From the NCBI GenBank assembly GCA_013314735.1, contig JABUFD010000003.1, positions 310,001-374,000 on the forward strand: a DNA stretch of 64,000 bases, read 5' to 3'. A program made the translations under genes and the position numbers. Under the pieces are notes generated by a model, which made no database searches, was not told the origin of the DNA, and was given only the letters and a program-made list of their open reading frames with translations. The stretch comes from Anaerolineae bacterium (lineage in GTDB: Bacteria; Chloroflexota; Anaerolineae; Anaerolineales; Anaerolineaceae). Shown in pieces: positions 1 through 64,000 of this stretch. How positions within the stretch are numbered: the stretch's first letter is position 1; each line of letters opens with the position of its first letter.

Positions 1-983
1 AACGTTTGGGAAAACACGGCGTCCTGGTCAGCAACCTGTGCCTGGGTACGATGAATTTTGGCTGGCATACCTCAGAGGAGGACAGCTTCGCCATCATGGA
101 CCGGGCGCTGGAACTGGGCATCAACTTCTTCGACACCGCCGATGTGTATGGCTGGGCGGTGGAACACGGCCTGACCGAGGAGATCATCGGGCGCTGGTTC
201 GCGCAGGGCGGGGGACGGCGCGATGCGGTGGTTCTCGCGACCAAAGTCTTCAACCCCGTTACCCGCAAAGCCAACCAGCCGGAGGTCAACAGTGACGGCC
301 GCAGTCTGAGCGCGTACAAGATCCGCAAACATGCCGAAGGCAGCCTGAAACGCCTGCAAACCGATTGGATCGACCTGTATCAGATGCACCATGTCGATCA
401 TGATTGCCCGTGGGATGAAACCTGGCAGGCGTTTGACGCCCTCACCCAACAGGGCAAGATCGTGTATGTCGGGTCCAGCAACTTCGCGGGATGGGATATC
501 GCCACCGCCTGCCAGGAAGCCGACAAGCGCGGCCTGATGGGGTTGGTCAGCGAGCAAAGCATCTACCACCTCGACAACCGCATGCTCGAATTGGAAGTGA
601 TCCCCGCCTGCCGCCATTACGGCCTGGGCCTGATCCCCTGGAGCCCGTTGGGCGGCGGGTTGTTGGGCGGCGCGCTGGAAAAGCACGACACCGGCCGCCG
701 CAAGGGCGATGATTTTTCCCGGCAGGTCGAAGCCAAGCGCGGCCAGTTGGAACAATATGAAGCACTGTGCAAAGCCATCGGGCAATCCCCGGCTGAAGTA
801 GCCCTGGCGTGGCTGCTGCACAACCCGGTGGTGACCGCGCCGATCATCGGCCCGCGCACGATCGAGCAGCTCGAAAGCGCTGCTCGCGCGGCAAGCATCG
901 AACTCGATGCGGAAACGCTCAAAAAGCTGGATGAAATCTTCCCCGGCCCGGGCGGCGAAGCGCCGATGGCGTATGCGTGGTAA
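1..983 (+). CDS. Aldo/keto reductase, 5' end outside window
   Basis: This is an NAD(P)H-dependent aldo/keto reductase of the (alpha/beta)8 barrel superfamily, probably reducing aldehydes or sugar carbonyls in the cytoplasm. The frame is open to the window edge, so the true start lies upstream; the TTG at position 6 falls inside the N-terminal strand (RLGKHG) and is not a start. The catalytic tetrad is visible: Asp and Tyr in FDTADVYG, Lys in ATKVF and His in YQMHHVD. The C-terminal cofactor region (IIGPRTIEQLESA) is intact. It faces a related reductase at 1117-2118 across a shared terminator. The family is clear; the substrate cannot be read from sequence. Confidence 0.9.
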   Translation, partial: RLGKHGVLVSNLCLGTMNFGWHTSEEDSFAIMDRALELGINFFDTADVYGWAVEHGLTEEIIGRWFAQGGGRRDAVVLATKVFNPVTRKANQPEVNSDGRSLSAYKIRKHAEGSLKRLQTDWIDLYQMHHVDHDCPWDETWQAFDALTQQGKIVYVGSSNFAGWDIATACQEADKRGLMGLVSEQSIYHLDNRMLELEVIPACRHYGLGLIPWSPLGGGLLGGALEKHDTGRRKGDDFSRQVEAKRGQLEQYEALCKAIGQSPAEVALAWLLHNPVVTAPIIGPRTIEQLESAARAASIELDAETLKKLDEIFPGPGGEAPMAYAW

Positions 984-1005
984 ATGAAGTGAGTTTGAAG
1001 AAATA

Positions 1006-1043
1006 AAGCTCCTCCCGTTTCCGGGAGGAGCTTCCTCTTTTTT
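1006..1043 (+). terminator. Rho-independent terminator between convergent reductases
   Basis: A perfect 12-bp stem (AAGCTCCTCCCG, 1006-1017, pairing with 1022-1033) with a 4-base loop is followed by a T-rich run to 1043. It ends the upstream reductase. The reverse strand also has a weaker T-rich tail, so it may serve the minus-strand reductase too. Confidence 0.9.
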
Positions 1044-1116
1044 AGGTCACAATGCTTCCCATGCCAACCGCTTCATCTGAAGGGCCGGTTGGTGTGTGTT
1101 TCGTTGGGACAGCCTT

Positions 1117-2118
1117 CTACCAGGCGTATGCTTCAGGCGCCTGCCCCACGCGCAGCGGACGGCCGCTGTTGGGGGTAAAAATAGCATCCAGTTTCGCCAG
1201 CACTTCGGGTTCCAGTTCCAGTTCTGCCGCGCGATCCAATCCATCCAGGTGTTCCTCGGTGCGAACACCGACAATCGGAGAAGCCACCGCGGGACGGGAC
1301 AATGTCCAGGCAATCGCGACCACATGTTCCTTCTCGCCAATCTCCTGGCACAGGGCTGAAAAAGCCGCCATTTGCTGGTTGGACTCCCCGAGGGTGATCC
1401 CATATTCCCGTTCCACATCACTAGTGCGGGAACCGGCTTGCGCCTTCATTTTCCCAGAGAGCAATCCGCCTGCCAGCGGCATATAGGGGATGATCCCGAT
1501 CCCGAAATCCAACGCCGCCGGGAAAACTTCCAGTTCGGGATAGCGGCATAACAGGCTGAACATGGTCTGCTCGGAAACAAAGCCCATCGAACCCCGCTGG
1601 AGCGCTTGCATCTGGAATTTTGCCAATCCCCAGCCCGGGTAATTGCTGGAGCCCATGTACAATACTTTGCCGTCGTCGATCAGCCGGTCAAAGGTGCCCC
1701 AGAATTCCTCGGGCGTGATGCGCCGGTCAATGTGGTGCACCTGGTACAGATCAATATGGTCGGTTTGCAGCCGCTGCAGGGAAGCTTCCACATGCTTGCG
1801 GACTTTATAGGCAGAAATGCCGGGCCCCTCATTGGGAATGCTGGGGTCTTTCATATTGCCGTAGACTTTGGTCGCCAGTACCACACGGTCGCGGTTGGCG
1901 GGGTTCTGCTGGAACCAGTTGCCGATGATGGTCTCTGACCGGCCTTTCTCCTCACCGCCGTAGACATTGGCGGTGTCGAAGAAATTGATCCCCATGTCCA
2001 GCGCTTTGTCCATGATTCGGAACGCCTCCTGCTCCGAGGTACGGGGGCCAAAATGCATCGTCCCGATGCAGACCCGGCTGACGGTTAAATTGGATTTTCC
2101 AAGTTTTGTGTATTTCAT
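1117..2118 (-). CDS. Aldo/keto reductase
   Basis: This 333-residue protein has the full length of the voltage-gated potassium channel beta-like and general-stress aldo/keto reductases. The catalytic residues are Asp48 and Tyr53 (FDTANVYGG), Lys84 (ATKVYG) and His128 (YQVHHID). The NADP-binding C-terminal segment IVGVRTEEHLDGL is present. The start is chosen because AGGAGG lies seven bases upstream of ATG 2118. It is a clear paralogue of the reductase ending at 983 and converges on it. AT-rich sequence with TATAAT-like boxes lies just upstream, suggesting its own promoter. Substrate is unknown. Confidence 0.92.
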   Translation of the reverse strand: MKYTKLGKSNLTVSRVCIGTMHFGPRTSEQEAFRIMDKALDMGINFFDTANVYGGEEKGRSETIIGNWFQQNPANRDRVVLATKVYGNMKDPSIPNEGPGISAYKVRKHVEASLQRLQTDHIDLYQVHHIDRRITPEEFWGTFDRLIDDGKVLYMGSSNYPGWGLAKFQMQALQRGSMGFVSEQTMFSLLCRYPELEVFPAALDFGIGIIPYMPLAGGLLSGKMKAQAGSRTSDVEREYGITLGESNQQMAAFSALCQEIGEKEHVVAIAWTLSRPAVASPIVGVRTEEHLDGLDRAAELELEPEVLAKLDAIFTPNSGRPLRVGQAPEAYAW

Positions 2119-2138
2119 CAGTTGCCTCCTGTGTTTTT

Positions 2139-2149
2139 ATTATATTATA
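2139..2149 (-). promoter_or_regulatory. Possible -10 region of the minus-strand reductase
   Basis: Two overlapping TATAAT hexamers on the minus strand (2139-2144 and 2144-2149) lie 20-30 bases upstream of the start at 2118. No convincing -35 box is seen, and the whole stretch is AT-rich, so this is a weak call. Confidence 0.35.
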
Positions 2150-2296
2150 TACATTTATATCATTTTTTAACGCCGCATGGAAATTCTGGTACATTTGCTG
2201 GGTATTAGTGGATACCAAAAACCCCCAAGTAGAGAGTTGGTTTGTGGGCAGAGGGAGAAGCGAGGCAATCAGCAAGCGGATTTCAAAATTAAAATT

Positions 2297-3187
2297 TCAC
2301 AAACCAGGCGGCTCATCTATTTCTGCCATGTTTGTAATTTTATCTTGGTGATATTGAAGTAGGTACTTTATTTTTTTATCATTATCACGCATACTATCAA
2401 ACTCTTCAAATGTAGCATAGTCCAAAGTAAATGTGACTTGCACCCAACCTTTTTCAGATGTGTGAAAGACAGTTTCTACTTCCGTATTGGGATTCGAAGG
2501 ATTATTTAAGAGAAATTGCCAGTTCATGGAATCATCAAATTGTTTTTGTACCAACTTACCACTTGAATAATCGTAAAGTAAAAAAGAAAATTGAAAATTC
2601 CAATTCTGTCCCCGAACGCCGGATACAGTACCGGTGTGATAAAAGTTTTTATTTTCTCTATCAGGGGGAATGAAGGTTAGTAATTCTACATGTTTGGGAT
2701 TACTTACGTAACCTAACTCCTCTAAAATGTCTAACCACATGTTGATAGCATTTCCGATAAGATTGGATATATAAAGAATATCGTTTTCAACAGTTTGAAT
2801 TCTAACAACTATACGAGGAACCTTATAAACACCAAAATCATCTTTAAGGTCAATAATTTCCAGAACTTCAGAGATATCTTCTTCAGATGCAATATGAGGG
2901 TTGGGATTTTTTATTGAATCCCATTTATGATGTTTAGAAATGTTGGCTATATCGCGAATATACCCAAAATCCGAACATCGAGCCTTTAGATATTCAAGAG
3001 AATATTTAGATTGATATTTTGTCGCCAATTTTTCTTTGAAATGATAGAGTTGGAAACACAAATTGACACATTCATATTTAAATTTATTCTCACCAAGTGG
3101 TATATTTTTCTTTTTTTTCTGCAGTTCATCGTATGGCGAGACAATATTTTGATAGAAATATTCGTAGATTAAATCATTATCTCTCAT
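2297..3187 (-). CDS. Uncharacterised AT-rich protein, 296 aa
   Basis: I do not recognise a named family. The protein is soluble, with no signal peptide or membrane segment. The N-terminal half looks helical and basic and carries a D-I-A-N-x-x-K-H-x-K-W motif near residue 115, a pattern reminiscent of HEPN-like helical proteins, though this is only resemblance. The C-terminal half is rich in beta-type sequence (FSFLLYDYSSGKLV, WVQVTFTLDY). AGGAGG precedes ATG 3187 at good spacing. Base composition is far more AT-rich than its neighbours and codon use follows, which suggests horizontal acquisition. It is monocistronic, downstream of the LRR lipoprotein terminator. Confidence 0.75.
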   Translation of the reverse strand: MRDNDLIYEYFYQNIVSPYDELQKKKKNIPLGENKFKYECVNLCFQLYHFKEKLATKYQSKYSLEYLKARCSDFGYIRDIANISKHHKWDSIKNPNPHIASEEDISEVLEIIDLKDDFGVYKVPRIVVRIQTVENDILYISNLIGNAINMWLDILEELGYVSNPKHVELLTFIPPDRENKNFYHTGTVSGVRGQNWNFQFSFLLYDYSSGKLVQKQFDDSMNWQFLLNNPSNPNTEVETVFHTSEKGWVQVTFTLDYATFEEFDSMRDNDKKIKYLLQYHQDKITNMAEIDEPPGL

Positions 3188-3266
3188 AAATTTCCCTCCT
3201 GTAGAACAATTTTAATGTTCAATTCTGGTGATTGCAAAGACTTCACTGTGAGATCAATTTTATATC

Positions 3267-3292
3267 AAAAACTCCCCTCTCAGGGAGTTTTT
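3267..3292 (-). terminator. Terminator after the LRR lipoprotein gene
   Basis: A 10-bp hairpin (AAAAACTCCC-type arms, 3267-3276 and 3283-3292) ends in T-tracts on both strands. In minus orientation it lies 33 bases past the stop at 3325 and terminates the lipoprotein gene, separating it from the AT-rich gene at 2297-3187. Confidence 0.75.
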
Positions 3293-3324
3293 CATGACCC
3301 AAGTGGATGGAAACCGATGACGCC

Positions 3325-4917
3325 TTATTTCCCAGCGGGGAGTGCCAGCAGCTCTTCAAACGTCATGCCAAATTGTTCTGTGATATACTCCATCACCAGC
3401 GCAATCGAATGCGCATAAATATCCTCGATCGCGGGATCATTGAATGCCATCAGGAAGTAATCTTCCACCGTCAGGTCGCCGTTGCTGCACCAGCCGTCGA
3501 TATGTTCCTGCGTATCGATCAAGTACTCAAAATCCGCGCCGCCCAGATCATTATCGTCGGCCCCCACCACGAATTTTCTTTCATCGCTGTGGTAGGTCAT
3601 CACAATGCGGTATTCCTCACTTAACTCCGTGAAGAACTGGAAATCATAATCCAGCGCGCCCCATTCCGGGCGATGGATATCGATGTTCACATCGTTTCCA
3701 TCACGCTGCTCATAGCGCCACACCGCGTTCTCCTCAACCGGGAAAAATCCCAGGCTGCTGAGCGTCGGCGGCGCAAACGGCAGGTCATACAACCTGTCAG
3801 CGCTCACGTTAAAAGTGGCTTGAATGGTGTCATGGAAAATACGGATCGGCGCAAGCAGCACGTCTTCGCCTTCCACCACATCCACCGCTGCCAGCACGAC
3901 CGGTTCCCACCTCTCCCGATCGTCTTGTCCAATGAGAAAGTTTTCGGGGGTATCATAGACGTAGTTCATCAGCTGCTCACCGTCTCTGCCCATGCCAAAC
4001 ACATAGGCATTGATCTCAGGATGATAAGTCAGTTTCAGAACGTAGCCATCCTTTACATTCATCGACAGCCGCACGCAATTCACATCCCATTCCTGGGGCG
4101 GAGCGCCCCACTCGGTATGGTTGATGATCACATCCAGGCTTTCAGTCGCATATTTTGCCTCATGGTTTTCATAACTCATCGAAAAACCAAGTTCTTCCAA
4201 CGTGGAGGCGATGATGAAATCCCTGCTGACCAGGTTCGGGTAAATGGGTGCCAGCGGGAAATAATCGCTGACCGGGCTGCCATCCAGGTAGAGGTGCTTC
4301 AGGTTTGTCAGTGCGGCCAGCGGTGATACATCCGTGATCGCCGCCTGTTCGAGCAGGAGGAATTCCAGGTTGACCAGCGCCGCCAGCGGGCTGTAATCCT
4401 GTGCCGCGCAGCCGCGGAGGTTCAGGCCTTTCAGGTTGGTCAATCCGGCCAGCGGGGTAACATCGGCAACCGGGTTCCCATCCAGCGACAGCAGTGTGAG
4501 TTTGGTTAACCCCGTCAGGGGGGTGATGTCGCGGATCGCGTGAGCGGAGAGGTCGAGGGATTCGAGGTTGGTGAAGGCTTCCAGTCCGTTGATCTCCTGG
4601 ATGGTCGCCGCATCGAAAACATCCTGCGGCCATGCGATGGTGAGGTTCAGCCGCGTCACCGCCTGCGCCTCTGCCACGGTGAGTTCCCCCTCCGGCTTGC
4701 CGATTGCCCCGCGCACCATCGCCTCCAGCACCGGGTCGGTGAACGTGACCACGGCGGGTACTTCGGTGGCTGCTGCCGGCGGGGCTGTCGGTGTCATTGT
4801 TGCGGTAGGCTCCGCCGCAGCCGGGAGGGTTGGCGAACCTGCGGCAGGCGGCGCAACACAGGCAGCCAGGAGCAGGATCAGCAATATGGCAGAAAGGATC
4901 GGCATGTGCTTTTTCAT
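3325..4917 (-). CDS. Leucine-rich-repeat lipoprotein with duplicated C-terminal domain
   Basis: A 530-residue surface lipoprotein. The signal peptide ends in a lipobox (LLLAAC, Cys20), followed by a Pro/Thr/Ala spacer to about residue 58. Internalin-type leucine-rich repeats of about 22 residues run from about 110 to 228 (for example ITPLTGLTKL, VTPLAGLTNL, VSPLAALTNL). Then come two related copies of a domain I cannot name: residues 239-345 open with TLEELGF and residues 385-478 open with TLSSLGF. Both carry an E-W-G-A motif and a YHPE/YHSDE segment. LRR domains usually bind protein or glycan ligands; the role here is inferred to be envelope binding. The gene is monocistronic with its own terminator. 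Confidence 0.85.
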   Translation of the reverse strand: MKKHMPILSAILLILLLAACVAPPAAGSPTLPAAAEPTATMTPTAPPAAATEVPAVVTFTDPVLEAMVRGAIGKPEGELTVAEAQAVTRLNLTIAWPQDVFDAATIQEINGLEAFTNLESLDLSAHAIRDITPLTGLTKLTLLSLDGNPVADVTPLAGLTNLKGLNLRGCAAQDYSPLAALVNLEFLLLEQAAITDVSPLAALTNLKHLYLDGSPVSDYFPLAPIYPNLVSRDFIIASTLEELGFSMSYENHEAKYATESLDVIINHTEWGAPPQEWDVNCVRLSMNVKDGYVLKLTYHPEINAYVFGMGRDGEQLMNYVYDTPENFLIGQDDRERWEPVVLAAVDVVEGEDVLLAPIRIFHDTIQATFNVSADRLYDLPFAPPTLSSLGFFPVEENAVWRYEQRDGNDVNIDIHRPEWGALDYDFQFFTELSEEYRIVMTYHSDERKFVVGADDNDLGGADFEYLIDTQEHIDGWCSNGDLTVEDYFLMAFNDPAIEDIYAHSIALVMEYITEQFGMTFEELLALPAGK

Positions 4918-5132
4918 GGAAAGGGTTCCTTGTCAGCGGTGGGGAGGGGTTGGTAAACACCAGCATCCTTTTTCGATCCATCGGTCGATGGACGATTCCG
5001 GTTGAGGCGTCCCCATCATTTTACTCCAATGATCTGATCTTGCATCACGAAGTGCACAATGACATTTGTGTTGCAGAGAGGAACGTGGAAAATTGATATG
5101 CGCCAAAAATTTGTGCCATCGCTACATCTGCC

Positions 5133-5161
5133 AAAACAAAACCTCCCCGGTTGCGGGGAGG
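5133..5161 (-). terminator. Terminator, probably the original tRNA-Ile2 terminator
   Basis: On the minus strand an 8-bp GC stem (CCTCCCCG, 5142-5149, with 5154-5161) with a 4-base loop is followed by TTTTGTTTT. It lies 6 bases beyond the displaced tRNA 3' end at 5168-5202, where the terminator of an uninterrupted minus-strand tRNA gene would be expected. The intact tRNA at 5911-5983 has no hairpin directly downstream. Confidence 0.8.
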
Positions 5162-5167
5162 GAATTA

Positions 5168-5202
5168 ATGGGCCCAGCTGGATTCGAACCGCGACCAAGC
5201 GG
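5168..5202 (-). repeat. Displaced 3' end of tRNA-Ile2 (att-like direct repeat)
   Basis: This copy repeats the last third of the tRNA-Ile2 gene. Bases 5168-5190 are identical to 5910-5932, then one base is missing, then 5191-5202 are identical to 5934-5945. It holds the acceptor 3' strand and the T-arm but no 5' half, so it is not a functional tRNA. Its orientation matches the intact gene, as at a site-specific integration scar. Confidence 0.85.
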
Positions 5203-5246
5203 GATGTAGCGTTATTCCTATTATGGACGAATTGCATCATAACATA

Positions 5247-5822
5247 TTATTTACTAAGAATTGCTCTATATCCACAACGACAATACTTATTTTTACAGCG
5301 ATTTGGCAGAGGATTTTCTTTAAGCGCTATGTCGATTGGTATTAATTCCGCGGCCATTTTTCTGCATTCCTCACATACATATTGATCATTTGCATGCAAA
5401 ATTGTTACATACTGAAAACCCAAATCCTTGATCTCTTTCAATTCAATTTGATGTGCACTAATAACGAATTCAGAATTATCTTTTCCCTCTTTTTGTAAAA
5501 TCCACGCCATTTCCTGAAAAACATCTATCAGTTTTGTAGGATTCCTTTTGTACTTCACAATCAGCATATTGAGAATATGCCATGCAACATCATTAAATTT
5601 GGGCTCCGAACCAAATTCTGTTGTTAGTTCATTCTTTACTTTGTAAATTTGCTCATCTTTAATTCTGAATAGTTCTTTGAAATCCCAATCACTTTTCAGA
5701 GCATCAAATTCTGTAACTAACTGTTTTTTTCTAACAAAAATGGAATTGCCACAAATAGGACATTTCGTCTTTCGTTTGACTTCTTTATTTAAACAATTAC
5801 CACAATATGGACAATTATTCAT
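5247..5822 (-). CDS. Zinc-ribbon protein with a phage-type CxxC...CRC C-terminus
   Basis: The 191-residue protein begins with a zinc ribbon made of two knuckles (CPYCG at residues 4-8 and CPICG near 21-25). A helical middle follows. The C-terminal 50 residues hold a second cysteine cluster: VCEEC, then PLPNRC and KYCRC. That spacing resembles the C-terminal metal-binding module of SPP1 gp7/Mu gpF minor head proteins, which also occurs in bacterial proteins of unknown function; this is my recollection of the family pattern. Start ATG 5822 has a GGCGGGA ribosome site. It is the sole gene between the tRNA repeats and is strongly AT-rich, consistent with foreign origin. Confidence 0.75.
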   Translation of the reverse strand: MNNCPYCGNCLNKEVKRKTKCPICGNSIFVRKKQLVTEFDALKSDWDFKELFRIKDEQIYKVKNELTTEFGSEPKFNDVAWHILNMLIVKYKRNPTKLIDVFQEMAWILQKEGKDNSEFVISAHQIELKEIKDLGFQYVTILHANDQYVCEECRKMAAELIPIDIALKENPLPNRCKNKYCRCGYRAILSK

Positions 5823-5910
5823 TCCCGCCTCATTATTGAAAACAAGATCAATCTAATTGGTGTAACAGAATGACCATTGGTAACCAAAAAACACGAAAAA
5901 AGGGGGGTTA

Positions 5911-5983
5911 TGGGCCCAGCTGGATTCGAACCAGCGACCAAGCGGTTATGAGCCGCCTGCTCTAACCGCTGAGCTATGGGCCC
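5911..5983 (-). tRNA. tRNA-Ile2 (anticodon CAT, lysidine type)
   Basis: A complete 73-base cloverleaf: 7-bp GGGCCCA-type acceptor stem, D-arm GCTC/GAGC, anticodon stem with loop CTCATAA, and T-loop TTCGAAT. CAT could mean Met, but the D-arm, anticodon arm and variable loop closely follow the E. coli ileX gene, so it is called the minor Ile tRNA whose C34 becomes lysidine through TilS and which reads AUA. No 3' CCA is encoded. It serves as the integration site described at 5168-5945. Confidence 0.88.
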
Positions 5984-5997
5984 GCGGTGCAAACCCT

Positions 5998-6003
5998 ATT
6001 ATA
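5998..6003 (-). promoter_or_regulatory. -10 box of the tRNA-Ile2 promoter
   Basis: A perfect TATAAT on the minus strand lies 14 bases upstream of the tRNA 5' end, as expected for a short tRNA leader. The -35 region is weak. Confidence 0.6.
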
Positions 6004-6133
6004 CCGGATATTGGTGATTTCTTGTATGCCGCGGGTGCCTTCTGTCCCCTTGCGCGCTGCGCCGTTCTATGATGAAATTCATGCGGAACCAGTGCGTTCC
6101 ATCCCATCCCTTTTGATCAATTACAGGTACAAA

Positions 6134-7327
6134 ATGCATCCAACCCGCTCCCGCTCCCTCAGTCCCGCCCTGCGCGGCGCGCTTTATTACGCCATTTTCT
6201 TCGGTGTGATGGGCATGTATTTTGCCTATGTCAGTGTCGCTTTCATCCAGCGTGGTTACAGCGGGGTGCAGATCGGCACCTTCTCCTCGCTCTCCTCGGC
6301 CATGATCCTGCTGGCATCGCCGCTGTTGACCGGCCTGGCGGACCGCAAGGGCTGGCACCGCGAAATCCTCGCGCTGGGAGGGGTGGTGTTCTCCCTCAGC
6401 TTGCTGGGCATCCACTTCGTGCATGATTTCACCGCCGTACTGCCGCTGATGGCGCTGGCGGCGTTTGCCTCCGCCCCTTTCAACCCACTCACCGACGGCC
6501 TCACCATCCACATGGCCAACCAGCACCAGCTCGATTTCGGCAAGATGCGCGTGTGGGGCTCGATCGGGTTCACGGTCGTGTGCATCGTCGCCGGCTGGGT
6601 CTATGACCGCATCGGGCTGAGGCTGTTGTTCCTGATCGGCGCGGGGCTGTTCCTGCTGCGCGGTGCCGCCGCGGCGCTGCTCGACCCGGTGGAGAACAAC
6701 GAACCCACCCACCTCGCCATGCCCTCCGGCATCAAAGGCTGGCTTTCCCCCCTCAAAGACCGGGTGTTCGTAGTGTTCCTGGTGGGCATTTTCCTGTGGG
6801 GTTGCGCCACTTCGGGCTTTTTCACCTATGCTTCCATTTATATGGATCAGCTCTCCAGCAGTTCCTTCCTGGTGGGGCTGATGATGGCGCTCTCCGCCCT
6901 GGGCGAGGTGCCCAGCGTCCTGCTGGCCGACCGCCTGTCACGCCGGCACGGCCTGCTCCCGCTGCTGATGGCCGGCATCGCGCTGTTCGTACTCGTGATC
7001 TTCCTCACCTGCCTGCTCAGCAACCCGGTGCTGATTGTGACCCTGAGTACGGTGCGCGGATTGGGCTATGGCCTGTTCATCATTGTCGCGCTGCGCTTCG
7101 TCGACGCGCGCGCCCCGCGCAGCATGATCGGCACCTACCAGAGCCTGTATGGGCTGGCATTCTTCACCATCCCCTCGCTGGTGTTCATGCCCATCCTCGG
7201 CGTGATCTACGACAATTTCAGCCTGCAAACCCTGTTTGTGGTGGATGGCATCGTCGGAATCGCCGCGGTGTTGCTGCTGGTGTGGCTGCAGCGCCTGGTG
7301 CGCAAAGCGGAAAACCCAACCGCCTGA
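6134..7327 (+). CDS. MFS transporter, MFS_1_like family
   Basis: A 397-residue inner-membrane protein with about twelve hydrophobic segments. The N-terminal signature (GALYYAIFFGVMGMYFAYV, then SGVQIG and LLTGLADRKGW) fits the MFS_1_like group, which holds phenylpropionate- and nucleoside-type proton symporters. LADRKGW is the loop 2-3 MFS motif. The start is set at ATG 6134, where the conserved family N-terminus begins; the reading frame is open upstream but encodes no conserved sequence. It is followed 75 bases later by a close paralogue in the same direction. The substrate is not predictable. Confidence 0.85.
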   Translation: MHPTRSRSLSPALRGALYYAIFFGVMGMYFAYVSVAFIQRGYSGVQIGTFSSLSSAMILLASPLLTGLADRKGWHREILALGGVVFSLSLLGIHFVHDFTAVLPLMALAAFASAPFNPLTDGLTIHMANQHQLDFGKMRVWGSIGFTVVCIVAGWVYDRIGLRLLFLIGAGLFLLRGAAAALLDPVENNEPTHLAMPSGIKGWLSPLKDRVFVVFLVGIFLWGCATSGFFTYASIYMDQLSSSSFLVGLMMALSALGEVPSVLLADRLSRRHGLLPLLMAGIALFVLVIFLTCLLSNPVLIVTLSTVRGLGYGLFIIVALRFVDARAPRSMIGTYQSLYGLAFFTIPSLVFMPILGVIYDNFSLQTLFVVDGIVGIAAVLLLVWLQRLVRKAENPTA

Positions 7328-7402
7328 CATTCCGCCCGTTTTCACATGCGGTTGGCACTTGCGCGTTTGCGCCGATTCTGGTTTGATTAAGCGCATCGAG
7401 CC

Positions 7403-8665
7403 ATGGACAATTCCCGCAAGCCCCTTCGCCATCACCTCTCCCCCTACCTGCGCGGCGGCATCTACTACGCCGTGCACTTCACCATCGTTTCGGTGTATTT
7501 TTCTTATGTCAATGTCGCCTACATCGAACGCGGCATCAGTGGCGTGCAGCTGGGTACCCTCAGCGCGGTGGGATCCGTACTGATGCTGATCGCCTCCCCC
7601 CTCCTGACCGGCCTGGCCGACCGCAAGGGCTGGCACCTGGCATTTCTCGCGCTGGGCAACCTGATCTTCGGCCTGTCGGTGATCGGGATCAACTTCGCTT
7701 ACAGCTTCCCGCTCCTGCTGCTGGTGACATCGGTCGGCGGATTCTTCAAAGCCCCTGCCAACCCCATCGGAGACGGCCTGGTGATCCGTATGGCCAACAA
7801 GCACCACATTAACTTTGGGCAGATGCGCGTGTGGGGATCGCTCAGTTTTGCGGTGTTCTGCCTGCTGGCCGGGCGGCTGTGGGACCTGATCGGGCTGGAA
7901 TGGTTGTTCTGGATCGGCGGTTCGCTGTTTTTCCTGCGCGCGCTGATGGCGGTCCTGCTGGACCCGCCCGAAAAACAAACGGGGCCGCAGCACACGCCGG
8001 GCATGGCGCGCGGCAGCCTGCTGACGCCGCTCAAAGACCGCCTGTTCTTCGTCTACCTGGCAGCGATGGTGCTGTGGGGATGCGCCATGAACGGCTTTGG
8101 CTCCTACATTTCGATCTATATCAAGCAGCTGACCAATGCCACCACCCTGGTCGGGCTGGCCGTGGCGCTGCCGGCGCTGGCGGAAATTCCCACCGTCTAC
8201 CTGGGGGAGCGCTTCATCCGCCGTTTCGGCCCCCTGCCGATCCTGATGTTCGCCATCGCCCTCACGATGATGGTATCCGCATTGACCGCCTTTCTCAGCA
8301 ATCCCGCGCTGATCATCGCCCTTAACGCATTGCGCGGCTTTGGCCTCGGGTTCTTTATCGTGGTGGGTGTGCGCTATGTTGATTCCCGCGCGCCCTCAGA
8401 CCAGGTGGGCACCTACCAGAGCCTTTCCGGTGTCACGCTCTATACCATCCCCTCGCTGGTGTTCATGCCGCTCCTCGGCTATGTGTATGACACTTACAGC
8501 GTGAATGCCACCTTCCTGGTCTCTTCCGCCATGGGCGTCCTCGCCCTGCTGGTACTGGCACGCCTGCAGCGAATGACGGTATTGGAAACGCGCCGTACAG
8601 CCAGGCCTGCATCAGCAACAATCCCGGCAGATGAAGCATCTTCCGGGATTGCAGTGATGGATTGA
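7403..8665 (+). CDS. MFS transporter, tandem paralogue
   Basis: The 420-residue protein has the same architecture as its upstream neighbour and matches it closely over its length: GGIYYAVHF for GALYYAIFF, the shared LLTGLADRKGWH, FGQMRVWGS for FGKMRVWGS, and GTYQSL with TIPSLVFMP near the C-terminus. This indicates tandem duplication. The C-terminus carries an extra hydrophilic tail of about 30 residues. No strong ribosome site precedes ATG 7403. The pair may be co-transcribed and could transport related sugars or aromatic acids; that is inference. Confidence 0.85.
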   Translation: MDNSRKPLRHHLSPYLRGGIYYAVHFTIVSVYFSYVNVAYIERGISGVQLGTLSAVGSVLMLIASPLLTGLADRKGWHLAFLALGNLIFGLSVIGINFAYSFPLLLLVTSVGGFFKAPANPIGDGLVIRMANKHHINFGQMRVWGSLSFAVFCLLAGRLWDLIGLEWLFWIGGSLFFLRALMAVLLDPPEKQTGPQHTPGMARGSLLTPLKDRLFFVYLAAMVLWGCAMNGFGSYISIYIKQLTNATTLVGLAVALPALAEIPTVYLGERFIRRFGPLPILMFAIALTMMVSALTAFLSNPALIIALNALRGFGLGFFIVVGVRYVDSRAPSDQVGTYQSLSGVTLYTIPSLVFMPLLGYVYDTYSVNATFLVSSAMGVLALLVLARLQRMTVLETRRTARPASATIPADEASSGIAVMD

Positions 8666-8690
8666 TACAGGTTTTTATCAGCGGAAGATA

Positions 8691-10088
8691 TCAGCCGTGA
8701 ATCCCATGCCCCAGGGCGTCATGCGCGGCTTCCATCACCGCCTCACTCAGCGTGGGGTGGGCATGGATACTGTTCGCCAGTTCTTCAATCGTTAATTCGG
8801 TGAAGTTCGCCAGCACCAGTTCCGGCAGCAGTTCCGAAACATCCGGGCCGATCATCGCCGCGCCGAGAATTTCACCCAGCCTGGCATCGACCACAATTTT
8901 CACAAAACCAGCACCCTCATCCAGGCCCAGCGCTTTGCCATTCGCCTGGAAGTTGAACCGTCCCACCCTGACTTCCTTGCCGGCTGCTTTCGCTTCCTCT
9001 TCGGTCATGCCAAAGGAAGCCACCTGTGGATGGCAGTATGTGGCACGCGGAACATTGCGGAACCGGATCGGGTAGGTTTTCTTGCCGGCAATCGCATCGG
9101 CTGCGAGGATGCCCATGGCAGAAGCCGCGTGCGCCAGCAGCAGCTTGCCGGTGACATCACCAATGGCATAGATGTGCGGCAGATTGGTGCGCATCTGCTC
9201 ATCCACGGCAATAAAGCCGCGTTCGTCCAACTTCACCCCGGCCGCTTCCAGTCCAATGCCGGCAGTATTGGGACGGAAGCCGATCGCCACCAGCGCCTGG
9301 GCAGCTTCCAGTACCTCGGTACCGTCGACCGAGCTCACGGTCACTTTTACACCGCTGTCCGTCTTCTCAATCGATTCCACCTTTGTCCCCGCCATGACGG
9401 AAATGCCGGCACGCTTGAATTGTTTTGCCAGTTCCGCGGTAACCTCAGGGTCCTCGCTGGGCAGGATGCTGGGGAGCATTTCCACGATCGTGACCTTGCT
9501 GCCGTAGCTGTTCCACACCGTGGCAAATTCACACCCAATCGCCCCACCGCCAATGATGATGGCGCTTTCCGGGCGGCTTTCCTGCAGGATCGCTTCCGTG
9601 TAGGTAAGCACTTTCTCGCCATCCACCCCCATCCACGGCAGCACCAGTGAATGCGCGCCGGTGGCAATGATGAAAGATTTGGCACTGATCTCCTGCACCG
9701 AGCCGTCTTCCGCGGTCACTTTCAGGGCATTCGGGGAAACAAATACCGCGCTGCCCATCAGCACATCGATGTTATTCTTCTTCATCAAAAAACCGATCCC
9801 CTTGGTGAGGCGGCCGGAAACCTTGCGGCTGCGTTTCACCGCCGCGCTGAAATCGAGTGTGAGGTTGTCAAAGCCAATGCCAAAATCTTTGGCATGGTTG
9901 CGCAGGGTATCTGCCAGGGCAGCATTTTTCAACAATGCCTTGGAGGGAATGCAGCCCACATTCAGGCACACCCCGCCCAGCCATTGTTTTTCCACAATGG
10001 CGGTCTTCAAACCGGCCTGAGAAGCGCGGATCGCGCTGACATATCCGCCGGGACCGGCGCCAATCACAACGACATCATACATGCTCAT
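8691..10088 (-). CDS. lpdA: Dihydrolipoyl dehydrogenase (E3)
   Basis: A flavoprotein disulfide reductase that reoxidises dihydrolipoamide with NAD+. It has 465 residues from ATG 10088, chosen because GGAG lies six bases upstream; ATG 10100 would put the ribosome site inside the gene. Visible are the FAD-binding GAGPGG near residue 10, the redox-active pair in CLNVGC (Cys41, Cys46), the NAD-binding IIGGGAIGCEFA, a second FAD motif YAIGDV, and the catalytic His-Glu region HAHPTLSEAVMEA. No 2-oxoacid dehydrogenase or glycine-cleavage subunit lies nearby, so it must serve complexes encoded elsewhere. It is divergent from the response regulator at 10288. Confidence 0.95.
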   Translation of the reverse strand: MSMYDVVVIGAGPGGYVSAIRASQAGLKTAIVEKQWLGGVCLNVGCIPSKALLKNAALADTLRNHAKDFGIGFDNLTLDFSAAVKRSRKVSGRLTKGIGFLMKKNNIDVLMGSAVFVSPNALKVTAEDGSVQEISAKSFIIATGAHSLVLPWMGVDGEKVLTYTEAILQESRPESAIIIGGGAIGCEFATVWNSYGSKVTIVEMLPSILPSEDPEVTAELAKQFKRAGISVMAGTKVESIEKTDSGVKVTVSSVDGTEVLEAAQALVAIGFRPNTAGIGLEAAGVKLDERGFIAVDEQMRTNLPHIYAIGDVTGKLLLAHAASAMGILAADAIAGKKTYPIRFRNVPRATYCHPQVASFGMTEEEAKAAGKEVRVGRFNFQANGKALGLDEGAGFVKIVVDARLGEILGAAMIGPDVSELLPELVLANFTELTIEELANSIHAHPTLSEAVMEAAHDALGHGIHG

Positions 10089-10287
10089 GGAACACTCCAT
10101 TTCTATTGATTTTTTAATAAATATCTAGTAAATTGCCTATAGAAAAAACATTTCATTAATGTTAAAATTAATTTCAATAGATGAAAACGGCGTGTGCCAG
10201 CTGCGCACAAATACTGGCGGCCCACGCTGCGTACTATTGTAGCATAAATGCCCCCTTCCTCTGTTCTATGGTTCATGGAGGTTCGAA

Positions 10288-10965
10288 ATGAAAGAGCGAA
10301 TTTTAATTATCGAAGATGACAAGGCGATTGTGCGCGTGTTGGAACGCGCCCTGATCTATGAAGGTTACGAGGTCGACAGCGCCACCAACGGCGAACGCGG
10401 GTTGGAATTGTTTGACGCCAAACAACCTTCCCTGATCATCCTCGACCTGATGTTGCCCGGTATTGACGGGCTGGAAGTGACAGAAAAGGTCCGCAAAGAC
10501 AGCAACACGCCGATCCTGATGCTGACCGCCCGTGGCGGGTTGGATGACCGGGTGCAGGGCCTGGACAGCGGCGCGGATGATTACATGGTGAAACCATTTG
10601 AATTGGAAGAACTGTTGGCGCGCATCCGCTCCCTGCTGCGCCGGTCGCAGGTGGAACGCACCATCGTGCTGAAATTCACCGACCTCAAACTCGATACAAC
10701 CACCCGCCAGGCGGAACGGGACGGTCGTCCGATTCCGCTGACGACCAAAGAATATGAACTGCTGGAACTGTTCATGCGCCACCCGCGCCAGATCCTCTCC
10801 CGCGAGATGATCTTTGACCGGGTGTGGGGCTACGACTTCGGCGGTGAAAGCAACGTACTGGATGTGTACATCCGTTATCTGCGCCAGAAGCTGGAAGGCG
10901 ACAACGATTCCCGCCTGATCCATACCATCCGCGGGACAGGTTACGTGTTGCGCGAAAACCCCTGA
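10288..10965 (+). CDS. Response regulator, OmpR/PhoB family
   Basis: The 225-residue protein has an N-terminal receiver domain with phosphoacceptor Asp53 (ILDLMLPG), the acidic pair Glu9/Asp10, Thr in LMLTARG and Lys in MVKPFE. The C-terminal winged helix (about 125-222) carries the usual LTTKEYELLELF and VWGYDFGGES signatures. It is a transcription factor activated by phosphorylation. GGAGG lies six bases before ATG. The partner kinase starts 16 bases after its stop, so the two form a classic two-component operon. The signal and regulon are not evident. Confidence 0.95.
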   Translation: MKERILIIEDDKAIVRVLERALIYEGYEVDSATNGERGLELFDAKQPSLIILDLMLPGIDGLEVTEKVRKDSNTPILMLTARGGLDDRVQGLDSGADDYMVKPFELEELLARIRSLLRRSQVERTIVLKFTDLKLDTTTRQAERDGRPIPLTTKEYELLELFMRHPRQILSREMIFDRVWGYDFGGESNVLDVYIRYLRQKLEGDNDSRLIHTIRGTGYVLRENP

Positions 10966-10981
10966 TCGGGTCCGGTCATCC

Positions 10982-12364
10982 ATGACTGTCCGCATCCGGC
11001 TCTCTGTTTTTTACGCCATCCTCGGGTTCAGCTTTCTTGCCATTTTTAGCGTTGGTTTAATCAGCATGGCTTCGGCCGTGCTGATTGAGCAAATTGATGC
11101 CATGTTACTGCGTGAGAGCATCCGCATATCGGAACATCTCCAGCTGAACCCGGATGGCGGGATTGAAATGCTGCCGATGCAGGCGGATGACAGTGGCAAA
11201 AACCACCTCTCTTTCCAATTGTGGGACAACCGCCGGCAGTTGATCTTCGACAGCCGCCCTCAGCCGATATCCCCCGGGCAGCCGCTTTCGCCGCAGGGTT
11301 TTGAACAGGACCAGCCCGTATTTACGACCACCGGCATGGACGGCGAACGCATCCTCAGCACCGCCCTGGTGATTGATGGCCAGCCGTACGGCGAGATTCA
11401 GGTTGCTTACAGCCTTTCGGCATTTTCACTGATCGAGAACCGGCTGGTACGCCAGATGGCGCTGTTTACTGTGATTGCCGTCATCATCACTGGTTTCCTG
11501 GTTTCCACGATCATCAACCGCGACCTGAAGCGCGTCACCAAAGTCACCGAGACTGTGCGCCGTATCAATGAATCCGATGATCCCAGCCTGCGCATCGAGG
11601 ACAATGGTCCCATTGAAGATGAGATCGGCCAGCTGACCAAAGCGTTCAATGAGACCATGGCGCGCCTGGAGAACATCATCAATTCCCAGCGCCGTTTCCT
11701 GGCGGATGTCAGCCACGAACTGCGCACCCCGATGACAATCATCAAAGGCAATGTGGATATCATGCGGCGCTTTGGCGAACTGGATGACGAAAGCCTGAAC
11801 ACGATCGAATCGCAGACCGACCGCCTGACACGCCTGGTCAATTCCCTGCTCCTGTTGGAACAGGTGGAATCCGGCCAGGTTGAGATTAAAAAATCCCCTG
11901 TCAATATGGCCGACCTGTTCCTGGAGGTGTTCCAGGAAATGGTGCTGATTGCCGAGTACCGCCAGCAGCGCATGCAGGTCAATGAAATCGACCTGGCGGT
12001 GGTAGCCGGGAACCGCGACCAGTTGAAACAGGTGTTGCTCAACCTGGTCAGCAACGCCATCAACTACACCCCGGATGGCGGTGAGATCCAGCTTTCCCTC
12101 AAACGGGAAGGCCCGTTTGTGCGCATCGCGATCCAGGACAGCGGTCCCGGCATTGCGCCCGAAGACCTTCCCCACCTGTTCGAGCGATTCTACCGCAGCG
12201 AAAAAGCGCGTACCCGCGAAAGCGGCAGCGGTTTCGGCCTGGGATTGTCCATTGCCTATTGGATTGTGCGCAACCACAACGGGCGCATCGAAGTCAATTC
12301 CAGATTGGGAGAAGGCACCCAATTCTCCATTTACCTGCCGGTCACCGGGATCGGATTGTCCTGA
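10982..12364 (+). CDS. Membrane sensor histidine kinase
   Basis: A 460-residue partner of the upstream regulator. A first membrane segment spans about residues 8-35 and a second about 155-178, enclosing an extracytoplasmic sensor domain of about 120 residues. HAMP follows (about 180-235), then HisKA with the phosphorylated His in VSHELRTPM, and a HATPase domain with N box (LLNLVSNAINYT), G1 (DSGPGI) and G2 (GSGFGLGLSI). The architecture matches the BaeS/ResE type. The sensed stimulus is unknown. Confidence 0.94.
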   Translation: MTVRIRLSVFYAILGFSFLAIFSVGLISMASAVLIEQIDAMLLRESIRISEHLQLNPDGGIEMLPMQADDSGKNHLSFQLWDNRRQLIFDSRPQPISPGQPLSPQGFEQDQPVFTTTGMDGERILSTALVIDGQPYGEIQVAYSLSAFSLIENRLVRQMALFTVIAVIITGFLVSTIINRDLKRVTKVTETVRRINESDDPSLRIEDNGPIEDEIGQLTKAFNETMARLENIINSQRRFLADVSHELRTPMTIIKGNVDIMRRFGELDDESLNTIESQTDRLTRLVNSLLLLEQVESGQVEIKKSPVNMADLFLEVFQEMVLIAEYRQQRMQVNEIDLAVVAGNRDQLKQVLLNLVSNAINYTPDGGEIQLSLKREGPFVRIAIQDSGPGIAPEDLPHLFERFYRSEKARTRESGSGFGLGLSIAYWIVRNHNGRIEVNSRLGEGTQFSIYLPVTGIGLS

Positions 12365-12412
12365 CCGTGCCCATTGTTAACCATTTGCCGCCCCGCATAT
12401 CGCGGATGCCGG

Positions 12413-12418
12413 TATAAT
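12413..12418 (+). promoter_or_regulatory. Candidate -10 box
   Basis: A perfect TATAAT lies 63 bases upstream of the TTG start of the next gene. No -35 box with normal spacing is seen (TTGCCG lies 22 bases away), so it is a tentative promoter separating this gene from the two-component operon. Confidence 0.4.
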
Positions 12419-12481
12419 CAAGCGGTGTGGTTGCAATTCAGCCGCGCGCCAATACTGTTGCCCCCTGGAGGAAGAAAACCA

Positions 12482-13483
12482 TTGGACCTAAAAATTAAAG
12501 CAGCCTTTACCCCACCGGTGAAAACAGAATTATTCCAACGCTGCGGTGTGGAGGAAACCACAGCCGTGATGCTGGACGGCTTTGAAAGTTTCATCTTTGA
12601 AGGATCGCGCAACGGTACCCCTTGCATTGTGCGCATCAGCCACAGCCTGCACCGCAGCCCGGAAATGATCCATGCCGAGGCGGAATGGATCGATCACCTG
12701 GCGCAGCACGGACTGACCGTCGGTCGTCCGCTGCGTGGTATGGATGGTGAACTGGTACAGAGCCTCGAAGTGGATAACGGCACATTCACCGCCACCCTCT
12801 TCACCAAGGTTCCTGGCGACCATCCCCACCAGGCAGATTGGGAAGGCGACAGCCTGATGACCGCGCTGGGACACCTGGTGGGGAAAATGCACGCCATCGC
12901 CAAGGATTTTGAACCTTCCAACCCCGAATACGAACGCCCAACCTGGGATGAAGACATTGCCGAAACCCTGAAAAAGTTTGAGCAGTTACCCCCGCAGGAT
13001 GCACCGCTGGTGAACCGTTTCAAGCAGATCGCCGCGCACCTGCGCGACCTGCCGCGCGGCATGGATGATTACGGGCTGATCCATTTTGACGTCCACGGCG
13101 GGAATTTTTACCTCGCCGACGGCCAGGTATGGCTGTTCGATTTCGACGACTGCTGTTACAACTGGTTCGCCAACGACATTGCCATGGTGCTGTTCTATGC
13201 CGCCCCGTTTGAATGTGATACCCCCGAACAGGCTGGCCTGATGCAGCAGCGCTTCCAGGCCTTCATGCGCGCCTACCAGCAGGAAAATCAGCTCGATCCA
13301 GAATGGTTTGATGAGATCGTTAACTTTATGACCCTGCGCGAAATCGACCTGTATGCCGCCATTCTGCGCGATATCCCCGTGGAGGAATACGATCGCTGGG
13401 TTGCCGGTTATATGCACAATCGGCGGGAGCGCATCATGGCTCGTCAACCCTTCATTCCGCTGGATTTCCGTTCGCTGGTGTGA
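12482..13483 (+). CDS. APH-type phosphotransferase
   Basis: A 333-residue kinase-like enzyme of the aminoglycoside/choline phosphotransferase superfamily, which also includes homoserine and protein kinases such as SrkA. The catalytic loop is HFDVHGGN (His201, Asp203, Asn208) and the metal-binding motif is DFDD (Asp220 and Asp222). The start is TTG 12482, supported by GGAGG about eight bases upstream and by the beginning of conserved sequence; the upstream frame overlaps the promoter-like region. Its 3' end overlaps the convergent phosphoesterase gene by 32 bases. The small-molecule or protein substrate is unknown. Confidence 0.82.
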   Translation: MDLKIKAAFTPPVKTELFQRCGVEETTAVMLDGFESFIFEGSRNGTPCIVRISHSLHRSPEMIHAEAEWIDHLAQHGLTVGRPLRGMDGELVQSLEVDNGTFTATLFTKVPGDHPHQADWEGDSLMTALGHLVGKMHAIAKDFEPSNPEYERPTWDEDIAETLKKFEQLPPQDAPLVNRFKQIAAHLRDLPRGMDDYGLIHFDVHGGNFYLADGQVWLFDFDDCCYNWFANDIAMVLFYAAPFECDTPEQAGLMQQRFQAFMRAYQQENQLDPEWFDEIVNFMTLREIDLYAAILRDIPVEEYDRWVAGYMHNRRERIMARQPFIPLDFRSLV

Positions 13484-14198
13484 ACCGACCGCCGTAAAAC
13501 GCCTGGTACAGGAATTCCCGCGCCGGCACCTGGCGGTGTTCCATCGCCGTAAACAACACCTGGTCATCATACTGGATGGTTTTGTGGCAAACCTGCGCCT
13601 GCCCATTGGCAAGGTCCACCACGGTATAGGCCGCTTCAGCCGTGCGTCCGGTTCCCGATGACATCAAAGCATAATAACGGGTGCCGGGGCTTTGGGTGAA
13701 TACCGGTCGGTGCAGGTGACCGTAGAAAACCAGGTCGAAGCTCCCGCCGGAAAACGCATCCTCCATTGCCGTGGCGGTGGGTTCAAAATATGGCCGGAAG
13801 GTGAGGGTTTCGCCGCCCGTTGGGACCAGGGCGTAATGCTGCAGGCAGACCCTTAATCCTTCTGCGTTCAGCACATGGTGCAGCGGCCATCCGCGCATCA
13901 GGTGGAAATGGGCCGGAGCAAGCTGGCTGCGGGTCCAGGCGCGGTGTTGCAGCTCCAGTTCATCCGTGCCATCCCGCTCCCAGCCGAACATGAATTGCTC
14001 ATGGTTGCCCTGCAGGCACACCCAGGTGGTTTGGGATGCCAGCACATCCAGCACCTCGGCCGGAAATGGCCCCATATCGACGGCATCCCCCAGGTGGAAG
14101 ACCATATCCGGCGATTCTTCCCGTACCGCCGCCTGGATCCCCTCCAACGCCGGCAGGTTGGCATGGATATCAGTGAACAACAGCAGACGTGTTCGCAT
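13452..14198 (-). CDS. Calcineurin-like metallophosphoesterase
   Basis: A 248-residue enzyme with the dinuclear-metal motifs of the YfcE/MJ0936-type phosphoesterases: D-x-H (DIHANL), GDAVDMGP, GNHE and GHLHRP. The cytoplasmic location follows from the absence of a signal peptide. ATG 14198 is chosen because a perfect TATAAT ends six bases upstream and no Shine-Dalgarno is present, pointing to a leaderless transcript. The last 32 bases overlap the convergent phosphotransferase gene. The family includes phosphodiesterases and protein phosphatases; the substrate is open. Confidence 0.85.
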   Translation of the reverse strand: MRTRLLLFTDIHANLPALEGIQAAVREESPDMVFHLGDAVDMGPFPAEVLDVLASQTTWVCLQGNHEQFMFGWERDGTDELELQHRAWTRSQLAPAHFHLMRGWPLHHVLNAEGLRVCLQHYALVPTGGETLTFRPYFEPTATAMEDAFSGGSFDLVFYGHLHRPVFTQSPGTRYYALMSSGTGRTAEAAYTVVDLANGQAQVCHKTIQYDDQVLFTAMEHRQVPAREFLYQAFYGGRFTPANGNPAE

Positions 14199-14204
14199 GC
14201 GGTT

Positions 14205-14210
14205 ATTATA
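14205..14210 (-). promoter_or_regulatory. -10 box for a leaderless phosphoesterase mRNA
   Basis: TATAAT on the minus strand ends six bases before ATG 14198, so transcription should begin at or next to the A of the start codon. No good -35 hexamer is visible. Confidence 0.55.
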
Positions 14211-14220
14211 TCCGCAACCC

Positions 14221-14254
14221 AAAAAGAGAAGGCCAGATTACGCCCAATCTGGCC
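14221..14254 (-). terminator. Terminator of the GAF-GGDEF gene
   Basis: A perfect 9-bp stem (GGCCAGATT, 14231-14239, with 14246-14254) and 6-base loop are followed on the minus strand by TTCTCTTTTT. It lies just upstream of the phosphoesterase promoter and insulates it. Confidence 0.85.
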
Positions 14255-14372
14255 CTCAAGCAGGGAGGAGAAGAAGATAAACAATTGTCAATACTGAGTA
14301 CAGTATACAAGGCAGAATGACTGCCTGCTTGACGTTTGCAATACACCTGCCGTCCCTTGCATCCACAAACCA

Positions 14373-15944
14373 TCAAGATGAAATCTCGGGATGTACCCGG
14401 TTGCGCCCCTTCGCCTTGGCTTCCAGAAGTGCCTGGCTTGCCAGGTTGAGAAATTCACGCAGATTTTCAGGGTATGCACCCACACCATCAATATGGCAGA
14501 TGCCGGCACTGATGGTTAACTTCACCACAATCGGAGGACTGGTGACCGGTTCACTGCTGATGCCAATTCGCAATTCATCCGCCAGTTTATATAGTGCCCG
14601 TTGGCTGCGAATTTTTAACAGCACGCAGAATTCATCACCATCAAAGCGGCTGATAAGCGCGCTTTTCTCCCTCACATGCCGGGATAGGCGATCCGCCACC
14701 ACCTTCAGTACATCATCCCCCACCAGGTTGCCGTGCTGGTCATTGATCTGCTTAAAATTATCAATATCCATCATGATCACCCCCAGCCGTTCCTGTGATT
14801 CAACCGCCCTCCCGTACTCCAGTTCCGCCATTTGCATGAAATGCTCGCGGTTCTGCAAGTTCGTCAACAGGTCGGTATGTACCATGCGCTGGGTGCGTTC
14901 CAGCAACCCAAAATGTTGTAAGCCGATGGCAATATGGTTGGCCATGGTCTCGGCAATTTGCAGGTCATGCTTTTTGAACGCAGCCTGCTGCGGATTGCCT
15001 ACGATCGTCAGGGTACCCAGCACAACCTGCTGCGAAAGGATCGGCACCACAATAATCGCGCCGCATTCGTTTTTTTCACGTTTGCGCATCGAATCCTGGT
15101 TCTCCCGGAAATCCGGGATACTCTTGGGAGAATAAATGGTTTCACGGGTGCGGATCGCCCAACCGCTGAGGCCGTCCCAATAATGTTGTGAAGGCACTTC
15201 CTCCGCGATTTCTTCCTTGGTCATTTCATGGTCATTGAGGAAAGCGCGTTGGATGGTCCGCCGATCCAGGTTGACCAGGGCGATCAGGGTTCCATAGCTG
15301 TCATAATGGTGATGGATCAGGCCGACTGTGCTTTCCATAAAACGCCGCAGACTGGTGGTACTCAACATTAACTGCGACACTTTGTATAACAGCTGGTATT
15401 GCTCCATCACCTGGCTGATGGATGAAGAAGATGGTTCCTCAGCCTCAAAACCCGCGATAAATACCCTGGTTTGTGTATCGCTGTATTCCGCATGAAACTG
15501 TAATTTGAGGAATAACTTTTCCGTGCCCAGCATCCAGTACACCAGGCGGTTGAATTGAGTATGTCCCTGCACCAGTTCAATCACCACATCCCGCAGCAAA
15601 CCCTGGTACGCACGTGCCACCAGACTGCTGGTTTCCAGGCCGGATTTCACCGCAGCAGCCCCCAGTAATTTCGCTTTGGGATTGGCGTATTGCACCCGGG
15701 GCGAGAATTGTGGTTGATCCATCACCATCGATATCGCATACGAGACCCGGTTCTCCAACCCCTGTGTCCTGCTGGTATGAAGCTCCATTTCTTCGCGGAC
15801 AGCATTCACCAGGCTGGAAAAGTCTTCATACCATGCATAAATCGGGCTCTGCGCCAGGTATTCCGCCAACATTGCCTCCCCGCCTGGGGAATGGGCATCG
15901 GGCCTGTTGCTGGTATAAAATTCGGGCAGCTCCGGTTCACTCAT
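14373..15944 (-). CDS. GAF-GGDEF protein, probable diguanylate cyclase
   Basis: A 523-residue cytoplasmic signalling protein. Residues 1-175 form an N-terminal region I do not recognise, 180-345 a GAF-like sensor, and 355-520 a GGDEF domain with the metal-binding D-I-D-N-F and substrate segment (INDQHGNLVGDD). The signature is RFDGDEF at 433-439, with Asp in place of the first Gly. The inhibitory RxxD site is absent; the corresponding segment reads REKS. The family makes cyclic di-GMP from two GTP; activity of this variant is uncertain. It is monocistronic with its own terminator. Confidence 0.87.
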   Translation of the reverse strand: MSEPELPEFYTSNRPDAHSPGGEAMLAEYLAQSPIYAWYEDFSSLVNAVREEMELHTSRTQGLENRVSYAISMVMDQPQFSPRVQYANPKAKLLGAAAVKSGLETSSLVARAYQGLLRDVVIELVQGHTQFNRLVYWMLGTEKLFLKLQFHAEYSDTQTRVFIAGFEAEEPSSSSISQVMEQYQLLYKVSQLMLSTTSLRRFMESTVGLIHHHYDSYGTLIALVNLDRRTIQRAFLNDHEMTKEEIAEEVPSQHYWDGLSGWAIRTRETIYSPKSIPDFRENQDSMRKREKNECGAIIVVPILSQQVVLGTLTIVGNPQQAAFKKHDLQIAETMANHIAIGLQHFGLLERTQRMVHTDLLTNLQNREHFMQMAELEYGRAVESQERLGVIMMDIDNFKQINDQHGNLVGDDVLKVVADRLSRHVREKSALISRFDGDEFCVLLKIRSQRALYKLADELRIGISSEPVTSPPIVVKLTISAGICHIDGVGAYPENLREFLNLASQALLEAKAKGRNRVHPEISS

Positions 15945-16050
15945 ATAGTTATATCCATGGATTGAAGGATTTGGAACGTTCCATTTTGTATCCAGTATAG
16001 CACATTGCAGGTCAAATTACCTGTCAGCCTGCTCATGACCGAACGAATTT

Positions 16051-16079
16051 TTGCATAATTGCAGACCAGACAGTATAAT
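16051..16079 (+). promoter_or_regulatory. Sigma70-type promoter of the RNase J gene
   Basis: TTGCAT (16051-16056), a 17-base spacer and a perfect TATAAT (16074-16079). The predicted start of transcription is at about 16086, one base before ATG 16087, so the RNase J mRNA is probably leaderless. No Shine-Dalgarno is present. Confidence 0.75.
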
Positions 16080-16086
16080 TCGAACC

Positions 16087-17775
16087 ATGAGTCAGTCCTT
16101 TTTACGCGTGATCCCATTGGGCGGCCTGGGAGAAGTTGGCCGCAACATGACTGTATATGAATATCAAGGCAAACTCCTGGTGGTGGATGCCGGAATCATG
16201 TTTCCGTTGAATAGCATGCCTGGGATCGATTACATCATCCCGGATATGCAGTACCTGGTGGAACATCGGGAGGATGTGGTCGGCGTGGTCTTCACCCACG
16301 GACACGAAGATCATATCGGCGCGGTGCAGTACCTGGTGGAAAAAATCTCCGCTCCGTTGTTTGCCACCCGCCTGACACGCGGCTTGATCGAAGTCAAGCT
16401 GGCACGCCAGGGTCTGTTGGAACGCATCAGCCTCAACGAGGTGGAAGCCGGCCAGCAAATCACCATCGGCCCGTTCCAGGTCGACTTTTTCCACGTCTGC
16501 CACTCCATCCCCGATTGCATCGGCCTGGCAATCGATACCCCAGCCGGGCTGGTGGTGCACACCGGTGACTATAAGTTTGACCAGACCCCGGTTGATAACT
16601 GGCCGACAGATTTTGCCGCCCTGGCAGAATTTTCCGAGCGTGGGGTACTGGCGCTGCTCTCCGATTCCACCAATGCCGAGAATGTCGGCTGGACTGCATC
16701 GGAACGCATGATCGACGATGCCCTGGAACAGGTATTTTTAAACGCCAAAGGCCGCATCATCATCGCCAGTTTTGCCTCGCTGATTTCGCGTATGCAGCAG
16801 GTGGCCAATGCCGCACAGCGCCACGGACGCAAGCTGGCTTTTGCTGGCCCCAGTATGATCGACAACTCGCGCATGGCACGTGACCTCGGTTACCTCACTA
16901 TTCCAAAAGACAGTTTGGTGACAGTGGACCAGGCGTTATCGATGAAAGATGACAAGGTGGTCATCATGTGCACCGGCTCACAGGGTGAGCCCACCTCAAT
17001 CCTCGGCAGGCTCTCGATGGGCCACAATCGTCAGTTTGACATCGAACCCGGCGATACTGTCGTGCTTTCCTCCCACACCATCCCCGGCAATGAGGAAAGC
17101 GTATACCACACCATCAACCGCCTGTTTGAACGCGGGGCTGATGTGATCTATGAGCGCATCAGCCCGGTGCATGTTTCCGGCCACGCCAGCCAGGAGGAAA
17201 TGAAACTGCTGCTGAACCTGGTTAAGCCCAAATACCTGATCCCGATCCACGGTGAACTGCGCCATCTCAAAGCCCAGGCCGCCATTGGCCAGCAGATGGG
17301 CATCCCCGCCGACCATATTGCTGTGATCCAGAACGGCCAGGTGGTGGAATTTGAGAACGAGATCATGTACCTGGCGCCGGCAATTCCGTACAGTTATGTG
17401 TTTGTCGACGGCCGCGGTGTGGGTGATGTGGGTGAGGATGTGGTGCGTGAACGCGAAACCCTCGGCCAGGATGGTGTGGTGTTCATCCACATGGTCATCA
17501 ACCAGCACAGCCGCCTGCTGGACCCCGAAGTGGGTGTGCAAAGTTTCGGTTTCATGGATGAGTATGAGGCAGAAGTGATCCTGGATGAGGTACGCAAACG
17601 GGTCTCCCAATTTATGCAGGAGTTCGAAGAAGTTCCCGAAGACCTGGAACATGCCGTGGTTAAAATCGCCCGTTCGTATATCTTCGATGAAGTCCGCCGC
17701 CGCCCACGCATTTTTGTCGCCATCCATCGCATAGAGGCCGGCACGCTGCCTTACGGGAACAACAAAGCCAGGTAA
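16087..17775 (+). CDS. rnj: Ribonuclease J
   Basis: A 562-residue endo/5'-exoribonuclease of the metallo-beta-lactamase/beta-CASP family that drives RNA maturation and decay. The zinc motif is THGHEDH (His71, His73, Asp75, His76). The beta-CASP signatures CTGSQGE, SSHTIPGNE and HVSGHAS are intact, and the C-terminal domain completes the normal length. The start is ATG 16087, where the family N-terminus (LRVIPLGGLGEVGRNM) begins and immediately after the predicted transcription start. It stands alone, followed about 110 bases later by a dehydratase gene. Confidence 0.95.
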   Translation: MSQSFLRVIPLGGLGEVGRNMTVYEYQGKLLVVDAGIMFPLNSMPGIDYIIPDMQYLVEHREDVVGVVFTHGHEDHIGAVQYLVEKISAPLFATRLTRGLIEVKLARQGLLERISLNEVEAGQQITIGPFQVDFFHVCHSIPDCIGLAIDTPAGLVVHTGDYKFDQTPVDNWPTDFAALAEFSERGVLALLSDSTNAENVGWTASERMIDDALEQVFLNAKGRIIIASFASLISRMQQVANAAQRHGRKLAFAGPSMIDNSRMARDLGYLTIPKDSLVTVDQALSMKDDKVVIMCTGSQGEPTSILGRLSMGHNRQFDIEPGDTVVLSSHTIPGNEESVYHTINRLFERGADVIYERISPVHVSGHASQEEMKLLLNLVKPKYLIPIHGELRHLKAQAAIGQQMGIPADHIAVIQNGQVVEFENEIMYLAPAIPYSYVFVDGRGVGDVGEDVVRERETLGQDGVVFIHMVINQHSRLLDPEVGVQSFGFMDEYEAEVILDEVRKRVSQFMQEFEEVPEDLEHAVVKIARSYIFDEVRRRPRIFVAIHRIEAGTLPYGNNKAR

Positions 17776-17883
17776 CATCTGGCGCAAAAGGTTTCCTGCT
17801 CCGGTGCGTTTCCGGTTAGAATGAAGGCACAGGTTGCTGAAATGCGTGCATAACGGCAGGCTGAATCTGGAAAGGCAGTGCGC

Positions 17884-18939
17884 ATGAAAACGTTACTCGT
17901 CACCGGCGGAGCTGGTTTCATTGGATCCAATTTCATCCGCTACTGGTTGCAGCACGAACCGGGCACTATCATTATCAACCTCGATGCCCTCACCTATGCC
18001 GGCAACCTGCGCAGCCTGGATGGCCTCTGCGATCCTTCCCGTCACCAATTCATCCGGGGAGATATTCGCGATGCCAACCTGCTCCACAGCATCTTTGCCA
18101 GGTATGCCATTGACGCAGTGGTGCATTTTGCAGCCGAAACCCATGTCGACCGTTCCATCTGCGGGCCGCGCGATTTCATCGATACCAATATCATGGGCAC
18201 CTTTAACCTGTTGGAATGCCTGCGGCAGTATGCCGTTGCCCACCCGGCAGTCCACCTGCACCATGTATCCACCGATGAGGTCTACGGCAGCCTTTCGCCC
18301 GACGAACCGCCTTTCCATGAAGGTTCTCCCTACGCGCCAAATTCACCTTACGCGGCTTCCAAGGCGGCCAGTGACCACCTGGTGCGCGCCTATCATCGCA
18401 CCTACGGCCTGCGGGTGACTATTTCGAATTGTGCCAATAATTATGGGCCCTGCCAGTTCCCGGAAAAACTGATCCCGCTGGTGATCAGCAACGCCCTGCA
18501 GGAAAAGCCGCTGCCCGTGTACGGCGACGGCCGGCAGGTGCGCGACTGGCTCCATGTGGAAGACCACTGCACCGCCATCGGACGCATTCTCACCGGTGGG
18601 CGGAATGGGGAAAGCTATGCCATCGGCGGGAGCAACCAGGTCTCCAATATTGATCTTGTCCTTCGTATCTGCGCCATCCTCGACCGCCTGCAACCCCGCC
18701 CCGGTGGCGCTTTGTATGCCGATTTGATTCAGTTTGTACCTGACCGTGCCGGGCACGACCGGCGTTATGAAATTGATGCCAGTAAAATTCAGCGTGAATT
18801 GGCCTGGCAGCCCTCACATACCTTCTCACAGGGTTTGGGAGAGACAGTCAGCTGGTATCTCTCCCACCTGGAATGGTTGCTGGACGCCGACCACAGCAAT
18901 CAACTCACCGACTGCCGGACACCCCAAACCGCGCCGTAA
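17884..18939 (+). CDS. rfbB: dTDP-glucose 4,6-dehydratase
   Basis: A 351-residue extended short-chain dehydrogenase converting dTDP-glucose to the 4-keto-6-deoxy sugar, the second step to dTDP-rhamnose and other deoxysugars. It shows the NAD-binding TGGAGFIGSNFI, HFAAETHVDRS, the catalytic STDEVYG segment and YAASK (the Tyr/Lys pair), and NNYGP. ATG 17884 is preceded by a GGAAAGG ribosome site. rfbA, rfbC and rfbD are not adjacent, so the pathway is dispersed. The membrane glycosyltransferase that follows may use such sugars, which is inference. Confidence 0.9.
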   Translation: MKTLLVTGGAGFIGSNFIRYWLQHEPGTIIINLDALTYAGNLRSLDGLCDPSRHQFIRGDIRDANLLHSIFARYAIDAVVHFAAETHVDRSICGPRDFIDTNIMGTFNLLECLRQYAVAHPAVHLHHVSTDEVYGSLSPDEPPFHEGSPYAPNSPYAASKAASDHLVRAYHRTYGLRVTISNCANNYGPCQFPEKLIPLVISNALQEKPLPVYGDGRQVRDWLHVEDHCTAIGRILTGGRNGESYAIGGSNQVSNIDLVLRICAILDRLQPRPGGALYADLIQFVPDRAGHDRRYEIDASKIQRELAWQPSHTFSQGLGETVSWYLSHLEWLLDADHSNQLTDCRTPQTAP

Positions 18940-19005
18940 TGAAACACAACGCAAATCCACGGTGCGATCCCTTTTACGCACAGCACCCCCTCCCAGGTGG
19001 AATGA

Positions 19006-21231
19006 ATGCAAACTGACCTAAACCAGACAACCTCAAAACGACCGCTTCTCCGCCGCCTGTACCCCGTCGCATTCTTGTTGGGCGGCGCAGCGTTGCTGAC
19101 GTTATTCATCATCGGCACGTTCCTGCCCTTCGCGCAGTACACCAAAGCACTCAAAGTACTGATCGCAGTTATCGTGATGACGGGCTGCTTTGGATTGCTG
19201 GTGTGGTTGTGGAAACATCTGATCCAGCCCAACCGGGCGGAGATCAAAGCCCATGTGTTGTATCATGGCACAGCAGCCATTCTCCAGGCCCTGCTGCTTT
19301 TATCATTGTTGCATGCCTATTCCCCGGTGGTGCCCATCGCACTCTCCTTTACCCTTACCACCGATACTCCACTGGCATTTTCACACGCCGCGCTGGAACA
19401 AAGTTTTGGCCGGCAGCACATCCTCAATCCTGCGCATTATTCCTATGACGGCGAATGGAATTTCCATGACGGCATTTCCTGGCACATGGGCTTTGAGAAT
19501 GGCACCGTCCGATATGACGAAATGATGACCGTCAGCAACCCGGTGCGGCTGCAGTTCTCGTTTCAACCGCTGGACACCCCGGCAGTGGTTGAGATCAATC
19601 TTAATGGAACAACCGAAACCTTTGAAATCCACGCCGGGGAAAGCACAGGTGAAGGGTCTGGCTTCAGCACACAATTCATCCCATGGCCCACCTATTCCAC
19701 CCTGTACCGGGTGTGGCTCATTGCATACCCCATCGCACGGGGTATGGTGATTGCCGTGTATTTCTGGCTCACATCGGTCGCTATCCGTTCCAAAACCCGC
19801 CTGCGCAGCGAAATCATCCTGCGATCACTGGCTGGATTTTTATACGCCTATTTGTTTTTCATCAGCATTCACTTCCAAAACGAACTGGCGAATGTGTTCA
19901 ATGGCAATTTGCTGTTGTTTGCCGCAGCCGTCCTGATCATGACCGGCGGACCGCTGGGTATCACACGGCTGCTGCGGCGGCATCCGCACCTGCAGCCCTG
20001 GCTGCTGCTGGCAGTGGGCTTGCTCGCAGTTGTGCTGCGCGTTTATTGGATTCGGATGGTGCCAACAGCGCAGGTATCCGATTTCGGACGGTTCCACACC
20101 TGGGCCTTGCAGCTGGCAGCCGGCACACCCAACCTGGAGATGGATCGTTACGCCACCTTCACGCGCCTGGTTTCGCTGTTATACCGCATCTCACCCACTG
20201 CGGCGATTGTTCAGGGCGCCAATATCGGGTTATCACTGCTCTCCATGCTGGGCATCTACTGGATTGGCCGGGAAACCGGCCAGGCAACGGCTGGCGTGGT
20301 AGGCGCTTACCTGTTCGCATTGTTCCCGTCACAGATCAGCATGGTCGGTCTGGTGAACACGGATATCCCCTCGGTTACCCTGTTGGTATTGACTGCTGCC
20401 ATGCTGGTATCTTGCCTGCGGCGCAGGCAATGGCGGTGGCTGTGGGCTGCAGCGTTGTTCTTCGCTGTGGCATTTTCCATCCGCGCCCCGCTCTTGATGT
20501 ATGCCCCCATCCTGCTGCTGCCCCTGCTGTTTGACCCACCACGCAACTGGCGCCGGGTTGGCCTGTATGCCGCATCACTGATCGTCCCATTCCTGGTGGG
20601 CCTGGCGGCGGTCAACGCCATCATCGCGCCTGCGGTAGTGGAGGGCATGGTGGTCGAGGAAGGCAAAAATGTGATCTGGCCGCTATTGAACGGCACCAAT
20701 ATCGCGGCCAGGGGCCGCAACAACGATCCCGACCACCAGTTGATCCTTTCCTGGAGCGCCGAAGAAGCCTGGCAGAAAGGCCTGCCAATGGTGGCGGAAC
20801 GCATTTTCAGCCAGCCTGTTGCCTACTACAACCTGTTGAAAGTCAAATACAGTCATCAATTCGCCAACAGCGCCTACGGCGCTGACCTGGCTTTTTTGGA
20901 CGAAGATATGAACTTTCAAACCTTTCAGACCGGCTGGCCTTACCCCACGCAAGAGGTCCGCCGCGGTTTCGCTCTCTTTAGCCAGTACAGCTACTGGTGT
21001 GTTCTGGGCGCGGCAATGCTGCTGGCATGGACCTGGCGGCGCGAGGATGCATCCATCACAGGGTTGAACCTGGTGATGCTGGTGTGCGCTTTGGGTGCGT
21101 ATGCTTTCTTTGAAGTCCAGCCGCGCTACCAGCGGCCAGTGATCCCGTTTGTGATCCTTGCGGCAGCGCTGGTTTACACCCGCGCTTTCGGCGGACGCAG
21201 TATAACTCAGCCCGACAAACGCCAGCCCTGA
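19006..21231 (+). CDS. GT-C membrane glycosyltransferase (ArnT/PMT-like)
   Basis: A 741-residue polytopic protein. Four hydrophobic segments lie in the first 120 residues, then an extracytoplasmic domain of about 110 residues, then about ten more membrane segments. The central part has the GT-C feature of an acidic residue in the first outer loop (VSDFGRFHTWALQL) and the TDIPSV segment common in dolichyl/undecaprenyl-phosphate mannosyltransferase-like enzymes. Such proteins move sugars from polyprenyl carriers onto proteins or lipids outside the membrane. The long N-terminal region with its own loop is unusual. The 3' end overlaps the convergent methyltransferase by 25 bases. Confidence 0.75.
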   Translation: MQTDLNQTTSKRPLLRRLYPVAFLLGGAALLTLFIIGTFLPFAQYTKALKVLIAVIVMTGCFGLLVWLWKHLIQPNRAEIKAHVLYHGTAAILQALLLLSLLHAYSPVVPIALSFTLTTDTPLAFSHAALEQSFGRQHILNPAHYSYDGEWNFHDGISWHMGFENGTVRYDEMMTVSNPVRLQFSFQPLDTPAVVEINLNGTTETFEIHAGESTGEGSGFSTQFIPWPTYSTLYRVWLIAYPIARGMVIAVYFWLTSVAIRSKTRLRSEIILRSLAGFLYAYLFFISIHFQNELANVFNGNLLLFAAAVLIMTGGPLGITRLLRRHPHLQPWLLLAVGLLAVVLRVYWIRMVPTAQVSDFGRFHTWALQLAAGTPNLEMDRYATFTRLVSLLYRISPTAAIVQGANIGLSLLSMLGIYWIGRETGQATAGVVGAYLFALFPSQISMVGLVNTDIPSVTLLVLTAAMLVSCLRRRQWRWLWAAALFFAVAFSIRAPLLMYAPILLLPLLFDPPRNWRRVGLYAASLIVPFLVGLAAVNAIIAPAVVEGMVVEEGKNVIWPLLNGTNIAARGRNNDPDHQLILSWSAEEAWQKGLPMVAERIFSQPVAYYNLLKVKYSHQFANSAYGADLAFLDEDMNFQTFQTGWPYPTQEVRRGFALFSQYSYWCVLGAAMLLAWTWRREDASITGLNLVMLVCALGAYAFFEVQPRYQRPVIPFVILAAALVYTRAFGGRSITQPDKRQP

Positions 21232-21973
21232 TACAACGCCAGGTTGCCCTCTTTCCCGTCGCTGTCAAAATCAAACACCATCTCAAAACCCGCTTCATCG
21301 GCCAGCAGCGCCAGTTCAGGACGCCGAAACAGGTGCACATAGCGCAAGCCCTGCTGTTCCGCCTGCCCCGGCAGGGCGTAGCGCCAATCGAGCAGAAAAT
21401 CGCCGGCATCCACATCCGCCGCAGACAATCCGATCCGTTCCCACGGCTGCACCCGTTCCATCAGGCGTGGGCTGTGCTGGAACTGCCATTCGGAGTGCAC
21501 CAGCAGCCCGCCTGGCGTCAACAGCTTCGCCAGGGTTATCAACAATTCCAGGCGAAGGCCATGGGTGGGCAGATGATGCAGGCTCGCAAAGGCAAGGATG
21601 CCGTCAAATGCAGCAGGCGCAAAGCGCCCTGCCAACTGCGCCGCGTCCAGGTCGAGGATTTCATAAGCTATGGAGAGGTTTTCCACATCCATCTCAAGCG
21701 CTTTCTGACGGGCTTCGGCCAGCAGTTCCATGCTGAAATCCACCCCCAGGTAGGCACCCTTGCGCCCGGCAGCCGCCCAGGCCTGGGCCACCTGGCCAGC
21801 ACCGCATCCCAGGTCCAGCCAGCTGCCATCCATCCCACACAACCCCGGCAGGCGCCGCAGCACTTCACCGATGCCCGGTTGGATGCGGCGGCGCGTGGCA
21901 GCAAACGCCGCGCCAAAATCAGCATAAAAGCGGCGGTTCAATTCAATTAACTGCTGGGCGGTGTCGGGATGCA

Positions 21974-21974
<1 letters not shown>
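21207..21974 (-). CDS. Class I SAM-dependent methyltransferase
   Basis: A 255-residue protein with motif I (LDLGCGAGQVAQA), the post-I acidic residue (LGVDFS) and the FASLHHLP motif. The C-terminal segment (LRYVHLF, then LADEAGFE) recalls Trm9/ALKBH8-type tRNA wobble-uridine methyltransferases, but this is only resemblance. Its ATG overlaps the lacZ stop as TGATG, implying translational coupling to the beta-galactosidase gene. Its end overlaps the glycosyltransferase gene. The substrate is unknown. Confidence 0.78.
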
Positions 21975-26128
<4,154 letters not shown>

Positions 26129-26143
26129 CACAGGCCGACGTGG

Positions 26144-28081
26144 TTACGCCTCCCGAATCCACAACAGCATATCGCCTTCGGCGCGGTTGTCCCAATAGGC
26201 AAACGGAATCGCCTTGAAGGACTTGAGCTCATACGGATAGGGTTTTTCCTGGTACAACGGATGCGAAACCGATTTTTGCGGCACCTGCACCATTCCTTCC
26301 AGCGTGGCAACCCCGCCCAACAGATGCGGGTCAAACGATGGATCGATCAGTGCACCTTGCGGCAGCACAAACCGGTCGAGGTCTTCGCCGTTGTCAACCC
26401 CTTCCAAACAGTACAGCATTGGGCCGTAGGCCAGCGCAACCCGACCGCGGTCAACCCGTACCGCCGGATGGGCATACACCCGCCGCGGTGCCATGCGCAG
26501 TTTCAGGCGGATGGTATCGCCTGCCTGCCATTGGCGCTCGAGCACCAGGTAGCCGTGTTCCAGCTGCGCGTCGAAGGAAATCCCATTCACTTCCAGTGTG
26601 AACGAATCACACCAACCCGGGATGCGCATCCGCACACTGAAAGTCATCGGCACCTCCGGCGCCAATTCCAATGCAATGTCACCATCCCATGGGTAAAGGG
26701 TGTGCTGTTCAAGATGAACGCTGCCACCAGCCAGGTTAAAATCGGCGGCACTTTCTGCGTACAGGTGGGTGACAATTTCAGCATCGTTGCTGGCATACAG
26801 GTAGGAACCCAGCGACGCCAGCAGGCGGTTGACATTGGGCGGGCAACAGGAACAACCGTACCATTCCGCACGGTGACCCTGGTAATTGCTGTAACGCGAG
26901 TCCGCCTGACGGTCAACCGCCAGGGGAGAGGAATAAAAGAAACGCCGTCCATCATGGGAAAGGCCCACCAGAAACCCATTATACAGGGCCCGTTCCAGCA
27001 AGTCGGTGTATTTGGCTTCACAGGCAAACTGCGACATGCGCCGCAGCCAGAAGATCAAACCAATCGCAGCGCAGGTTTCGGCGTAGGCGTCCGCATTTGG
27101 CAGATCATAATCTTCCGAGAAGCCCTCATTCTGCGCCTGCGAACCCAGGCCGCCGGTGACATATGACCGGCGATGCAGGATCGAATCGAACACCCGCTCA
27201 CAGGCCTGCAGCAGGGCTTCGTCACCATACGCCGCAGCGATATCCGCCATACCCGAATACAGGTATACCGCGCGCACCGCATGCCCGACAGCATCGGTTT
27301 GTTCCCGCACCGGGCAATGTGACTGGTTGTAGCGGTAATCCACCTTGCTGACTTCGTTTTCGGTGGTAACCCAATGCCAGTTGTTGGGGTCCTCCCCACG
27401 GGAAATCGCCTCCTGGGTGTAATAATGGGGTTGGGTTCCACGTTCATCGATGAAGAACTTCGCCAGTTCGCGATAGCGTTCTTCGCCGGTTTCTTCCGCC
27501 AGCCGCACCAGGGCAAGCTCAATCTCCTCATGCCCGGGATAACCGCGCTTCTGGCCAGGCCGCGGGCCAAAGGTTTGCCCGATGTAGTCTGCGTAACGGC
27601 GCATCACATTCAAAAAGGTATCCCGTCCGGTGGCCTGGTGGTGCGCCACGGCCGCTTCCATCAGGTGCCCGGCGCAGTAGAGTTCATGCCGGTCGCGCAA
27701 GTTGGTCCAGCGTTTGTCCGGTTCAACCACGGTATAGTGTGAATTCAAATAACCGTCCGCCTGCTGCGATGCTGCCAGCAATGTCACCACCTGTTCCACA
27801 CGCGCCTCCAGTTCGGCATCCGGGTGCTGGACCAGGGAGTAACATGCCCCCTCCAACCACTTGGCCACATCGGAATCCCAGAACACATGCGGCTGATTGG
27901 GGTCTCCCGCTTTCCATTGCAATTTCAAGGCATCAATCCGGCCGGTTTCCTCAAGGAAATGCAGCACCGAGAGGATGCTGGCTGCCCGATTGGTTTCCTG
28001 CCATGCCTGCCAGAATCCGCCGGTGATTTGTACCTGGCGCAGGGGCACGGGAATATACTGGTAACGGGGCTTGTGTTCCAT
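26144..28081 (-). CDS. GH127 beta-L-arabinofuranosidase
   Basis: A 645-residue glycoside hydrolase of the former DUF1680 family, which releases L-arabinose from arabinofuranosides of plant glycoproteins and pectin. By comparison with the characterised HypBA1 enzyme, the zinc and catalytic residues correspond to Glu335 and Cys337 (AETCAA) and Cys412/Cys413 (YGCSCCPPNVNR). There is no signal peptide, so it acts in the cytoplasm on imported oligosaccharides. GGAG precedes ATG 28081. A LacI-type operator lies 36 bases upstream, which suggests sugar-inducible control. Confidence 0.92.
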   Translation of the reverse strand: MEHKPRYQYIPVPLRQVQITGGFWQAWQETNRAASILSVLHFLEETGRIDALKLQWKAGDPNQPHVFWDSDVAKWLEGACYSLVQHPDAELEARVEQVVTLLAASQQADGYLNSHYTVVEPDKRWTNLRDRHELYCAGHLMEAAVAHHQATGRDTFLNVMRRYADYIGQTFGPRPGQKRGYPGHEEIELALVRLAEETGEERYRELAKFFIDERGTQPHYYTQEAISRGEDPNNWHWVTTENEVSKVDYRYNQSHCPVREQTDAVGHAVRAVYLYSGMADIAAAYGDEALLQACERVFDSILHRRSYVTGGLGSQAQNEGFSEDYDLPNADAYAETCAAIGLIFWLRRMSQFACEAKYTDLLERALYNGFLVGLSHDGRRFFYSSPLAVDRQADSRYSNYQGHRAEWYGCSCCPPNVNRLLASLGSYLYASNDAEIVTHLYAESAADFNLAGGSVHLEQHTLYPWDGDIALELAPEVPMTFSVRMRIPGWCDSFTLEVNGISFDAQLEHGYLVLERQWQAGDTIRLKLRMAPRRVYAHPAVRVDRGRVALAYGPMLYCLEGVDNGEDLDRFVLPQGALIDPSFDPHLLGGVATLEGMVQVPQKSVSHPLYQEKPYPYELKSFKAIPFAYWDNRAEGDMLLWIREA

Positions 28082-28116
28082 GGTTGAACTCCATTCTCAC
28101 GAAAATATTCATTGAT

Positions 28117-28131
28117 TGTAAACGCTTTCCA
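28117..28131 (-). promoter_or_regulatory. LacI-family operator upstream of GH127
   Basis: On the minus strand the 15-base near-palindrome TGGAAAGCGTTTACA has the central CG-containing AAAGCGTTT core of LacI-family operators and resembles a CcpA cre box with one mismatch. It lies 36 bases upstream of the GH127 start, in a position to repress. No LacI-family gene is in the window. Confidence 0.6.
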
Positions 28132-28235
28132 CCAAATATCAAGCACAAAACTGCGATCGCAGTCAAATCGGACAGGAACAGGAGACCCTGAACCGGCCCG
28201 TCAATCCAATTCTTATGGTAAACACGTCCCAATCC

Positions 28236-28244
28236 TGTTATAAT
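28236..28244 (+). promoter_or_regulatory. Extended -10 promoter for the DUF302 gene
   Basis: TGT followed by a perfect TATAAT (28239-28244) forms an extended -10 element, which can work without a good -35 box. It implies a leader of about 80 bases before ATG 28333. Confidence 0.5.
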
Positions 28245-28332
28245 TTTATTAATTAATTTAACTTTTTTATGATAAATTCCTGCTGTGGTGCAGCAGCCGC
28301 GGCAGGCAGACCGGATAAAGGAGGTCGAACCA

Positions 28333-28737
28333 ATGAGTGACATACTTGCATTTGAAGTGGTACTGCCGGTAGGCATGGAAGAAGCCATCGAACGCCTGAC
28401 CGCGGTATTAAAAGTGGAAGGGTTCGGTGTATTATCGCGAATTGATGCCCACAAGATTTTCAAGGAAAAGCTGGGGGAAGATTTCCGCCCGTTCGTGATG
28501 CTGGGGGTATGCAACCCGCACCTGGCCTTCCAATCCCTTAACATCAACCCCAGTGTGGGGCTGTTCCTGCCCTGCCCGGTAACGGTGGAGGAAGTGTCTG
28601 ATGGCATCCTGATCTCGATCGGTGACCCGGAAGTGGTGCTGAACCACAAGGTGTTCCAGGACAGCGACATCGGCTGCGAAGTTGCGCCAGAGGCACGCAT
28701 CCGCCTGATGCGCGTGGTCGACAGCTTGCGAGCCTGA
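28333..28737 (+). CDS. DUF302 protein
   Basis: A 134-residue single-domain protein of the DUF302 family, recognised from the N-terminal VEEAIERL-like helix, the GFGVLSRIDAHKIFKEKLG segment and the LGVCNPHLAFQSL motif (Cys and the following residues are a family hallmark). The fold is small alpha/beta; the function is unknown, although fusions and neighbours in other genomes point to redox or sulfur chemistry. AGGAGG precedes ATG. It is monocistronic, between an extended -10 promoter and a strong terminator. Confidence 0.85.
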   Translation: MSDILAFEVVLPVGMEEAIERLTAVLKVEGFGVLSRIDAHKIFKEKLGEDFRPFVMLGVCNPHLAFQSLNINPSVGLFLPCPVTVEEVSDGILISIGDPEVVLNHKVFQDSDIGCEVAPEARIRLMRVVDSLRA

Positions 28738-28760
28738 CACACCAGCATGGCTATTTGTAA

Positions 28761-28798
28761 CAGCCAGCGGCTGATGAAACCGCTGGCTGTTTTTGTTT
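28761..28798 (+). terminator. Terminator of the DUF302 gene
   Basis: A perfect 10-bp stem (CAGCCAGCGG, 28761-28770, with 28780-28789), a 9-base loop and a TTTTTGTTT tail. Confidence 0.9.
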
Positions 28799-28813
28799 CA
28801 GGTTGAAAACCGA

Positions 28814-30181
28814 CTAGGGCAGAGCCGAAAGCGCCGCGGCAGCATCCACCAGGCCGTGGCCAATGGCATCCGCTCCCCAGCAAATTTCCGTCACCCCATC
28901 ATACGGATCGACAACGCAACCGGTCAACAGGGGCAGCGCAGTCGCTTCGAGGATCCCTTCCGCTTCTGCGGCCGTCAGGGCCGGATACTTTTCCGCCATC
29001 AAAGCTACCACACCCGCCACATGCGGCGATGCCATTGAAGTACCACCCAGGAAATAATAGCTGAGCTGGTTGGCATTGGTACCGCTGTTTAACTGGTAGG
29101 GTCCCACAATCCAGGAACCCGGTGCCGCAACATCAAGGTCCTGCCCGGGCAGTTCGCGGCTGGAAAAATCGGTAATGTAATACAGGCCGGGGATGGTAGG
29201 TTCCGGATCATCCAGGGCATACCACCAGTTGGAGGAATACCATTCCCCCAGCCAACCGGCCGCGGCAACAGAAATGACAGGCTCATACGCACCCGGGTAT
29301 CCCATGCCGTAGGTTCCGTTGTTACCGGCCGAGGCAACAATGATCACGCCCTGACTGATGGCAAAATCGATCGCCGCCTGTTCCACCGGGTCCAGCACAG
29401 GACCGCCCAGGCTCATGTTGATCACCACCGGGTAGTCGGCCAACGGTCCGGCCTTGAGTTCGCCGACATATTCAATCCCGCGCGCCACCATGCCGGAGGT
29501 GCCCGAGCCATTCTGGTTCAGCACTTTCACCGGGATCACCTGTACACGCGGCGCAACGCCGACCATCGGGTTGCCGAAGAAGTCGAACCCGAGGATGGTG
29601 GAGGTTACATGCGTGCCGTGTGAATTGTTATCATGTTCCCATTTGTTGGGCAGTTCGGCCACGGCAGAATTTTCATTGGCTCCCCCCTGGAAGGCAATCG
29701 CGTACTCTTCCGCAATTCGCTCTTCAGGGAAGTAATTGGGCCAGGTATGGATCAGCCCGGTGTCCAGCACGGCCACATACACATTCTCGCCGGTCTGCGG
29801 CACGGTGCGTTCCCACGTCCAGACATCGCCAACATTGATCGAATCCAGATTCCAGGTGACAATCCCCTCGGTGAAATCCTCCACCTGCACCCCCGGCAGC
29901 GGTGCGATGGAACGCTCGGCATCCGGGTTGGCAGCAACCACATACGGCAGGGCGCGGATGGCATCCAACTGGTCTGTTGTCGTCACCAGCGAAACCGCCG
30001 GGATCACCTCAAAGGGATTCCCCACCTTGCCAAATTTTCCAAGGGCTTTCAGCATGTCAGCGGTAGGGGTTTCGGAAAACAATACATTTACCGCAATTTT
30101 TTGCGGCTTGGCCTGAACACCAACCACGTTGACCATCAGCAGGATGGCAACCAACAACAATGCAAACCACTTGCGTTTCAT
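28814..30181 (-). CDS. Secreted subtilisin-like serine protease (S8)
   Basis: A 455-residue exported protease. A Sec signal peptide occupies residues 1-24 (hydrophobic core FALLLVAILLMVNVVGV, cleavage near VQA). An I9-like propeptide follows to about residue 90. The catalytic triad is Asp140 (VLDTG), His188 (SHGTHV) and Ser382 (GTSMASPH), with oxyanion Asn287 (AGNN). ATG 30181 is chosen for its GGAGG spacing. There is no C-terminal anchor or cell-wall domain, so the enzyme is probably released. It could supply peptides to the opp-type transporter elsewhere in the window, which is inference. Confidence 0.93.
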   Translation of the reverse strand: MKRKWFALLLVAILLMVNVVGVQAKPQKIAVNVLFSETPTADMLKALGKFGKVGNPFEVIPAVSLVTTTDQLDAIRALPYVVAANPDAERSIAPLPGVQVEDFTEGIVTWNLDSINVGDVWTWERTVPQTGENVYVAVLDTGLIHTWPNYFPEERIAEEYAIAFQGGANENSAVAELPNKWEHDNNSHGTHVTSTILGFDFFGNPMVGVAPRVQVIPVKVLNQNGSGTSGMVARGIEYVGELKAGPLADYPVVINMSLGGPVLDPVEQAAIDFAISQGVIIVASAGNNGTYGMGYPGAYEPVISVAAAGWLGEWYSSNWWYALDDPEPTIPGLYYITDFSSRELPGQDLDVAAPGSWIVGPYQLNSGTNANQLSYYFLGGTSMASPHVAGVVALMAEKYPALTAAEAEGILEATALPLLTGCVVDPYDGVTEICWGADAIGHGLVDAAAALSALP

Positions 30182-30621
30182 GATACGGACCTCCATGAAT
30201 GAAACCGTATGTCTACAGGTTCAGTGCCCATCTCCTTCTTACAAACATGGACCCTTCACCAACAAAATAAAATCAACAACCGTGAAATGGCACGCGAATG
30301 TGCCTTTGACTATTTTGATTATACAGAATCCCGGCAAAATTGACCTTAAAAATTCAATGCAGAACACTGTTTGCACACTCATTCCTGGCATTAAGGACAT
30401 CAGCGGCGGAACAAATACCGCCCACATATCCGGTAAAGTAAAGGACTGTCTTCCATAATAATACAGAGCGTCATTTATGAATTTATTACATATATTGATG
30501 AATATATAAAATTGAAGATATTTCATACTTGTATTCTTATTCATATATGATGTATAATACAGTCAGATGCACCGTCAAGGGGAACTTTTTCCTGGTGTTT
30601 CATTCAAGTACAGGATACTTT
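30182..30621. other. AT-rich divergent intergenic region, 440 bp
   Basis: The longest gap in the window. It carries the protease promoter side, a good promoter for the TetR gene (30530-30558) with a palindrome in its spacer, and an inverted repeat ATATATT/AATATAT at 30491-30508. Two open frames of about 100 codons in it lack ribosome sites and protein-like sequence, and I do not call them genes. Confidence 0.6.
30530..30558 (+). promoter_or_regulatory. TetR gene promoter with palindromic operator in the spacer
   Basis: TTGTAT (30530-30535), a 17-base spacer and a perfect TATAAT (30553-30558). The spacer contains the perfect 10-base palindrome TCATATATGA (30541-30550), an ideal position for autorepression by the TetR-type regulator that follows. 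Binding is inferred. Confidence 0.7.
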
Positions 30622-31215
30622 ATGACCCAGGCAGCGCTTAACCGACATCAAAGGAGGCGGCAGCGAACTCAGAAACAACTGGAACAAGCCACATACGAAT
30701 TGCTGATTGACAAAGGCTTCGAGGCGCTCACCATCAATGACATCGCCGAAACAGCCGACCTTGGGAGGGGTACGTTCTATCTGCATTTCCAGGACAAAGA
30801 GCAAGCTGTTTGGACCTTAACGGAACGCGTTTTAAGCGAAGGTGATTCGATTTCCAGCCTGGCAAACGCGAGTCCGCCTGCAACGGTGAATCTGATCGAT
30901 GGCGTTGCCCATTTTTTCCAACACGCCGAGCAGCACCGTGAACTGTTCGCGATGCTGCTCGGCGCACGGGGCTCCCCGGTTGTCGCCGATCGTCTGCGCG
31001 AGTGGCTCACCCGGCGTTTCCTGCCGATCTTTCGCCAGTATCGATCCTTCCTGATCCATCCCCAACTGCCGGGGGAGCTACAGGTGATCCTGCTTACGGG
31101 CAGCCTGCTGCACCTGCTGCACTGGTGGCTCCAACAGGAACAAGCACCGCCCGCCAGGCAGGCCGCTGGCCTGGTACTGTCCCCTTATTTTTCTGTCGAA
31201 TCTCCCAGACCCTGA
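30622..31215 (+). CDS. TetR/AcrR-family transcriptional regulator
   Basis: A 197-residue repressor of usual length. The N-terminal helix-turn-helix (residues about 10-56) shows the family signature: LLIDKGFEALTINDIA, then LGRGTFYLHFQDKEQAVW. The C-terminal ligand domain is typical of the group. ATG 30622 follows AGGA at six bases. The last 31 bases overlap the convergent recO gene. No efflux or metabolic target gene is adjacent except the divergent protease, which could be a target through the shared intergenic region. Confidence 0.9.
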   Translation: MTQAALNRHQRRRQRTQKQLEQATYELLIDKGFEALTINDIAETADLGRGTFYLHFQDKEQAVWTLTERVLSEGDSISSLANASPPATVNLIDGVAHFFQHAEQHRELFAMLLGARGSPVVADRLREWLTRRFLPIFRQYRSFLIHPQLPGELQVILLTGSLLHLLHWWLQQEQAPPARQAAGLVLSPYFSVESPRP

Positions 31216-31988
31216 TCTGGTTCAGGATGCTCATGCTGTACCCGGTGAATGAAACCCGGTGTATTTAAATGCCGTTCCAGCAGGAACAGGAAATAATATT
31301 GGAGCACCTGGTCCATCTCTTTGAGAATCCCAGGATGGTATGGCGCACGCATGGCGGCCTCATAACGGGAGCGCTGAAAATGGCGCAGGTACTTGAGGGC
31401 ATGCATACTCACCGGCTGCGCGCTGGCGGTATCATGACCGCAGCGCGGGCACAGCACACCGCCCTGCACCGCGGAAAAATACTGATCCTCTGCTTTGATC
31501 ACATTACCGCAGCCGACACAATTGAATAACTGCGGCCGAAAGCCCATCAGGTCCAGCAGGCGCAGGTCATAGAAGCGCAGCACCATCTCAGGTTGTGCTG
31601 CTTCTGCCAGGCGATGGAGCGTTTTCACCAACAACTGATACAGGGCCGGGTTGGCACCTTCTTCATAGGTGAATCGATCCAACAGCTCGATCACGTACAG
31701 GGCATATGCCATGCTTTCAAGGTTCTCCTGCAGCAGCAACGATGCATCAATCACTTCCGCCTGGGTCACAATCCACAGGTCACGCCCCCTGGCGAGCATG
31801 ATCTTGGCACGCGAAAACGGCTGCAGGTGCCCGGCCTTACGGGAATGCAGCTTACGTACCCCTTTGGCAATTGCCCGCAGCTTGCCGTGCTCCCGCGTAT
31901 AGATGACCAGCAGGCGGTCTGCCTCCCCCATCTCACGATGACTGAGAACCACCCCCTCCACCCGCAGTGAATGAGGTTCGTTCGCCAT
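31185..31988 (-). CDS. recO: DNA repair protein RecO
   Basis: A 267-residue RecFOR-pathway protein that anneals single strands and loads RecA with RecR. It has the N-terminal OB fold (VEGVVLSHREMGEADRLL, a strong family signature), a helical middle and a zinc knuckle with two CxxC pairs (CVGCG and CPRCG, residues about 150-180). It starts 11 bases after the cdd stop and ends the operon glmU, CorC-like, cdd, recO. The gene's end overlaps the TetR gene by 31 bases on the opposite strand. Confidence 0.94.
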   Translation of the reverse strand: MANEPHSLRVEGVVLSHREMGEADRLLVIYTREHGKLRAIAKGVRKLHSRKAGHLQPFSRAKIMLARGRDLWIVTQAEVIDASLLLQENLESMAYALYVIELLDRFTYEEGANPALYQLLVKTLHRLAEAAQPEMVLRFYDLRLLDLMGFRPQLFNCVGCGNVIKAEDQYFSAVQGGVLCPRCGHDTASAQPVSMHALKYLRHFQRSRYEAAMRAPYHPGILKEMDQVLQYYFLFLLERHLNTPGFIHRVQHEHPEPDQGLGDSTEK

Positions 31989-31999
31989 CAGATCAGTGC

Positions 32000-32407
32000 C
32001 TACCGCACATGATGAAGGTCATCCGGACCAAACGCGCGCGGCAGTAATTCCGCCACTGTCATCACGTCCTGCCGGCTGCTGTCCGTGGTGGCCATCACCA
32101 CTTCGCCCCTCGGCATGAATTCCGCCAGGACCTGGCGGCATACACCACATGGACTGACACCGTTTTCTGTCACCACGGCAATCGCCATGAATTCCGTCTC
32201 GCCCTCAGAAACCGCCTTAAAGATCGCCACCCGCTCCGCGCAAACCGTGGGGGTATAGGAGGCATTCTCAATGTTGCAGCCAGTATAGAGCCTGCCGGAC
32301 CGGGTCAACACAGCAGACCCCACCTTGTAACCCGAGTACGGTACGTACGCTTTTTCACGGGCGGCGGCGGCAGCCGTTACCAGCAGATCAATCGTTTTCT
32401 GATCCAT
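32000..32407 (-). CDS. cdd: Cytidine deaminase
   Basis: A 135-residue tetrameric zinc enzyme converting cytidine and deoxycytidine to uridine forms in pyrimidine salvage. The zinc ligands and catalytic Glu are Cys56 and Glu58 (TVCAERVA), Cys87 and Cys90 (PCGVC). The substrate motif NIENASY is present. ATG 32407 is preferred over ATG 32416 because GGAG sits ten bases upstream of the former and only one base from the latter. It overlaps the 3' end of the upstream CorC-like gene by 20 bases, indicating coupling. Confidence 0.94.
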   Translation of the reverse strand: MDQKTIDLLVTAAAAAREKAYVPYSGYKVGSAVLTRSGRLYTGCNIENASYTPTVCAERVAIFKAVSEGETEFMAIAVVTENGVSPCGVCRQVLAEFMPRGEVVMATTDSSRQDVMTVAELLPRAFGPDDLHHVR

Positions 32408-33701
32408 TGCTTCCATTCTCCGTTTCGGTTTGCGGCGGTTCCCGGAAAGCGCGCACCTTGGTGATGCGGCGGCCTTCCACCTTGACTACGGTCAGGGTCA
32501 ATGCATATTCTTCCACAAACAGGGTTTCACCCTGGGCGGGTACCCGGCCCAATTCGCGGTAAATATATCCGCTGAGGGTGTCTGCCATTTCCTTGGCCAG
32601 TTCAGTATCCATCAGGTCATTGAAGTCATCCAGGTCAATCCGCCCCTGGAAGACATAATCGTATTCGCTGAGCTGCTCGTAAGGGAATTCCTCGGCCTGG
32701 TCATATTCATCTCGGATCTCACCGACAATTTCCTCAACGATATCTTCCAGGGTCACCAGCCCGGCAGTCCCGCCGTACTCATCCACCACCACGGCCAGGT
32801 GCACCTCGCGCGCGCGCATTTCCTGCAGCAAGATGGAAACCTTCTTGGTTTCGGGTACAAAATATGCCGGGCGCAGGAGCGCCTGCACGGGCGGCATATC
32901 ACCGTTGGGATGGTCCAGCATTTCCTTCAAAAGGTCTTTGACATACAGAATGCCAACGATATTATCAACATGGTCGCGGAATACCGGCACGCGTGAATGA
33001 CCGCTTTCGGTTGCCGCCCTGGCCGCCCATTCCAGCGGCATTTCCACATCCAGCGAAAACACATCGATGCGCGGTATCATGATCTCCCGGCACAGGGTAT
33101 CGCCCAGTTGGAAAATGGAGTAGATCATTTTCCGTTCGTCCTGTTCCAGTTCGCCTTCATTTTCCGCGGTATCACGGGTGTCACGAACCCAGTTTTTCAA
33201 CTCATCTTCAAAATCCGGATCAATCACCTGCTGCACATCCGCCGGCGAACCGAGAAAGCTCATCAGGAACACGGTCAGGGGGCGGAATACCACCATCAGG
33301 AACGAAGCCAGCGGAACCAGGCGCATTGCCCAGCGTTCCAGGTCAGAGAAAACGATCCCTTCCGCGATAAATTCCATCACCAGCAGCAGTATCGCAAACA
33401 CCGCTACAATCACCATCGCCAGGCCAAAGCTGGCGGAGCCAACCATAGTCGATACCAACACCACGGTGATTGCGCCCAAAAGAAGATGTGACGCAGTGGA
33501 TGCCACGGTAAACGTTGGCAGCAGGTGGGTTTTTTCCAGCAGCGCTTCGGTACGTTCCACCCGCGCCGGATGTTCTTCAACAAATTTTTCCAGTTGGTGC
33601 GGATGGAGGTAGGCGTAACTGGCGCGCACCACCGCTGAGAGCCCGTCAAAAACCAGCACACCTGCCCATATTCCCCACAATAACGTCAGTGAAACATCCA
33701 C
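32388..33701 (-). CDS. CNNM/CorC-type membrane protein (HlyC/CorC family)
   Basis: A 437-residue protein with an N-terminal CNNM membrane domain (about four segments within residues 1-150), a pair of CBS domains (about 205-330; MIPRIDVFSL opens the first) and a C-terminal CorC_HlyC domain (DYVFQGRIDLDDFNDL onward). Homologues take part in magnesium or sodium efflux and metal homeostasis; the older name hemolysin is misleading. The start is GTG 33701, immediately after the glmU stop (TAAGTG), so it is translationally coupled to glmU. Confidence 0.92.
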   Translation of the reverse strand: MDVSLTLLWGIWAGVLVFDGLSAVVRASYAYLHPHQLEKFVEEHPARVERTEALLEKTHLLPTFTVASTASHLLLGAITVVLVSTMVGSASFGLAMVIVAVFAILLLVMEFIAEGIVFSDLERWAMRLVPLASFLMVVFRPLTVFLMSFLGSPADVQQVIDPDFEDELKNWVRDTRDTAENEGELEQDERKMIYSIFQLGDTLCREIMIPRIDVFSLDVEMPLEWAARAATESGHSRVPVFRDHVDNIVGILYVKDLLKEMLDHPNGDMPPVQALLRPAYFVPETKKVSILLQEMRAREVHLAVVVDEYGGTAGLVTLEDIVEEIVGEIRDEYDQAEEFPYEQLSEYDYVFQGRIDLDDFNDLMDTELAKEMADTLSGYIYRELGRVPAQGETLFVEEYALTLTVVKVEGRRITKVRAFREPPQTETENGSNGSEND

Positions 33702-35057
33702 TTACGACCCCTGTTCCTTTCTTTTGTGCTCGCGGGCGGGGACACCGACCACGGTCGTTCCAGCCGGAACATCATGTGTGACCACCGAACCCGCACCAGT
33801 GTAGGCAGATTCGCCAATTTCCAGCGGCGCAACCAGCATGGTACCACTGCCGATAAAGGTGTTATCGCCGATAACGGTCTTGTTCTTGCTGCGACCGTCA
33901 TAATTGCAGGTAACCGTTCCGCAGCCGATATTGACATTCTCGCCCACCTGGGCATCACCAATATAGGAGAAGTGTCCCATCTTGACCCCCGGCGCGAGGT
34001 AGGAATTTTTCACTTCTCCAAAATTCCCCATATGTACATGGTCCGCCAGATGTGCGCCTGGACGCAACCGGGCAAACGGGCCCATTTCCACTTCGTTTTC
34101 CAGCACGGCTTTTTCCAGCACCGATGCCAGGATGGTACAGCCGTTGCCGATCTGGCTGTCTGTGATGATCGTATTCGGCCCGATGCAGCAACCGTTCCCG
34201 ATGCGAGTTTCTCCGCGCAGGTAGGTGTCCGGGTACAGGATGGTGTCTTGCCCGATTTCAATTCCGATTTCAATATAGGTTCGCTGGGGATCAATCATGG
34301 TGATACCGCTCTCCATCAGCGAACGATTCAGGCGCTCCCGCAGCAGGGCTTCCGCCTCCGCCAGGTGCACCCGCGTGTTAATGCCAACCGCTTCTGCCGC
34401 GTCCCGCACCGGAATGGAATGAACAGCTTTACCTTCCATCACTGCCATCCCCACCAGATCAGTCAGGTAATATTCGCCTTTGGGGGAAAGCGGAATGCGC
34501 GCCACGGCATCCCACAGCCAGGCGGCATCAAAGCAGTACAGCCCCACGTTCAATTCTTTGATTGCCAGCTGCGCCGGTGTGGATTGGGCTTCTTCCACAA
34601 TCGCGCTGACATTTCCCGATGGATCACGCACCACGCGCCCAAAGCCGCGCGGGTCATCCCCTTCCAGCACCGCCATTGTGATCGGCCCGGCGTTCTCCGC
34701 CTGCACCGCAATGATCTCCCGCAAGGTTTCGGTGCGCCACAGGGGCATGTCACCGTAAATGACCAGCACCTGGTCTGATTTTCCAGCCAGGGCGTCCCGG
34801 GCTTGCAGTACGGCATGGCCGGTTCCCAGGCGCTCATGCTGGTAGACGAAAGATACCCCGCTGGCGGAAAAGGTGTCCCGCACCAGTTCCGCACCGTGGC
34901 CAATCACCACCACCGGTTGGCCGCTCCCGGCGTCAGCAGCCGACCGCAGCACATGCCACAGGATCGGTTTTCCCAGTACGGGGTGCATCACCTTGGGCAA
35001 GCTGGAACGCATACGCGTTCCCATTCCGGCGGCAAGGACAACGGTTGCAGTCTTCAT
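33702..35057 (-). CDS. glmU: Bifunctional GlmU
   Basis: A 451-residue enzyme making UDP-N-acetylglucosamine for peptidoglycan. The N-terminal pyrophosphorylase domain (about 1-225) has LAAGMGTRMRSSLPKVMH and VIYGDMPLW. The C-terminal left-handed beta-helix carries the acetyltransferase with many hexapeptide repeats and the catalytic His region (HVHMGNFGEVKNS), and ends in the usual ARKHKR-like basic tail. It opens the operon with the CorC-like protein, cdd and recO. Confidence 0.96.
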   Translation of the reverse strand: MKTATVVLAAGMGTRMRSSLPKVMHPVLGKPILWHVLRSAADAGSGQPVVVIGHGAELVRDTFSASGVSFVYQHERLGTGHAVLQARDALAGKSDQVLVIYGDMPLWRTETLREIIAVQAENAGPITMAVLEGDDPRGFGRVVRDPSGNVSAIVEEAQSTPAQLAIKELNVGLYCFDAAWLWDAVARIPLSPKGEYYLTDLVGMAVMEGKAVHSIPVRDAAEAVGINTRVHLAEAEALLRERLNRSLMESGITMIDPQRTYIEIGIEIGQDTILYPDTYLRGETRIGNGCCIGPNTIITDSQIGNGCTILASVLEKAVLENEVEMGPFARLRPGAHLADHVHMGNFGEVKNSYLAPGVKMGHFSYIGDAQVGENVNIGCGTVTCNYDGRSKNKTVIGDNTFIGSGTMLVAPLEIGESAYTGAGSVVTHDVPAGTTVVGVPAREHKRKEQGS

Positions 35058-35254
35058 TCTTCACTCCTCCTGGGATTGAATGGATGGGTCAACGCTGGTT
35101 GCGTGCCATGGTGGTTGCGCGGAGCGTTAAAACCACAAAGAACCTGCAGGCTGGACACTTGCAGGCCCCACGCAATTCGGTTGGTACACGAAGGGTCAGG
35201 GGAATCAGTTTCAGAAAGGGTGGAACTAATATCGCTCTTCATTGTTTTATAAAA

Positions 35255-35325
35255 CAGGGGCGCTCGGATTCGAACCAAGATCCACGGCTCCAAAGGCCGG
35301 TGTGCTGCCGTTGCACCACGCCCCT
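35255..35325 (-). tRNA. tRNA-Gln (anticodon TTG)
   Basis: A 71-base cloverleaf: acceptor AGGGGCG/CGCCCCT, D-arm GTGC/GCAC, anticodon loop CTTTGGA giving TTG, and T-loop TTCGAAT. The outermost anticodon-stem pair is a C-T mismatch. No CCA is encoded. The short palindrome GTTTTATAAAAC directly after the 3' end may help termination. Confidence 0.88.
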
Positions 35326-35373
35326 CCACGCCACCGCAGCATCCCCGGAAGGTTTCTGGCGGTTAGCGGTAGA

Positions 35374-35403
35374 ATTTTATCACAAAGCGCGTGGAATTGG
35401 CAA
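35374..35403 (-). promoter_or_regulatory. tRNA-Gln promoter
   Basis: On the minus strand TTGCCA (35398-35403), an 18-base spacer and TAAAAT (35374-35379) lie about 50 bases upstream of the tRNA 5' end. Confidence 0.55.
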
Positions 35404-35420
35404 TAGCCCAGAAACCGTTT

Positions 35421-36509
35421 TTAGTCTTCTTCCAGTTCCTCCGGCACCAAACCGAGTTGCTCCGCCTGGGTGAAATTCAAGTAACCGGTATTCTGAGAAG
35501 CGCCCTCCAGCACATCAGCGGCCTGGTCCCAGAACGCATCCAGATCGGCGTCCGGAGGTGCCGGGCTGAACAATAGATCCAAATCAAACTCTTCGACTGC
35601 TTCCGGCTGTTCCATTTCCAGTTCGGCCGGTTGCACGGGTTCCTCCACCAGCGGTGTGAGTTGCCCGGTGTCGTCAATGATGAATGGTTCATGGTAGTCA
35701 TTCATTTTGCGCTGCGCCTGGTACAGGTGCTCGAGGCTGTCGTTGCTTAATGCCCCGGTCGCAGCCCCTGTCAGCAACACCAGCAAACCGTGACGGCCTA
35801 CAGGCAGCAGGAGCAGAATGTGGCCATCCGCGGTTTTCATTTGCAGGAATTGCTGTTCCACCTCTGCATTGAGCACCTTGCCCAACGATTGTGATGCGCT
35901 TAAAGCCGCCATCACCGGAATTTCCCAACCCTCCCTGAAAAACCCGCCCAGGTCTTTGCCGGTTTGCACCATGATATGGCCGCCGTCTGAAAGCACCGCC
36001 GCAGTATCCGCATGCAGGGCTTCACGCAAGCCGCGAACAATTTGCTTGTAACTGAGTGGTTTATCAACCGGTGGTTCATCTGCTGCCGCCGGGATGGGGA
36101 CAGGTTGTTCTGCTGGGGCGGCAGCGGCTTGCTGCTGGCTTTCCAGCACAAGCAGTTCTTCGGCTTTTGCCAGCAAATCCGCCATTTCAACCGGTTTAAA
36201 GAATACTGCGTCAACACCAAATTCCTTCGCGCGCCGCAGCACATCGCCATCACGGCTGCCGGTGGTCAGGATTACCGCCATTTGGGGATTGCGCTTGCGC
36301 ACCAGCGCCAACAAATCCCAACCGGACATTCCCGGCAGCCCCAGGTCCACGAACATCAGTGCGGGACGGTCAAGGATCACCGCCAGCATCGCTTCCTCGC
36401 CGGAAGGTACACTGACCGGCGAAACCTTGATCGGCAGTGTTTTTAATGCGGTGGTGAGCATCCGTGCCATCGATTTATCATCATCTACAATCAGGATCTT
36501 CCTGTCCAT
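35421..36509 (-). CDS. Receiver-Roadblock/LC7 fusion protein
   Basis: A 362-residue cytoplasmic protein. Residues 1-122 are a complete receiver domain (Asp9-Asp11, phosphoacceptor Asp55 in FVDLGLPG, Thr83, Lys105). A Pro/Ala linker (125-150) leads to about 155-262, which looks like a Roadblock/LC7 domain (IVRGLREALHADTAAVLSD onward, ending in a hydrophobic LLLLPVGRHGLLVLLTG strand pair). The last 90 residues are very acidic. Roadblock proteins typically regulate small Ras-like GTPases such as MglA, so this may link phosphorelay to a GTPase; no such GTPase is nearby. AAGG lies upstream of ATG 36509. Confidence 0.75.
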   Translation of the reverse strand: MDRKILIVDDDKSMARMLTTALKTLPIKVSPVSVPSGEEAMLAVILDRPALMFVDLGLPGMSGWDLLALVRKRNPQMAVILTTGSRDGDVLRRAKEFGVDAVFFKPVEMADLLAKAEELLVLESQQQAAAAPAEQPVPIPAAADEPPVDKPLSYKQIVRGLREALHADTAAVLSDGGHIMVQTGKDLGGFFREGWEIPVMAALSASQSLGKVLNAEVEQQFLQMKTADGHILLLLPVGRHGLLVLLTGAATGALSNDSLEHLYQAQRKMNDYHEPFIIDDTGQLTPLVEEPVQPAELEMEQPEAVEEFDLDLLFSPAPPDADLDAFWDQAADVLEGASQNTGYLNFTQAEQLGLVPEELEED

Positions 36510-36594
36510 ACGTACGCCTTCTCCCGGGTTTTTGCCTGCGGCAGCAAATGCCAGCGGTTGTCACAATTTCTTTTATTGTACACCAGCTTTTCCT

Positions 36595-36634
36595 GCAAAA
36601 AGAAATCCTCCCGGGTCACAGCCTTCCCGGGAGG
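36595..36634 (-). terminator. Terminator of the opp-type operon
   Basis: A 9-bp stem (CCTCCCGGG, 36607-36615, with 36626-36634) is followed on the minus strand by TTTCTTTTT. It lies 35 bases after the last gene of the ABC transporter operon. Confidence 0.85.
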
Positions 36635-36668
36635 AACATCAAAGATAATGCGAGGGCATTATGCTTTT

Positions 36669-36902
36669 TCAGCCTTGTTGATGCTTTTTCCACTCATCCA
36701 GTTGGTCTTTTTTCCGCCGTTCAATCCGAACGTAGCTGAATGCGCCCCACATACCCAGGAACAATCCCACCACCGAGGCACCATAGGAAACAAAATTGAG
36801 CCACAGCGAAGGTTGGATCACGCCAATCACCATCAGGAATGGGAACGCCACACCTGCCAACACCAGCACAAAACCAATCAGGATGTAATGGATCGGACGC
36901 AC
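36669..36902 (-). CDS. Small two-segment membrane protein
   Basis: A 77-residue protein with two hydrophobic segments (about 5-27 and 34-58) and a strongly basic, hydrophilic C-terminus (RIERRKKDQLDEWKKHQQ). I do not recognise a family. It starts directly after the stop of the ATPase gene upstream and precedes the operon terminator, so it is the last member of the transporter operon and may be an accessory subunit. This is inferred from position only. Confidence 0.7.
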   Translation of the reverse strand: MRPIHYILIGFVLVLAGVAFPFLMVIGVIQPSLWLNFVSYGASVVGLFLGMWGAFSYVRIERRKKDQLDEWKKHQQG

Positions 36903-37949
36903 TTATTCCTCCTTGTACAGCCAGCAGGAAGTTTCATGGTTCTTGCTGATCACGAAATGCGGCGGCTCTTCCTGGTCGCACAATCCGGCGATCATTTTGG
37001 GGCAGCGCGGATGGTAGCGGCAGCCCTTGGGCGGTTTCACCAGCGAGGGTGGTTCGCCTTCAGGGATTTCCTTCATCACGCGCGCGTTGGCAGCATCGGG
37101 TTCCGAGGTCGCTGTCAACAGCGCAACTGTATAAGGATGCTTGGGGTTATTGATCAACTCTTGCACCGGCGCACGTTCAATGATCTGCCCGGCATACATC
37201 ACAAAGATGCGTTCCGAGAAATATCGCACGGTTGAAAGATCGTGGGTGATGTAAATTACCGCCAGCTGGTGGTCTTCCTGCACTTTTTCCAACAGCTTCA
37301 GGATTTCCACGCGCACCGAGGCGTCCAGCATCGATACCGGTTCATCGGCCACAATCAGCTTGGGTCCCAGGATCATCGCGCGCGCAATCACCACGCGCTG
37401 CTGTTGGCCGCCGCTGAGCATGTGAGGATATTTCTCCACATAATCATCCACCGGGCTGAGTTTAACCTCTTCCATCACCTTGTAGATCATGCGTTCGCGC
37501 TCATCTTCATCCTTGATGCCGTTGCAGATCAGCGGTTCCTCCAGAATGCGGCGAACCGTCATGAACGGCGGCAGGGCGCCGAACGGATCCTGCTGCACAT
37601 ACCCCACCTGGCTGTGGTACCAGCGGGTTTCTTCTGCATTAAACTCATTCAGGTCTTTTCCCAGATATTCAATTTTGCCTTTGATCGGCTCATACAGGCC
37701 CAGGATGGTCTTCATCAGGCTGGTCTTCCCACAGCCACTTTCACCCACAATAGCGATGGTTTCGCGGTTGTGCATGTCAAAGGTAACGCCGTCAACGGCG
37801 CGCACATAACCGGCATGGCCAAAGCCAAAACGCTTCAGCTCGAACCACACATGCAGGTCGTCCAATTTCAGCAGCAATTCTTTGCCGTCCGCTGCCTGGC
37901 TGGTTTCAGCTGCAGCGGAATTTAATATTTCTACAGTTCCTTGTGTCAT
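36903..37949 (-). CDS. ABC transporter ATPase, OppF-like
   Basis: A 348-residue ATPase of the peptide/nickel (PepT) importer family. It has Walker A GESGCGKTS, Q-loop, signature LSGGQQQRV, Walker B LIVADEP and switch His (YITHDLS). The C-terminal oligopeptide-type extension has the cysteine-containing GCRYHPRCP segment that can hold an iron-sulfur cluster in this family. ATG 37949 follows an AGGTGG ribosome site and gives the usual N-terminus; the frame is open upstream without family sequence. It pairs with the ATPase at 37963. Confidence 0.9.
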   Translation of the reverse strand: MTQGTVEILNSAAAETSQAADGKELLLKLDDLHVWFELKRFGFGHAGYVRAVDGVTFDMHNRETIAIVGESGCGKTSLMKTILGLYEPIKGKIEYLGKDLNEFNAEETRWYHSQVGYVQQDPFGALPPFMTVRRILEEPLICNGIKDEDERERMIYKVMEEVKLSPVDDYVEKYPHMLSGGQQQRVVIARAMILGPKLIVADEPVSMLDASVRVEILKLLEKVQEDHQLAVIYITHDLSTVRYFSERIFVMYAGQIIERAPVQELINNPKHPYTVALLTATSEPDAANARVMKEIPEGEPPSLVKPPKGCRYHPRCPKMIAGLCDQEEPPHFVISKNHETSCWLYKEE

Positions 37950-37962
37950 GTTCACACCACCT

Positions 37963-38928
37963 TTATTTTTCGGCATACAGCCAGCACTTGACTTCCTGCC
38001 CATTGACGTTCACTACGGGCGGGTCCTGCGTGCAGCGGTCATGCACAAATTCGCATCGGTCTGCAAAGCGGCAGCCGGGTTTCAACCCGATCAATGATGG
38101 TGGTTTCCCAACAATGAATTCCAGTTCATCTTCACCATGCAAACGCGGCACACTTGCCATCAATTTTTTGGAATATGGGTGCAGCGGTTCTTTGAAGAAA
38201 TGGTCTGCATCATTCAATTCCACAATATGCCCGGCATACATCACCGCCACGCGGTCAGCCAGTTCACTGGATGTAGCGATGTCATGCGTGATCAGGATAA
38301 AACTGACGTTGAGGTCATTCTTGATGCTCTTGAGCAGGTTGAAAATATTGGCCTGGGTCAGCACATCGAGTGCCGAGGTGGGTTCATCGAGGAACACCAG
38401 CTTGGGGTGCGTCACCAGTGCCATGGCAATCGCCACGCGCTGGCGCATGCCGCCGCTAAGCTCAAACGCATAGCGCTTGAGGAAATCCACCGGAACACCG
38501 ACGTTCTTAAACATCACCGCAGCACGATCCAACGCTTCTGATTTCCTCATGCCTTCATGGATCATCATCGGTTCCGCCACCTGGTCGCCCACTTTGAGCA
38601 CCGGGTTGAGCGAGGTCATCGCCGCCTGCGGTACCATCGACATTTCCGTCCAACGGATTTTCTGGCGAAACTCATCATCGGTCAGTTTCATCACATCGCG
38701 GCCGTCGAGGACCACTTCGCCCTCATAGCGGCTGACATTGCGCGGCAGCAGCCGCAGCACAGCTTTGGAAAAGGAGCTTTTGCCGCAGCCGGATTCACCG
38801 AGGATCACAATCGCCTCGTTCTTGTACAGCTTCATGTCGACGCCGTCAACAGCCTGCACATCCCCGATCTGGGTTTTGAAGTACAGGGTCAAATTTTTAA
38901 TATCGAGTAAAAGTTCTTTTTTTGCCAT
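37963..38928 (-). CDS. ABC transporter ATPase, OppD-like
   Basis: A 321-residue partner ATPase with Walker A GESGCGKSS, signature LSGGMRQRV, Walker B LVFLDEPTSALDV and switch His (LITHDIA), plus the oligopeptide-type tail with GCRFADRC. Together with the OppF-like protein it forms the asymmetric ATPase pair that energises the two permeases. It begins two bases after the oppC-like stop, so the genes are tightly coupled. Confidence 0.92.
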   Translation of the reverse strand: MAKKELLLDIKNLTLYFKTQIGDVQAVDGVDMKLYKNEAIVILGESGCGKSSFSKAVLRLLPRNVSRYEGEVVLDGRDVMKLTDDEFRQKIRWTEMSMVPQAAMTSLNPVLKVGDQVAEPMMIHEGMRKSEALDRAAVMFKNVGVPVDFLKRYAFELSGGMRQRVAIAMALVTHPKLVFLDEPTSALDVLTQANIFNLLKSIKNDLNVSFILITHDIATSSELADRVAVMYAGHIVELNDADHFFKEPLHPYSKKLMASVPRLHGEDELEFIVGKPPSLIGLKPGCRFADRCEFVHDRCTQDPPVVNVNGQEVKCWLYAEK

Positions 38929-38930
38929 GG

Positions 38931-40286
38931 TTATTCACCTCGCAGCCTGGGGTTGAAGATTTTGTCGAGGGAGAAGCCCAGCATTGCGAAGGCGATACCC
39001 GTAATCATCAACAGGATGGCAGGTTCCAGAATCCAGTAATAGTAGCCGTTATACAGGGCTGCACGACCCGCATCGTTGATCAATTTGCCCCAGGTGGGCA
39101 GGGTGGGATCACCCAACCCCAACACCGCCAGGGAGGCCTCGAGGAACACAAAAGCGGGAACACTCAGCACCAGGCCCGGGATCAGCATCGGGATCACGCG
39201 CGGGATCAGGTACAGGAAAATGATACGCAAATCCTTGGCGCCGTAGGTCTGAGCGGCCTCAATGTAGGTGGATTCCTTCACCTGCATAAAAATGGCGCGG
39301 AAAGTTTTGATGCCGCCGGTAAAGATACTGAGGGCAATCGTTGCGCCAAGAATGGTCCAGATGCTCTTGGAGTAAAAGGTACCAATCATGATCAGGATCG
39401 AGAGGAACGGCAGGATCAGGTTGATTTCCGTGATGCGCTGGATCAGGGCATCGATGATGCCGCCGTACCAGACCCCCACCGCGGCAATCACCATGGTCAG
39501 CACCGAGGTGCCCACTGCGGCAACCAGGCCGAACATGAGCGCGATCGGGGTGCCCCACAACAGGGCCAGCGAAATATCGCGGCGCATGTTGTCGGTTCCC
39601 GCCCAGCCGTGCACCAGCCCGTGCATCACCAGTTCACTGACCACCTCGGTATCGGGTTCAAAAGCCAGTGTTTTCAGCTCAAGCACATACGTGCCTTTGA
39701 GGACGGTGGGATTTTCGGGATCCGATTCGGGATCTGCGAACAAACCTTTGGTGATGTCCATCCCCTTCATGCGCCGCTGCAATTTGTCATCCTGCGAGAA
39801 GCGGTAGGTGTATTTTTGGGCGATGCCAAAATCGCTGATGCGGACTTCACTGCCATCCGGCCGATACCACATCATCGAGACAAACGGATTTTTCGCCTGG
39901 TAGGTGGAGGTGAAATACACCGCCAGTTCCTGGGGGAACAGATCGTAGTTATAGTCAAACGTGAACAGGTAGGTATTATCCGGGTTGCCCTCTTTGCTGG
40001 TGCCCAGGGTGACCTGCAAGCGCTCATCATCCTCATCCGCGGTCGAAATCGCCATCGAGGCTGGTTTTTTCACTTCAGAGAACACGTTGGTCCAGGCTGG
40101 TGGGGCATTGCGCGGGTTGCGGTAGGTGGTATCTTCACTGCCGCGCCAGATTGTAATTGCCTCGTCATAAGGGATGGTGATCATGGTATAGATGGACAAA
40201 GCCACCAGCAAAGCAATCATCACCAGCCCAACCACCGCGGTTGGATAACGGAAAATTTCTGCAAGGGATCTTCGTAAGGCTCTCAT
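38931..40286 (-). CDS. ABC permease, OppC-like with large outer domain
   Basis: A 451-residue membrane protein, about 150 residues longer than usual for OppC/DppC. Membrane segment 1 spans about 14-37. Residues about 40-230 form an extracytoplasmic insertion rich in beta-type and acidic sequence. Then the conserved GTDNMRRD region and five membrane segments follow, with the EAA loop (EAAQTYGAKDLRIIFLYLIP) that docks on the ATPase. The insertion may contact the unusually large solute-binding lipoprotein; that is inference. It starts three bases after the preceding permease stop. Confidence 0.88.
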   Translation of the reverse strand: MRALRRSLAEIFRYPTAVVGLVMIALLVALSIYTMITIPYDEAITIWRGSEDTTYRNPRNAPPAWTNVFSEVKKPASMAISTADEDDERLQVTLGTSKEGNPDNTYLFTFDYNYDLFPQELAVYFTSTYQAKNPFVSMMWYRPDGSEVRISDFGIAQKYTYRFSQDDKLQRRMKGMDITKGLFADPESDPENPTVLKGTYVLELKTLAFEPDTEVVSELVMHGLVHGWAGTDNMRRDISLALLWGTPIALMFGLVAAVGTSVLTMVIAAVGVWYGGIIDALIQRITEINLILPFLSILIMIGTFYSKSIWTILGATIALSIFTGGIKTFRAIFMQVKESTYIEAAQTYGAKDLRIIFLYLIPRVIPMLIPGLVLSVPAFVFLEASLAVLGLGDPTLPTWGKLINDAGRAALYNGYYYWILEPAILLMITGIAFAMLGFSLDKIFNPRLRGE

Positions 40287-40289
40287 GGG

Positions 40290-41429
40290 TTAACTCCGTT
40301 GCTGGCTGCCGCCCAGTTTCACACGCGGATCCACCAGGGCATAGAAGAAATCAAGCAGGAATACGGTCAATGCCAGCAGATAGGCAAAGATGATGGTGGT
40401 ACCGACAATCACAGCGGTATCATTGAAACCGATCGCCTGGTAGGTGACCTGGCCCAGGCCCGGCCATGTAAAGACGGTTTCCGTAATGATCGCACCGGTC
40501 CACATCCCGATCAGCAGCAGCGAGAAGCTGGTGATGATGGTGGGCAGGGTGGGGCGCAGAATATAGCGGCGCTGCACCATCTGATCCGTCAGGCCTTTGG
40601 CCTTGGCCATTTCCACGTAATCTTCACTGGAGAAGATCAGGAAGAACGTGCGCCAGTTGTACACGGACGAGAAAAACGAACTGATGAACAACGATGACGC
40701 AGGCAGGATCAGGTGTTTAAGGACATTCAACGCATACCCGATGGTCGTTTTCGGCGGGGGTGAGTCAATCATGCCGCCAAAGGGCAGTATCTTCAGCACA
40801 GCGGCAAAGATCAGGATCAGGAAAATCCCGTAAAACCAGGCCGGCATGGCAGAGGTGGGCGAAAGCGCGATAAAAAAGCGATCCAGGAAACTCCCGTAGC
40901 TCCGCGACAAGCCCAGTGCAATTAAGATACTGCTGAAAAACAGGAACAGGTTCGCCGTACCCATCAGGAGCAGGGTCGTTCCCAGGCGTTCAGTAATAAT
41001 CAAACGCACTTGCCTTGACCCCGTGTCGCTGCTCATAAATTGCGCACGGCCCAGGTTCATGGAAAGGGCGTCCCATAAAAAGCGGAGGCTGCGCAGGATG
41101 AAAGGCTGGTCCAATCCCAACCGTTTTTCCTCCAGCTCAATTAACGCATCCGCGTATGTTTTCTTTTCCGATTCCGGCAACTGTTTATAGGTCTGGTCGT
41201 TGCCCAGTCGCGCGTAGAGATTATCACGGATTTGTCCTTTTCGAATCTGGTCGACATAACCGCCCATATTGGCGATCAAGATCGTCAGGTAAACCCCGAT
41301 CACAACGGTGATAAACAGGGATACAATCCGTCCGCCTGAATACTTCGCAATGCGCGAAAAAGCAGACTCTCGGCGACTCTCTTTTTTCACTTCTACAGGC
41401 TGCTGTAGAGCTTGAGAATCAACACTCAT
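40290..41429 (-). CDS. ABC permease, OppB-like
   Basis: A 379-residue permease. A basic N-terminus (KKESRRESAFSRIAKYSGG) precedes membrane segment 1, followed by an enlarged outer loop of about 100 residues and five further segments with the EAA-type loop (EMAKAKGLTDQMVQRRYILRP). ATG 41429 is chosen for its GAGG site; an upstream ATG at 41444 has none. The gene lies downstream of a hairpin after the solute-binding protein gene. Confidence 0.88.
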   Translation of the reverse strand: MSVDSQALQQPVEVKKESRRESAFSRIAKYSGGRIVSLFITVVIGVYLTILIANMGGYVDQIRKGQIRDNLYARLGNDQTYKQLPESEKKTYADALIELEEKRLGLDQPFILRSLRFLWDALSMNLGRAQFMSSDTGSRQVRLIITERLGTTLLLMGTANLFLFFSSILIALGLSRSYGSFLDRFFIALSPTSAMPAWFYGIFLILIFAAVLKILPFGGMIDSPPPKTTIGYALNVLKHLILPASSLFISSFFSSVYNWRTFFLIFSSEDYVEMAKAKGLTDQMVQRRYILRPTLPTIITSFSLLLIGMWTGAIITETVFTWPGLGQVTYQAIGFNDTAVIVGTTIIFAYLLALTVFLLDFFYALVDPRVKLGGSQQRS

Positions 41430-41470
41430 TTTAATGCCTCGCAATTATCTTGTTTTCGACGAAAATAACA

Positions 41471-41508
41471 GGAAAGATAGGGGCAGGTATTGCCTGCCCC
41501 TATCCTTT
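41471..41508 (-). terminator. Hairpin between binding-protein and permease genes
   Basis: A perfect 12-bp GC-rich stem (GATAGGGGCAGG, 41476-41487, with 41493-41504) and a 5-base loop. On the minus strand the tail is CTTTCCTGTTATTTTC, a weak T-tract. In the intergenic space of an ABC operon this probably acts as a partial terminator or 3' end protector, giving more binding protein than permease. Confidence 0.75.
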
Positions 41509-41527
41509 ACAAATTTAATCCGATGGA

Positions 41528-44185
41528 TTACTCAGCCACGAATTCAAAGGCAGCAAACGCGGGGAGTGCAACCGGGATCACCGAAACGGCGACTTCCAGT
41601 TTGCAGGCACCGGAGGCCAGCTTGCCAGTGGTTTCTTCACTGAGTTCAATCGTGTAGTAGCCGTCTTCCACAAAGGTGGCTTCGGCAACTTCCAACAGCG
41701 AGCCGTCCGCATTGAAGAGCAGGTATTTCACGAAGGAAACCTCATTCTGCGGGTAGGCATCACCATCTTCGGTGGAAACGAACACATCGAAGGTGGCGGC
41801 TTCGCCGATGGTCACACGGCCAGCGCCGTCGATTTCAGCAACAGCAACCTTGGGCTCGGTGAAGAGCGACCATTTATCGGCGAAGTCAACGTAATTATCG
41901 TTGTTCTTCAGCACGAGGGTCTGCTCAACAGGGTACACCTCAGACAGGATCAGGGGACCGCAGTTGGCATAGAAGTGACCGTATTCCTCGTAGAACGCCT
42001 GCAGGTTCGCATAACGGGCTGCGGCTTCTTCGGGGGTGATGTACGCGCCGAGGGTGGCTTCGTACGGGATGGTCGGGTTGGCAATCAGTTCTGCCAGGTC
42101 AGCGGCCAGGATCTCGATCGACGGACCGGAAGCCCAGCTCAACCATTCCACACCGCTGGCATCCGCCTTGTCGGCAGAGTAGGCCAGTTCGCCCTTGGCA
42201 TCGGCCATGTTCGACAGCGCGATCAGGTGCCAGGAGGCATTCCCATAACCGTATTCCGGCCACAGGGTGTTGACAATGTTCTCGGCATCCAGACCCCAGA
42301 AGTCAGAGTAGGTCTCAACGATCAGGGGATCTTCCGAGAGGATCTTCCAACCCTTGAAGGGAGCGAGAGCGCTCTGGATGGTGGCGGCAGCGGCTTCGTC
42401 ATAAATGGCAGAGCCTTCGTAGCCAGGTTCAAAGGTCATGATCATGCCCATCACGAAGTCAGCCATATCAAACGGGCTGCCGTCATGCCAGGTCACGGTC
42501 TGGAAGAAATCAGCGGGATAGTAGACAACGCTCTTGCGCAGGGCGGTGGCACCCTCCGGCCATTTTTCCGCGGCGGTGATGAAGGTCTGGGACTCAACAT
42601 CCCAATCGACCCAGGCATCTTCCGGAACGGTGATGGTGTCTTCGAAGGTCAGGTTCACCCAGTCATAGGTCTGGGTAACAGGCAGGCCGGTCTGAACAAC
42701 CACATCGGCCTTTTCAATGCGCTGCGGCATGGCAATCCCGGTGAAGGGGTTGGTCACAACGCCGTAATCGCCGATGGCGCGAATCCAGGATTGGTCAAAT
42801 GCCCAGTTGGAACCGGCAACCGCGTTGATGGGGTCATTGAAGACTGCGTTGGTGCCAAAGCGCATCACGCCGCCTTCCTGGCCGTCAAAGCGCAGGGTGT
42901 AGGGCCAGAAGGCACTGCCGTCCACGCCAGCCATCAGGTCATAGGCCACGGAAACTTTCGGATCCCAGGCGGCGAAGGATTTGCCGTCCACGATCCACAC
43001 GCGGTAGGAATATTCGAAGCGTTCGACAATTGAGCGCTTGAACATTTCGGCGCGCTGTTCCATATCGGTGTAGTTCACGTTCGCCAGGTCATCAGCCATC
43101 TGCAGGTAATCCGCATCAGCGGCATAGGACTGCCACAGGGCGGTTGAACCGTAAGCGGATGAGGGGGTTTCAAAGAACTGCAGGTCATCGCCGGCATCGC
43201 GGTCGATGGCGGTGGCGCTCCACGCGCCGGTGTACAGGTGCCACAGGCCGTCAGCAGGATTGCCGCCAACCCACAGGGGGGAGGCTTCAGCCGAGGTCTT
43301 GTACTGGCGGTCAACGGTCAGGCCAATCAGCTCGAGCTGGTTGGAAACATAATCGCCGATCGGAATACGGGTACCGTCAGAGTCATTGCGGATCAGGAAA
43401 ATGATCACAACCGGTTCGCCTTCATAGGTCCACTTGCCGTCGACCTTTTCAGCGCCCATGGCTGCCAGTTCTTCTTCAATCACAGCGGCGCCTTTGTCGA
43501 AGTCATACGCATACTTGGCTTCCACTTCGCGGAAGGTTTCGATGTACTTGGAATAGTCAGGCAGGCTGGTGTGAATGGGGGTAAATTTGGGGGTCGCGAT
43601 ACCGCCGTAGACTTCCTGGTTGATGTAATCGCGGTCGATGATCCAGTTCAGGGCTTCGCGTGCTTTGGCAGAAGCGAACGGGTTCAACTTGCCGGTGCCT
43701 TCAAAAATGGGGCCAACCGGGTTGATCGTGATTTCATAATACAGGCCGCCGCCGAAGGAATTCTCGAGACCGGCAGCTTTGATGGCGTTGAATTGATCCA
43801 CGGTGGACATGCCAACGGGATAAATGTCAAGCGCGCCAGCCTGGATCTGGGTGATGGCGGAATCAGAATCAACGATGCTGAAGGCCACTTCGTCAACCCA
43901 GGTACCCTTGCGGGTGGTGGTGGTGCCGTTGGCGGTCGGAACAGAAGCGAGCATCGGGCCCATTTCTTCTTCCACAACCTCTTCAGTCGGTTCTTCTTCC
44001 ACGACTTCTTCGGTGGGCTCTTCTTCGACCACTTCTTCTTCTTCAACCGGTTCTTCTTCAACCACTTCTTCTTCGACGGGTTCTTCCACAACCGGGGTTT
44101 CGGTCTCGGCAGGTGTGGTGCACGCCGCCAATACCATTGTCAGTACCAGCACCAGGCTGATAATCAAATAAATCGATTTTTTCAT
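41528..44185 (-). CDS. Solute-binding lipoprotein of peptide/nickel ABC importer
   Basis: An 885-residue family 5 extracellular binding protein. The signal peptide ends in the lipobox VLAAC (Cys22), then a Glu/Val-rich low-complexity spacer (about residues 30-80) of repeated EEP units keeps the domain away from the membrane. The SBP_bac_5 domain follows (for example AREALNWIIDRDYIN). At nearly 900 residues it is much longer than DppA/OppA (about 530); extra C-terminal sequence (VTIGEAATFDVFVSTEDGD) looks like an Ig-type or cohesin-like beta domain. GGAGGAG precedes ATG 44185. It heads the operon. The ligand may be peptide or oligosaccharide. Confidence 0.9.
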   Translation of the reverse strand: MKKSIYLIISLVLVLTMVLAACTTPAETETPVVEEPVEEEVVEEEPVEEEEVVEEEPTEEVVEEEPTEEVVEEEMGPMLASVPTANGTTTTRKGTWVDEVAFSIVDSDSAITQIQAGALDIYPVGMSTVDQFNAIKAAGLENSFGGGLYYEITINPVGPIFEGTGKLNPFASAKAREALNWIIDRDYINQEVYGGIATPKFTPIHTSLPDYSKYIETFREVEAKYAYDFDKGAAVIEEELAAMGAEKVDGKWTYEGEPVVIIFLIRNDSDGTRIPIGDYVSNQLELIGLTVDRQYKTSAEASPLWVGGNPADGLWHLYTGAWSATAIDRDAGDDLQFFETPSSAYGSTALWQSYAADADYLQMADDLANVNYTDMEQRAEMFKRSIVERFEYSYRVWIVDGKSFAAWDPKVSVAYDLMAGVDGSAFWPYTLRFDGQEGGVMRFGTNAVFNDPINAVAGSNWAFDQSWIRAIGDYGVVTNPFTGIAMPQRIEKADVVVQTGLPVTQTYDWVNLTFEDTITVPEDAWVDWDVESQTFITAAEKWPEGATALRKSVVYYPADFFQTVTWHDGSPFDMADFVMGMIMTFEPGYEGSAIYDEAAAATIQSALAPFKGWKILSEDPLIVETYSDFWGLDAENIVNTLWPEYGYGNASWHLIALSNMADAKGELAYSADKADASGVEWLSWASGPSIEILAADLAELIANPTIPYEATLGAYITPEEAAARYANLQAFYEEYGHFYANCGPLILSEVYPVEQTLVLKNNDNYVDFADKWSLFTEPKVAVAEIDGAGRVTIGEAATFDVFVSTEDGDAYPQNEVSFVKYLLFNADGSLLEVAEATFVEDGYYTIELSEETTGKLASGACKLEVAVSVIPVALPAFAAFEFVAE

Positions 44186-44403
44186 TATAGTTCTCCTCCA
44201 ATAATGAAATAGTTTTGGATACAACAATATTGATTTTTCTCAAATACCTTTGATCGTTTCGCTAAGGGTTCACCTCCTGCTATTTCTTGTCACACTATTC
44301 AATTCCATACGCTTGGGGTTTGTATTCGTTACATAAATACATAAACAGATATACCAGAAGGTTCTGGCAGTTTCAATTTTATATCATACGTTATATATTT
44401 ATG

Positions 44404-44439
44404 CAAGGTTAACCTCATTTTAGCACATTCTTAACCTTG
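44404..44439. repeat. Inverted repeat between two binding-protein genes
   Basis: CAAGGTTAA (44404-44412) and TTAACCTTG (44431-44439) are perfect inverted arms 18 bases apart. The first arm lies within the perfect palindrome AGGTTAACCT (44406-44415). It sits just downstream of the second lipoprotein gene and well upstream of the ABC operon, so it could be an operator or a weak hairpin. No T-tract follows. Confidence 0.45.
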
Positions 44440-44463
44440 TGAACCATCGAGTTTCCGGCGGCA

Positions 44464-46428
44464 TCATTCCTGCGGAATGCAGTCATCCCGTACATCCCAG
44501 CTTTCCAGGTTCCACAGGTCACTGCGGGTGGAGGCGTCCAGTTTGTACCCGCACAGGTCCAGCCGACTGGCAGCAGCGGTGATGGCATAATAGAGCGGAA
44601 TGGCGGGCTGTTCTTCCGTGAAAATGCGTTGGGCCTGGGCGTGCCCATCGACGTAGGTTTGCAGGTCGTCCAGCCGGCTCTGGCGCGCGGACTGGCAGGC
44701 GGCATCAAACGCCGCACTGGCATACCCGCCCGCATTCACACCCACCCAATGATTTCCGGCGGCAGGAATCTGGTCCGAAAGGTACAGGGAACAGGCGGGG
44801 TCATTACCGGTGAACCAGGTGATCAGTGCCAGGTCAAATTGCCGCCCGAATACCAATCCTTCCGGCCCGGGGGCATACAGGTCCAGCATGGCAGTCTCCT
44901 GCCAATCCACAGCAAAGCCGCAATCTGCCAGCGACGGCGCCAGGTAACCTTCCAGCATCCAGTGATACAACTCTGCCTGCGGTACAGCCAGTGAAAGGCG
45001 CAGTTCCGTGCCATCCGGCACACCCGCAACGCCGCGGGAAAAGCGTTTGCCGTCTTCACCCGCCGTCCAGCCAACCGCTTCCAGCAGTGCTTTGCCGGCT
45101 TCCGTGTCCTGTGCCGTAATGGCGCTATCCACCGGCGCATACAGGGGATGATCGGTGGGCACATAGCTCTGGGGAATACCAGTCATATCGTACAGCACAT
45201 TGTGAATGATCCCTTCGCGATTCAGGCACAACGCCAGCGCCTGGCGCATACGCACATCACCGAAGAAATCGGGGCGGTCGCCCTGGTACACCTGGTAACC
45301 ATCATCATAACTGGCCGGTTGCTGGCCGATCATCAACTGGGTCACCGCCGGGCCCTGCTCCAGGTACAGGTTCAATTTTCCATCAATCTCCGCAATGCGC
45401 ACATCGTGGGCAATGGCCGATAAACCGGCTGTGCGGTCCACCACATCGCATTCGCCGCTGTAAATCGCGTCGAGATATTCAAAAGGTGAACTGCCGGGAA
45501 ATCGGAACACCAGCTTATCAAATGCGGGCAAGCCCTCCGCCGCGCGGAAATAATTCGGGTTGCGCGCCAGGGTGATGTGATCCCCCCGCGCCCATTCCTG
45601 GATCACGTACGGTCCCCAGCCCAGCGGGGTTTCCGCACTCAACGGAAGATTGATCAACTCCGCAGTCGGATATCCGCCCAACTGGTGTTCGGGCAGCGGC
45701 AGCCAGAAAACGGTACTGACATCCCGCGGGAAGTATCCCGGCACCCCCACCCACTGCGCGGTGCGTTCATCCAACGCCGTATACGAGGCCGTCCGATCCA
45801 CCTGCGCACGGGAAAGCGGCAGCGCTGGATCAGAAGCGACCATGAATGAATACACCAAATCCTGCGCCGTCAGCGGTTCACCATCTGACCAGGCAAGGTC
45901 GGGCAGCAAGGTAAAGCGGACCTGCATCTGGTCCATGGACAATTCCATTCCCTGGCTCCACGCCACCGCGCAATCTGCCCGGGAACATCCGGCTGGCAGC
46001 ACCTGTGTGCCGGCAGCCAGCTGAACCAGGCTGCCGGAGGCATCCACCACAATATCGCCTTCCACCACGGGCACCGGCAGGAAGGCCACCGCTTCGTTCT
46101 CTACCGATGGGATGCTTTCCAATATCACCGGCTGCAGCTGGTACGCCACAGTATCAAAGGGGCCGTCATAGATCGCCTCCAGCACACTCCACATCGAGTC
46201 GGAAGCGCCGCCGTACAGGAACAGGGTTTGCGGTTCTTTACCCAGGCAGGCCACCAGCGTGCGTTCCGGCACCGGGGTTGGCATGGGAGTACGTGTCGGC
46301 TCCACCTGTGTTCCTGCCGCCGCGGTGAAAGTGGGGTCCACAGCCGATGGGGTGGGTGACTGGGTGCAGGCGGCTGCCAACAACAATACCACCACCATCG
46401 CCCGCCAGATTAAGTTGAATGCTTTCAT
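44464..46428 (-). CDS. Second solute-binding lipoprotein (SBP_bac_5)
   Basis: A 654-residue family 5 binding protein. The lipobox is LLLAAAC (Cys21), followed by a Thr/Pro spacer. Core features include the PLPEHQLGG region, GWGPYVIQEWARGDHITLARNPNYF and the RQALALCLNREGI helix common to peptide-type binding proteins. No permeases follow directly; a gap of 278 bases with an inverted repeat separates it from the operon downstream, whose transporter it may share. Paralogous to the 885-residue protein but shorter. Confidence 0.88.
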   Translation of the reverse strand: MKAFNLIWRAMVVVLLLAAACTQSPTPSAVDPTFTAAAGTQVEPTRTPMPTPVPERTLVACLGKEPQTLFLYGGASDSMWSVLEAIYDGPFDTVAYQLQPVILESIPSVENEAVAFLPVPVVEGDIVVDASGSLVQLAAGTQVLPAGCSRADCAVAWSQGMELSMDQMQVRFTLLPDLAWSDGEPLTAQDLVYSFMVASDPALPLSRAQVDRTASYTALDERTAQWVGVPGYFPRDVSTVFWLPLPEHQLGGYPTAELINLPLSAETPLGWGPYVIQEWARGDHITLARNPNYFRAAEGLPAFDKLVFRFPGSSPFEYLDAIYSGECDVVDRTAGLSAIAHDVRIAEIDGKLNLYLEQGPAVTQLMIGQQPASYDDGYQVYQGDRPDFFGDVRMRQALALCLNREGIIHNVLYDMTGIPQSYVPTDHPLYAPVDSAITAQDTEAGKALLEAVGWTAGEDGKRFSRGVAGVPDGTELRLSLAVPQAELYHWMLEGYLAPSLADCGFAVDWQETAMLDLYAPGPEGLVFGRQFDLALITWFTGNDPACSLYLSDQIPAAGNHWVGVNAGGYASAAFDAACQSARQSRLDDLQTYVDGHAQAQRIFTEEQPAIPLYYAITAAASRLDLCGYKLDASTRSDLWNLESWDVRDDCIPQE

Positions 46429-46596
46429 ACCGCTTTCCTTGGTCTACAGTTGTTTTGCCTTGATTATATCGCATCCGTTGCCCTGTATTGCCCGGTGGCG
46501 CCGTGTGCGTTAACCGGCAGGAAACCTGCCGCCATGCGCACTTGCCTCACGGGCGATTCACAGCTATAGTTAACCACAGACCAATGGAGGTATTTG

Positions 46597-47286
46597 ATGG
46601 CAAGTGCTGATCTGCCGTTCGGAATTGATGTCAGCCGCTGGCAAGGAACCATCAACTGGAATGTAATTGCCGCGCATGTGCCCAAAGTGGAATTTGTCGC
46701 CATCCGCGCCGCCCTCAGCTGGGGGTATACCGATACCTACTTTGCCTACAATTGGGCCGAAGCCCGGCGGGTGGGTATTCCCCGCAGCGCCTACCATGTG
46801 ATTTATCCCGATGAAGACCCCGTACGCCAGATGTCCTATTTTCTGAACGTAGTGGGCGATGACCTGGGTGAACTGCCCCTGACGATCGACGTGGAACTGG
46901 ATCGCGACGTTCCGCCCGCCACCTACCGATTGCGCCTGAAAGCGGCACTGGATTACATTGAGAATACCGTCAATCGCCGCCCGATCATCTACAGCCGCGC
47001 CAGTTTCATCAACACCTGGGTCACGGGCAGTGATACTCCGCCCTCCTGGTATAACTTCTATGATTGGTGGCTGGCGCAGTACCTGCTGAGCGGTGAAGAA
47101 CACCCCGGGCCACCCACCCTGCCCAGAGGGGTGATGCGCAGCCGCGTGATCATCCACCAGACATCCGACCGCGGCGAACCGTTCGGTGTAGAGAGCGGCG
47201 CGCTCGATTACAACCGCTGGCAGTTCGCACTGGGCCACCTGGATCATTATGCCGGGCTGTCGGTTCCCAAACCGGAACGCCCATGA
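46597..47286 (+). CDS. GH25 lysozyme-like hydrolase
   Basis: A 229-residue muramidase-type (beta/alpha)8 enzyme that cleaves the MurNAc-GlcNAc bond of peptidoglycan. It has the N-terminal GIDVSRWQG (Asp11) and the catalytic DVE motif (Asp98 and Glu100 in LTIDVELD). The C-terminal IIHQTSD segment and DYNRW are typical. GGAGG precedes ATG 46597. Notably there is no signal peptide, membrane segment or wall-binding repeat, so export is unexplained; phage endolysins share this layout. It converges on a histidine kinase gene nine bases away. Confidence 0.88.
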   Translation: MASADLPFGIDVSRWQGTINWNVIAAHVPKVEFVAIRAALSWGYTDTYFAYNWAEARRVGIPRSAYHVIYPDEDPVRQMSYFLNVVGDDLGELPLTIDVELDRDVPPATYRLRLKAALDYIENTVNRRPIIYSRASFINTWVTGSDTPPSWYNFYDWWLAQYLLSGEEHPGPPTLPRGVMRSRVIIHQTSDRGEPFGVESGALDYNRWQFALGHLDHYAGLSVPKPERP

Positions 47287-47295
47287 ATACGGTTT

Positions 47296-49101
47296 TCAGC
47301 CCATGTATTTGCGAATCTTGCTGCCCAATTCGCTGAAATGGAACGGCTTCACCAGGAAATCATTCGCTTTCAGTGAACGAACCACAGCCTGGTCAACTGC
47401 CTGCTGGATTGGGCAGGTGGCAATCACCGGCAGGCTGGCATACTCGTGCATTGACCGCAATTCCCGCAAAAATTGGGCAGCCCGCAGCCCAGGCAGGGTG
47501 ATATCGACAATCAACAAATCGACCCTTTCAGCGCGCATTGTGGAACGTAACGCCTCAACGTCAGTCACAGTGCGAATGTTGACGTTAAAAATTTCGAGAT
47601 AATACTCCAGCAATTCCACCGCCGCGGGATCACGGTCAGCGACCACCACCACTTTGTTTAACATGGCTTCCTTCAGGCGGCGCAGCATGCCGGTCTGTTC
47701 CGGGGTCAGCAGGCGGGTTTCACCATGCCCGTTTTCCACCGCCTCATCGCCAATCGGCAGACTCACAACCACCACGGTGCCCTGGTTGGCCTGGGAACGC
47801 AGTTCAATCGTCCCGCCCTGCAGCTCTGCCATGCGTTTTGCCATCGCCAGCCCCACCCCCATCCCGGAAGGCCGCGAATCATCGGAGGCCTGCAAATGGG
47901 CAAACGGCTCAAAGACGCGCGCCATCTGATCCTGCGCCATGCCAATCCCCTGATCCCACACAATGAACTCCAGGTGCTCTTCATCCGCCCCCACCTTGAT
48001 CTCGAACCCGATTGCGTAGCTTTCCGGGGTATATTTGACCGCGTTGTTGAGCAGATTGTTCAGCAGCTGGCGTGTGCGGCGCGGATCGCAGTAAATTTTC
48101 TGCACCGGGCAATGATTGGCAAAACTGACCTGGATGCTCTTTTCCATCGCGCGCCCTTCAGCGTAATGCAGGCAGCTGTGATAAATTGACTCCAGCGCGG
48201 TCCATTCCTTGTGCAGCTGCATTTCACCCGTAGCGATCTTGGCCATATCCAACAGGTCATTTACCATGTGGATCAGGTGTTCGCTGTTCTGGTAGATCAG
48301 GTCGAGGTAGCGCTTGTGCTTGGCCGACAGACCACTTCCGGTTTGATATTGCAGCAGTTCGCTGAAGCCCTGGATCGAAGCCAGCGGGGTGCGCAATTCA
48401 TGCGACATGTTGGAAAGAAATTCATCGCGCACGCGCAGCGCCTGGGCCAGGTCAGCGGTGCGTTCGGCCACGCGCCGCTCCAGCAGGGCACGTTCCTGCT
48501 CCAGTTTCTCCTGCAATTGACGGCGCTGTTCCACTTCCATCCGGGCACTGCGGTACAAAATGGCATTATTGCGCGCCGCCGCCATCTGGTTGGTGATCGC
48601 TTCCGCCAGCCGGTAATCGGCTTCGCTGTAGGCGTTGTAGCGGTATGAAAAAATTTGCACCACGCCCACCACCTTGTTCTCGAACTTCATCGGGACCACG
48701 ATCGCCGAACGATTTTCGACCTGCGCTTCTTCAGGCTGCCCTCCGGCAGACCGGGCGGGAGTTCCTTCCCCACCACTGCGCATGAAAATGTGGTAATTGG
48801 GGATGATCATCGATTTTCCGGTAACAATCACCCGGCTTTGGGCACCGCTGCCATCTTCTGAAAGCGGCAGGGGCGGCAGCTCGCCAACATCCACCTCGTG
48901 CGTCCAGGAATGGTAATACTCACAACGGATCGATTTCCTGCCGGCATCAACCGAGGAGACGATCAGTTCATCGCAATCCATCGCCTGCACCAGCAGGTCA
49001 CGCAGCGTTTGATACACCTGGTCAAGATCAAGCGTCTGGCTTAACCTGGCACCCGCTTCATAGAGTAACGCCAAACTGCGTGTTCGTTCCGTATTTTCCA
49101 T
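47296..49101 (-). CDS. Hybrid histidine kinase GAF-HisKA-HATPase-REC
   Basis: A 601-residue soluble kinase from ATG 49101. It has a GAF domain (about 20-175), a coiled coil (185-220), HisKA with His234 (NMSHELRTPL), HATPase (N box LLNNAVKYTPE, G1 DQGIGM, G2 GMGVGLAM), and a C-terminal receiver (484-601) with Asp533 (LIVDITLPG) and Lys585. An upstream ATG at 49233 overlaps a TATAAT box, so it is not used; the true start lies downstream, with a leader of about 120 bases. No dedicated output regulator is adjacent. The receiver may be an internal phosphate sink. Confidence 0.88.
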   Translation of the reverse strand: MENTERTRSLALLYEAGARLSQTLDLDQVYQTLRDLLVQAMDCDELIVSSVDAGRKSIRCEYYHSWTHEVDVGELPPLPLSEDGSGAQSRVIVTGKSMIIPNYHIFMRSGGEGTPARSAGGQPEEAQVENRSAIVVPMKFENKVVGVVQIFSYRYNAYSEADYRLAEAITNQMAAARNNAILYRSARMEVEQRRQLQEKLEQERALLERRVAERTADLAQALRVRDEFLSNMSHELRTPLASIQGFSELLQYQTGSGLSAKHKRYLDLIYQNSEHLIHMVNDLLDMAKIATGEMQLHKEWTALESIYHSCLHYAEGRAMEKSIQVSFANHCPVQKIYCDPRRTRQLLNNLLNNAVKYTPESYAIGFEIKVGADEEHLEFIVWDQGIGMAQDQMARVFEPFAHLQASDDSRPSGMGVGLAMAKRMAELQGGTIELRSQANQGTVVVVSLPIGDEAVENGHGETRLLTPEQTGMLRRLKEAMLNKVVVVADRDPAAVELLEYYLEIFNVNIRTVTDVEALRSTMRAERVDLLIVDITLPGLRAAQFLRELRSMHEYASLPVIATCPIQQAVDQAVVRSLKANDFLVKPFHFSELGSKIRKYMG

Positions 49102-49231
49102 TGGATTATCTGGTTCACCCCTGGCCCGTTTGGGCACGGATTCAGATGAAGTTGAGTTTATTTCAATTTTCGTCAACTTCGATGGGTGTTTGGACAGGTT
49201 ATAATTCAGGTTCTCCTTGCCCAACAATTCC

Positions 49232-49258
49232 ATTATAACATAGGCACGGTGAACGCAA
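49232..49258 (-). promoter_or_regulatory. Promoter of the hybrid kinase gene
   Basis: On the minus strand TTGCGT (49253-49258) and a perfect TATAAT (49232-49237) with a 15-base spacer, one or two short of optimal. The position excludes ATG 49233 as the start. Confidence 0.5.
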
Positions 49259-49339
49259 GGGTCGAATGATTTTCCGCATCGATGCCGGTTTCCGCCGCTG
49301 GCTCACTCAAAAATCTCTGGCAAGTTTCCTGTTTCAGGA

Positions 49340-49345
49340 TACAAT
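49340..49345 (+). promoter_or_regulatory. -10 box for a near-leaderless lipoprotein mRNA
   Basis: TACAAT ends nine bases before ATG 49355, predicting transcription start within about three bases of the start codon. No Shine-Dalgarno is present. The -35 region is poor. Confidence 0.4.
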
Positions 49346-49354
49346 AGATGGTAT

Positions 49355-50014
49355 ATGAACGCAGCACACCGTAGCCGAATGGCCAGCTTTTTTGCCGCAT
49401 TAATCGCTTGCAGTCTTGCCGCCTGCGGTTTGTTTGCCAGCCCCCCCGCCGAACCTGGCGCAATCATCTTCGCCGATACCTTTGAGAACGACAGTGGTAA
49501 CTGGAAAACCACGTTGCAGCCTGATGGATCGATGATCGGGGTACAGGCGGGCGGTTTGCGATTTGTGATCAACAGCACCTACCAGGACTATTTTTCCATC
49601 CTTAAAGACAACTACACCGACACCCTGGTGGATGTGGATGCATTGAAAATGTACGGACCGGATGACAACCTGATGGGAGTGGTGTGCCGGTTGCAGGATA
49701 TGGAGAACTATTACCTGTTCCTGGTCACCTCCGATGCCTATTACGGCATTGCCAGGGTGCAGGACGGTCAATACACCCTGCTGAGCAGCGAAGTGATGGA
49801 AAGCAATGTGACGCACATCAACCAGGGAATCGATAACAACCACCTGCGCGTGGGGTGTGTCCAAAATGCCCTGTGGCTGGAAGTCAACGGCGTGATGTTG
49901 GCCGGGTTGTATGATGACACCTTCACGGAAGGAAAGATCGGTTTGATGGCAGGTTCCACCAGCCAACCGGCGGTGGATATTCTCTACGACAACTTTGCCA
50001 TCACCCAGCCCTGA
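49355..50014 (+). CDS. Lipoprotein with concanavalin-like domain
   Basis: A 219-residue lipoprotein. The signal peptide ends in the lipobox SLAAC (Cys24). The remainder (about 35-219) has the look of a jelly-roll/concanavalin-type fold: ADTFENDSGNWKTT at the start, VCRLQDMENYYLFLVTSD in the middle, LWLEVNGVMLAGLYDDTFTEGKIGLMAG and ILYDNFAI at the end. These are common to LamG-like and DUF1080-like glycan-binding domains. It probably binds a surface ligand; no catalytic residues are visible. It is followed seven bases later by mtaB. Confidence 0.78.
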   Translation: MNAAHRSRMASFFAALIACSLAACGLFASPPAEPGAIIFADTFENDSGNWKTTLQPDGSMIGVQAGGLRFVINSTYQDYFSILKDNYTDTLVDVDALKMYGPDDNLMGVVCRLQDMENYYLFLVTSDAYYGIARVQDGQYTLLSSEVMESNVTHINQGIDNNHLRVGCVQNALWLEVNGVMLAGLYDDTFTEGKIGLMAGSTSQPAVDILYDNFAITQP

Positions 50015-50021
50015 CCGCGGT

Positions 50022-51344
50022 ATGAAAATCTACCTTGATACGATCGGCTGCCGGCTGAACCAGAGCGAAATCGAAAAGATCGGGCAGCAGTTCCGCCAGG
50101 CCGGGCATACCCTCACCGATGATCCCGCCGAAGCGGATGCGGTGGTGGTCAATACCTGTGCGGTCACGGCCCAGGCTGCCGCCGACTCCCGCAGTAAAAT
50201 CCGTGCCGCCCACCGGGCTGGCAATGCCCGTATCATTGTCACCGGCTGCTGGTCAGCGGTGGACCCCGATGGCGCTGCTTCACTGCCGGGGGTGCACAGT
50301 GTGGTGATGAACGACAACAAGGACCTGTTGGTGCGTGAATTCCTGGAGCTGACCCCCGAAGTATTTGACGTCCTTACCCACCATGCGGAAACGGTACGCC
50401 AACCCCTGCCGGGGAAACACCAGCGTACCCGCGCCTTCATTAAAGCCCAGGACGGCTGTGATAACTTCTGCACCTATTGCATCACCCGCATCGCGCGCGG
50501 CAAGGCACGCAGCACCCCGCTCGATACCATCCTGGCGGATATCGATACCGCTGAACGCGGCGGAACACAGGAAGTCGTCCTGACCGGGGTTCATCTTGCC
50601 TCGTGGGGGCAGGACTTCACCCCGCGCCAGTCGATTGCCGACCTGGTACGCGCGGTGCTGGCACACAGCCGTATACCGCGCGTGCGGCTCTCCTCGCTGG
50701 AACCGTGGGACCTGGACCAGGCATTTTTCACGCTCTTCGAAGACCCCCGCCTGTGCCGCCACCTGCACCTGCCGCTCCAATCCGGCAGTGATCCAATCCT
50801 GCGGCGCATGGCGCGCAAAATCACCCCGGCAGAATACGCCCGTTTGCTGGATTGGGCACGCCAGGCAGTACCGCAGCTTGCCATCACCACCGATATTATC
50901 GTCGCTTTCCCCGGTGAAACCGAAACAGAATTTGCAGAAAGCCTGGAATTCGTGCGCCGCATGCAATTCGCGGATGGCCATGTCTTCGGTTTCTCACCGC
51001 GCAAAGGCACCCCTGCCGCTGATTACGCCGGGCAGGTGGCCAAGGCGGTGCGCAAGGAGCGCAGTACCCGCATGCGGGCGGTGCTGGAGGAAGCCCGTCA
51101 ACAATACCAGCGCCAGTTCATCGGCACCCGTACCAGCGTGCTGTGGGAAACCGCACTGCCGGAAGGCGGCCAATGGCGCCTGGGCGGCCTGACGGATAAT
51201 TACCTGCGCGTCAGCATGCTGACGCAAGCCCCCCGCCACAACCAGATCGATGATGTTAACCTGCGCAGCCTGCGTGAACATGACTTTGAGGCGGTTCCCA
51301 CGGGAGAGGAAGACAGCGATTACAAGGCCAGTTGTTCCAGGTAG
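50022..51344 (+). CDS. mtaB: tRNA methylthiotransferase MtaB
   Basis: A 440-residue radical SAM enzyme with two iron-sulfur clusters, adding a methylthio group to t6A37 of tRNAs that read ANN codons. The N-terminal UPF0004 domain has Cys10, Cys46 and Cys76 (LDTIGCRLNQ, NTCAVT, TGCWS). The radical SAM motif is Cys146, Cys150 and Cys153 (DGCDNFCTYCI). A TRAM-like C-terminus completes the family length. The DGCDNFCTYC context favours MtaB over MiaB or RimO. ATG 50022 starts the conserved region. The last 25 bases overlap the convergent lactate dehydrogenase gene. Confidence 0.92.
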   Translation: MKIYLDTIGCRLNQSEIEKIGQQFRQAGHTLTDDPAEADAVVVNTCAVTAQAAADSRSKIRAAHRAGNARIIVTGCWSAVDPDGAASLPGVHSVVMNDNKDLLVREFLELTPEVFDVLTHHAETVRQPLPGKHQRTRAFIKAQDGCDNFCTYCITRIARGKARSTPLDTILADIDTAERGGTQEVVLTGVHLASWGQDFTPRQSIADLVRAVLAHSRIPRVRLSSLEPWDLDQAFFTLFEDPRLCRHLHLPLQSGSDPILRRMARKITPAEYARLLDWARQAVPQLAITTDIIVAFPGETETEFAESLEFVRRMQFADGHVFGFSPRKGTPAADYAGQVAKAVRKERSTRMRAVLEEARQQYQRQFIGTRTSVLWETALPEGGQWRLGGLTDNYLRVSMLTQAPRHNQIDDVNLRSLREHDFEAVPTGEEDSDYKASCSR

Positions 51345-52276
51345 GTTTTCATCAGGTTGGCCGAATCACGGAAAGCCATCAGTTCACCGGCATCCAAAGA
51401 AAGGCACAGGCTCTGGGCAATCCCGTGCCGGTCGATGATGCATGGCAGGCTGATGTACACATCCGAGATGTCGTAATATTGTTCAATGTAGTTGGACACC
51501 GATAAGACCGTGCCCTGGTCCCGCAGGATGCTTTCCACGATGCGCAGCAAGCCTGCCCCGATGGCATAATAGGTGGCACCCTTGGCTTCGATGATCTCGT
51601 AGGCGGCGTCCCGCGTGGCATGAAAAATTGCCTCCCGGTCCAGCGCCGGTACCTTGCGATGGTTCGCTTTGCAGTATTCGTCAAGGCGCATGCCGGCAAT
51701 GTTGGCCAATGACCATACCGGCACCTCGCTGTCGCCGTGCTCACCGATGATGTAGGCGTGCACGCTGCGCGGATCCACCTCGTACGCCTGGCTCAGCAGG
51801 TGGCGAAAACGCGCCGTATCCAGCACCGTCCCGGAGCCGATCACACGTTCGTGCGGCAGGCCGGATATCTTCCACGCGGCATACGAAAGGATATCAACCG
51901 GATTGGTGGCAATCAACAGGATACCGTCAGGGTTGCTTTCCACCACGCGCGGGATGATCGACTGGAAGATGGTCACGTTGCGCTGCAGCAGGTCCAGGCG
52001 GGTTTCACCCGGGCGCTGGGCGCTGCCGGCCGTGATCACGGTTACCGCCGCACCGGCCAGGTCGGCATAACCGCCGGCGGTAATACGCGTGGGCTGCAGC
52101 AGGGGCACGGCATGGTTGAGGTCAGCGGCTTCGCCCTGGGCTTTTTTCTCATTGGCATCAATCAGCACAATTTCAGATGCCAGCCCACTGAGGGTGAGAG
52201 CATAAGCAAAGGTGGCGCCGACATTACCGCACCCGATGATGCCAACTTTGCGGGGATTTCCATGAGCAGCTTTCAT
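51320..52276 (-). CDS. ldh: L-lactate dehydrogenase
   Basis: A 318-residue NAD-dependent enzyme that reduces pyruvate to L-lactate during fermentation. It shows the NAD fold ([17 protein letters not shown]), Asp40 for NAD, Gln87 and Arg93 in [10 protein letters not shown], Asp153 and catalytic His180 (IIGEHGDSE). Gln at the specificity position is the lactate, not malate, dehydrogenase residue. The start ATG 52276 follows AAAGGA. It converges on mtaB with a 25-base overlap and is divergent from the DUF4013 gene. Confidence 0.93.
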
Positions 52277-52379
52277 TTCATTCCTTTCAAAACGCCAGGG
52301 TGATTCCCAGGCGCACATGATTTTATTTTATATCTCTCATAAATATAACATATTCACGACAGGGAATTGTTAACGCTCG

Positions 52380-52418
52380 TTGTGCAGCTGCGGGATTTTG
52401 CACAAATTCTGTTAAAAT
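52380..52418 (+). promoter_or_regulatory. Inverted repeat and extended -10 upstream of the DUF4013 gene
   Basis: TTGTGCA (52380-52386) and TGCACAA (52399-52405) are perfect inverted arms separated by 12 bases. TGT-TAAAAT (52410-52418) follows as an extended -10 element. A regulator bound at the repeat would cover the -35 region. It is shared with the divergent ldh side. Confidence 0.5.
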
Positions 52419-52464
52419 ACACTTATCGAACGAAGGTTTCATTCACCATAGAGGAGGAAAACCC

Positions 52465-53760
52465 ATGTCATCCAATCAAGCTTTTGGCAAAATTCCAGCC
52501 ATCCTCACCTTCCCATTCCGGGGACAGGGTTGGTTTGGCAAACTGGCAGTAGCCGCATTAATGCTGCTGGCAGGCTCCATCATCCCGATTGTACCCACCA
52601 TTATCCTGCTGGGATACCTGGCAGAAGTCATCCGCCGCATCACGGTGGATAAGGAAGATGCTTCCCTGCCTCAATGGAATGATTGGGGAAAATATTTCAA
52701 CGACGGTTTGAAAATGCTGGGGGCGTCCCTGGTCGTGGTTGTTCCTCTGATTCTGATCTTCATCGTGCTCTTCGCCCTGTATTTCATCCCGATCGCCTTC
52801 ATCGAATCGGGCAACAGCGAAGACCTGATGGCGGTATTCATCATAGCCCTCTTTGTCGTCCAGTTCATCATGATCTTCGTCAGCATCCTGGTTGGCACAC
52901 TGGCGGGGTTGTTCCAGCCGATCTATATGACACACATGATCACCCGCGGCGAATTCAGCGCCATTTTCAAGATCAAGGAATGGTGGCAGATTTTCAAAAA
53001 ATCGATCTGGGAATTTGTGGTCAGCTTCCTCCTGCTGGGCAGCCTGTACATGATCGTGGTGTATGCCATCATGCTGATGATCTACTCGGTGGTGTGCTGC
53101 TGCCTGGCGCCGTTCGCAGGCGGGTTGTTAATGGCGTATATGATCCTGGTATACGTTGCCTTAATGGCATACGCCTACCGCAGTGGCGCGGAAAAATTGG
53201 GCATCCCTGCCGTACCGCCCACGCCCCAACCGGAAGTTCCCGCCGCCAATTTTGAACTGCCTGCCGCCGAAGCACAGCCCGAACTGCCAGAAGCGGTTGA
53301 AGCCCTCCCCGCCGTGGAAACACCGGAACCCGCTGAACCCGTCGCAGCACCGGAGGCAACAGAGCTTGCCGTTGAACTCCCTGAAGCCCCGGTGGTGGAA
53401 CCGGCTGTGGAAGCCACCCTGGTCAGCGCAGTCATCACCGAAGCCGCTCCGGCAGCAGATCTCCCGGAAGCCCCGGCCGTGGACACTACCCTGGTCAGCC
53501 AACCGGCAGCCACCGACGAGGTGGCTGTGGTGGAAGACCTGTTTGTGGAGCAGGCAACTGTAAAAATTGATGACCTGAAAAAGATCAACGGGATCGGACC
53601 CAAGACGGCAGCCGCCCTTAACCGCGCCGGCGTGATCACCTACCGCCAGCTGGCGGAACTTCCGCTGGAACGGCTGAAGCAAATCCTGGTTGATGCCGAA
53701 CTCGATGTGTTGCTCTCGAGCTGTGACACCTGGTCCAGCCAGGCGAAAGAACTGATCTAA
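52465..53760 (+). CDS. DUF4013 membrane protein with C-terminal helix-hairpin-helix domain
   Basis: A 431-residue protein. The N-terminal 230 residues hold about five or six membrane segments of DUF4013 type (LAGSIIPIVPTIILLGYLAEV opening, then FYQPIYMTH-like helices). A 130-residue Pro/Ala/Glu-rich linker follows. The last 65 residues are a helix-hairpin-helix module (LKKINGIGPKTAAALNRAG, then TYRQLAELPLERLKQIL), like the HhH_5/DUF4332 domain. The helix-hairpin-helix normally binds nucleic acid or mediates protein contacts. The function of DUF4013 is unknown. GAGGAGG precedes ATG 52465. Confidence 0.82.
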   Translation: MSSNQAFGKIPAILTFPFRGQGWFGKLAVAALMLLAGSIIPIVPTIILLGYLAEVIRRITVDKEDASLPQWNDWGKYFNDGLKMLGASLVVVVPLILIFIVLFALYFIPIAFIESGNSEDLMAVFIIALFVVQFIMIFVSILVGTLAGLFQPIYMTHMITRGEFSAIFKIKEWWQIFKKSIWEFVVSFLLLGSLYMIVVYAIMLMIYSVVCCCLAPFAGGLLMAYMILVYVALMAYAYRSGAEKLGIPAVPPTPQPEVPAANFELPAAEAQPELPEAVEALPAVETPEPAEPVAAPEATELAVELPEAPVVEPAVEATLVSAVITEAAPAADLPEAPAVDTTLVSQPAATDEVAVVEDLFVEQATVKIDDLKKINGIGPKTAAALNRAGVITYRQLAELPLERLKQILVDAELDVLLSSCDTWSSQAKELI

Positions 53761-53781
53761 GCGCAAAAATCTGCCATCCAG

Positions 53782-53831
53782 GCACCCGGTTTCCCGCCGC
53801 CGTAAGGCATGTGAGAACCGGGTGCTTTTTT
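53782..53831 (+). terminator. Terminator of the DUF4013 gene
   Basis: A 10-bp stem (GCACCCGGTT, 53782-53791, with 53816-53825), 24-base loop and TTTTTT tail. The long loop makes it less ideal but the T-tract is clean. Confidence 0.8.
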
Positions 53832-53947
53832 GTGCTTGAGCGACACAGGGTTCCCGGCGCGATGATAAAGGATTCCATCATAAGCATTCGCTTGGTCACA
53901 GGAAACCGATTCTGAGAAATGGATGGCATGCAAACATCAATTTCGCA

Positions 53948-53953
53948 TATAAT
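53948..53953 (+). promoter_or_regulatory. -10 box for a leaderless GNAT mRNA
   Basis: A perfect TATAAT ends six bases before ATG 53960, so transcription should start at the A of the start codon. TGGCAT at 53924-53929 is a weak -35 at 18 bases. Confidence 0.55.
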
Positions 53954-53959
53954 CAGGGC

Positions 53960-54484
53960 ATGAGTACATCGGATTTGAAGCAACTGCTATACACCATCAA
54001 CCTGCGTCCCAAAATGGAAACGGATATTCCCTGGCTGCGTGCCCACCTGGCGGAAGAATGGGGCGGCGAACCAGTGTTGGTACGCAAGCATGCCTATTTT
54101 CCCAGCGAATTGCCCGGCTTTGTGGCGGTGATGGAAGGTCCCGGCCGCAAAGAACTGGTGGGGGAAGTCACCTATTCCATCGAAAAACACGTGTGTGAGA
54201 TCGTCACTCTTTCCAGCCTGCATGAGCAAATGGGGATCGGCAGCGCTTTATTCAATTACGTGGAAACCATCGCGCGTGCCGAAGGCTGCCGCCGTTTGCA
54301 GCTGATCACCACCACCGACAACCTGAACGCGATTGGCTTTTACCAGAAACGCGGCATGCGGATTGTGGCTGTGTACCCTGACGCGCTGGAAGATGTGCGC
54401 AAGCAGAAACCGCACATCCCGCGCATCGGGATGAATGATATTCCCCTGCTGGACGAGCTGCGGCTGGAGAAGCGCCTGGCGTAA
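53960..54484 (+). CDS. GNAT-family N-acetyltransferase
   Basis: A 174-residue acetyl-CoA-dependent acetyltransferase of usual length. The CoA-binding motif A is seen in QMGIGSALFNYVETIARAEG, followed by LITTTDNLNAIGFYQKRGM, a common motif B. The N-terminal half contains no additional domain. The start is probably leaderless (TATAAT six bases before ATG). The substrate, which may be a protein, sugar amine or antibiotic, cannot be inferred. Confidence 0.85.
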   Translation: MSTSDLKQLLYTINLRPKMETDIPWLRAHLAEEWGGEPVLVRKHAYFPSELPGFVAVMEGPGRKELVGEVTYSIEKHVCEIVTLSSLHEQMGIGSALFNYVETIARAEGCRRLQLITTTDNLNAIGFYQKRGMRIVAVYPDALEDVRKQKPHIPRIGMNDIPLLDELRLEKRLA

Positions 54485-54507
54485 ACGGTAATCGAAATAC
54501 ATCCGGG

Positions 54508-54924
54508 TCAGGAACTTGCGCGTTTCCGCAGCGCGTAATGGATCAATGCCGCCGCCGTCAATGCAAACACCGCAATCTGTGCGTAACGGCCAGGGAATTC
54601 CACCACGGTCGGCTTGTAGACATAGGTCAGGAACAGCGCCAGCAGGTTCTTCACACATTCCAATGCCACAGCGAACACCGCCAGCTGCGGCATTTTGATG
54701 GCCGCCAGCAGGTCCCACACCCCAAAGGCAGCCTGGGTCAACCCGATCGTTCCCAGCATGAAGATGATCACATCGCCGTTCTGCGACAGGTCAAACCCCG
54801 CCACCGAACCGGCACCGCTGTCGGGGGCGAGGAAGTGGAACCCGCCCCGCGCCAGGTTGAACAAACCGATTCCCAACAGCAACAGGCGTATAATGCCGTT
54901 GCCTTCTTTCCACCATGCTTTCAT
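54508..54924 (-). CDS. Small membrane protein coupled to the carboxyltransferase
   Basis: A 138-residue protein with about four hydrophobic segments (about 10-28, 50-70, 80-98, 112-130). I do not recognise the family. Its ATG overlaps the stop of the upstream carboxyltransferase gene as ATGA, so the two are translationally coupled. That hints at a membrane partner for the carboxyltransferase, but it is far smaller than OadB (about 400 residues) and has no sequence feature of it. Could equally be unrelated. Confidence 0.7.
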   Translation of the reverse strand: MKAWWKEGNGIIRLLLLGIGLFNLARGGFHFLAPDSGAGSVAGFDLSQNGDVIIFMLGTIGLTQAAFGVWDLLAAIKMPQLAVFAVALECVKNLLALFLTYVYKPTVVEFPGRYAQIAVFALTAAALIHYALRKRASS

Positions 54925-56459
54925 GCCAAATCCTCCGCTGTTTGTGCTGTTCCTTCACCAGGATTAACCACCCCGCGCTCCGCTTCCCGCTGGCGCAGGT
55001 ATTGCTCGGCCGGCAATCCCAGCAGCAAATGCAGCAATTGGTCTTTACGGGAATGTGCGAATGCCGGCATTGTGGCATCTTCCAGCACCGGCAGCAGGTA
55101 CGCCGCCGGGCGGTAGGTTTTTACCGGTATTCCATCCTCTTCCTGCACCCGCGCCGCCAGCGCCGGGTTGGGCGGGATTGGTGTACGTCCAAATTCGCCG
55201 CGCAGCAGCATCTTGAACTCATCAGAGAGGAACGAATAGCGCTGCCCGGTAACAATATTGAATACAGCCTGCGAGCCGACGATCTGGCTGGTGGGTGTCA
55301 CCAGCGGCACATAGCCCACATCACGCCGCACGACGGGGATTTCCGCCATCACTTCCTCCAGAATTTCCGGATGGCCCATCGACCGCAGCTGGTTCTGCAG
55401 GTTGCTGAGCATGCCGCCCGGCACCTGCGATTCAAACATGCGCTGGTCATGCGGCGGGTATCCCAAACCGGTCATCATGGCGCGGGTTTGTTCCAGCGCC
55501 ATGCGCAAATTCGCCTCACCCCCGCGTGCCGCGCTGGACAGGATCGCATCCACTGCCTGCCGGTCCACCGTTGCCGGATCGACCGGGCGGTAGTAGTGTC
55601 CGGCATACGGGATCACATCGCGCAGTTCCTCGAAAATTGCAAACAATGCCTGCTGGGCACGCAGGATCGCTTTCACATCCAGCCCGTGCGAAAGCCCGAG
55701 GGCCTCGGCGAACACCACCAGCACTTCCACCGGCGGGTGCGAGCTGCCGCCGGCAAAGGGGGTCACGGCGCAATCCACCTGGTCCACCCCTTCCATCATC
55801 GCCAGCACCGCATCCAGCGTACCCACGCCGGCGGTATCGTGCGTGTGCAGGACCAGGGGCACATCCACTGCGGCTTTCAGGGCGCGGATCAGTTCCACTG
55901 CATCCCACGGGTACAAAATTCCCGCCATATCCTTGATCGCGATCTGCTCCGCACCTTCATCCAGCAGCTTACGGGCATAATCCACATAGTAAGCCGTGGT
56001 ATGTACCGGGCTGGTGGTATAGGAAAGCGCGCCTTCTGCCACCGCGCCAAAGGTGCGCACCGCCAGGAGAGCGGTTTGCAGGTTGCGCCAGTCGTTCAGC
56101 GCGTCAAATACCCGCATCACCCCCACGCCGGAGCGCACCGCGGTCTTGATGAACTCGATCACCAGGTCATCGGGGTAAGGCTGGTAGCCGAACAGGTTCT
56201 GCCCCCGCAGCAAAGCACGGATACGCGTACGACCGCCGGTACTCTGCCGAAAGGCCTCCAGGCGCGCCCAGGGATCTTCATTTAAATAACGCACGCAGCT
56301 GTCGAGGATCGCCCCGCCCCACAATTCGAGGGTGGGGAACCCGGCGTCCACCAGGTGCGGCAGCACCCGCAGCGCCTGGGCCGTGGTCATACGGGTGGCG
56401 GCGATGCTCTGCTGTCCATCCCGCAGGGTGACGTCATTGAACTGGATTGTTTTCATCAT
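54921..56459 (-). CDS. Biotin-dependent carboxyltransferase (OadA/PycB-like)
   Basis: A 512-residue HMGL-like TIM barrel with the conserved carboxylase domain. Motifs: TLRDGQQS (Asp binding metal), IKDMAG (Lys typically carboxylated) and LHTHDTAG (His pair). The fold belongs to oxaloacetate decarboxylase alpha, pyruvate carboxylase subunit B and transcarboxylase 5S. There is no biotin attachment domain: the C-terminus ends in a charged tail with no MKM motif. The start ATG 56459 follows AGCAGG. Biotin carrier and carboxylase must be elsewhere. It overlaps the downstream membrane gene. Confidence 0.85.
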   Translation of the reverse strand: MMKTIQFNDVTLRDGQQSIAATRMTTAQALRVLPHLVDAGFPTLELWGGAILDSCVRYLNEDPWARLEAFRQSTGGRTRIRALLRGQNLFGYQPYPDDLVIEFIKTAVRSGVGVMRVFDALNDWRNLQTALLAVRTFGAVAEGALSYTTSPVHTTAYYVDYARKLLDEGAEQIAIKDMAGILYPWDAVELIRALKAAVDVPLVLHTHDTAGVGTLDAVLAMMEGVDQVDCAVTPFAGGSSHPPVEVLVVFAEALGLSHGLDVKAILRAQQALFAIFEELRDVIPYAGHYYRPVDPATVDRQAVDAILSSAARGGEANLRMALEQTRAMMTGLGYPPHDQRMFESQVPGGMLSNLQNQLRSMGHPEILEEVMAEIPVVRRDVGYVPLVTPTSQIVGSQAVFNIVTGQRYSFLSDEFKMLLRGEFGRTPIPPNPALAARVQEEDGIPVKTYRPAAYLLPVLEDATMPAFAHSRKDQLLHLLLGLPAEQYLRQREAERGVVNPGEGTAQTAEDLA

Positions 56460-56491
56460 ACCTGCTATCAAGAACCATGCGCTTTGATCAA

Positions 56492-56522
56492 AGAGGAGAA
56501 GCGTTTTGCGCACTTCTCCTCT
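56492..56522 (-). terminator. Hairpin after the DUF1638 gene
   Basis: A perfect 10-bp stem (AGAGGAGAAG, 56492-56501, with 56513-56522). The minus-strand tail has only TTTG, so termination may be weak; some read-through into the carboxyltransferase is possible. Confidence 0.55.
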
Positions 56523-56532
56523 CTCTTTCCGA

Positions 56533-57297
56533 TTATACCACCCCGGATGGTGATCCTTGCGCCTGTTCCGCCCGCAGCACGCCCGCATCATTGGACATGC
56601 GCAGCACCTCGCCCGGTTCCAGCCGCAGGAAATCTGCCGCATCCCAATCGCCGTCCAGCAGGCGTTTGATCAACACCAGGTTGCCTGCCACCCGGTCAAA
56701 TGTCCACTGGTTTTTTTGTGCATCCTCCTGCGCTTTTTGCTCCGCGAAGGTACTCTGGAAGATACCCATGTCGAGATAAGCGGCACGCTGGTAATGCTTC
56801 TGCCAGCCGCCCATCACCTCCATCAGGTAATCGGCATTATCCTTGCCATACTTTTCCACGTATTCATCATACTGCGCCCGTGCGCTTTCGACGGTGGGCA
56901 CGCCCAGCGACATACTGACAGAGGGATTGGTGTTGCGTTCGATGTAATCGGCCGAATACCAGTACGTGCCGGTATGCTCCTCAAATTCTGCCAGGTAGCG
57001 TTCACGCGAACCCAGGAACAGCGTCACACAATCATGGGCACGCGGCAGGATCATTGGCAGGCGCCGCGCGCGCAGGCCTTCCGTAGCCTTGCCGCACAGG
57101 CCGTAGCCCAGGATGATCGCGTCATATTTTTCAGGTGGCACCGCGTCCACCGCCGACTGCAGCACCGCCTGCAATTTGGGCGGCTCATTGTGCAGGCCGA
57201 TCTCAAACAATTCCACATCGATCACATGGGGGGAAACCGCCGCACAGTGGTACACAATCCGCGCCAGCGCTTCACAGGTGATACACTTTAATTTCAT
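56533..57297 (-). CDS. DUF1638 protein
   Basis: A 254-residue cytoplasmic protein of the DUF1638 family, recognised from MKLKCITCEAL at the N-terminus, LGYGLCGKATEGLRA in the centre and LPRAHDCVTLFLGSRERY. The family is of unknown biochemical function and in other genomes often accompanies corrinoid or methyltransferase genes; none is adjacent here. Conserved cysteines (Cys5, Cys8, and those in the GLCG and HDC motifs) suggest metal or cofactor binding. AAGGTG precedes ATG 57297. It is followed by a hairpin and the carboxyltransferase. Confidence 0.82.
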   Translation of the reverse strand: MKLKCITCEALARIVYHCAAVSPHVIDVELFEIGLHNEPPKLQAVLQSAVDAVPPEKYDAIILGYGLCGKATEGLRARRLPMILPRAHDCVTLFLGSRERYLAEFEEHTGTYWYSADYIERNTNPSVSMSLGVPTVESARAQYDEYVEKYGKDNADYLMEVMGGWQKHYQRAAYLDMGIFQSTFAEQKAQEDAQKNQWTFDRVAGNLVLIKRLLDGDWDAADFLRLEPGEVLRMSNDAGVLRAEQAQGSPSGVV

Positions 57298-57422
57298 CGA
57301 TTCACACCTTTTCTGTTGGGTTTCGCTGATTGTAACATAGGCCTCCCGCCCCTATGAAAAATAAAATCCCAAAAATCCAGCTCGATCAACATTCAGGAGA
57401 AGAAACTCAACCCAATTTATAC

Positions 57423-57428
57423 TATAAT
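57423..57428 (+). promoter_or_regulatory. -10 box of the kinase-propeller gene
   Basis: A perfect TATAAT lies 88 bases upstream of ATG 57516 in the divergent intergenic region, giving a leader of about 80 bases. The -35 region is poor. Confidence 0.4.
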
Positions 57429-57515
57429 CAAATCATCCAGCAGTTCCGGCAGATGACGTGTTCCAACAGCCGCACTGCATCACTCTCCACCATCACGATT
57501 CCTTGAGGAACCAAT

Positions 57516-59708
57516 ATGAACCTAGAACCAGGAACCATTTTACAGGATCGTTACCGCATTACCCGTACCCTCGGACAGGGCGGCATGGGTGCAGTCTACC
57601 AGGCACAGGATACATCGCTCAACGTGGATGTCGCCATCAAGGTGAATTTCAGCCGCAGTGAGGGCAGCACGAGCCAGTTCATGCGCGAAGCCCAATTGCT
57701 GGCCAAACTGCGCCATCCCAACCTGCCGCGCGTGATCCAGTACTTCATCGACCACGGCAACGAATTCCTGGTGATGGACTATATCCCCGGCGAAGACCTG
57801 AAACACCTGGTACAGGACGGCGGCCCCCAGGACCTGGATACCGTCCTACGCTGGGCGGAGCAGCTCGGAGAGGCGCTTTCGTACCTGCACCGCCAGGATC
57901 CGCCTGTGTTCCACCGCGACATCAAGCCCGAAAACATCAAACTTTCCGCCGATAACCAGGCCATGCTGGTGGACTTCGGCATTGCCAAAGCCGCCTACAG
58001 CAGCCAGATGACCCAGCTGGGCGCGCGCGGTTACACCCCCGGTTATGCCCCGCCCGAACAGTACGGGGGCGGCCGTACCGGTTCCTATACCGACCAATAT
58101 GGCCTGGCGGCCACGATCTACTTCCTGTTGACCGGGCAGAAACCGCTGGACAGCGTGGCGCGCGTGGTGGAGAAAAAAGCGATCCCCACCGTGCAATCCT
58201 ATAACCGCACCATTCCCCTCCATGTCAGCCAGGCGATCGAAAAAGCGCTTTCGCTCAACCCGGAGGACCGCTTCTTGAGCGTGGCGGATTTCATCCGCGC
58301 CCTCACCGGCAAAGCCTCCGCCTCCTTTGCGCGCACCATGCCCAACCCGCAGGACCGCGAAGGGGCAACGATGACTGCCCTTGGCGGGGTAGGCATTCCT
58401 TCAGCGCCGCCAACCAGTTTCGGCGCGCAAACCGCCGTGTATACGCCCAATGCCAGTCCCCAGGCAGGAGCCGGTGTGATGCCGCCGGGCGGCATCACTG
58501 CCCCACCCGTGGTTTTGCCTGCAAAAAAGCGCTTCCCGGTCGGTCTGGTGCTGGGTATCGTGGGCGGACTGGTGGTGATTGGAGCGATTGTCGTGGTTGG
58601 CATCCTGTACCTGACCGGCAACCTGTTCAACGCCACCCCCACCGCTGATGCGGCGCTGGTATTGGCCGGCACCCAGACTGCGGCATCCCTTTCGGTGCTT
58701 GCAGAAGAACCCGCCACTGACACTCCTGAACCCAGCCCCACGCTGGAACCCACCCGTGCGCCTACCAATACGGAAATTCCCACCCCGCAGGATACGGCCA
58801 CGCCCGAACCCACCGCCACCCCGACCCCGATCCCGATCGGCGTTTTGGCCTATATCAGCGATCGCGGCGGTGATGACCGCCAGATCTGGCTGATGCAGGT
58901 CGGCATGGACCGGATGGGTGGGATTGTTGCAGAACACACCCAACTGACTTTTGATGCCGGTGACAAGAGCTACCCGGCATGGTCGCCGGATGGACGCTAC
59001 CTGGTATATTCAGCACCCGGTGCCAGCGCCAGCGAAGGCCTGAACCTGTACCGGATTGACTTCACCGATGACAGCAGCGCGCCCATCCAACTCACTGACC
59101 GCCGCGGAGATGAGGTCGGCGCTGCGTTCTCAGCCGATGGTGACACTATCGCCTATGACAACAACGGCCGCGATGATGGACTGCGCCAGATTTATTTCGT
59201 CAACCCCGACGGCAGCAATGATACCCGCATCAGTTTTGACTTCCAGGAGTTTTCTCCCACCTGGCACCCGACCATCGCAGACCGCTACTACTTCGTGCTG
59301 GCTGGCGCAGGCGGCCATTGGACGCTCTATTATCGGTCAGCAACTGCTGACCAGAGCGAAGTGGAGACCTTTGACAAATCGTCCTTCTTCGGCAGGCTGG
59401 GCGAGGTGGACCACCCGGTGATCTCACCGGATTTGCAGTACATTGCCTACACCCAGGTCAACGGCTCCCGCACCAACATCTACACCACACGCATGTCTAC
59501 GGGCGGCGCGGATGTGTACCAGCTGACCAATACCAATAGTGATGCGTATCCCAGCTTTTCAATGGACAGCAACTGGATTGCTTTCTCATCAGAACGCGAT
59601 GGCAATGCCGAAATCTATATTATGGACCTGACCGGCCAGCAGCTGACCAATCTCAGTATGTCAGACAGCTATGACGGTATGCCAGCCTGGTATCCATTGC
59701 AGCCGTAA
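57516..59708 (+). CDS. Serine/threonine protein kinase with extracytoplasmic TolB-like propeller
   Basis: A 730-residue membrane kinase. The cytoplasmic kinase domain (about 12-265) has GQGGMGAV, Lys42, HRDIKPEN (133-140), DFG (153-155) and a PPEQYGGG activation segment. A Pro/Ala juxtamembrane region follows. One membrane helix spans about 341-365. A Thr/Pro-rich stalk (400-440) leads to a C-terminal beta-propeller of PD40/TolB repeats (442-728), with units such as YPAWSPDGRYLVYS and YPSFSMDSNWIAFS. By analogy to PknB and PknD-type kinases the propeller should sense an external ligand or envelope state. GAGGAA precedes ATG. Confidence 0.93.
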   Translation: MNLEPGTILQDRYRITRTLGQGGMGAVYQAQDTSLNVDVAIKVNFSRSEGSTSQFMREAQLLAKLRHPNLPRVIQYFIDHGNEFLVMDYIPGEDLKHLVQDGGPQDLDTVLRWAEQLGEALSYLHRQDPPVFHRDIKPENIKLSADNQAMLVDFGIAKAAYSSQMTQLGARGYTPGYAPPEQYGGGRTGSYTDQYGLAATIYFLLTGQKPLDSVARVVEKKAIPTVQSYNRTIPLHVSQAIEKALSLNPEDRFLSVADFIRALTGKASASFARTMPNPQDREGATMTALGGVGIPSAPPTSFGAQTAVYTPNASPQAGAGVMPPGGITAPPVVLPAKKRFPVGLVLGIVGGLVVIGAIVVVGILYLTGNLFNATPTADAALVLAGTQTAASLSVLAEEPATDTPEPSPTLEPTRAPTNTEIPTPQDTATPEPTATPTPIPIGVLAYISDRGGDDRQIWLMQVGMDRMGGIVAEHTQLTFDAGDKSYPAWSPDGRYLVYSAPGASASEGLNLYRIDFTDDSSAPIQLTDRRGDEVGAAFSADGDTIAYDNNGRDDGLRQIYFVNPDGSNDTRISFDFQEFSPTWHPTIADRYYFVLAGAGGHWTLYYRSATADQSEVETFDKSSFFGRLGEVDHPVISPDLQYIAYTQVNGSRTNIYTTRMSTGGADVYQLTNTNSDAYPSFSMDSNWIAFSSERDGNAEIYIMDLTGQQLTNLSMSDSYDGMPAWYPLQP

Positions 59709-59725
59709 AAGGGCACAATCTGCGG

Positions 59726-59731
59726 TACAAT
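59726..59731 (+). promoter_or_regulatory. -10 box before the nucleotidyltransferase-fold gene
   Basis: TACAAT ends five bases before ATG 59737 and 17 before ATG 59749. The former would be leaderless. No good -35 is visible. Confidence 0.4.
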
Positions 59732-59736
59732 TAGGT

Positions 59737-60108
59737 ATGGAACTTCATATGAATCAACAGCAGCTGCAGCAATTGCAGCAGTATTGCAAACGTTGGCATG
59801 TTGCGAAGATGGAACTCTTTGGTTCGGTCCTGAGTGAGTTCCGCACCCCCAACGAACGGATCAAGGTCTTGCTCAAATTCGAAGAAGGCAATGCCCCCAC
59901 CCTGCGCGACCGGATGAACATGGAAATGGAACTGGAAAAGCTGTTCGGTATTAACCGCCAGGTGGACCTGTTCAGCTACGCCGGCATCAAGAGTAATATC
60001 TTCCCTCTTCACCAGGAGAATATCCTCAGCGAAGATACCGCACTCATTTACCCGGTTGCGCCGTTCGATGCAGTTGAACCGGCTGAAGCAAGCTCGTCAG
60101 AAGGATAA
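59737..60108 (+). CDS. Nucleotidyltransferase-fold protein lacking the catalytic Asp pair
   Basis: A 123-residue protein of the MNT-like minimal nucleotidyltransferase group. The fold motif LFGSVLSEF and the later VDLFSY match the family, but the segment that should read S-D-I-D-x-L-V reads E-R-I-K-V-L-L: both metal-binding aspartates are replaced by Arg and Lys. The third Asp (VDLF) is kept. The protein is therefore probably not an active transferase and may bind RNA or another protein. The start is ATG 59737 (leaderless) or ATG 59749, which has GGA upstream. It sits just after the kinase gene; no HEPN partner is present. Confidence 0.75.
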   Translation: MELHMNQQQLQQLQQYCKRWHVAKMELFGSVLSEFRTPNERIKVLLKFEEGNAPTLRDRMNMEMELEKLFGINRQVDLFSYAGIKSNIFPLHQENILSEDTALIYPVAPFDAVEPAEASSSEG

Positions 60109-60138
60109 ACCTGCCGCATCATCCGCAGGCCGATGCAA

Positions 60139-60459
60139 TCACTCGATTCCTGGCAACGGCGGATTGAGGTGATCGGTGCGTTTGCGGCTCGCCGCCCTGC
60201 CATATTCCGGCAGCCTGCGGCCCAGCCCCGGGTTCAGGATTACGTTTAAGCGCTTGAGCGCATTCAGATCATATTCGCGGTAACCACACACATCACACAC
60301 CCAGGCCGGGAAATCGGGGACTGTTACCAGCTCCGGCCCCATCCAGGTGAGATAGGTGAGGTATTTCCGTTTCAGGTGGCCTACCTGGCATTCACGGCAG
60401 GTGGCTGATGCGGTGGAATCTGCGGTTTCCTGCGGGTGAAGATGATTGCTCTCGCGCAT
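60139..60459 (-). CDS. YgiT-type zinc finger protein
   Basis: A 106-residue protein with the YgiT/MqsA N-terminal zinc finger: two CxxC pairs (CREC near residue 21 and CDVC near 55) flanking VPDFPAWVCDVCGYREYD. Unlike full MqsA it has no helix-turn-helix domain. In other genomes such proteins pair with small toxins, but none is next to this gene. It starts one base after the deoC stop (TGAATG), with GGAGG overlapping the deoC end, so it is translated with deoC as the last gene of the ybbR-der-lepB-deoC operon. Confidence 0.85.
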   Translation of the reverse strand: MRESNHLHPQETADSTASATCRECQVGHLKRKYLTYLTWMGPELVTVPDFPAWVCDVCGYREYDLNALKRLNVILNPGLGRRLPEYGRAASRKRTDHLNPPLPGIE

Positions 60460-61203
60460 TCAGGCCTCCACGATCTCTTGCATGATTGCCACGCCGGCAC
60501 TCGCTCCCAGGCGGGTGGCACCGGCTTCGAGCATGGCACGCGCATCGGCCAAACAGCGCACGCCGCCTGCCGCCTTAACGCCCATCGTTGGCCCCACCAC
60601 CGCGCGCATCAGGCGGATGTCTTCCACCGTGGCGCCGGCTTTATTGAACCCGGTCGAGGTCTTCACAAAATCCGCCCCGGCTTCCTTGCACAGAAGGCAG
60701 GCAATAATTTTCTCACTTTCCGTCAGCAGGCAGGTTTCCAGGATCACTTTCAGGATCGCCCGTTCCTCGTGGCAGGCTTCAGCCACGGCACGGATATCAT
60801 CATACACAACCTCAAAGGCACCGCCCTTCAGCATGCCAACGGATTGCACCATGTCAATTTCAACCGCCCCGTGGTGGATGGCATCCTTGGCCTCGGCTGC
60901 TTTCACCGCGCCAGGATCGGCCCCCAGTGGGAAACCGACCACTGTACATACATCCACCCCGCTGCCATCCAGCAATTCACGGCATAACGGAACAAAGATC
61001 GGGTTAACGCATACCGAGGCAAAGCGGTATTCGCGCGCCTCGCTGCACAGGACTTCCACCTGGTGCGGGGTTGCTTCCGGCTTCAACAGGGTGTGGTCAA
61101 TGAACTTTGCCAGCGAACCATCCAACCGGTAAGGGGTGGCGGTTGCGGAGGGCAGATTCTTCTCAAGCGCCTGCGCCAATTCCAGAATTTGATTGCGTTC
61201 CAT
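60460..61203 (-). CDS. deoC: Deoxyribose-phosphate aldolase
   Basis: A 247-residue class I aldolase that splits 2-deoxyribose 5-phosphate into glyceraldehyde 3-phosphate and acetaldehyde in nucleoside catabolism. The TIM-barrel signatures are [21 protein letters not shown] and the Schiff-base Lys in FVKTSTGF, with KAAGGVR near the C-terminus. ATG 61203 is the best-spaced of three adjacent starts behind GAGGTG. The gene begins 13 bases after the lepB stop and is followed without a gap by the YgiT-type gene. Works with cytidine deaminase in salvage. Confidence 0.94.
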
Positions 61204-61216
61204 CATCACACCTCGC

Positions 61217-61870
61217 TCAATACACCGCCGCAGCGGGATCCATCCGTTGGATTAAGTGTACCGCATTTGGCGGCCAATACACCAGGAATGCCCGGCCAAA
61301 TACATTTTCAATCGGCAGATAACCCCATTCGTGCGAATCCGCCGAGAGGTTGCGGTTATCGCCCAGCACAAACAGCGAATCCTGGGGTACATACCACTGC
61401 CCTTCATACAGGGGCTTCTGCCGCGCATACGGCTCAGAAAGCAGCACACCGTTGACAAACACCAGCCCCTGCTCCACGCGCACCTCATCCCCCGGCAGGC
61501 CGATCAGGCGTTTGATATAATCCTGCCCCGGTTCGTTGGGAGCGTGGAACACCACGATGTCCCCACGCTGGAAATTATCGGGGTTGCGGTACGCCCATTT
61601 GAAAACCATCAGGAGCTGCCCTGGCTGAACGGTATCCTGCATGCTGATGCTCTCCACCTGCACCCGTCCGATCATCGCATCGACACCCTTGTAGAGCAGG
61701 AACACCACCACCACCATCTGCACCAGCTCAAACACGAATTGCCGGAGTTTACGGCCGAAGGGAACTGTCTCTTCTGCCGGCGATTCTGACGGCCTGTCCA
61801 TCTGGCGTTCTTCAACATCATCGGGCAGGTCGCTTTCAATCAGGGGAGCATCAGGAATGGGGTCACGCAA
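61217..61870 (-). CDS. lepB: Signal peptidase I
   Basis: A 217-residue membrane peptidase that removes Sec signal peptides. A single N-terminal membrane anchor spans about 45-62, after a charged cytoplasmic tail of about 40 residues. The catalytic dyad is Ser76 (SISMQDT) and Lys120 ([14 protein letters not shown]). The C-terminal [14 protein letters not shown] is the box E signature. The start is TTG 61870, because GGAGG lies six bases upstream; a TTG at 61885 precedes that ribosome site. It processes exported proteins such as the subtilase and lies upstream of deoC. Confidence 0.92.
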
Positions 61871-61985
61871 TGTCAGCCTCCACAAGGATTACACTTCCAT
61901 TATAAAACCAACCAGCGGCAGGCGCAAAGCGCACCGCCGCAATTGCATTCATTGACAATTCATTGCGCCTCACTGGCAAGCGCTT

Positions 61986-63347
61986 TCAGCTCTGTTTCAA
62001 CACCAGGTGGATCGGCGTGCCTTCAAACGGGAATTCCTTGCGGATCTGGTTTTCCAAAAAGCGCATATACCCGAAATGCCCCAGCTTGGGGTCATTGACA
62101 TGCAGCAGGAAGGTGGGCGGATCGTCTTTGACCTGGTTGACATAGTAAATGTTCAACGGCCGCCCGGTACCGGAACGCGGCGCATGCAGGTCCATTGCCT
62201 GGCGCACAATCCGGTTCAGCTGCCCGGTGGGAATCCAGTTATGGCGTTCTTCCTCCACCTTCAACGCCAGCGGCAGCACCTGGTCCACCCGCTGGCCGGT
62301 TTTGGCAGAGATGAACAGGAGCGGTACATACGGCAGGAAGTTCAATTCCTGGCGAATTCGTTCAGTGTATTCCAGCATGGTGTAGGTGTCTTTTTCAACC
62401 GCATCCCACTTGTTGACCACCACCACGACGCTTTTCCATTCATCCAGGATAAAGCCGGCAATGTGGGCATCCTGTTCGGTAATTCCCGTGGTGGCATCGA
62501 TCAGCAGCAACGCCACATCAGCACGCTCGATGGCACGCATTGAGCGGATCACGCTATATTTTTCCACCCCGCGCTCGATCTTGCCGCGCTTGCGGATACC
62601 GGCGGTGTCAATCAGGGTCAGTTTCACCCCTTCATATTCCATCGGGGTGTCCACGGCGTCGCGCGTGGTGCCGGCAATCGGGCTGACAATGGCACGATTT
62701 TGCCCGGTGAGCTGGTTTAACAGGCTGGATTTGCCCACATTCGGCTTGCCAACAATCGCGATCTTGACCGAATCATCTTCAGGTTCCTCCACCGCGGGTG
62801 GAAATGCCTCGACAATCGCATCCAATAGATCACCGGTACCGCGGCCTTGCAGACCCGAGATCGGGTAGGGATCGCCAAGGCCCATTTCGTAAAACTGCCA
62901 GGCATCGGCCATTTTTTCCATGTTATCCGCTTTGTTCACCACCAGCAGGATCGGGGGAAATTGTTTGCCGTCCACCTTTTTCTGGCTGGTACGCAGCAAG
63001 GTTGCCACTTCCATATCAGCCGGGGTAACGCCGGCATTCACATCCACCAGGAAACATACCACATCTGCTTCGGCGATGGCAATTTCCACTTGCGAGCGAA
63101 TGTCATCAATGAAATCGGCGGAACCCACCGAAAGCACCGACTTGCTGCTGTGGGCAGTGGGGTCCAACCCGCCGGTATCAACAATGTAAAATTCCTTGCC
63201 GTTCCACAACGCCTCGGTATACAGGCGGTCACGGGTGGTGCCCGGAACATCATCCACAATTGCCATCTGCTCGCCCGAAAGACGGTTGAACAGGGTACTT
63301 TTGCCAACATTTGGTCTGCCGACCAATGCCACTACTGGTTTTGCCAT
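61986..63347 (-). CDS. der: GTPase Der (EngA)
   Basis: A 453-residue essential ribosome-assembly GTPase with two tandem G domains and a C-terminal KH-like domain. G1 motifs are GRPNVGKST (first) and GKPNVGKSS (second). G3 DTGG and DTAG, and G4 NKAD and NKWD are visible. The length matches the family. It is the second gene after the ybbR-like gene and precedes lepB by about 115 bases. Its role is maturation of the 50S subunit. Confidence 0.96.
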   Translation of the reverse strand: MAKPVVALVGRPNVGKSTLFNRLSGEQMAIVDDVPGTTRDRLYTEALWNGKEFYIVDTGGLDPTAHSSKSVLSVGSADFIDDIRSQVEIAIAEADVVCFLVDVNAGVTPADMEVATLLRTSQKKVDGKQFPPILLVVNKADNMEKMADAWQFYEMGLGDPYPISGLQGRGTGDLLDAIVEAFPPAVEEPEDDSVKIAIVGKPNVGKSSLLNQLTGQNRAIVSPIAGTTRDAVDTPMEYEGVKLTLIDTAGIRKRGKIERGVEKYSVIRSMRAIERADVALLLIDATTGITEQDAHIAGFILDEWKSVVVVVNKWDAVEKDTYTMLEYTERIRQELNFLPYVPLLFISAKTGQRVDQVLPLALKVEEERHNWIPTGQLNRIVRQAMDLHAPRSGTGRPLNIYYVNQVKDDPPTFLLHVNDPKLGHFGYMRFLENQIRKEFPFEGTPIHLVLKQS

Positions 63348-63393
63348 GCCTTCAATCCTTTTATCATTCCCGCATTCTTCATCCCACCCGGGA

Positions 63394-64000
63394 TCACGGT
63401 TTTTTGGTGGGTGTTCTGGTCGGTGTGAGCGTGGCAGTGCGGCGCGGGGTGGCCGTCAGGGTGGGGAACAGATCGTCCGGTGTGATGGTGTGGGTTGGGT
63501 TGATCTCCAGTTCCACTTCCACCGATTCCGGCAGGACCGACTGCACCAGCAATCCCTGCACCAGGATTTCCACCTGCGGCACGCGCTGGTATACCCCTTC
63601 GGGGACATCGGTCATATCGATGAACACACGCACATCAGTGGCGCGCAGTTTGTCCAGCACCGGCAGCGGACCGGAGAGGATCACATCCACCACTTCGGGT
63701 GAAACCGTCGCCACCAGCCCCTCATCCACGCCTACCAATTCTACCCGCATATTGCTTAAAGTCAAGCTGCTCTCAATTGCCGCGATTCCCACCTGCACCT
63801 GCACCTGGTTTTCGCCCACCACCGACACGCCCGAAGGCAACGCCAGCGGCAGCAGCACATCGACATCATCCACCGCGCCGGTGATATCCAGCGGCTCGGT
63901 CTCCACGTAACCCGGCAGGTCCAGTACCAGGTCGGGGTTGACAGAAAATACCGTCACCACTGCCGGATAGGAGGAGACATTGGTCACGCGGTAGCCGCCA
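63394..64000 (-). CDS. YbbR-domain protein, 5' end outside window
   Basis: The C-terminal part of a secreted YbbR-domain protein; the frame runs open to the window edge, so the N-terminus is missing. It shows repeated YbbR-type sequence (VVTVFSVNPDLVLDLPGYVETEPLDITG at the edge, then VRVFIDMTDVPEGVYQRVPQVEI) and ends in a Thr/Pro/Arg-rich tail (TATPRRTATLTPTRTPTKKP). YbbR/CdaR proteins usually sit beside the diadenylate cyclase CdaA and modulate cyclic di-AMP. Here the downstream gene is der; what lies upstream cannot be seen. Confidence 0.85.
   Translation of the reverse strand, partial: GGYRVTNVSSYPAVVTVFSVNPDLVLDLPGYVETEPLDITGAVDDVDVLLPLALPSGVSVVGENQVQVQVGIAAIESSLTLSNMRVELVGVDEGLVATVSPEVVDVILSGPLPVLDKLRATDVRVFIDMTDVPEGVYQRVPQVEILVQGLLVQSVLPESVEVELEINPTHTITPDDLFPTLTATPRRTATLTPTRTPTKKP

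Follow-up and report, generated by a model that had tools for sequence, protein, structure and literature searches.

The region analyzed here lies within a 64,000-nt stretch of DNA (hereafter the window) from an Anaerolineae bacterium. ARAGORN and Rfam both place a single tRNA gene with the anticodon CAT at 5911–5983 on the minus strand. ARAGORN prints this tRNA as Met, and yet the designation tRNA-Ile2 is correct because its best matches in E. coli are annotated as tRNA-Ile (88–89% identity). The locus comprises the following features, listed in window coordinates.

5142–5161, minus strand: intrinsic terminator just outside the displaced tRNA copy.
5169–5202, minus strand: displaced copy of the tRNA 3′ end (tRNA positions 39–73, one base deleted).
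5202–5219, minus strand: putative attR arm signal, AGGAATAACGCTACATCC, immediately followed by CGCTTGG, a match to WGGA-N14-CGCTnGG.
5203–5910: AT-rich inserted segment, about 709 nt.
5247–5822, minus strand: cargo gene, 191 amino acids, with two Cys-rich (zinc-ribbon-like) modules.
5875–5910, minus strand: possible attL-side arm, TTTTTTGGTTACCAAT, a weak candidate located close to where integrase-bearing elements have TTTTGTnCCA.
5911–5983, minus strand: intact tRNA-Ile2, anticodon CAT, presumably restored at the attL side.

Positions 39–73 of tRNA-Ile2 recur at 5202–5169 as a direct repeat, wherein 97% of the positions match, one base is deleted, and the two copies are spaced 742 nt start to start (E ~3e-11 in 20 kb). 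The terminator at 5161–5142, CCTCCCC...GGGGAGG, includes an 8-bp stem followed by TTTTGTTTT and is the only good one at the locus; beside the intact tRNA-Ile2 a terminator was looked for and none was found. An earlier note on this DNA had claimed a repeat of the tRNA 3′ end 742 bases away with a one-base gap, and a terminator that lies beyond the displaced copy but is lacking at the intact tRNA. The repeat is real, and both terminator observations are borne out. The terminator is probably the original one of tRNA-Ile2. The same note had also spoken of decay, on the basis of the single-base deletion in the displaced copy. An intact tRNA gene at one end and a direct, displaced 3′ fragment at the other, as present here, is the arrangement of tRNA-integrated genomic islands; the integrase gene expected inside such an island is absent from the window insert.

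The insert has a G+C content of 0.31–0.34 versus about 0.6 in the genes on both sides, and a single 191-aa ORF (5822–5247) occupies about 80% of its length. No recombinase, transposase, or transfer gene is present in the insert, wherein this ORF is the sole one, and thus the description of a one-gene insert without an integrase holds. The cargo protein has no match among curated protein families. Its homologs are rare in the class, being limited to G594 and G525 (33–36%) and a partial match in G537, and the one homolog outside the class is a Curtobacterium plasmid protein (26%). Searches with the cargo gene gave no match in the genome contig collection or the phage collection and one weak, partial match in the viral contig collection. 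The Cys pairs at both ends of the protein are conserved in G525 and G594, and therefore the gene is apparently intact. From this Cys pattern we would guess that the product binds zinc. Structure prediction from the single sequence reached a mean pLDDT of 61.5, which is too poor for a fold search.

Two other features of the window lie near this locus. A second AT-rich patch (2100–3300) carries one 296-aa orphan gene (2297–3187) and is flanked by genes resembling those for an aldo-keto reductase and a leucine-rich-repeat protein; its ends show no tRNA repeat. In addition, two adjacent transporter-like genes (5987–7327 and 7403–8665) probably represent a tandem duplication, given that they share 66% DNA identity over 1 kb.

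Larger elements with the same repeat plus an integrase, which the earlier note had suggested looking for, are indeed present in relatives. A family of tyrosine integrases, all from Anaerolineae records and matched in 80 of 400 genomes of the order, adjoins either tRNA-Ile2 (loci L045, L104–L107, and L170) or tRNA-Asn (L111–L117). The closest members of this family adjoin tRNA-CAT and others adjoin tRNA-Asn. The architecture is one wherein the integrase lies next to the intact tRNA and the displaced 3′ copy is located at the opposite end. Among twelve integrase units, the displaced copy is found 3.7–11.8 kb from the tRNA, with the integrase of G027 being a fragment. A member of the family gives only a marginal match to the integron-integrase model. 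Genome G035, which was found by searching the family with the tRNA, has a 34-nt copy 3.7 kb behind tRNA-Ile2, and the intervening segment encodes a tyrosine integrase beside the tRNA, a replication-initiator-like protein, and, as judged by eye, a helix-turn-helix regulator. The T-stem of this tRNA (L045) is GAAGG/CCTTC versus GCAGG/CCTGC in the displaced copy, and the latter stem is also present in many family members. Paired changes of this kind point to replacement of the old half by the incoming one.

A second integrase type may also use the tRNA-Ile2 site. Two closely homologous XerC-like recombinases, at L047 9293–10237 (G006) and L049 8709–9653 (G034), adjoin a lone 42-nt copy of the tRNA-Ile2 3′ end. 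Contig positions suggest that these elements are about 70 kb in length, and the presumed element at L049 includes methylase/helicase-like genes.

Most integrase elements carry a recurring signal, WGGA-N14-CGCTnGG, just inside the displaced copy. In most units, exactly 14 nt separate the WGGA from CGCTnGG or its counterpart, and in L106 and L112 the spacing is two bases shorter. We built an end-signal profile, AnCCnAAnAGGAATnGAnCCnnTATC, from 29 sites, many of which were picked up via the WGGA pattern itself. The window carries this signal in exact register (P ~3e-4 for random AT-rich sequence at fixed register), and the site is the top score inside the insert. Its score falls toward the bottom of the family range, below most family sites, and with the WGGA columns removed the match is weak (P 0.024). 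The match of the candidate tRNA-proximal (attL-side) arm is likewise weak (P about 0.04).

Units without an integrase, about 0.8–3.3 kb in length, are located behind the same tRNA genes in nine relatives (G025, G029, G116, G026, G028, G280, G306, G086, and G019). The end signal is carried by nine such units in eight genomes, mostly with one to four genes each. In G116, two integrase-less units stand in tandem, and in G025 a 5.4-kb integrase element stands in tandem with an 837-nt unit with one DUF4386 gene and a 2.5-kb unit. All three G025 units start with CCTTTTAAGCA...GCArTTAACAATT, a sequence missing from the start of the DNA that lies beyond the final G029 unit; the small units thus have an arm in common with the integrase element. 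With the exception of G025, the integrase family was not found in the genomes that carry integrase-less units, and thus most of these units look stranded. Their cargo is diverse, including an acyltransferase with an HNH fragment, a DndB-like protein, a short-chain dehydrogenase, a methylase with a TIR protein, and, as judged by eye, HicA/HicB-like proteins. A 3.1-kb integrase-less unit at tRNA-Ile2 in G086 (L051, 10107–13173) encodes a TIR-domain protein and a DNA methylase whose tail is nuclease-like, and is possibly a mobile defense island.

Partial tRNA copies of other forms were also observed. Some tRNA 3′-half copies contain, as an insertion in the T-arm, a short CCC-loop-GGG hairpin (e.g., GGTCGCTGG CCCCATCGAGGGATGATA TTCGAATCCATCCGGGCCCA), occur with three different tRNA genes, and are sometimes tandem about every 60 bp. 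Such copies are listed here by locus.

L058 1747–1850, L060 12710–12800, L047 9099–9249, L065 1951–2100, and L066 1152–1213: hairpin-bearing copies behind tRNA-Ile2.
L107, near tRNA-Arg, 338–412: hairpin-bearing copy.
L165, near tRNA-Asn: hairpin-bearing copy.

Cassette arrays were considered as an explanation for tRNA-like repeats that occur in tandem in G006, G011, and other genomes, and this idea was rejected, as the repeats are ~60-bp units with no genes between them; a partial copy at L046 was rejected as a displaced fragment, since ARAGORN calls it tRNA-Cys. Behind the att signal in L120 (G019), L125 (G108), L135 (G026), and L184 (G017), the displaced copies exhibit a T-loop change with ACCCGCAGGG-like hairpins, and the window's displaced copy lost its base in the same T-arm. 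Changes of this type in displaced copies might block re-excision.

The integrase of the related family has no match in the window's genome, wherein five other tyrosine-recombinase matches are found elsewhere. The sole genus-mate genome (69% complete) has no tRNA-Ile2 match at which an empty site could be shown, and its MFS homolog is in a different context. No clean empty site was isolated among the relatives, including genus g5. In this genus the upstream gene is shared, and segments homologous to a downstream gene are found at varying distances: less than 100 nt from the displaced copy in G029, and as far as about 17 kb from the tRNA in G027. These distances are in line with an insertion hot spot, although paralogy may also account for them.

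Judged from these sequence comparisons, the window segment is very probably an integrated, non-autonomous mobile unit that was moved by a tyrosine integrase of this order. Insertion into the tRNA-Ile2 3′ end, as the earlier note proposed, is well supported by the integrase-bearing relatives and by the end signal in exact register. An integrase of the family would have recombined DNA bearing a tRNA-Ile2 3′ copy, perhaps as a circular intermediate, with the chromosomal tRNA-Ile2. The tRNA would thereby have been restored by the incoming copy, with the old 3′ end and its terminator displaced by about 0.7 kb. Because the unit has the end signal and no integrase, the enzyme either came in trans from a related element or was lost later by internal deletion. 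In a host without this integrase, the unit would be stranded unless a helper arrives, and it is probably immobile now. The proposal of a remnant or a very small satellite served by an integrase from elsewhere fits these data, as the family integrase is absent from the genome and other integrase-less units exist.

How the unit came to be so small can be viewed in two ways. A full integrase element could have entered tRNA-Ile2 and then lost its integrase, replication gene, and most of its cargo, such that both ends and one gene were left and mobility ended at the deletion. Longer integrase elements are frequent at this site, one base has been lost from the displaced copy, and shrinking also happens, as seen in G019, whose 3.3-kb unit lacks an integrase and retains a part similar to the G025 integrase element. 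This unit and the 2.3-kb unit of G017 have parts in common with that element or its HTH gene. Set against this, tblastx found no trace of the backbone of such an element within the insert, the gene is closely framed by the two ends, and in G025 a similar one-gene unit of 837 nt, which has good arms, adjoins an integrase element. We therefore regard loss from a larger element as a serious candidate that falls somewhat short of an even chance, and the tight fit and the G025 parallel favor a unit that was small from the outset.

If instead the tRNA gene had been duplicated locally in tandem and most of the second copy then deleted, a repeat would also result, and some relatives do have partial tRNA copies close behind tRNA-Ile2. 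In the window, however, the copy shares its starting tRNA position with those of the integrase-bearing units and has their end signal in front of it, and the intervening DNA is AT-rich with a gene whose homologs are patchy and distant, making such a history very unlikely. A chance repeat is refuted by the E value of ~3e-11 for the one direct copy. Nor does the insert resemble an element of a different class, for instance a transposon that includes a piece of tRNA-like sequence, since it has no terminal or other inverted repeats and no transposase, and the same arrangement recurs in many genomes. No point in support of chance or a transposon was found, and we consider both together extremely improbable. 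The best reading is thus a CIME-like, non-autonomous unit.

Most likely, then, the window unit belongs to a known kind, stranded mobile DNA at tRNA genes, of which it is a very small new example. It illustrates the small size that an integrase-dependent insert can have, at about 0.7 kb and one gene with the end signal of the helper family retained, and the likely helper integrase family can be named. Some sister units may serve in defense, given their cargo (TIR protein with DNA methylase, DndB-like, and HicA/HicB-like proteins). Throughout the order, integrase-bearing and stripped units share their tRNA genes, which offers a system for asking whether single genes ride site-specific integrases outside integrons.

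Several known systems share features with this unit. Like the tRNA/tmRNA genomic islands cataloged by Islander (PMC4383910), it has a regenerated tRNA at one end and a displaced fragment at the other, whereas those islands are defined by a tyrosine integrase, which the window insert lacks. Like CIMEs (PMC3146451 and the ICE/IME literature), it has no recombination or transfer genes, and it may be flanked by att-like ends, with a matching attR arm (P ~3e-4) and a weakly matching attL arm (P 0.04); CIME accretion is paralleled by the sister units in tandem with an integrase-bearing element in G025. It differs from CIMEs in that its genome is without the helper integrase, the unit is a single gene, and mobility is a prediction.

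An analogy can also be drawn to integron gene cassettes, in that the units here are likewise small, often single-gene, diverse in cargo, and possibly moved in trans by one enzyme. Rather than a folded attC, the site here consists of a tRNA 3′ end plus an arm motif, and no integron platform was seen. It is conceivable, if doubtful, that minimal cassettes, mostly of one gene, circulate in the order much as in integrons, recombining at the 3′ ends of tRNA-Ile2 or tRNA-Asn and moved in trans by a single tyrosine-integrase family; the smallest examples seen here would be the 837-nt G025 unit and the insert in the window.

The closest published case comes from Dehalococcoides, which also belongs to Chloroflexota, in the form of ssrA islands without integration modules. 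Fifteen such islands were proposed to be cis-mobilizable elements, and the ssrA islands are tandem, AT-rich, and bounded by direct repeats of the RNA gene 3′ end, immediately within which lies a conserved motif (McMurdie et al. 2011, PMC3146451). Those islands use ssrA (tmRNA) and the serine recombinase DsiB and are far larger, whereas tRNA-Ile2 or tRNA-Asn and a tyrosine recombinase are used by the elements related to the window unit. The window unit shares with them an AT-rich composition, direct repeats of an RNA gene 3′ end, and a motif inside the repeat.
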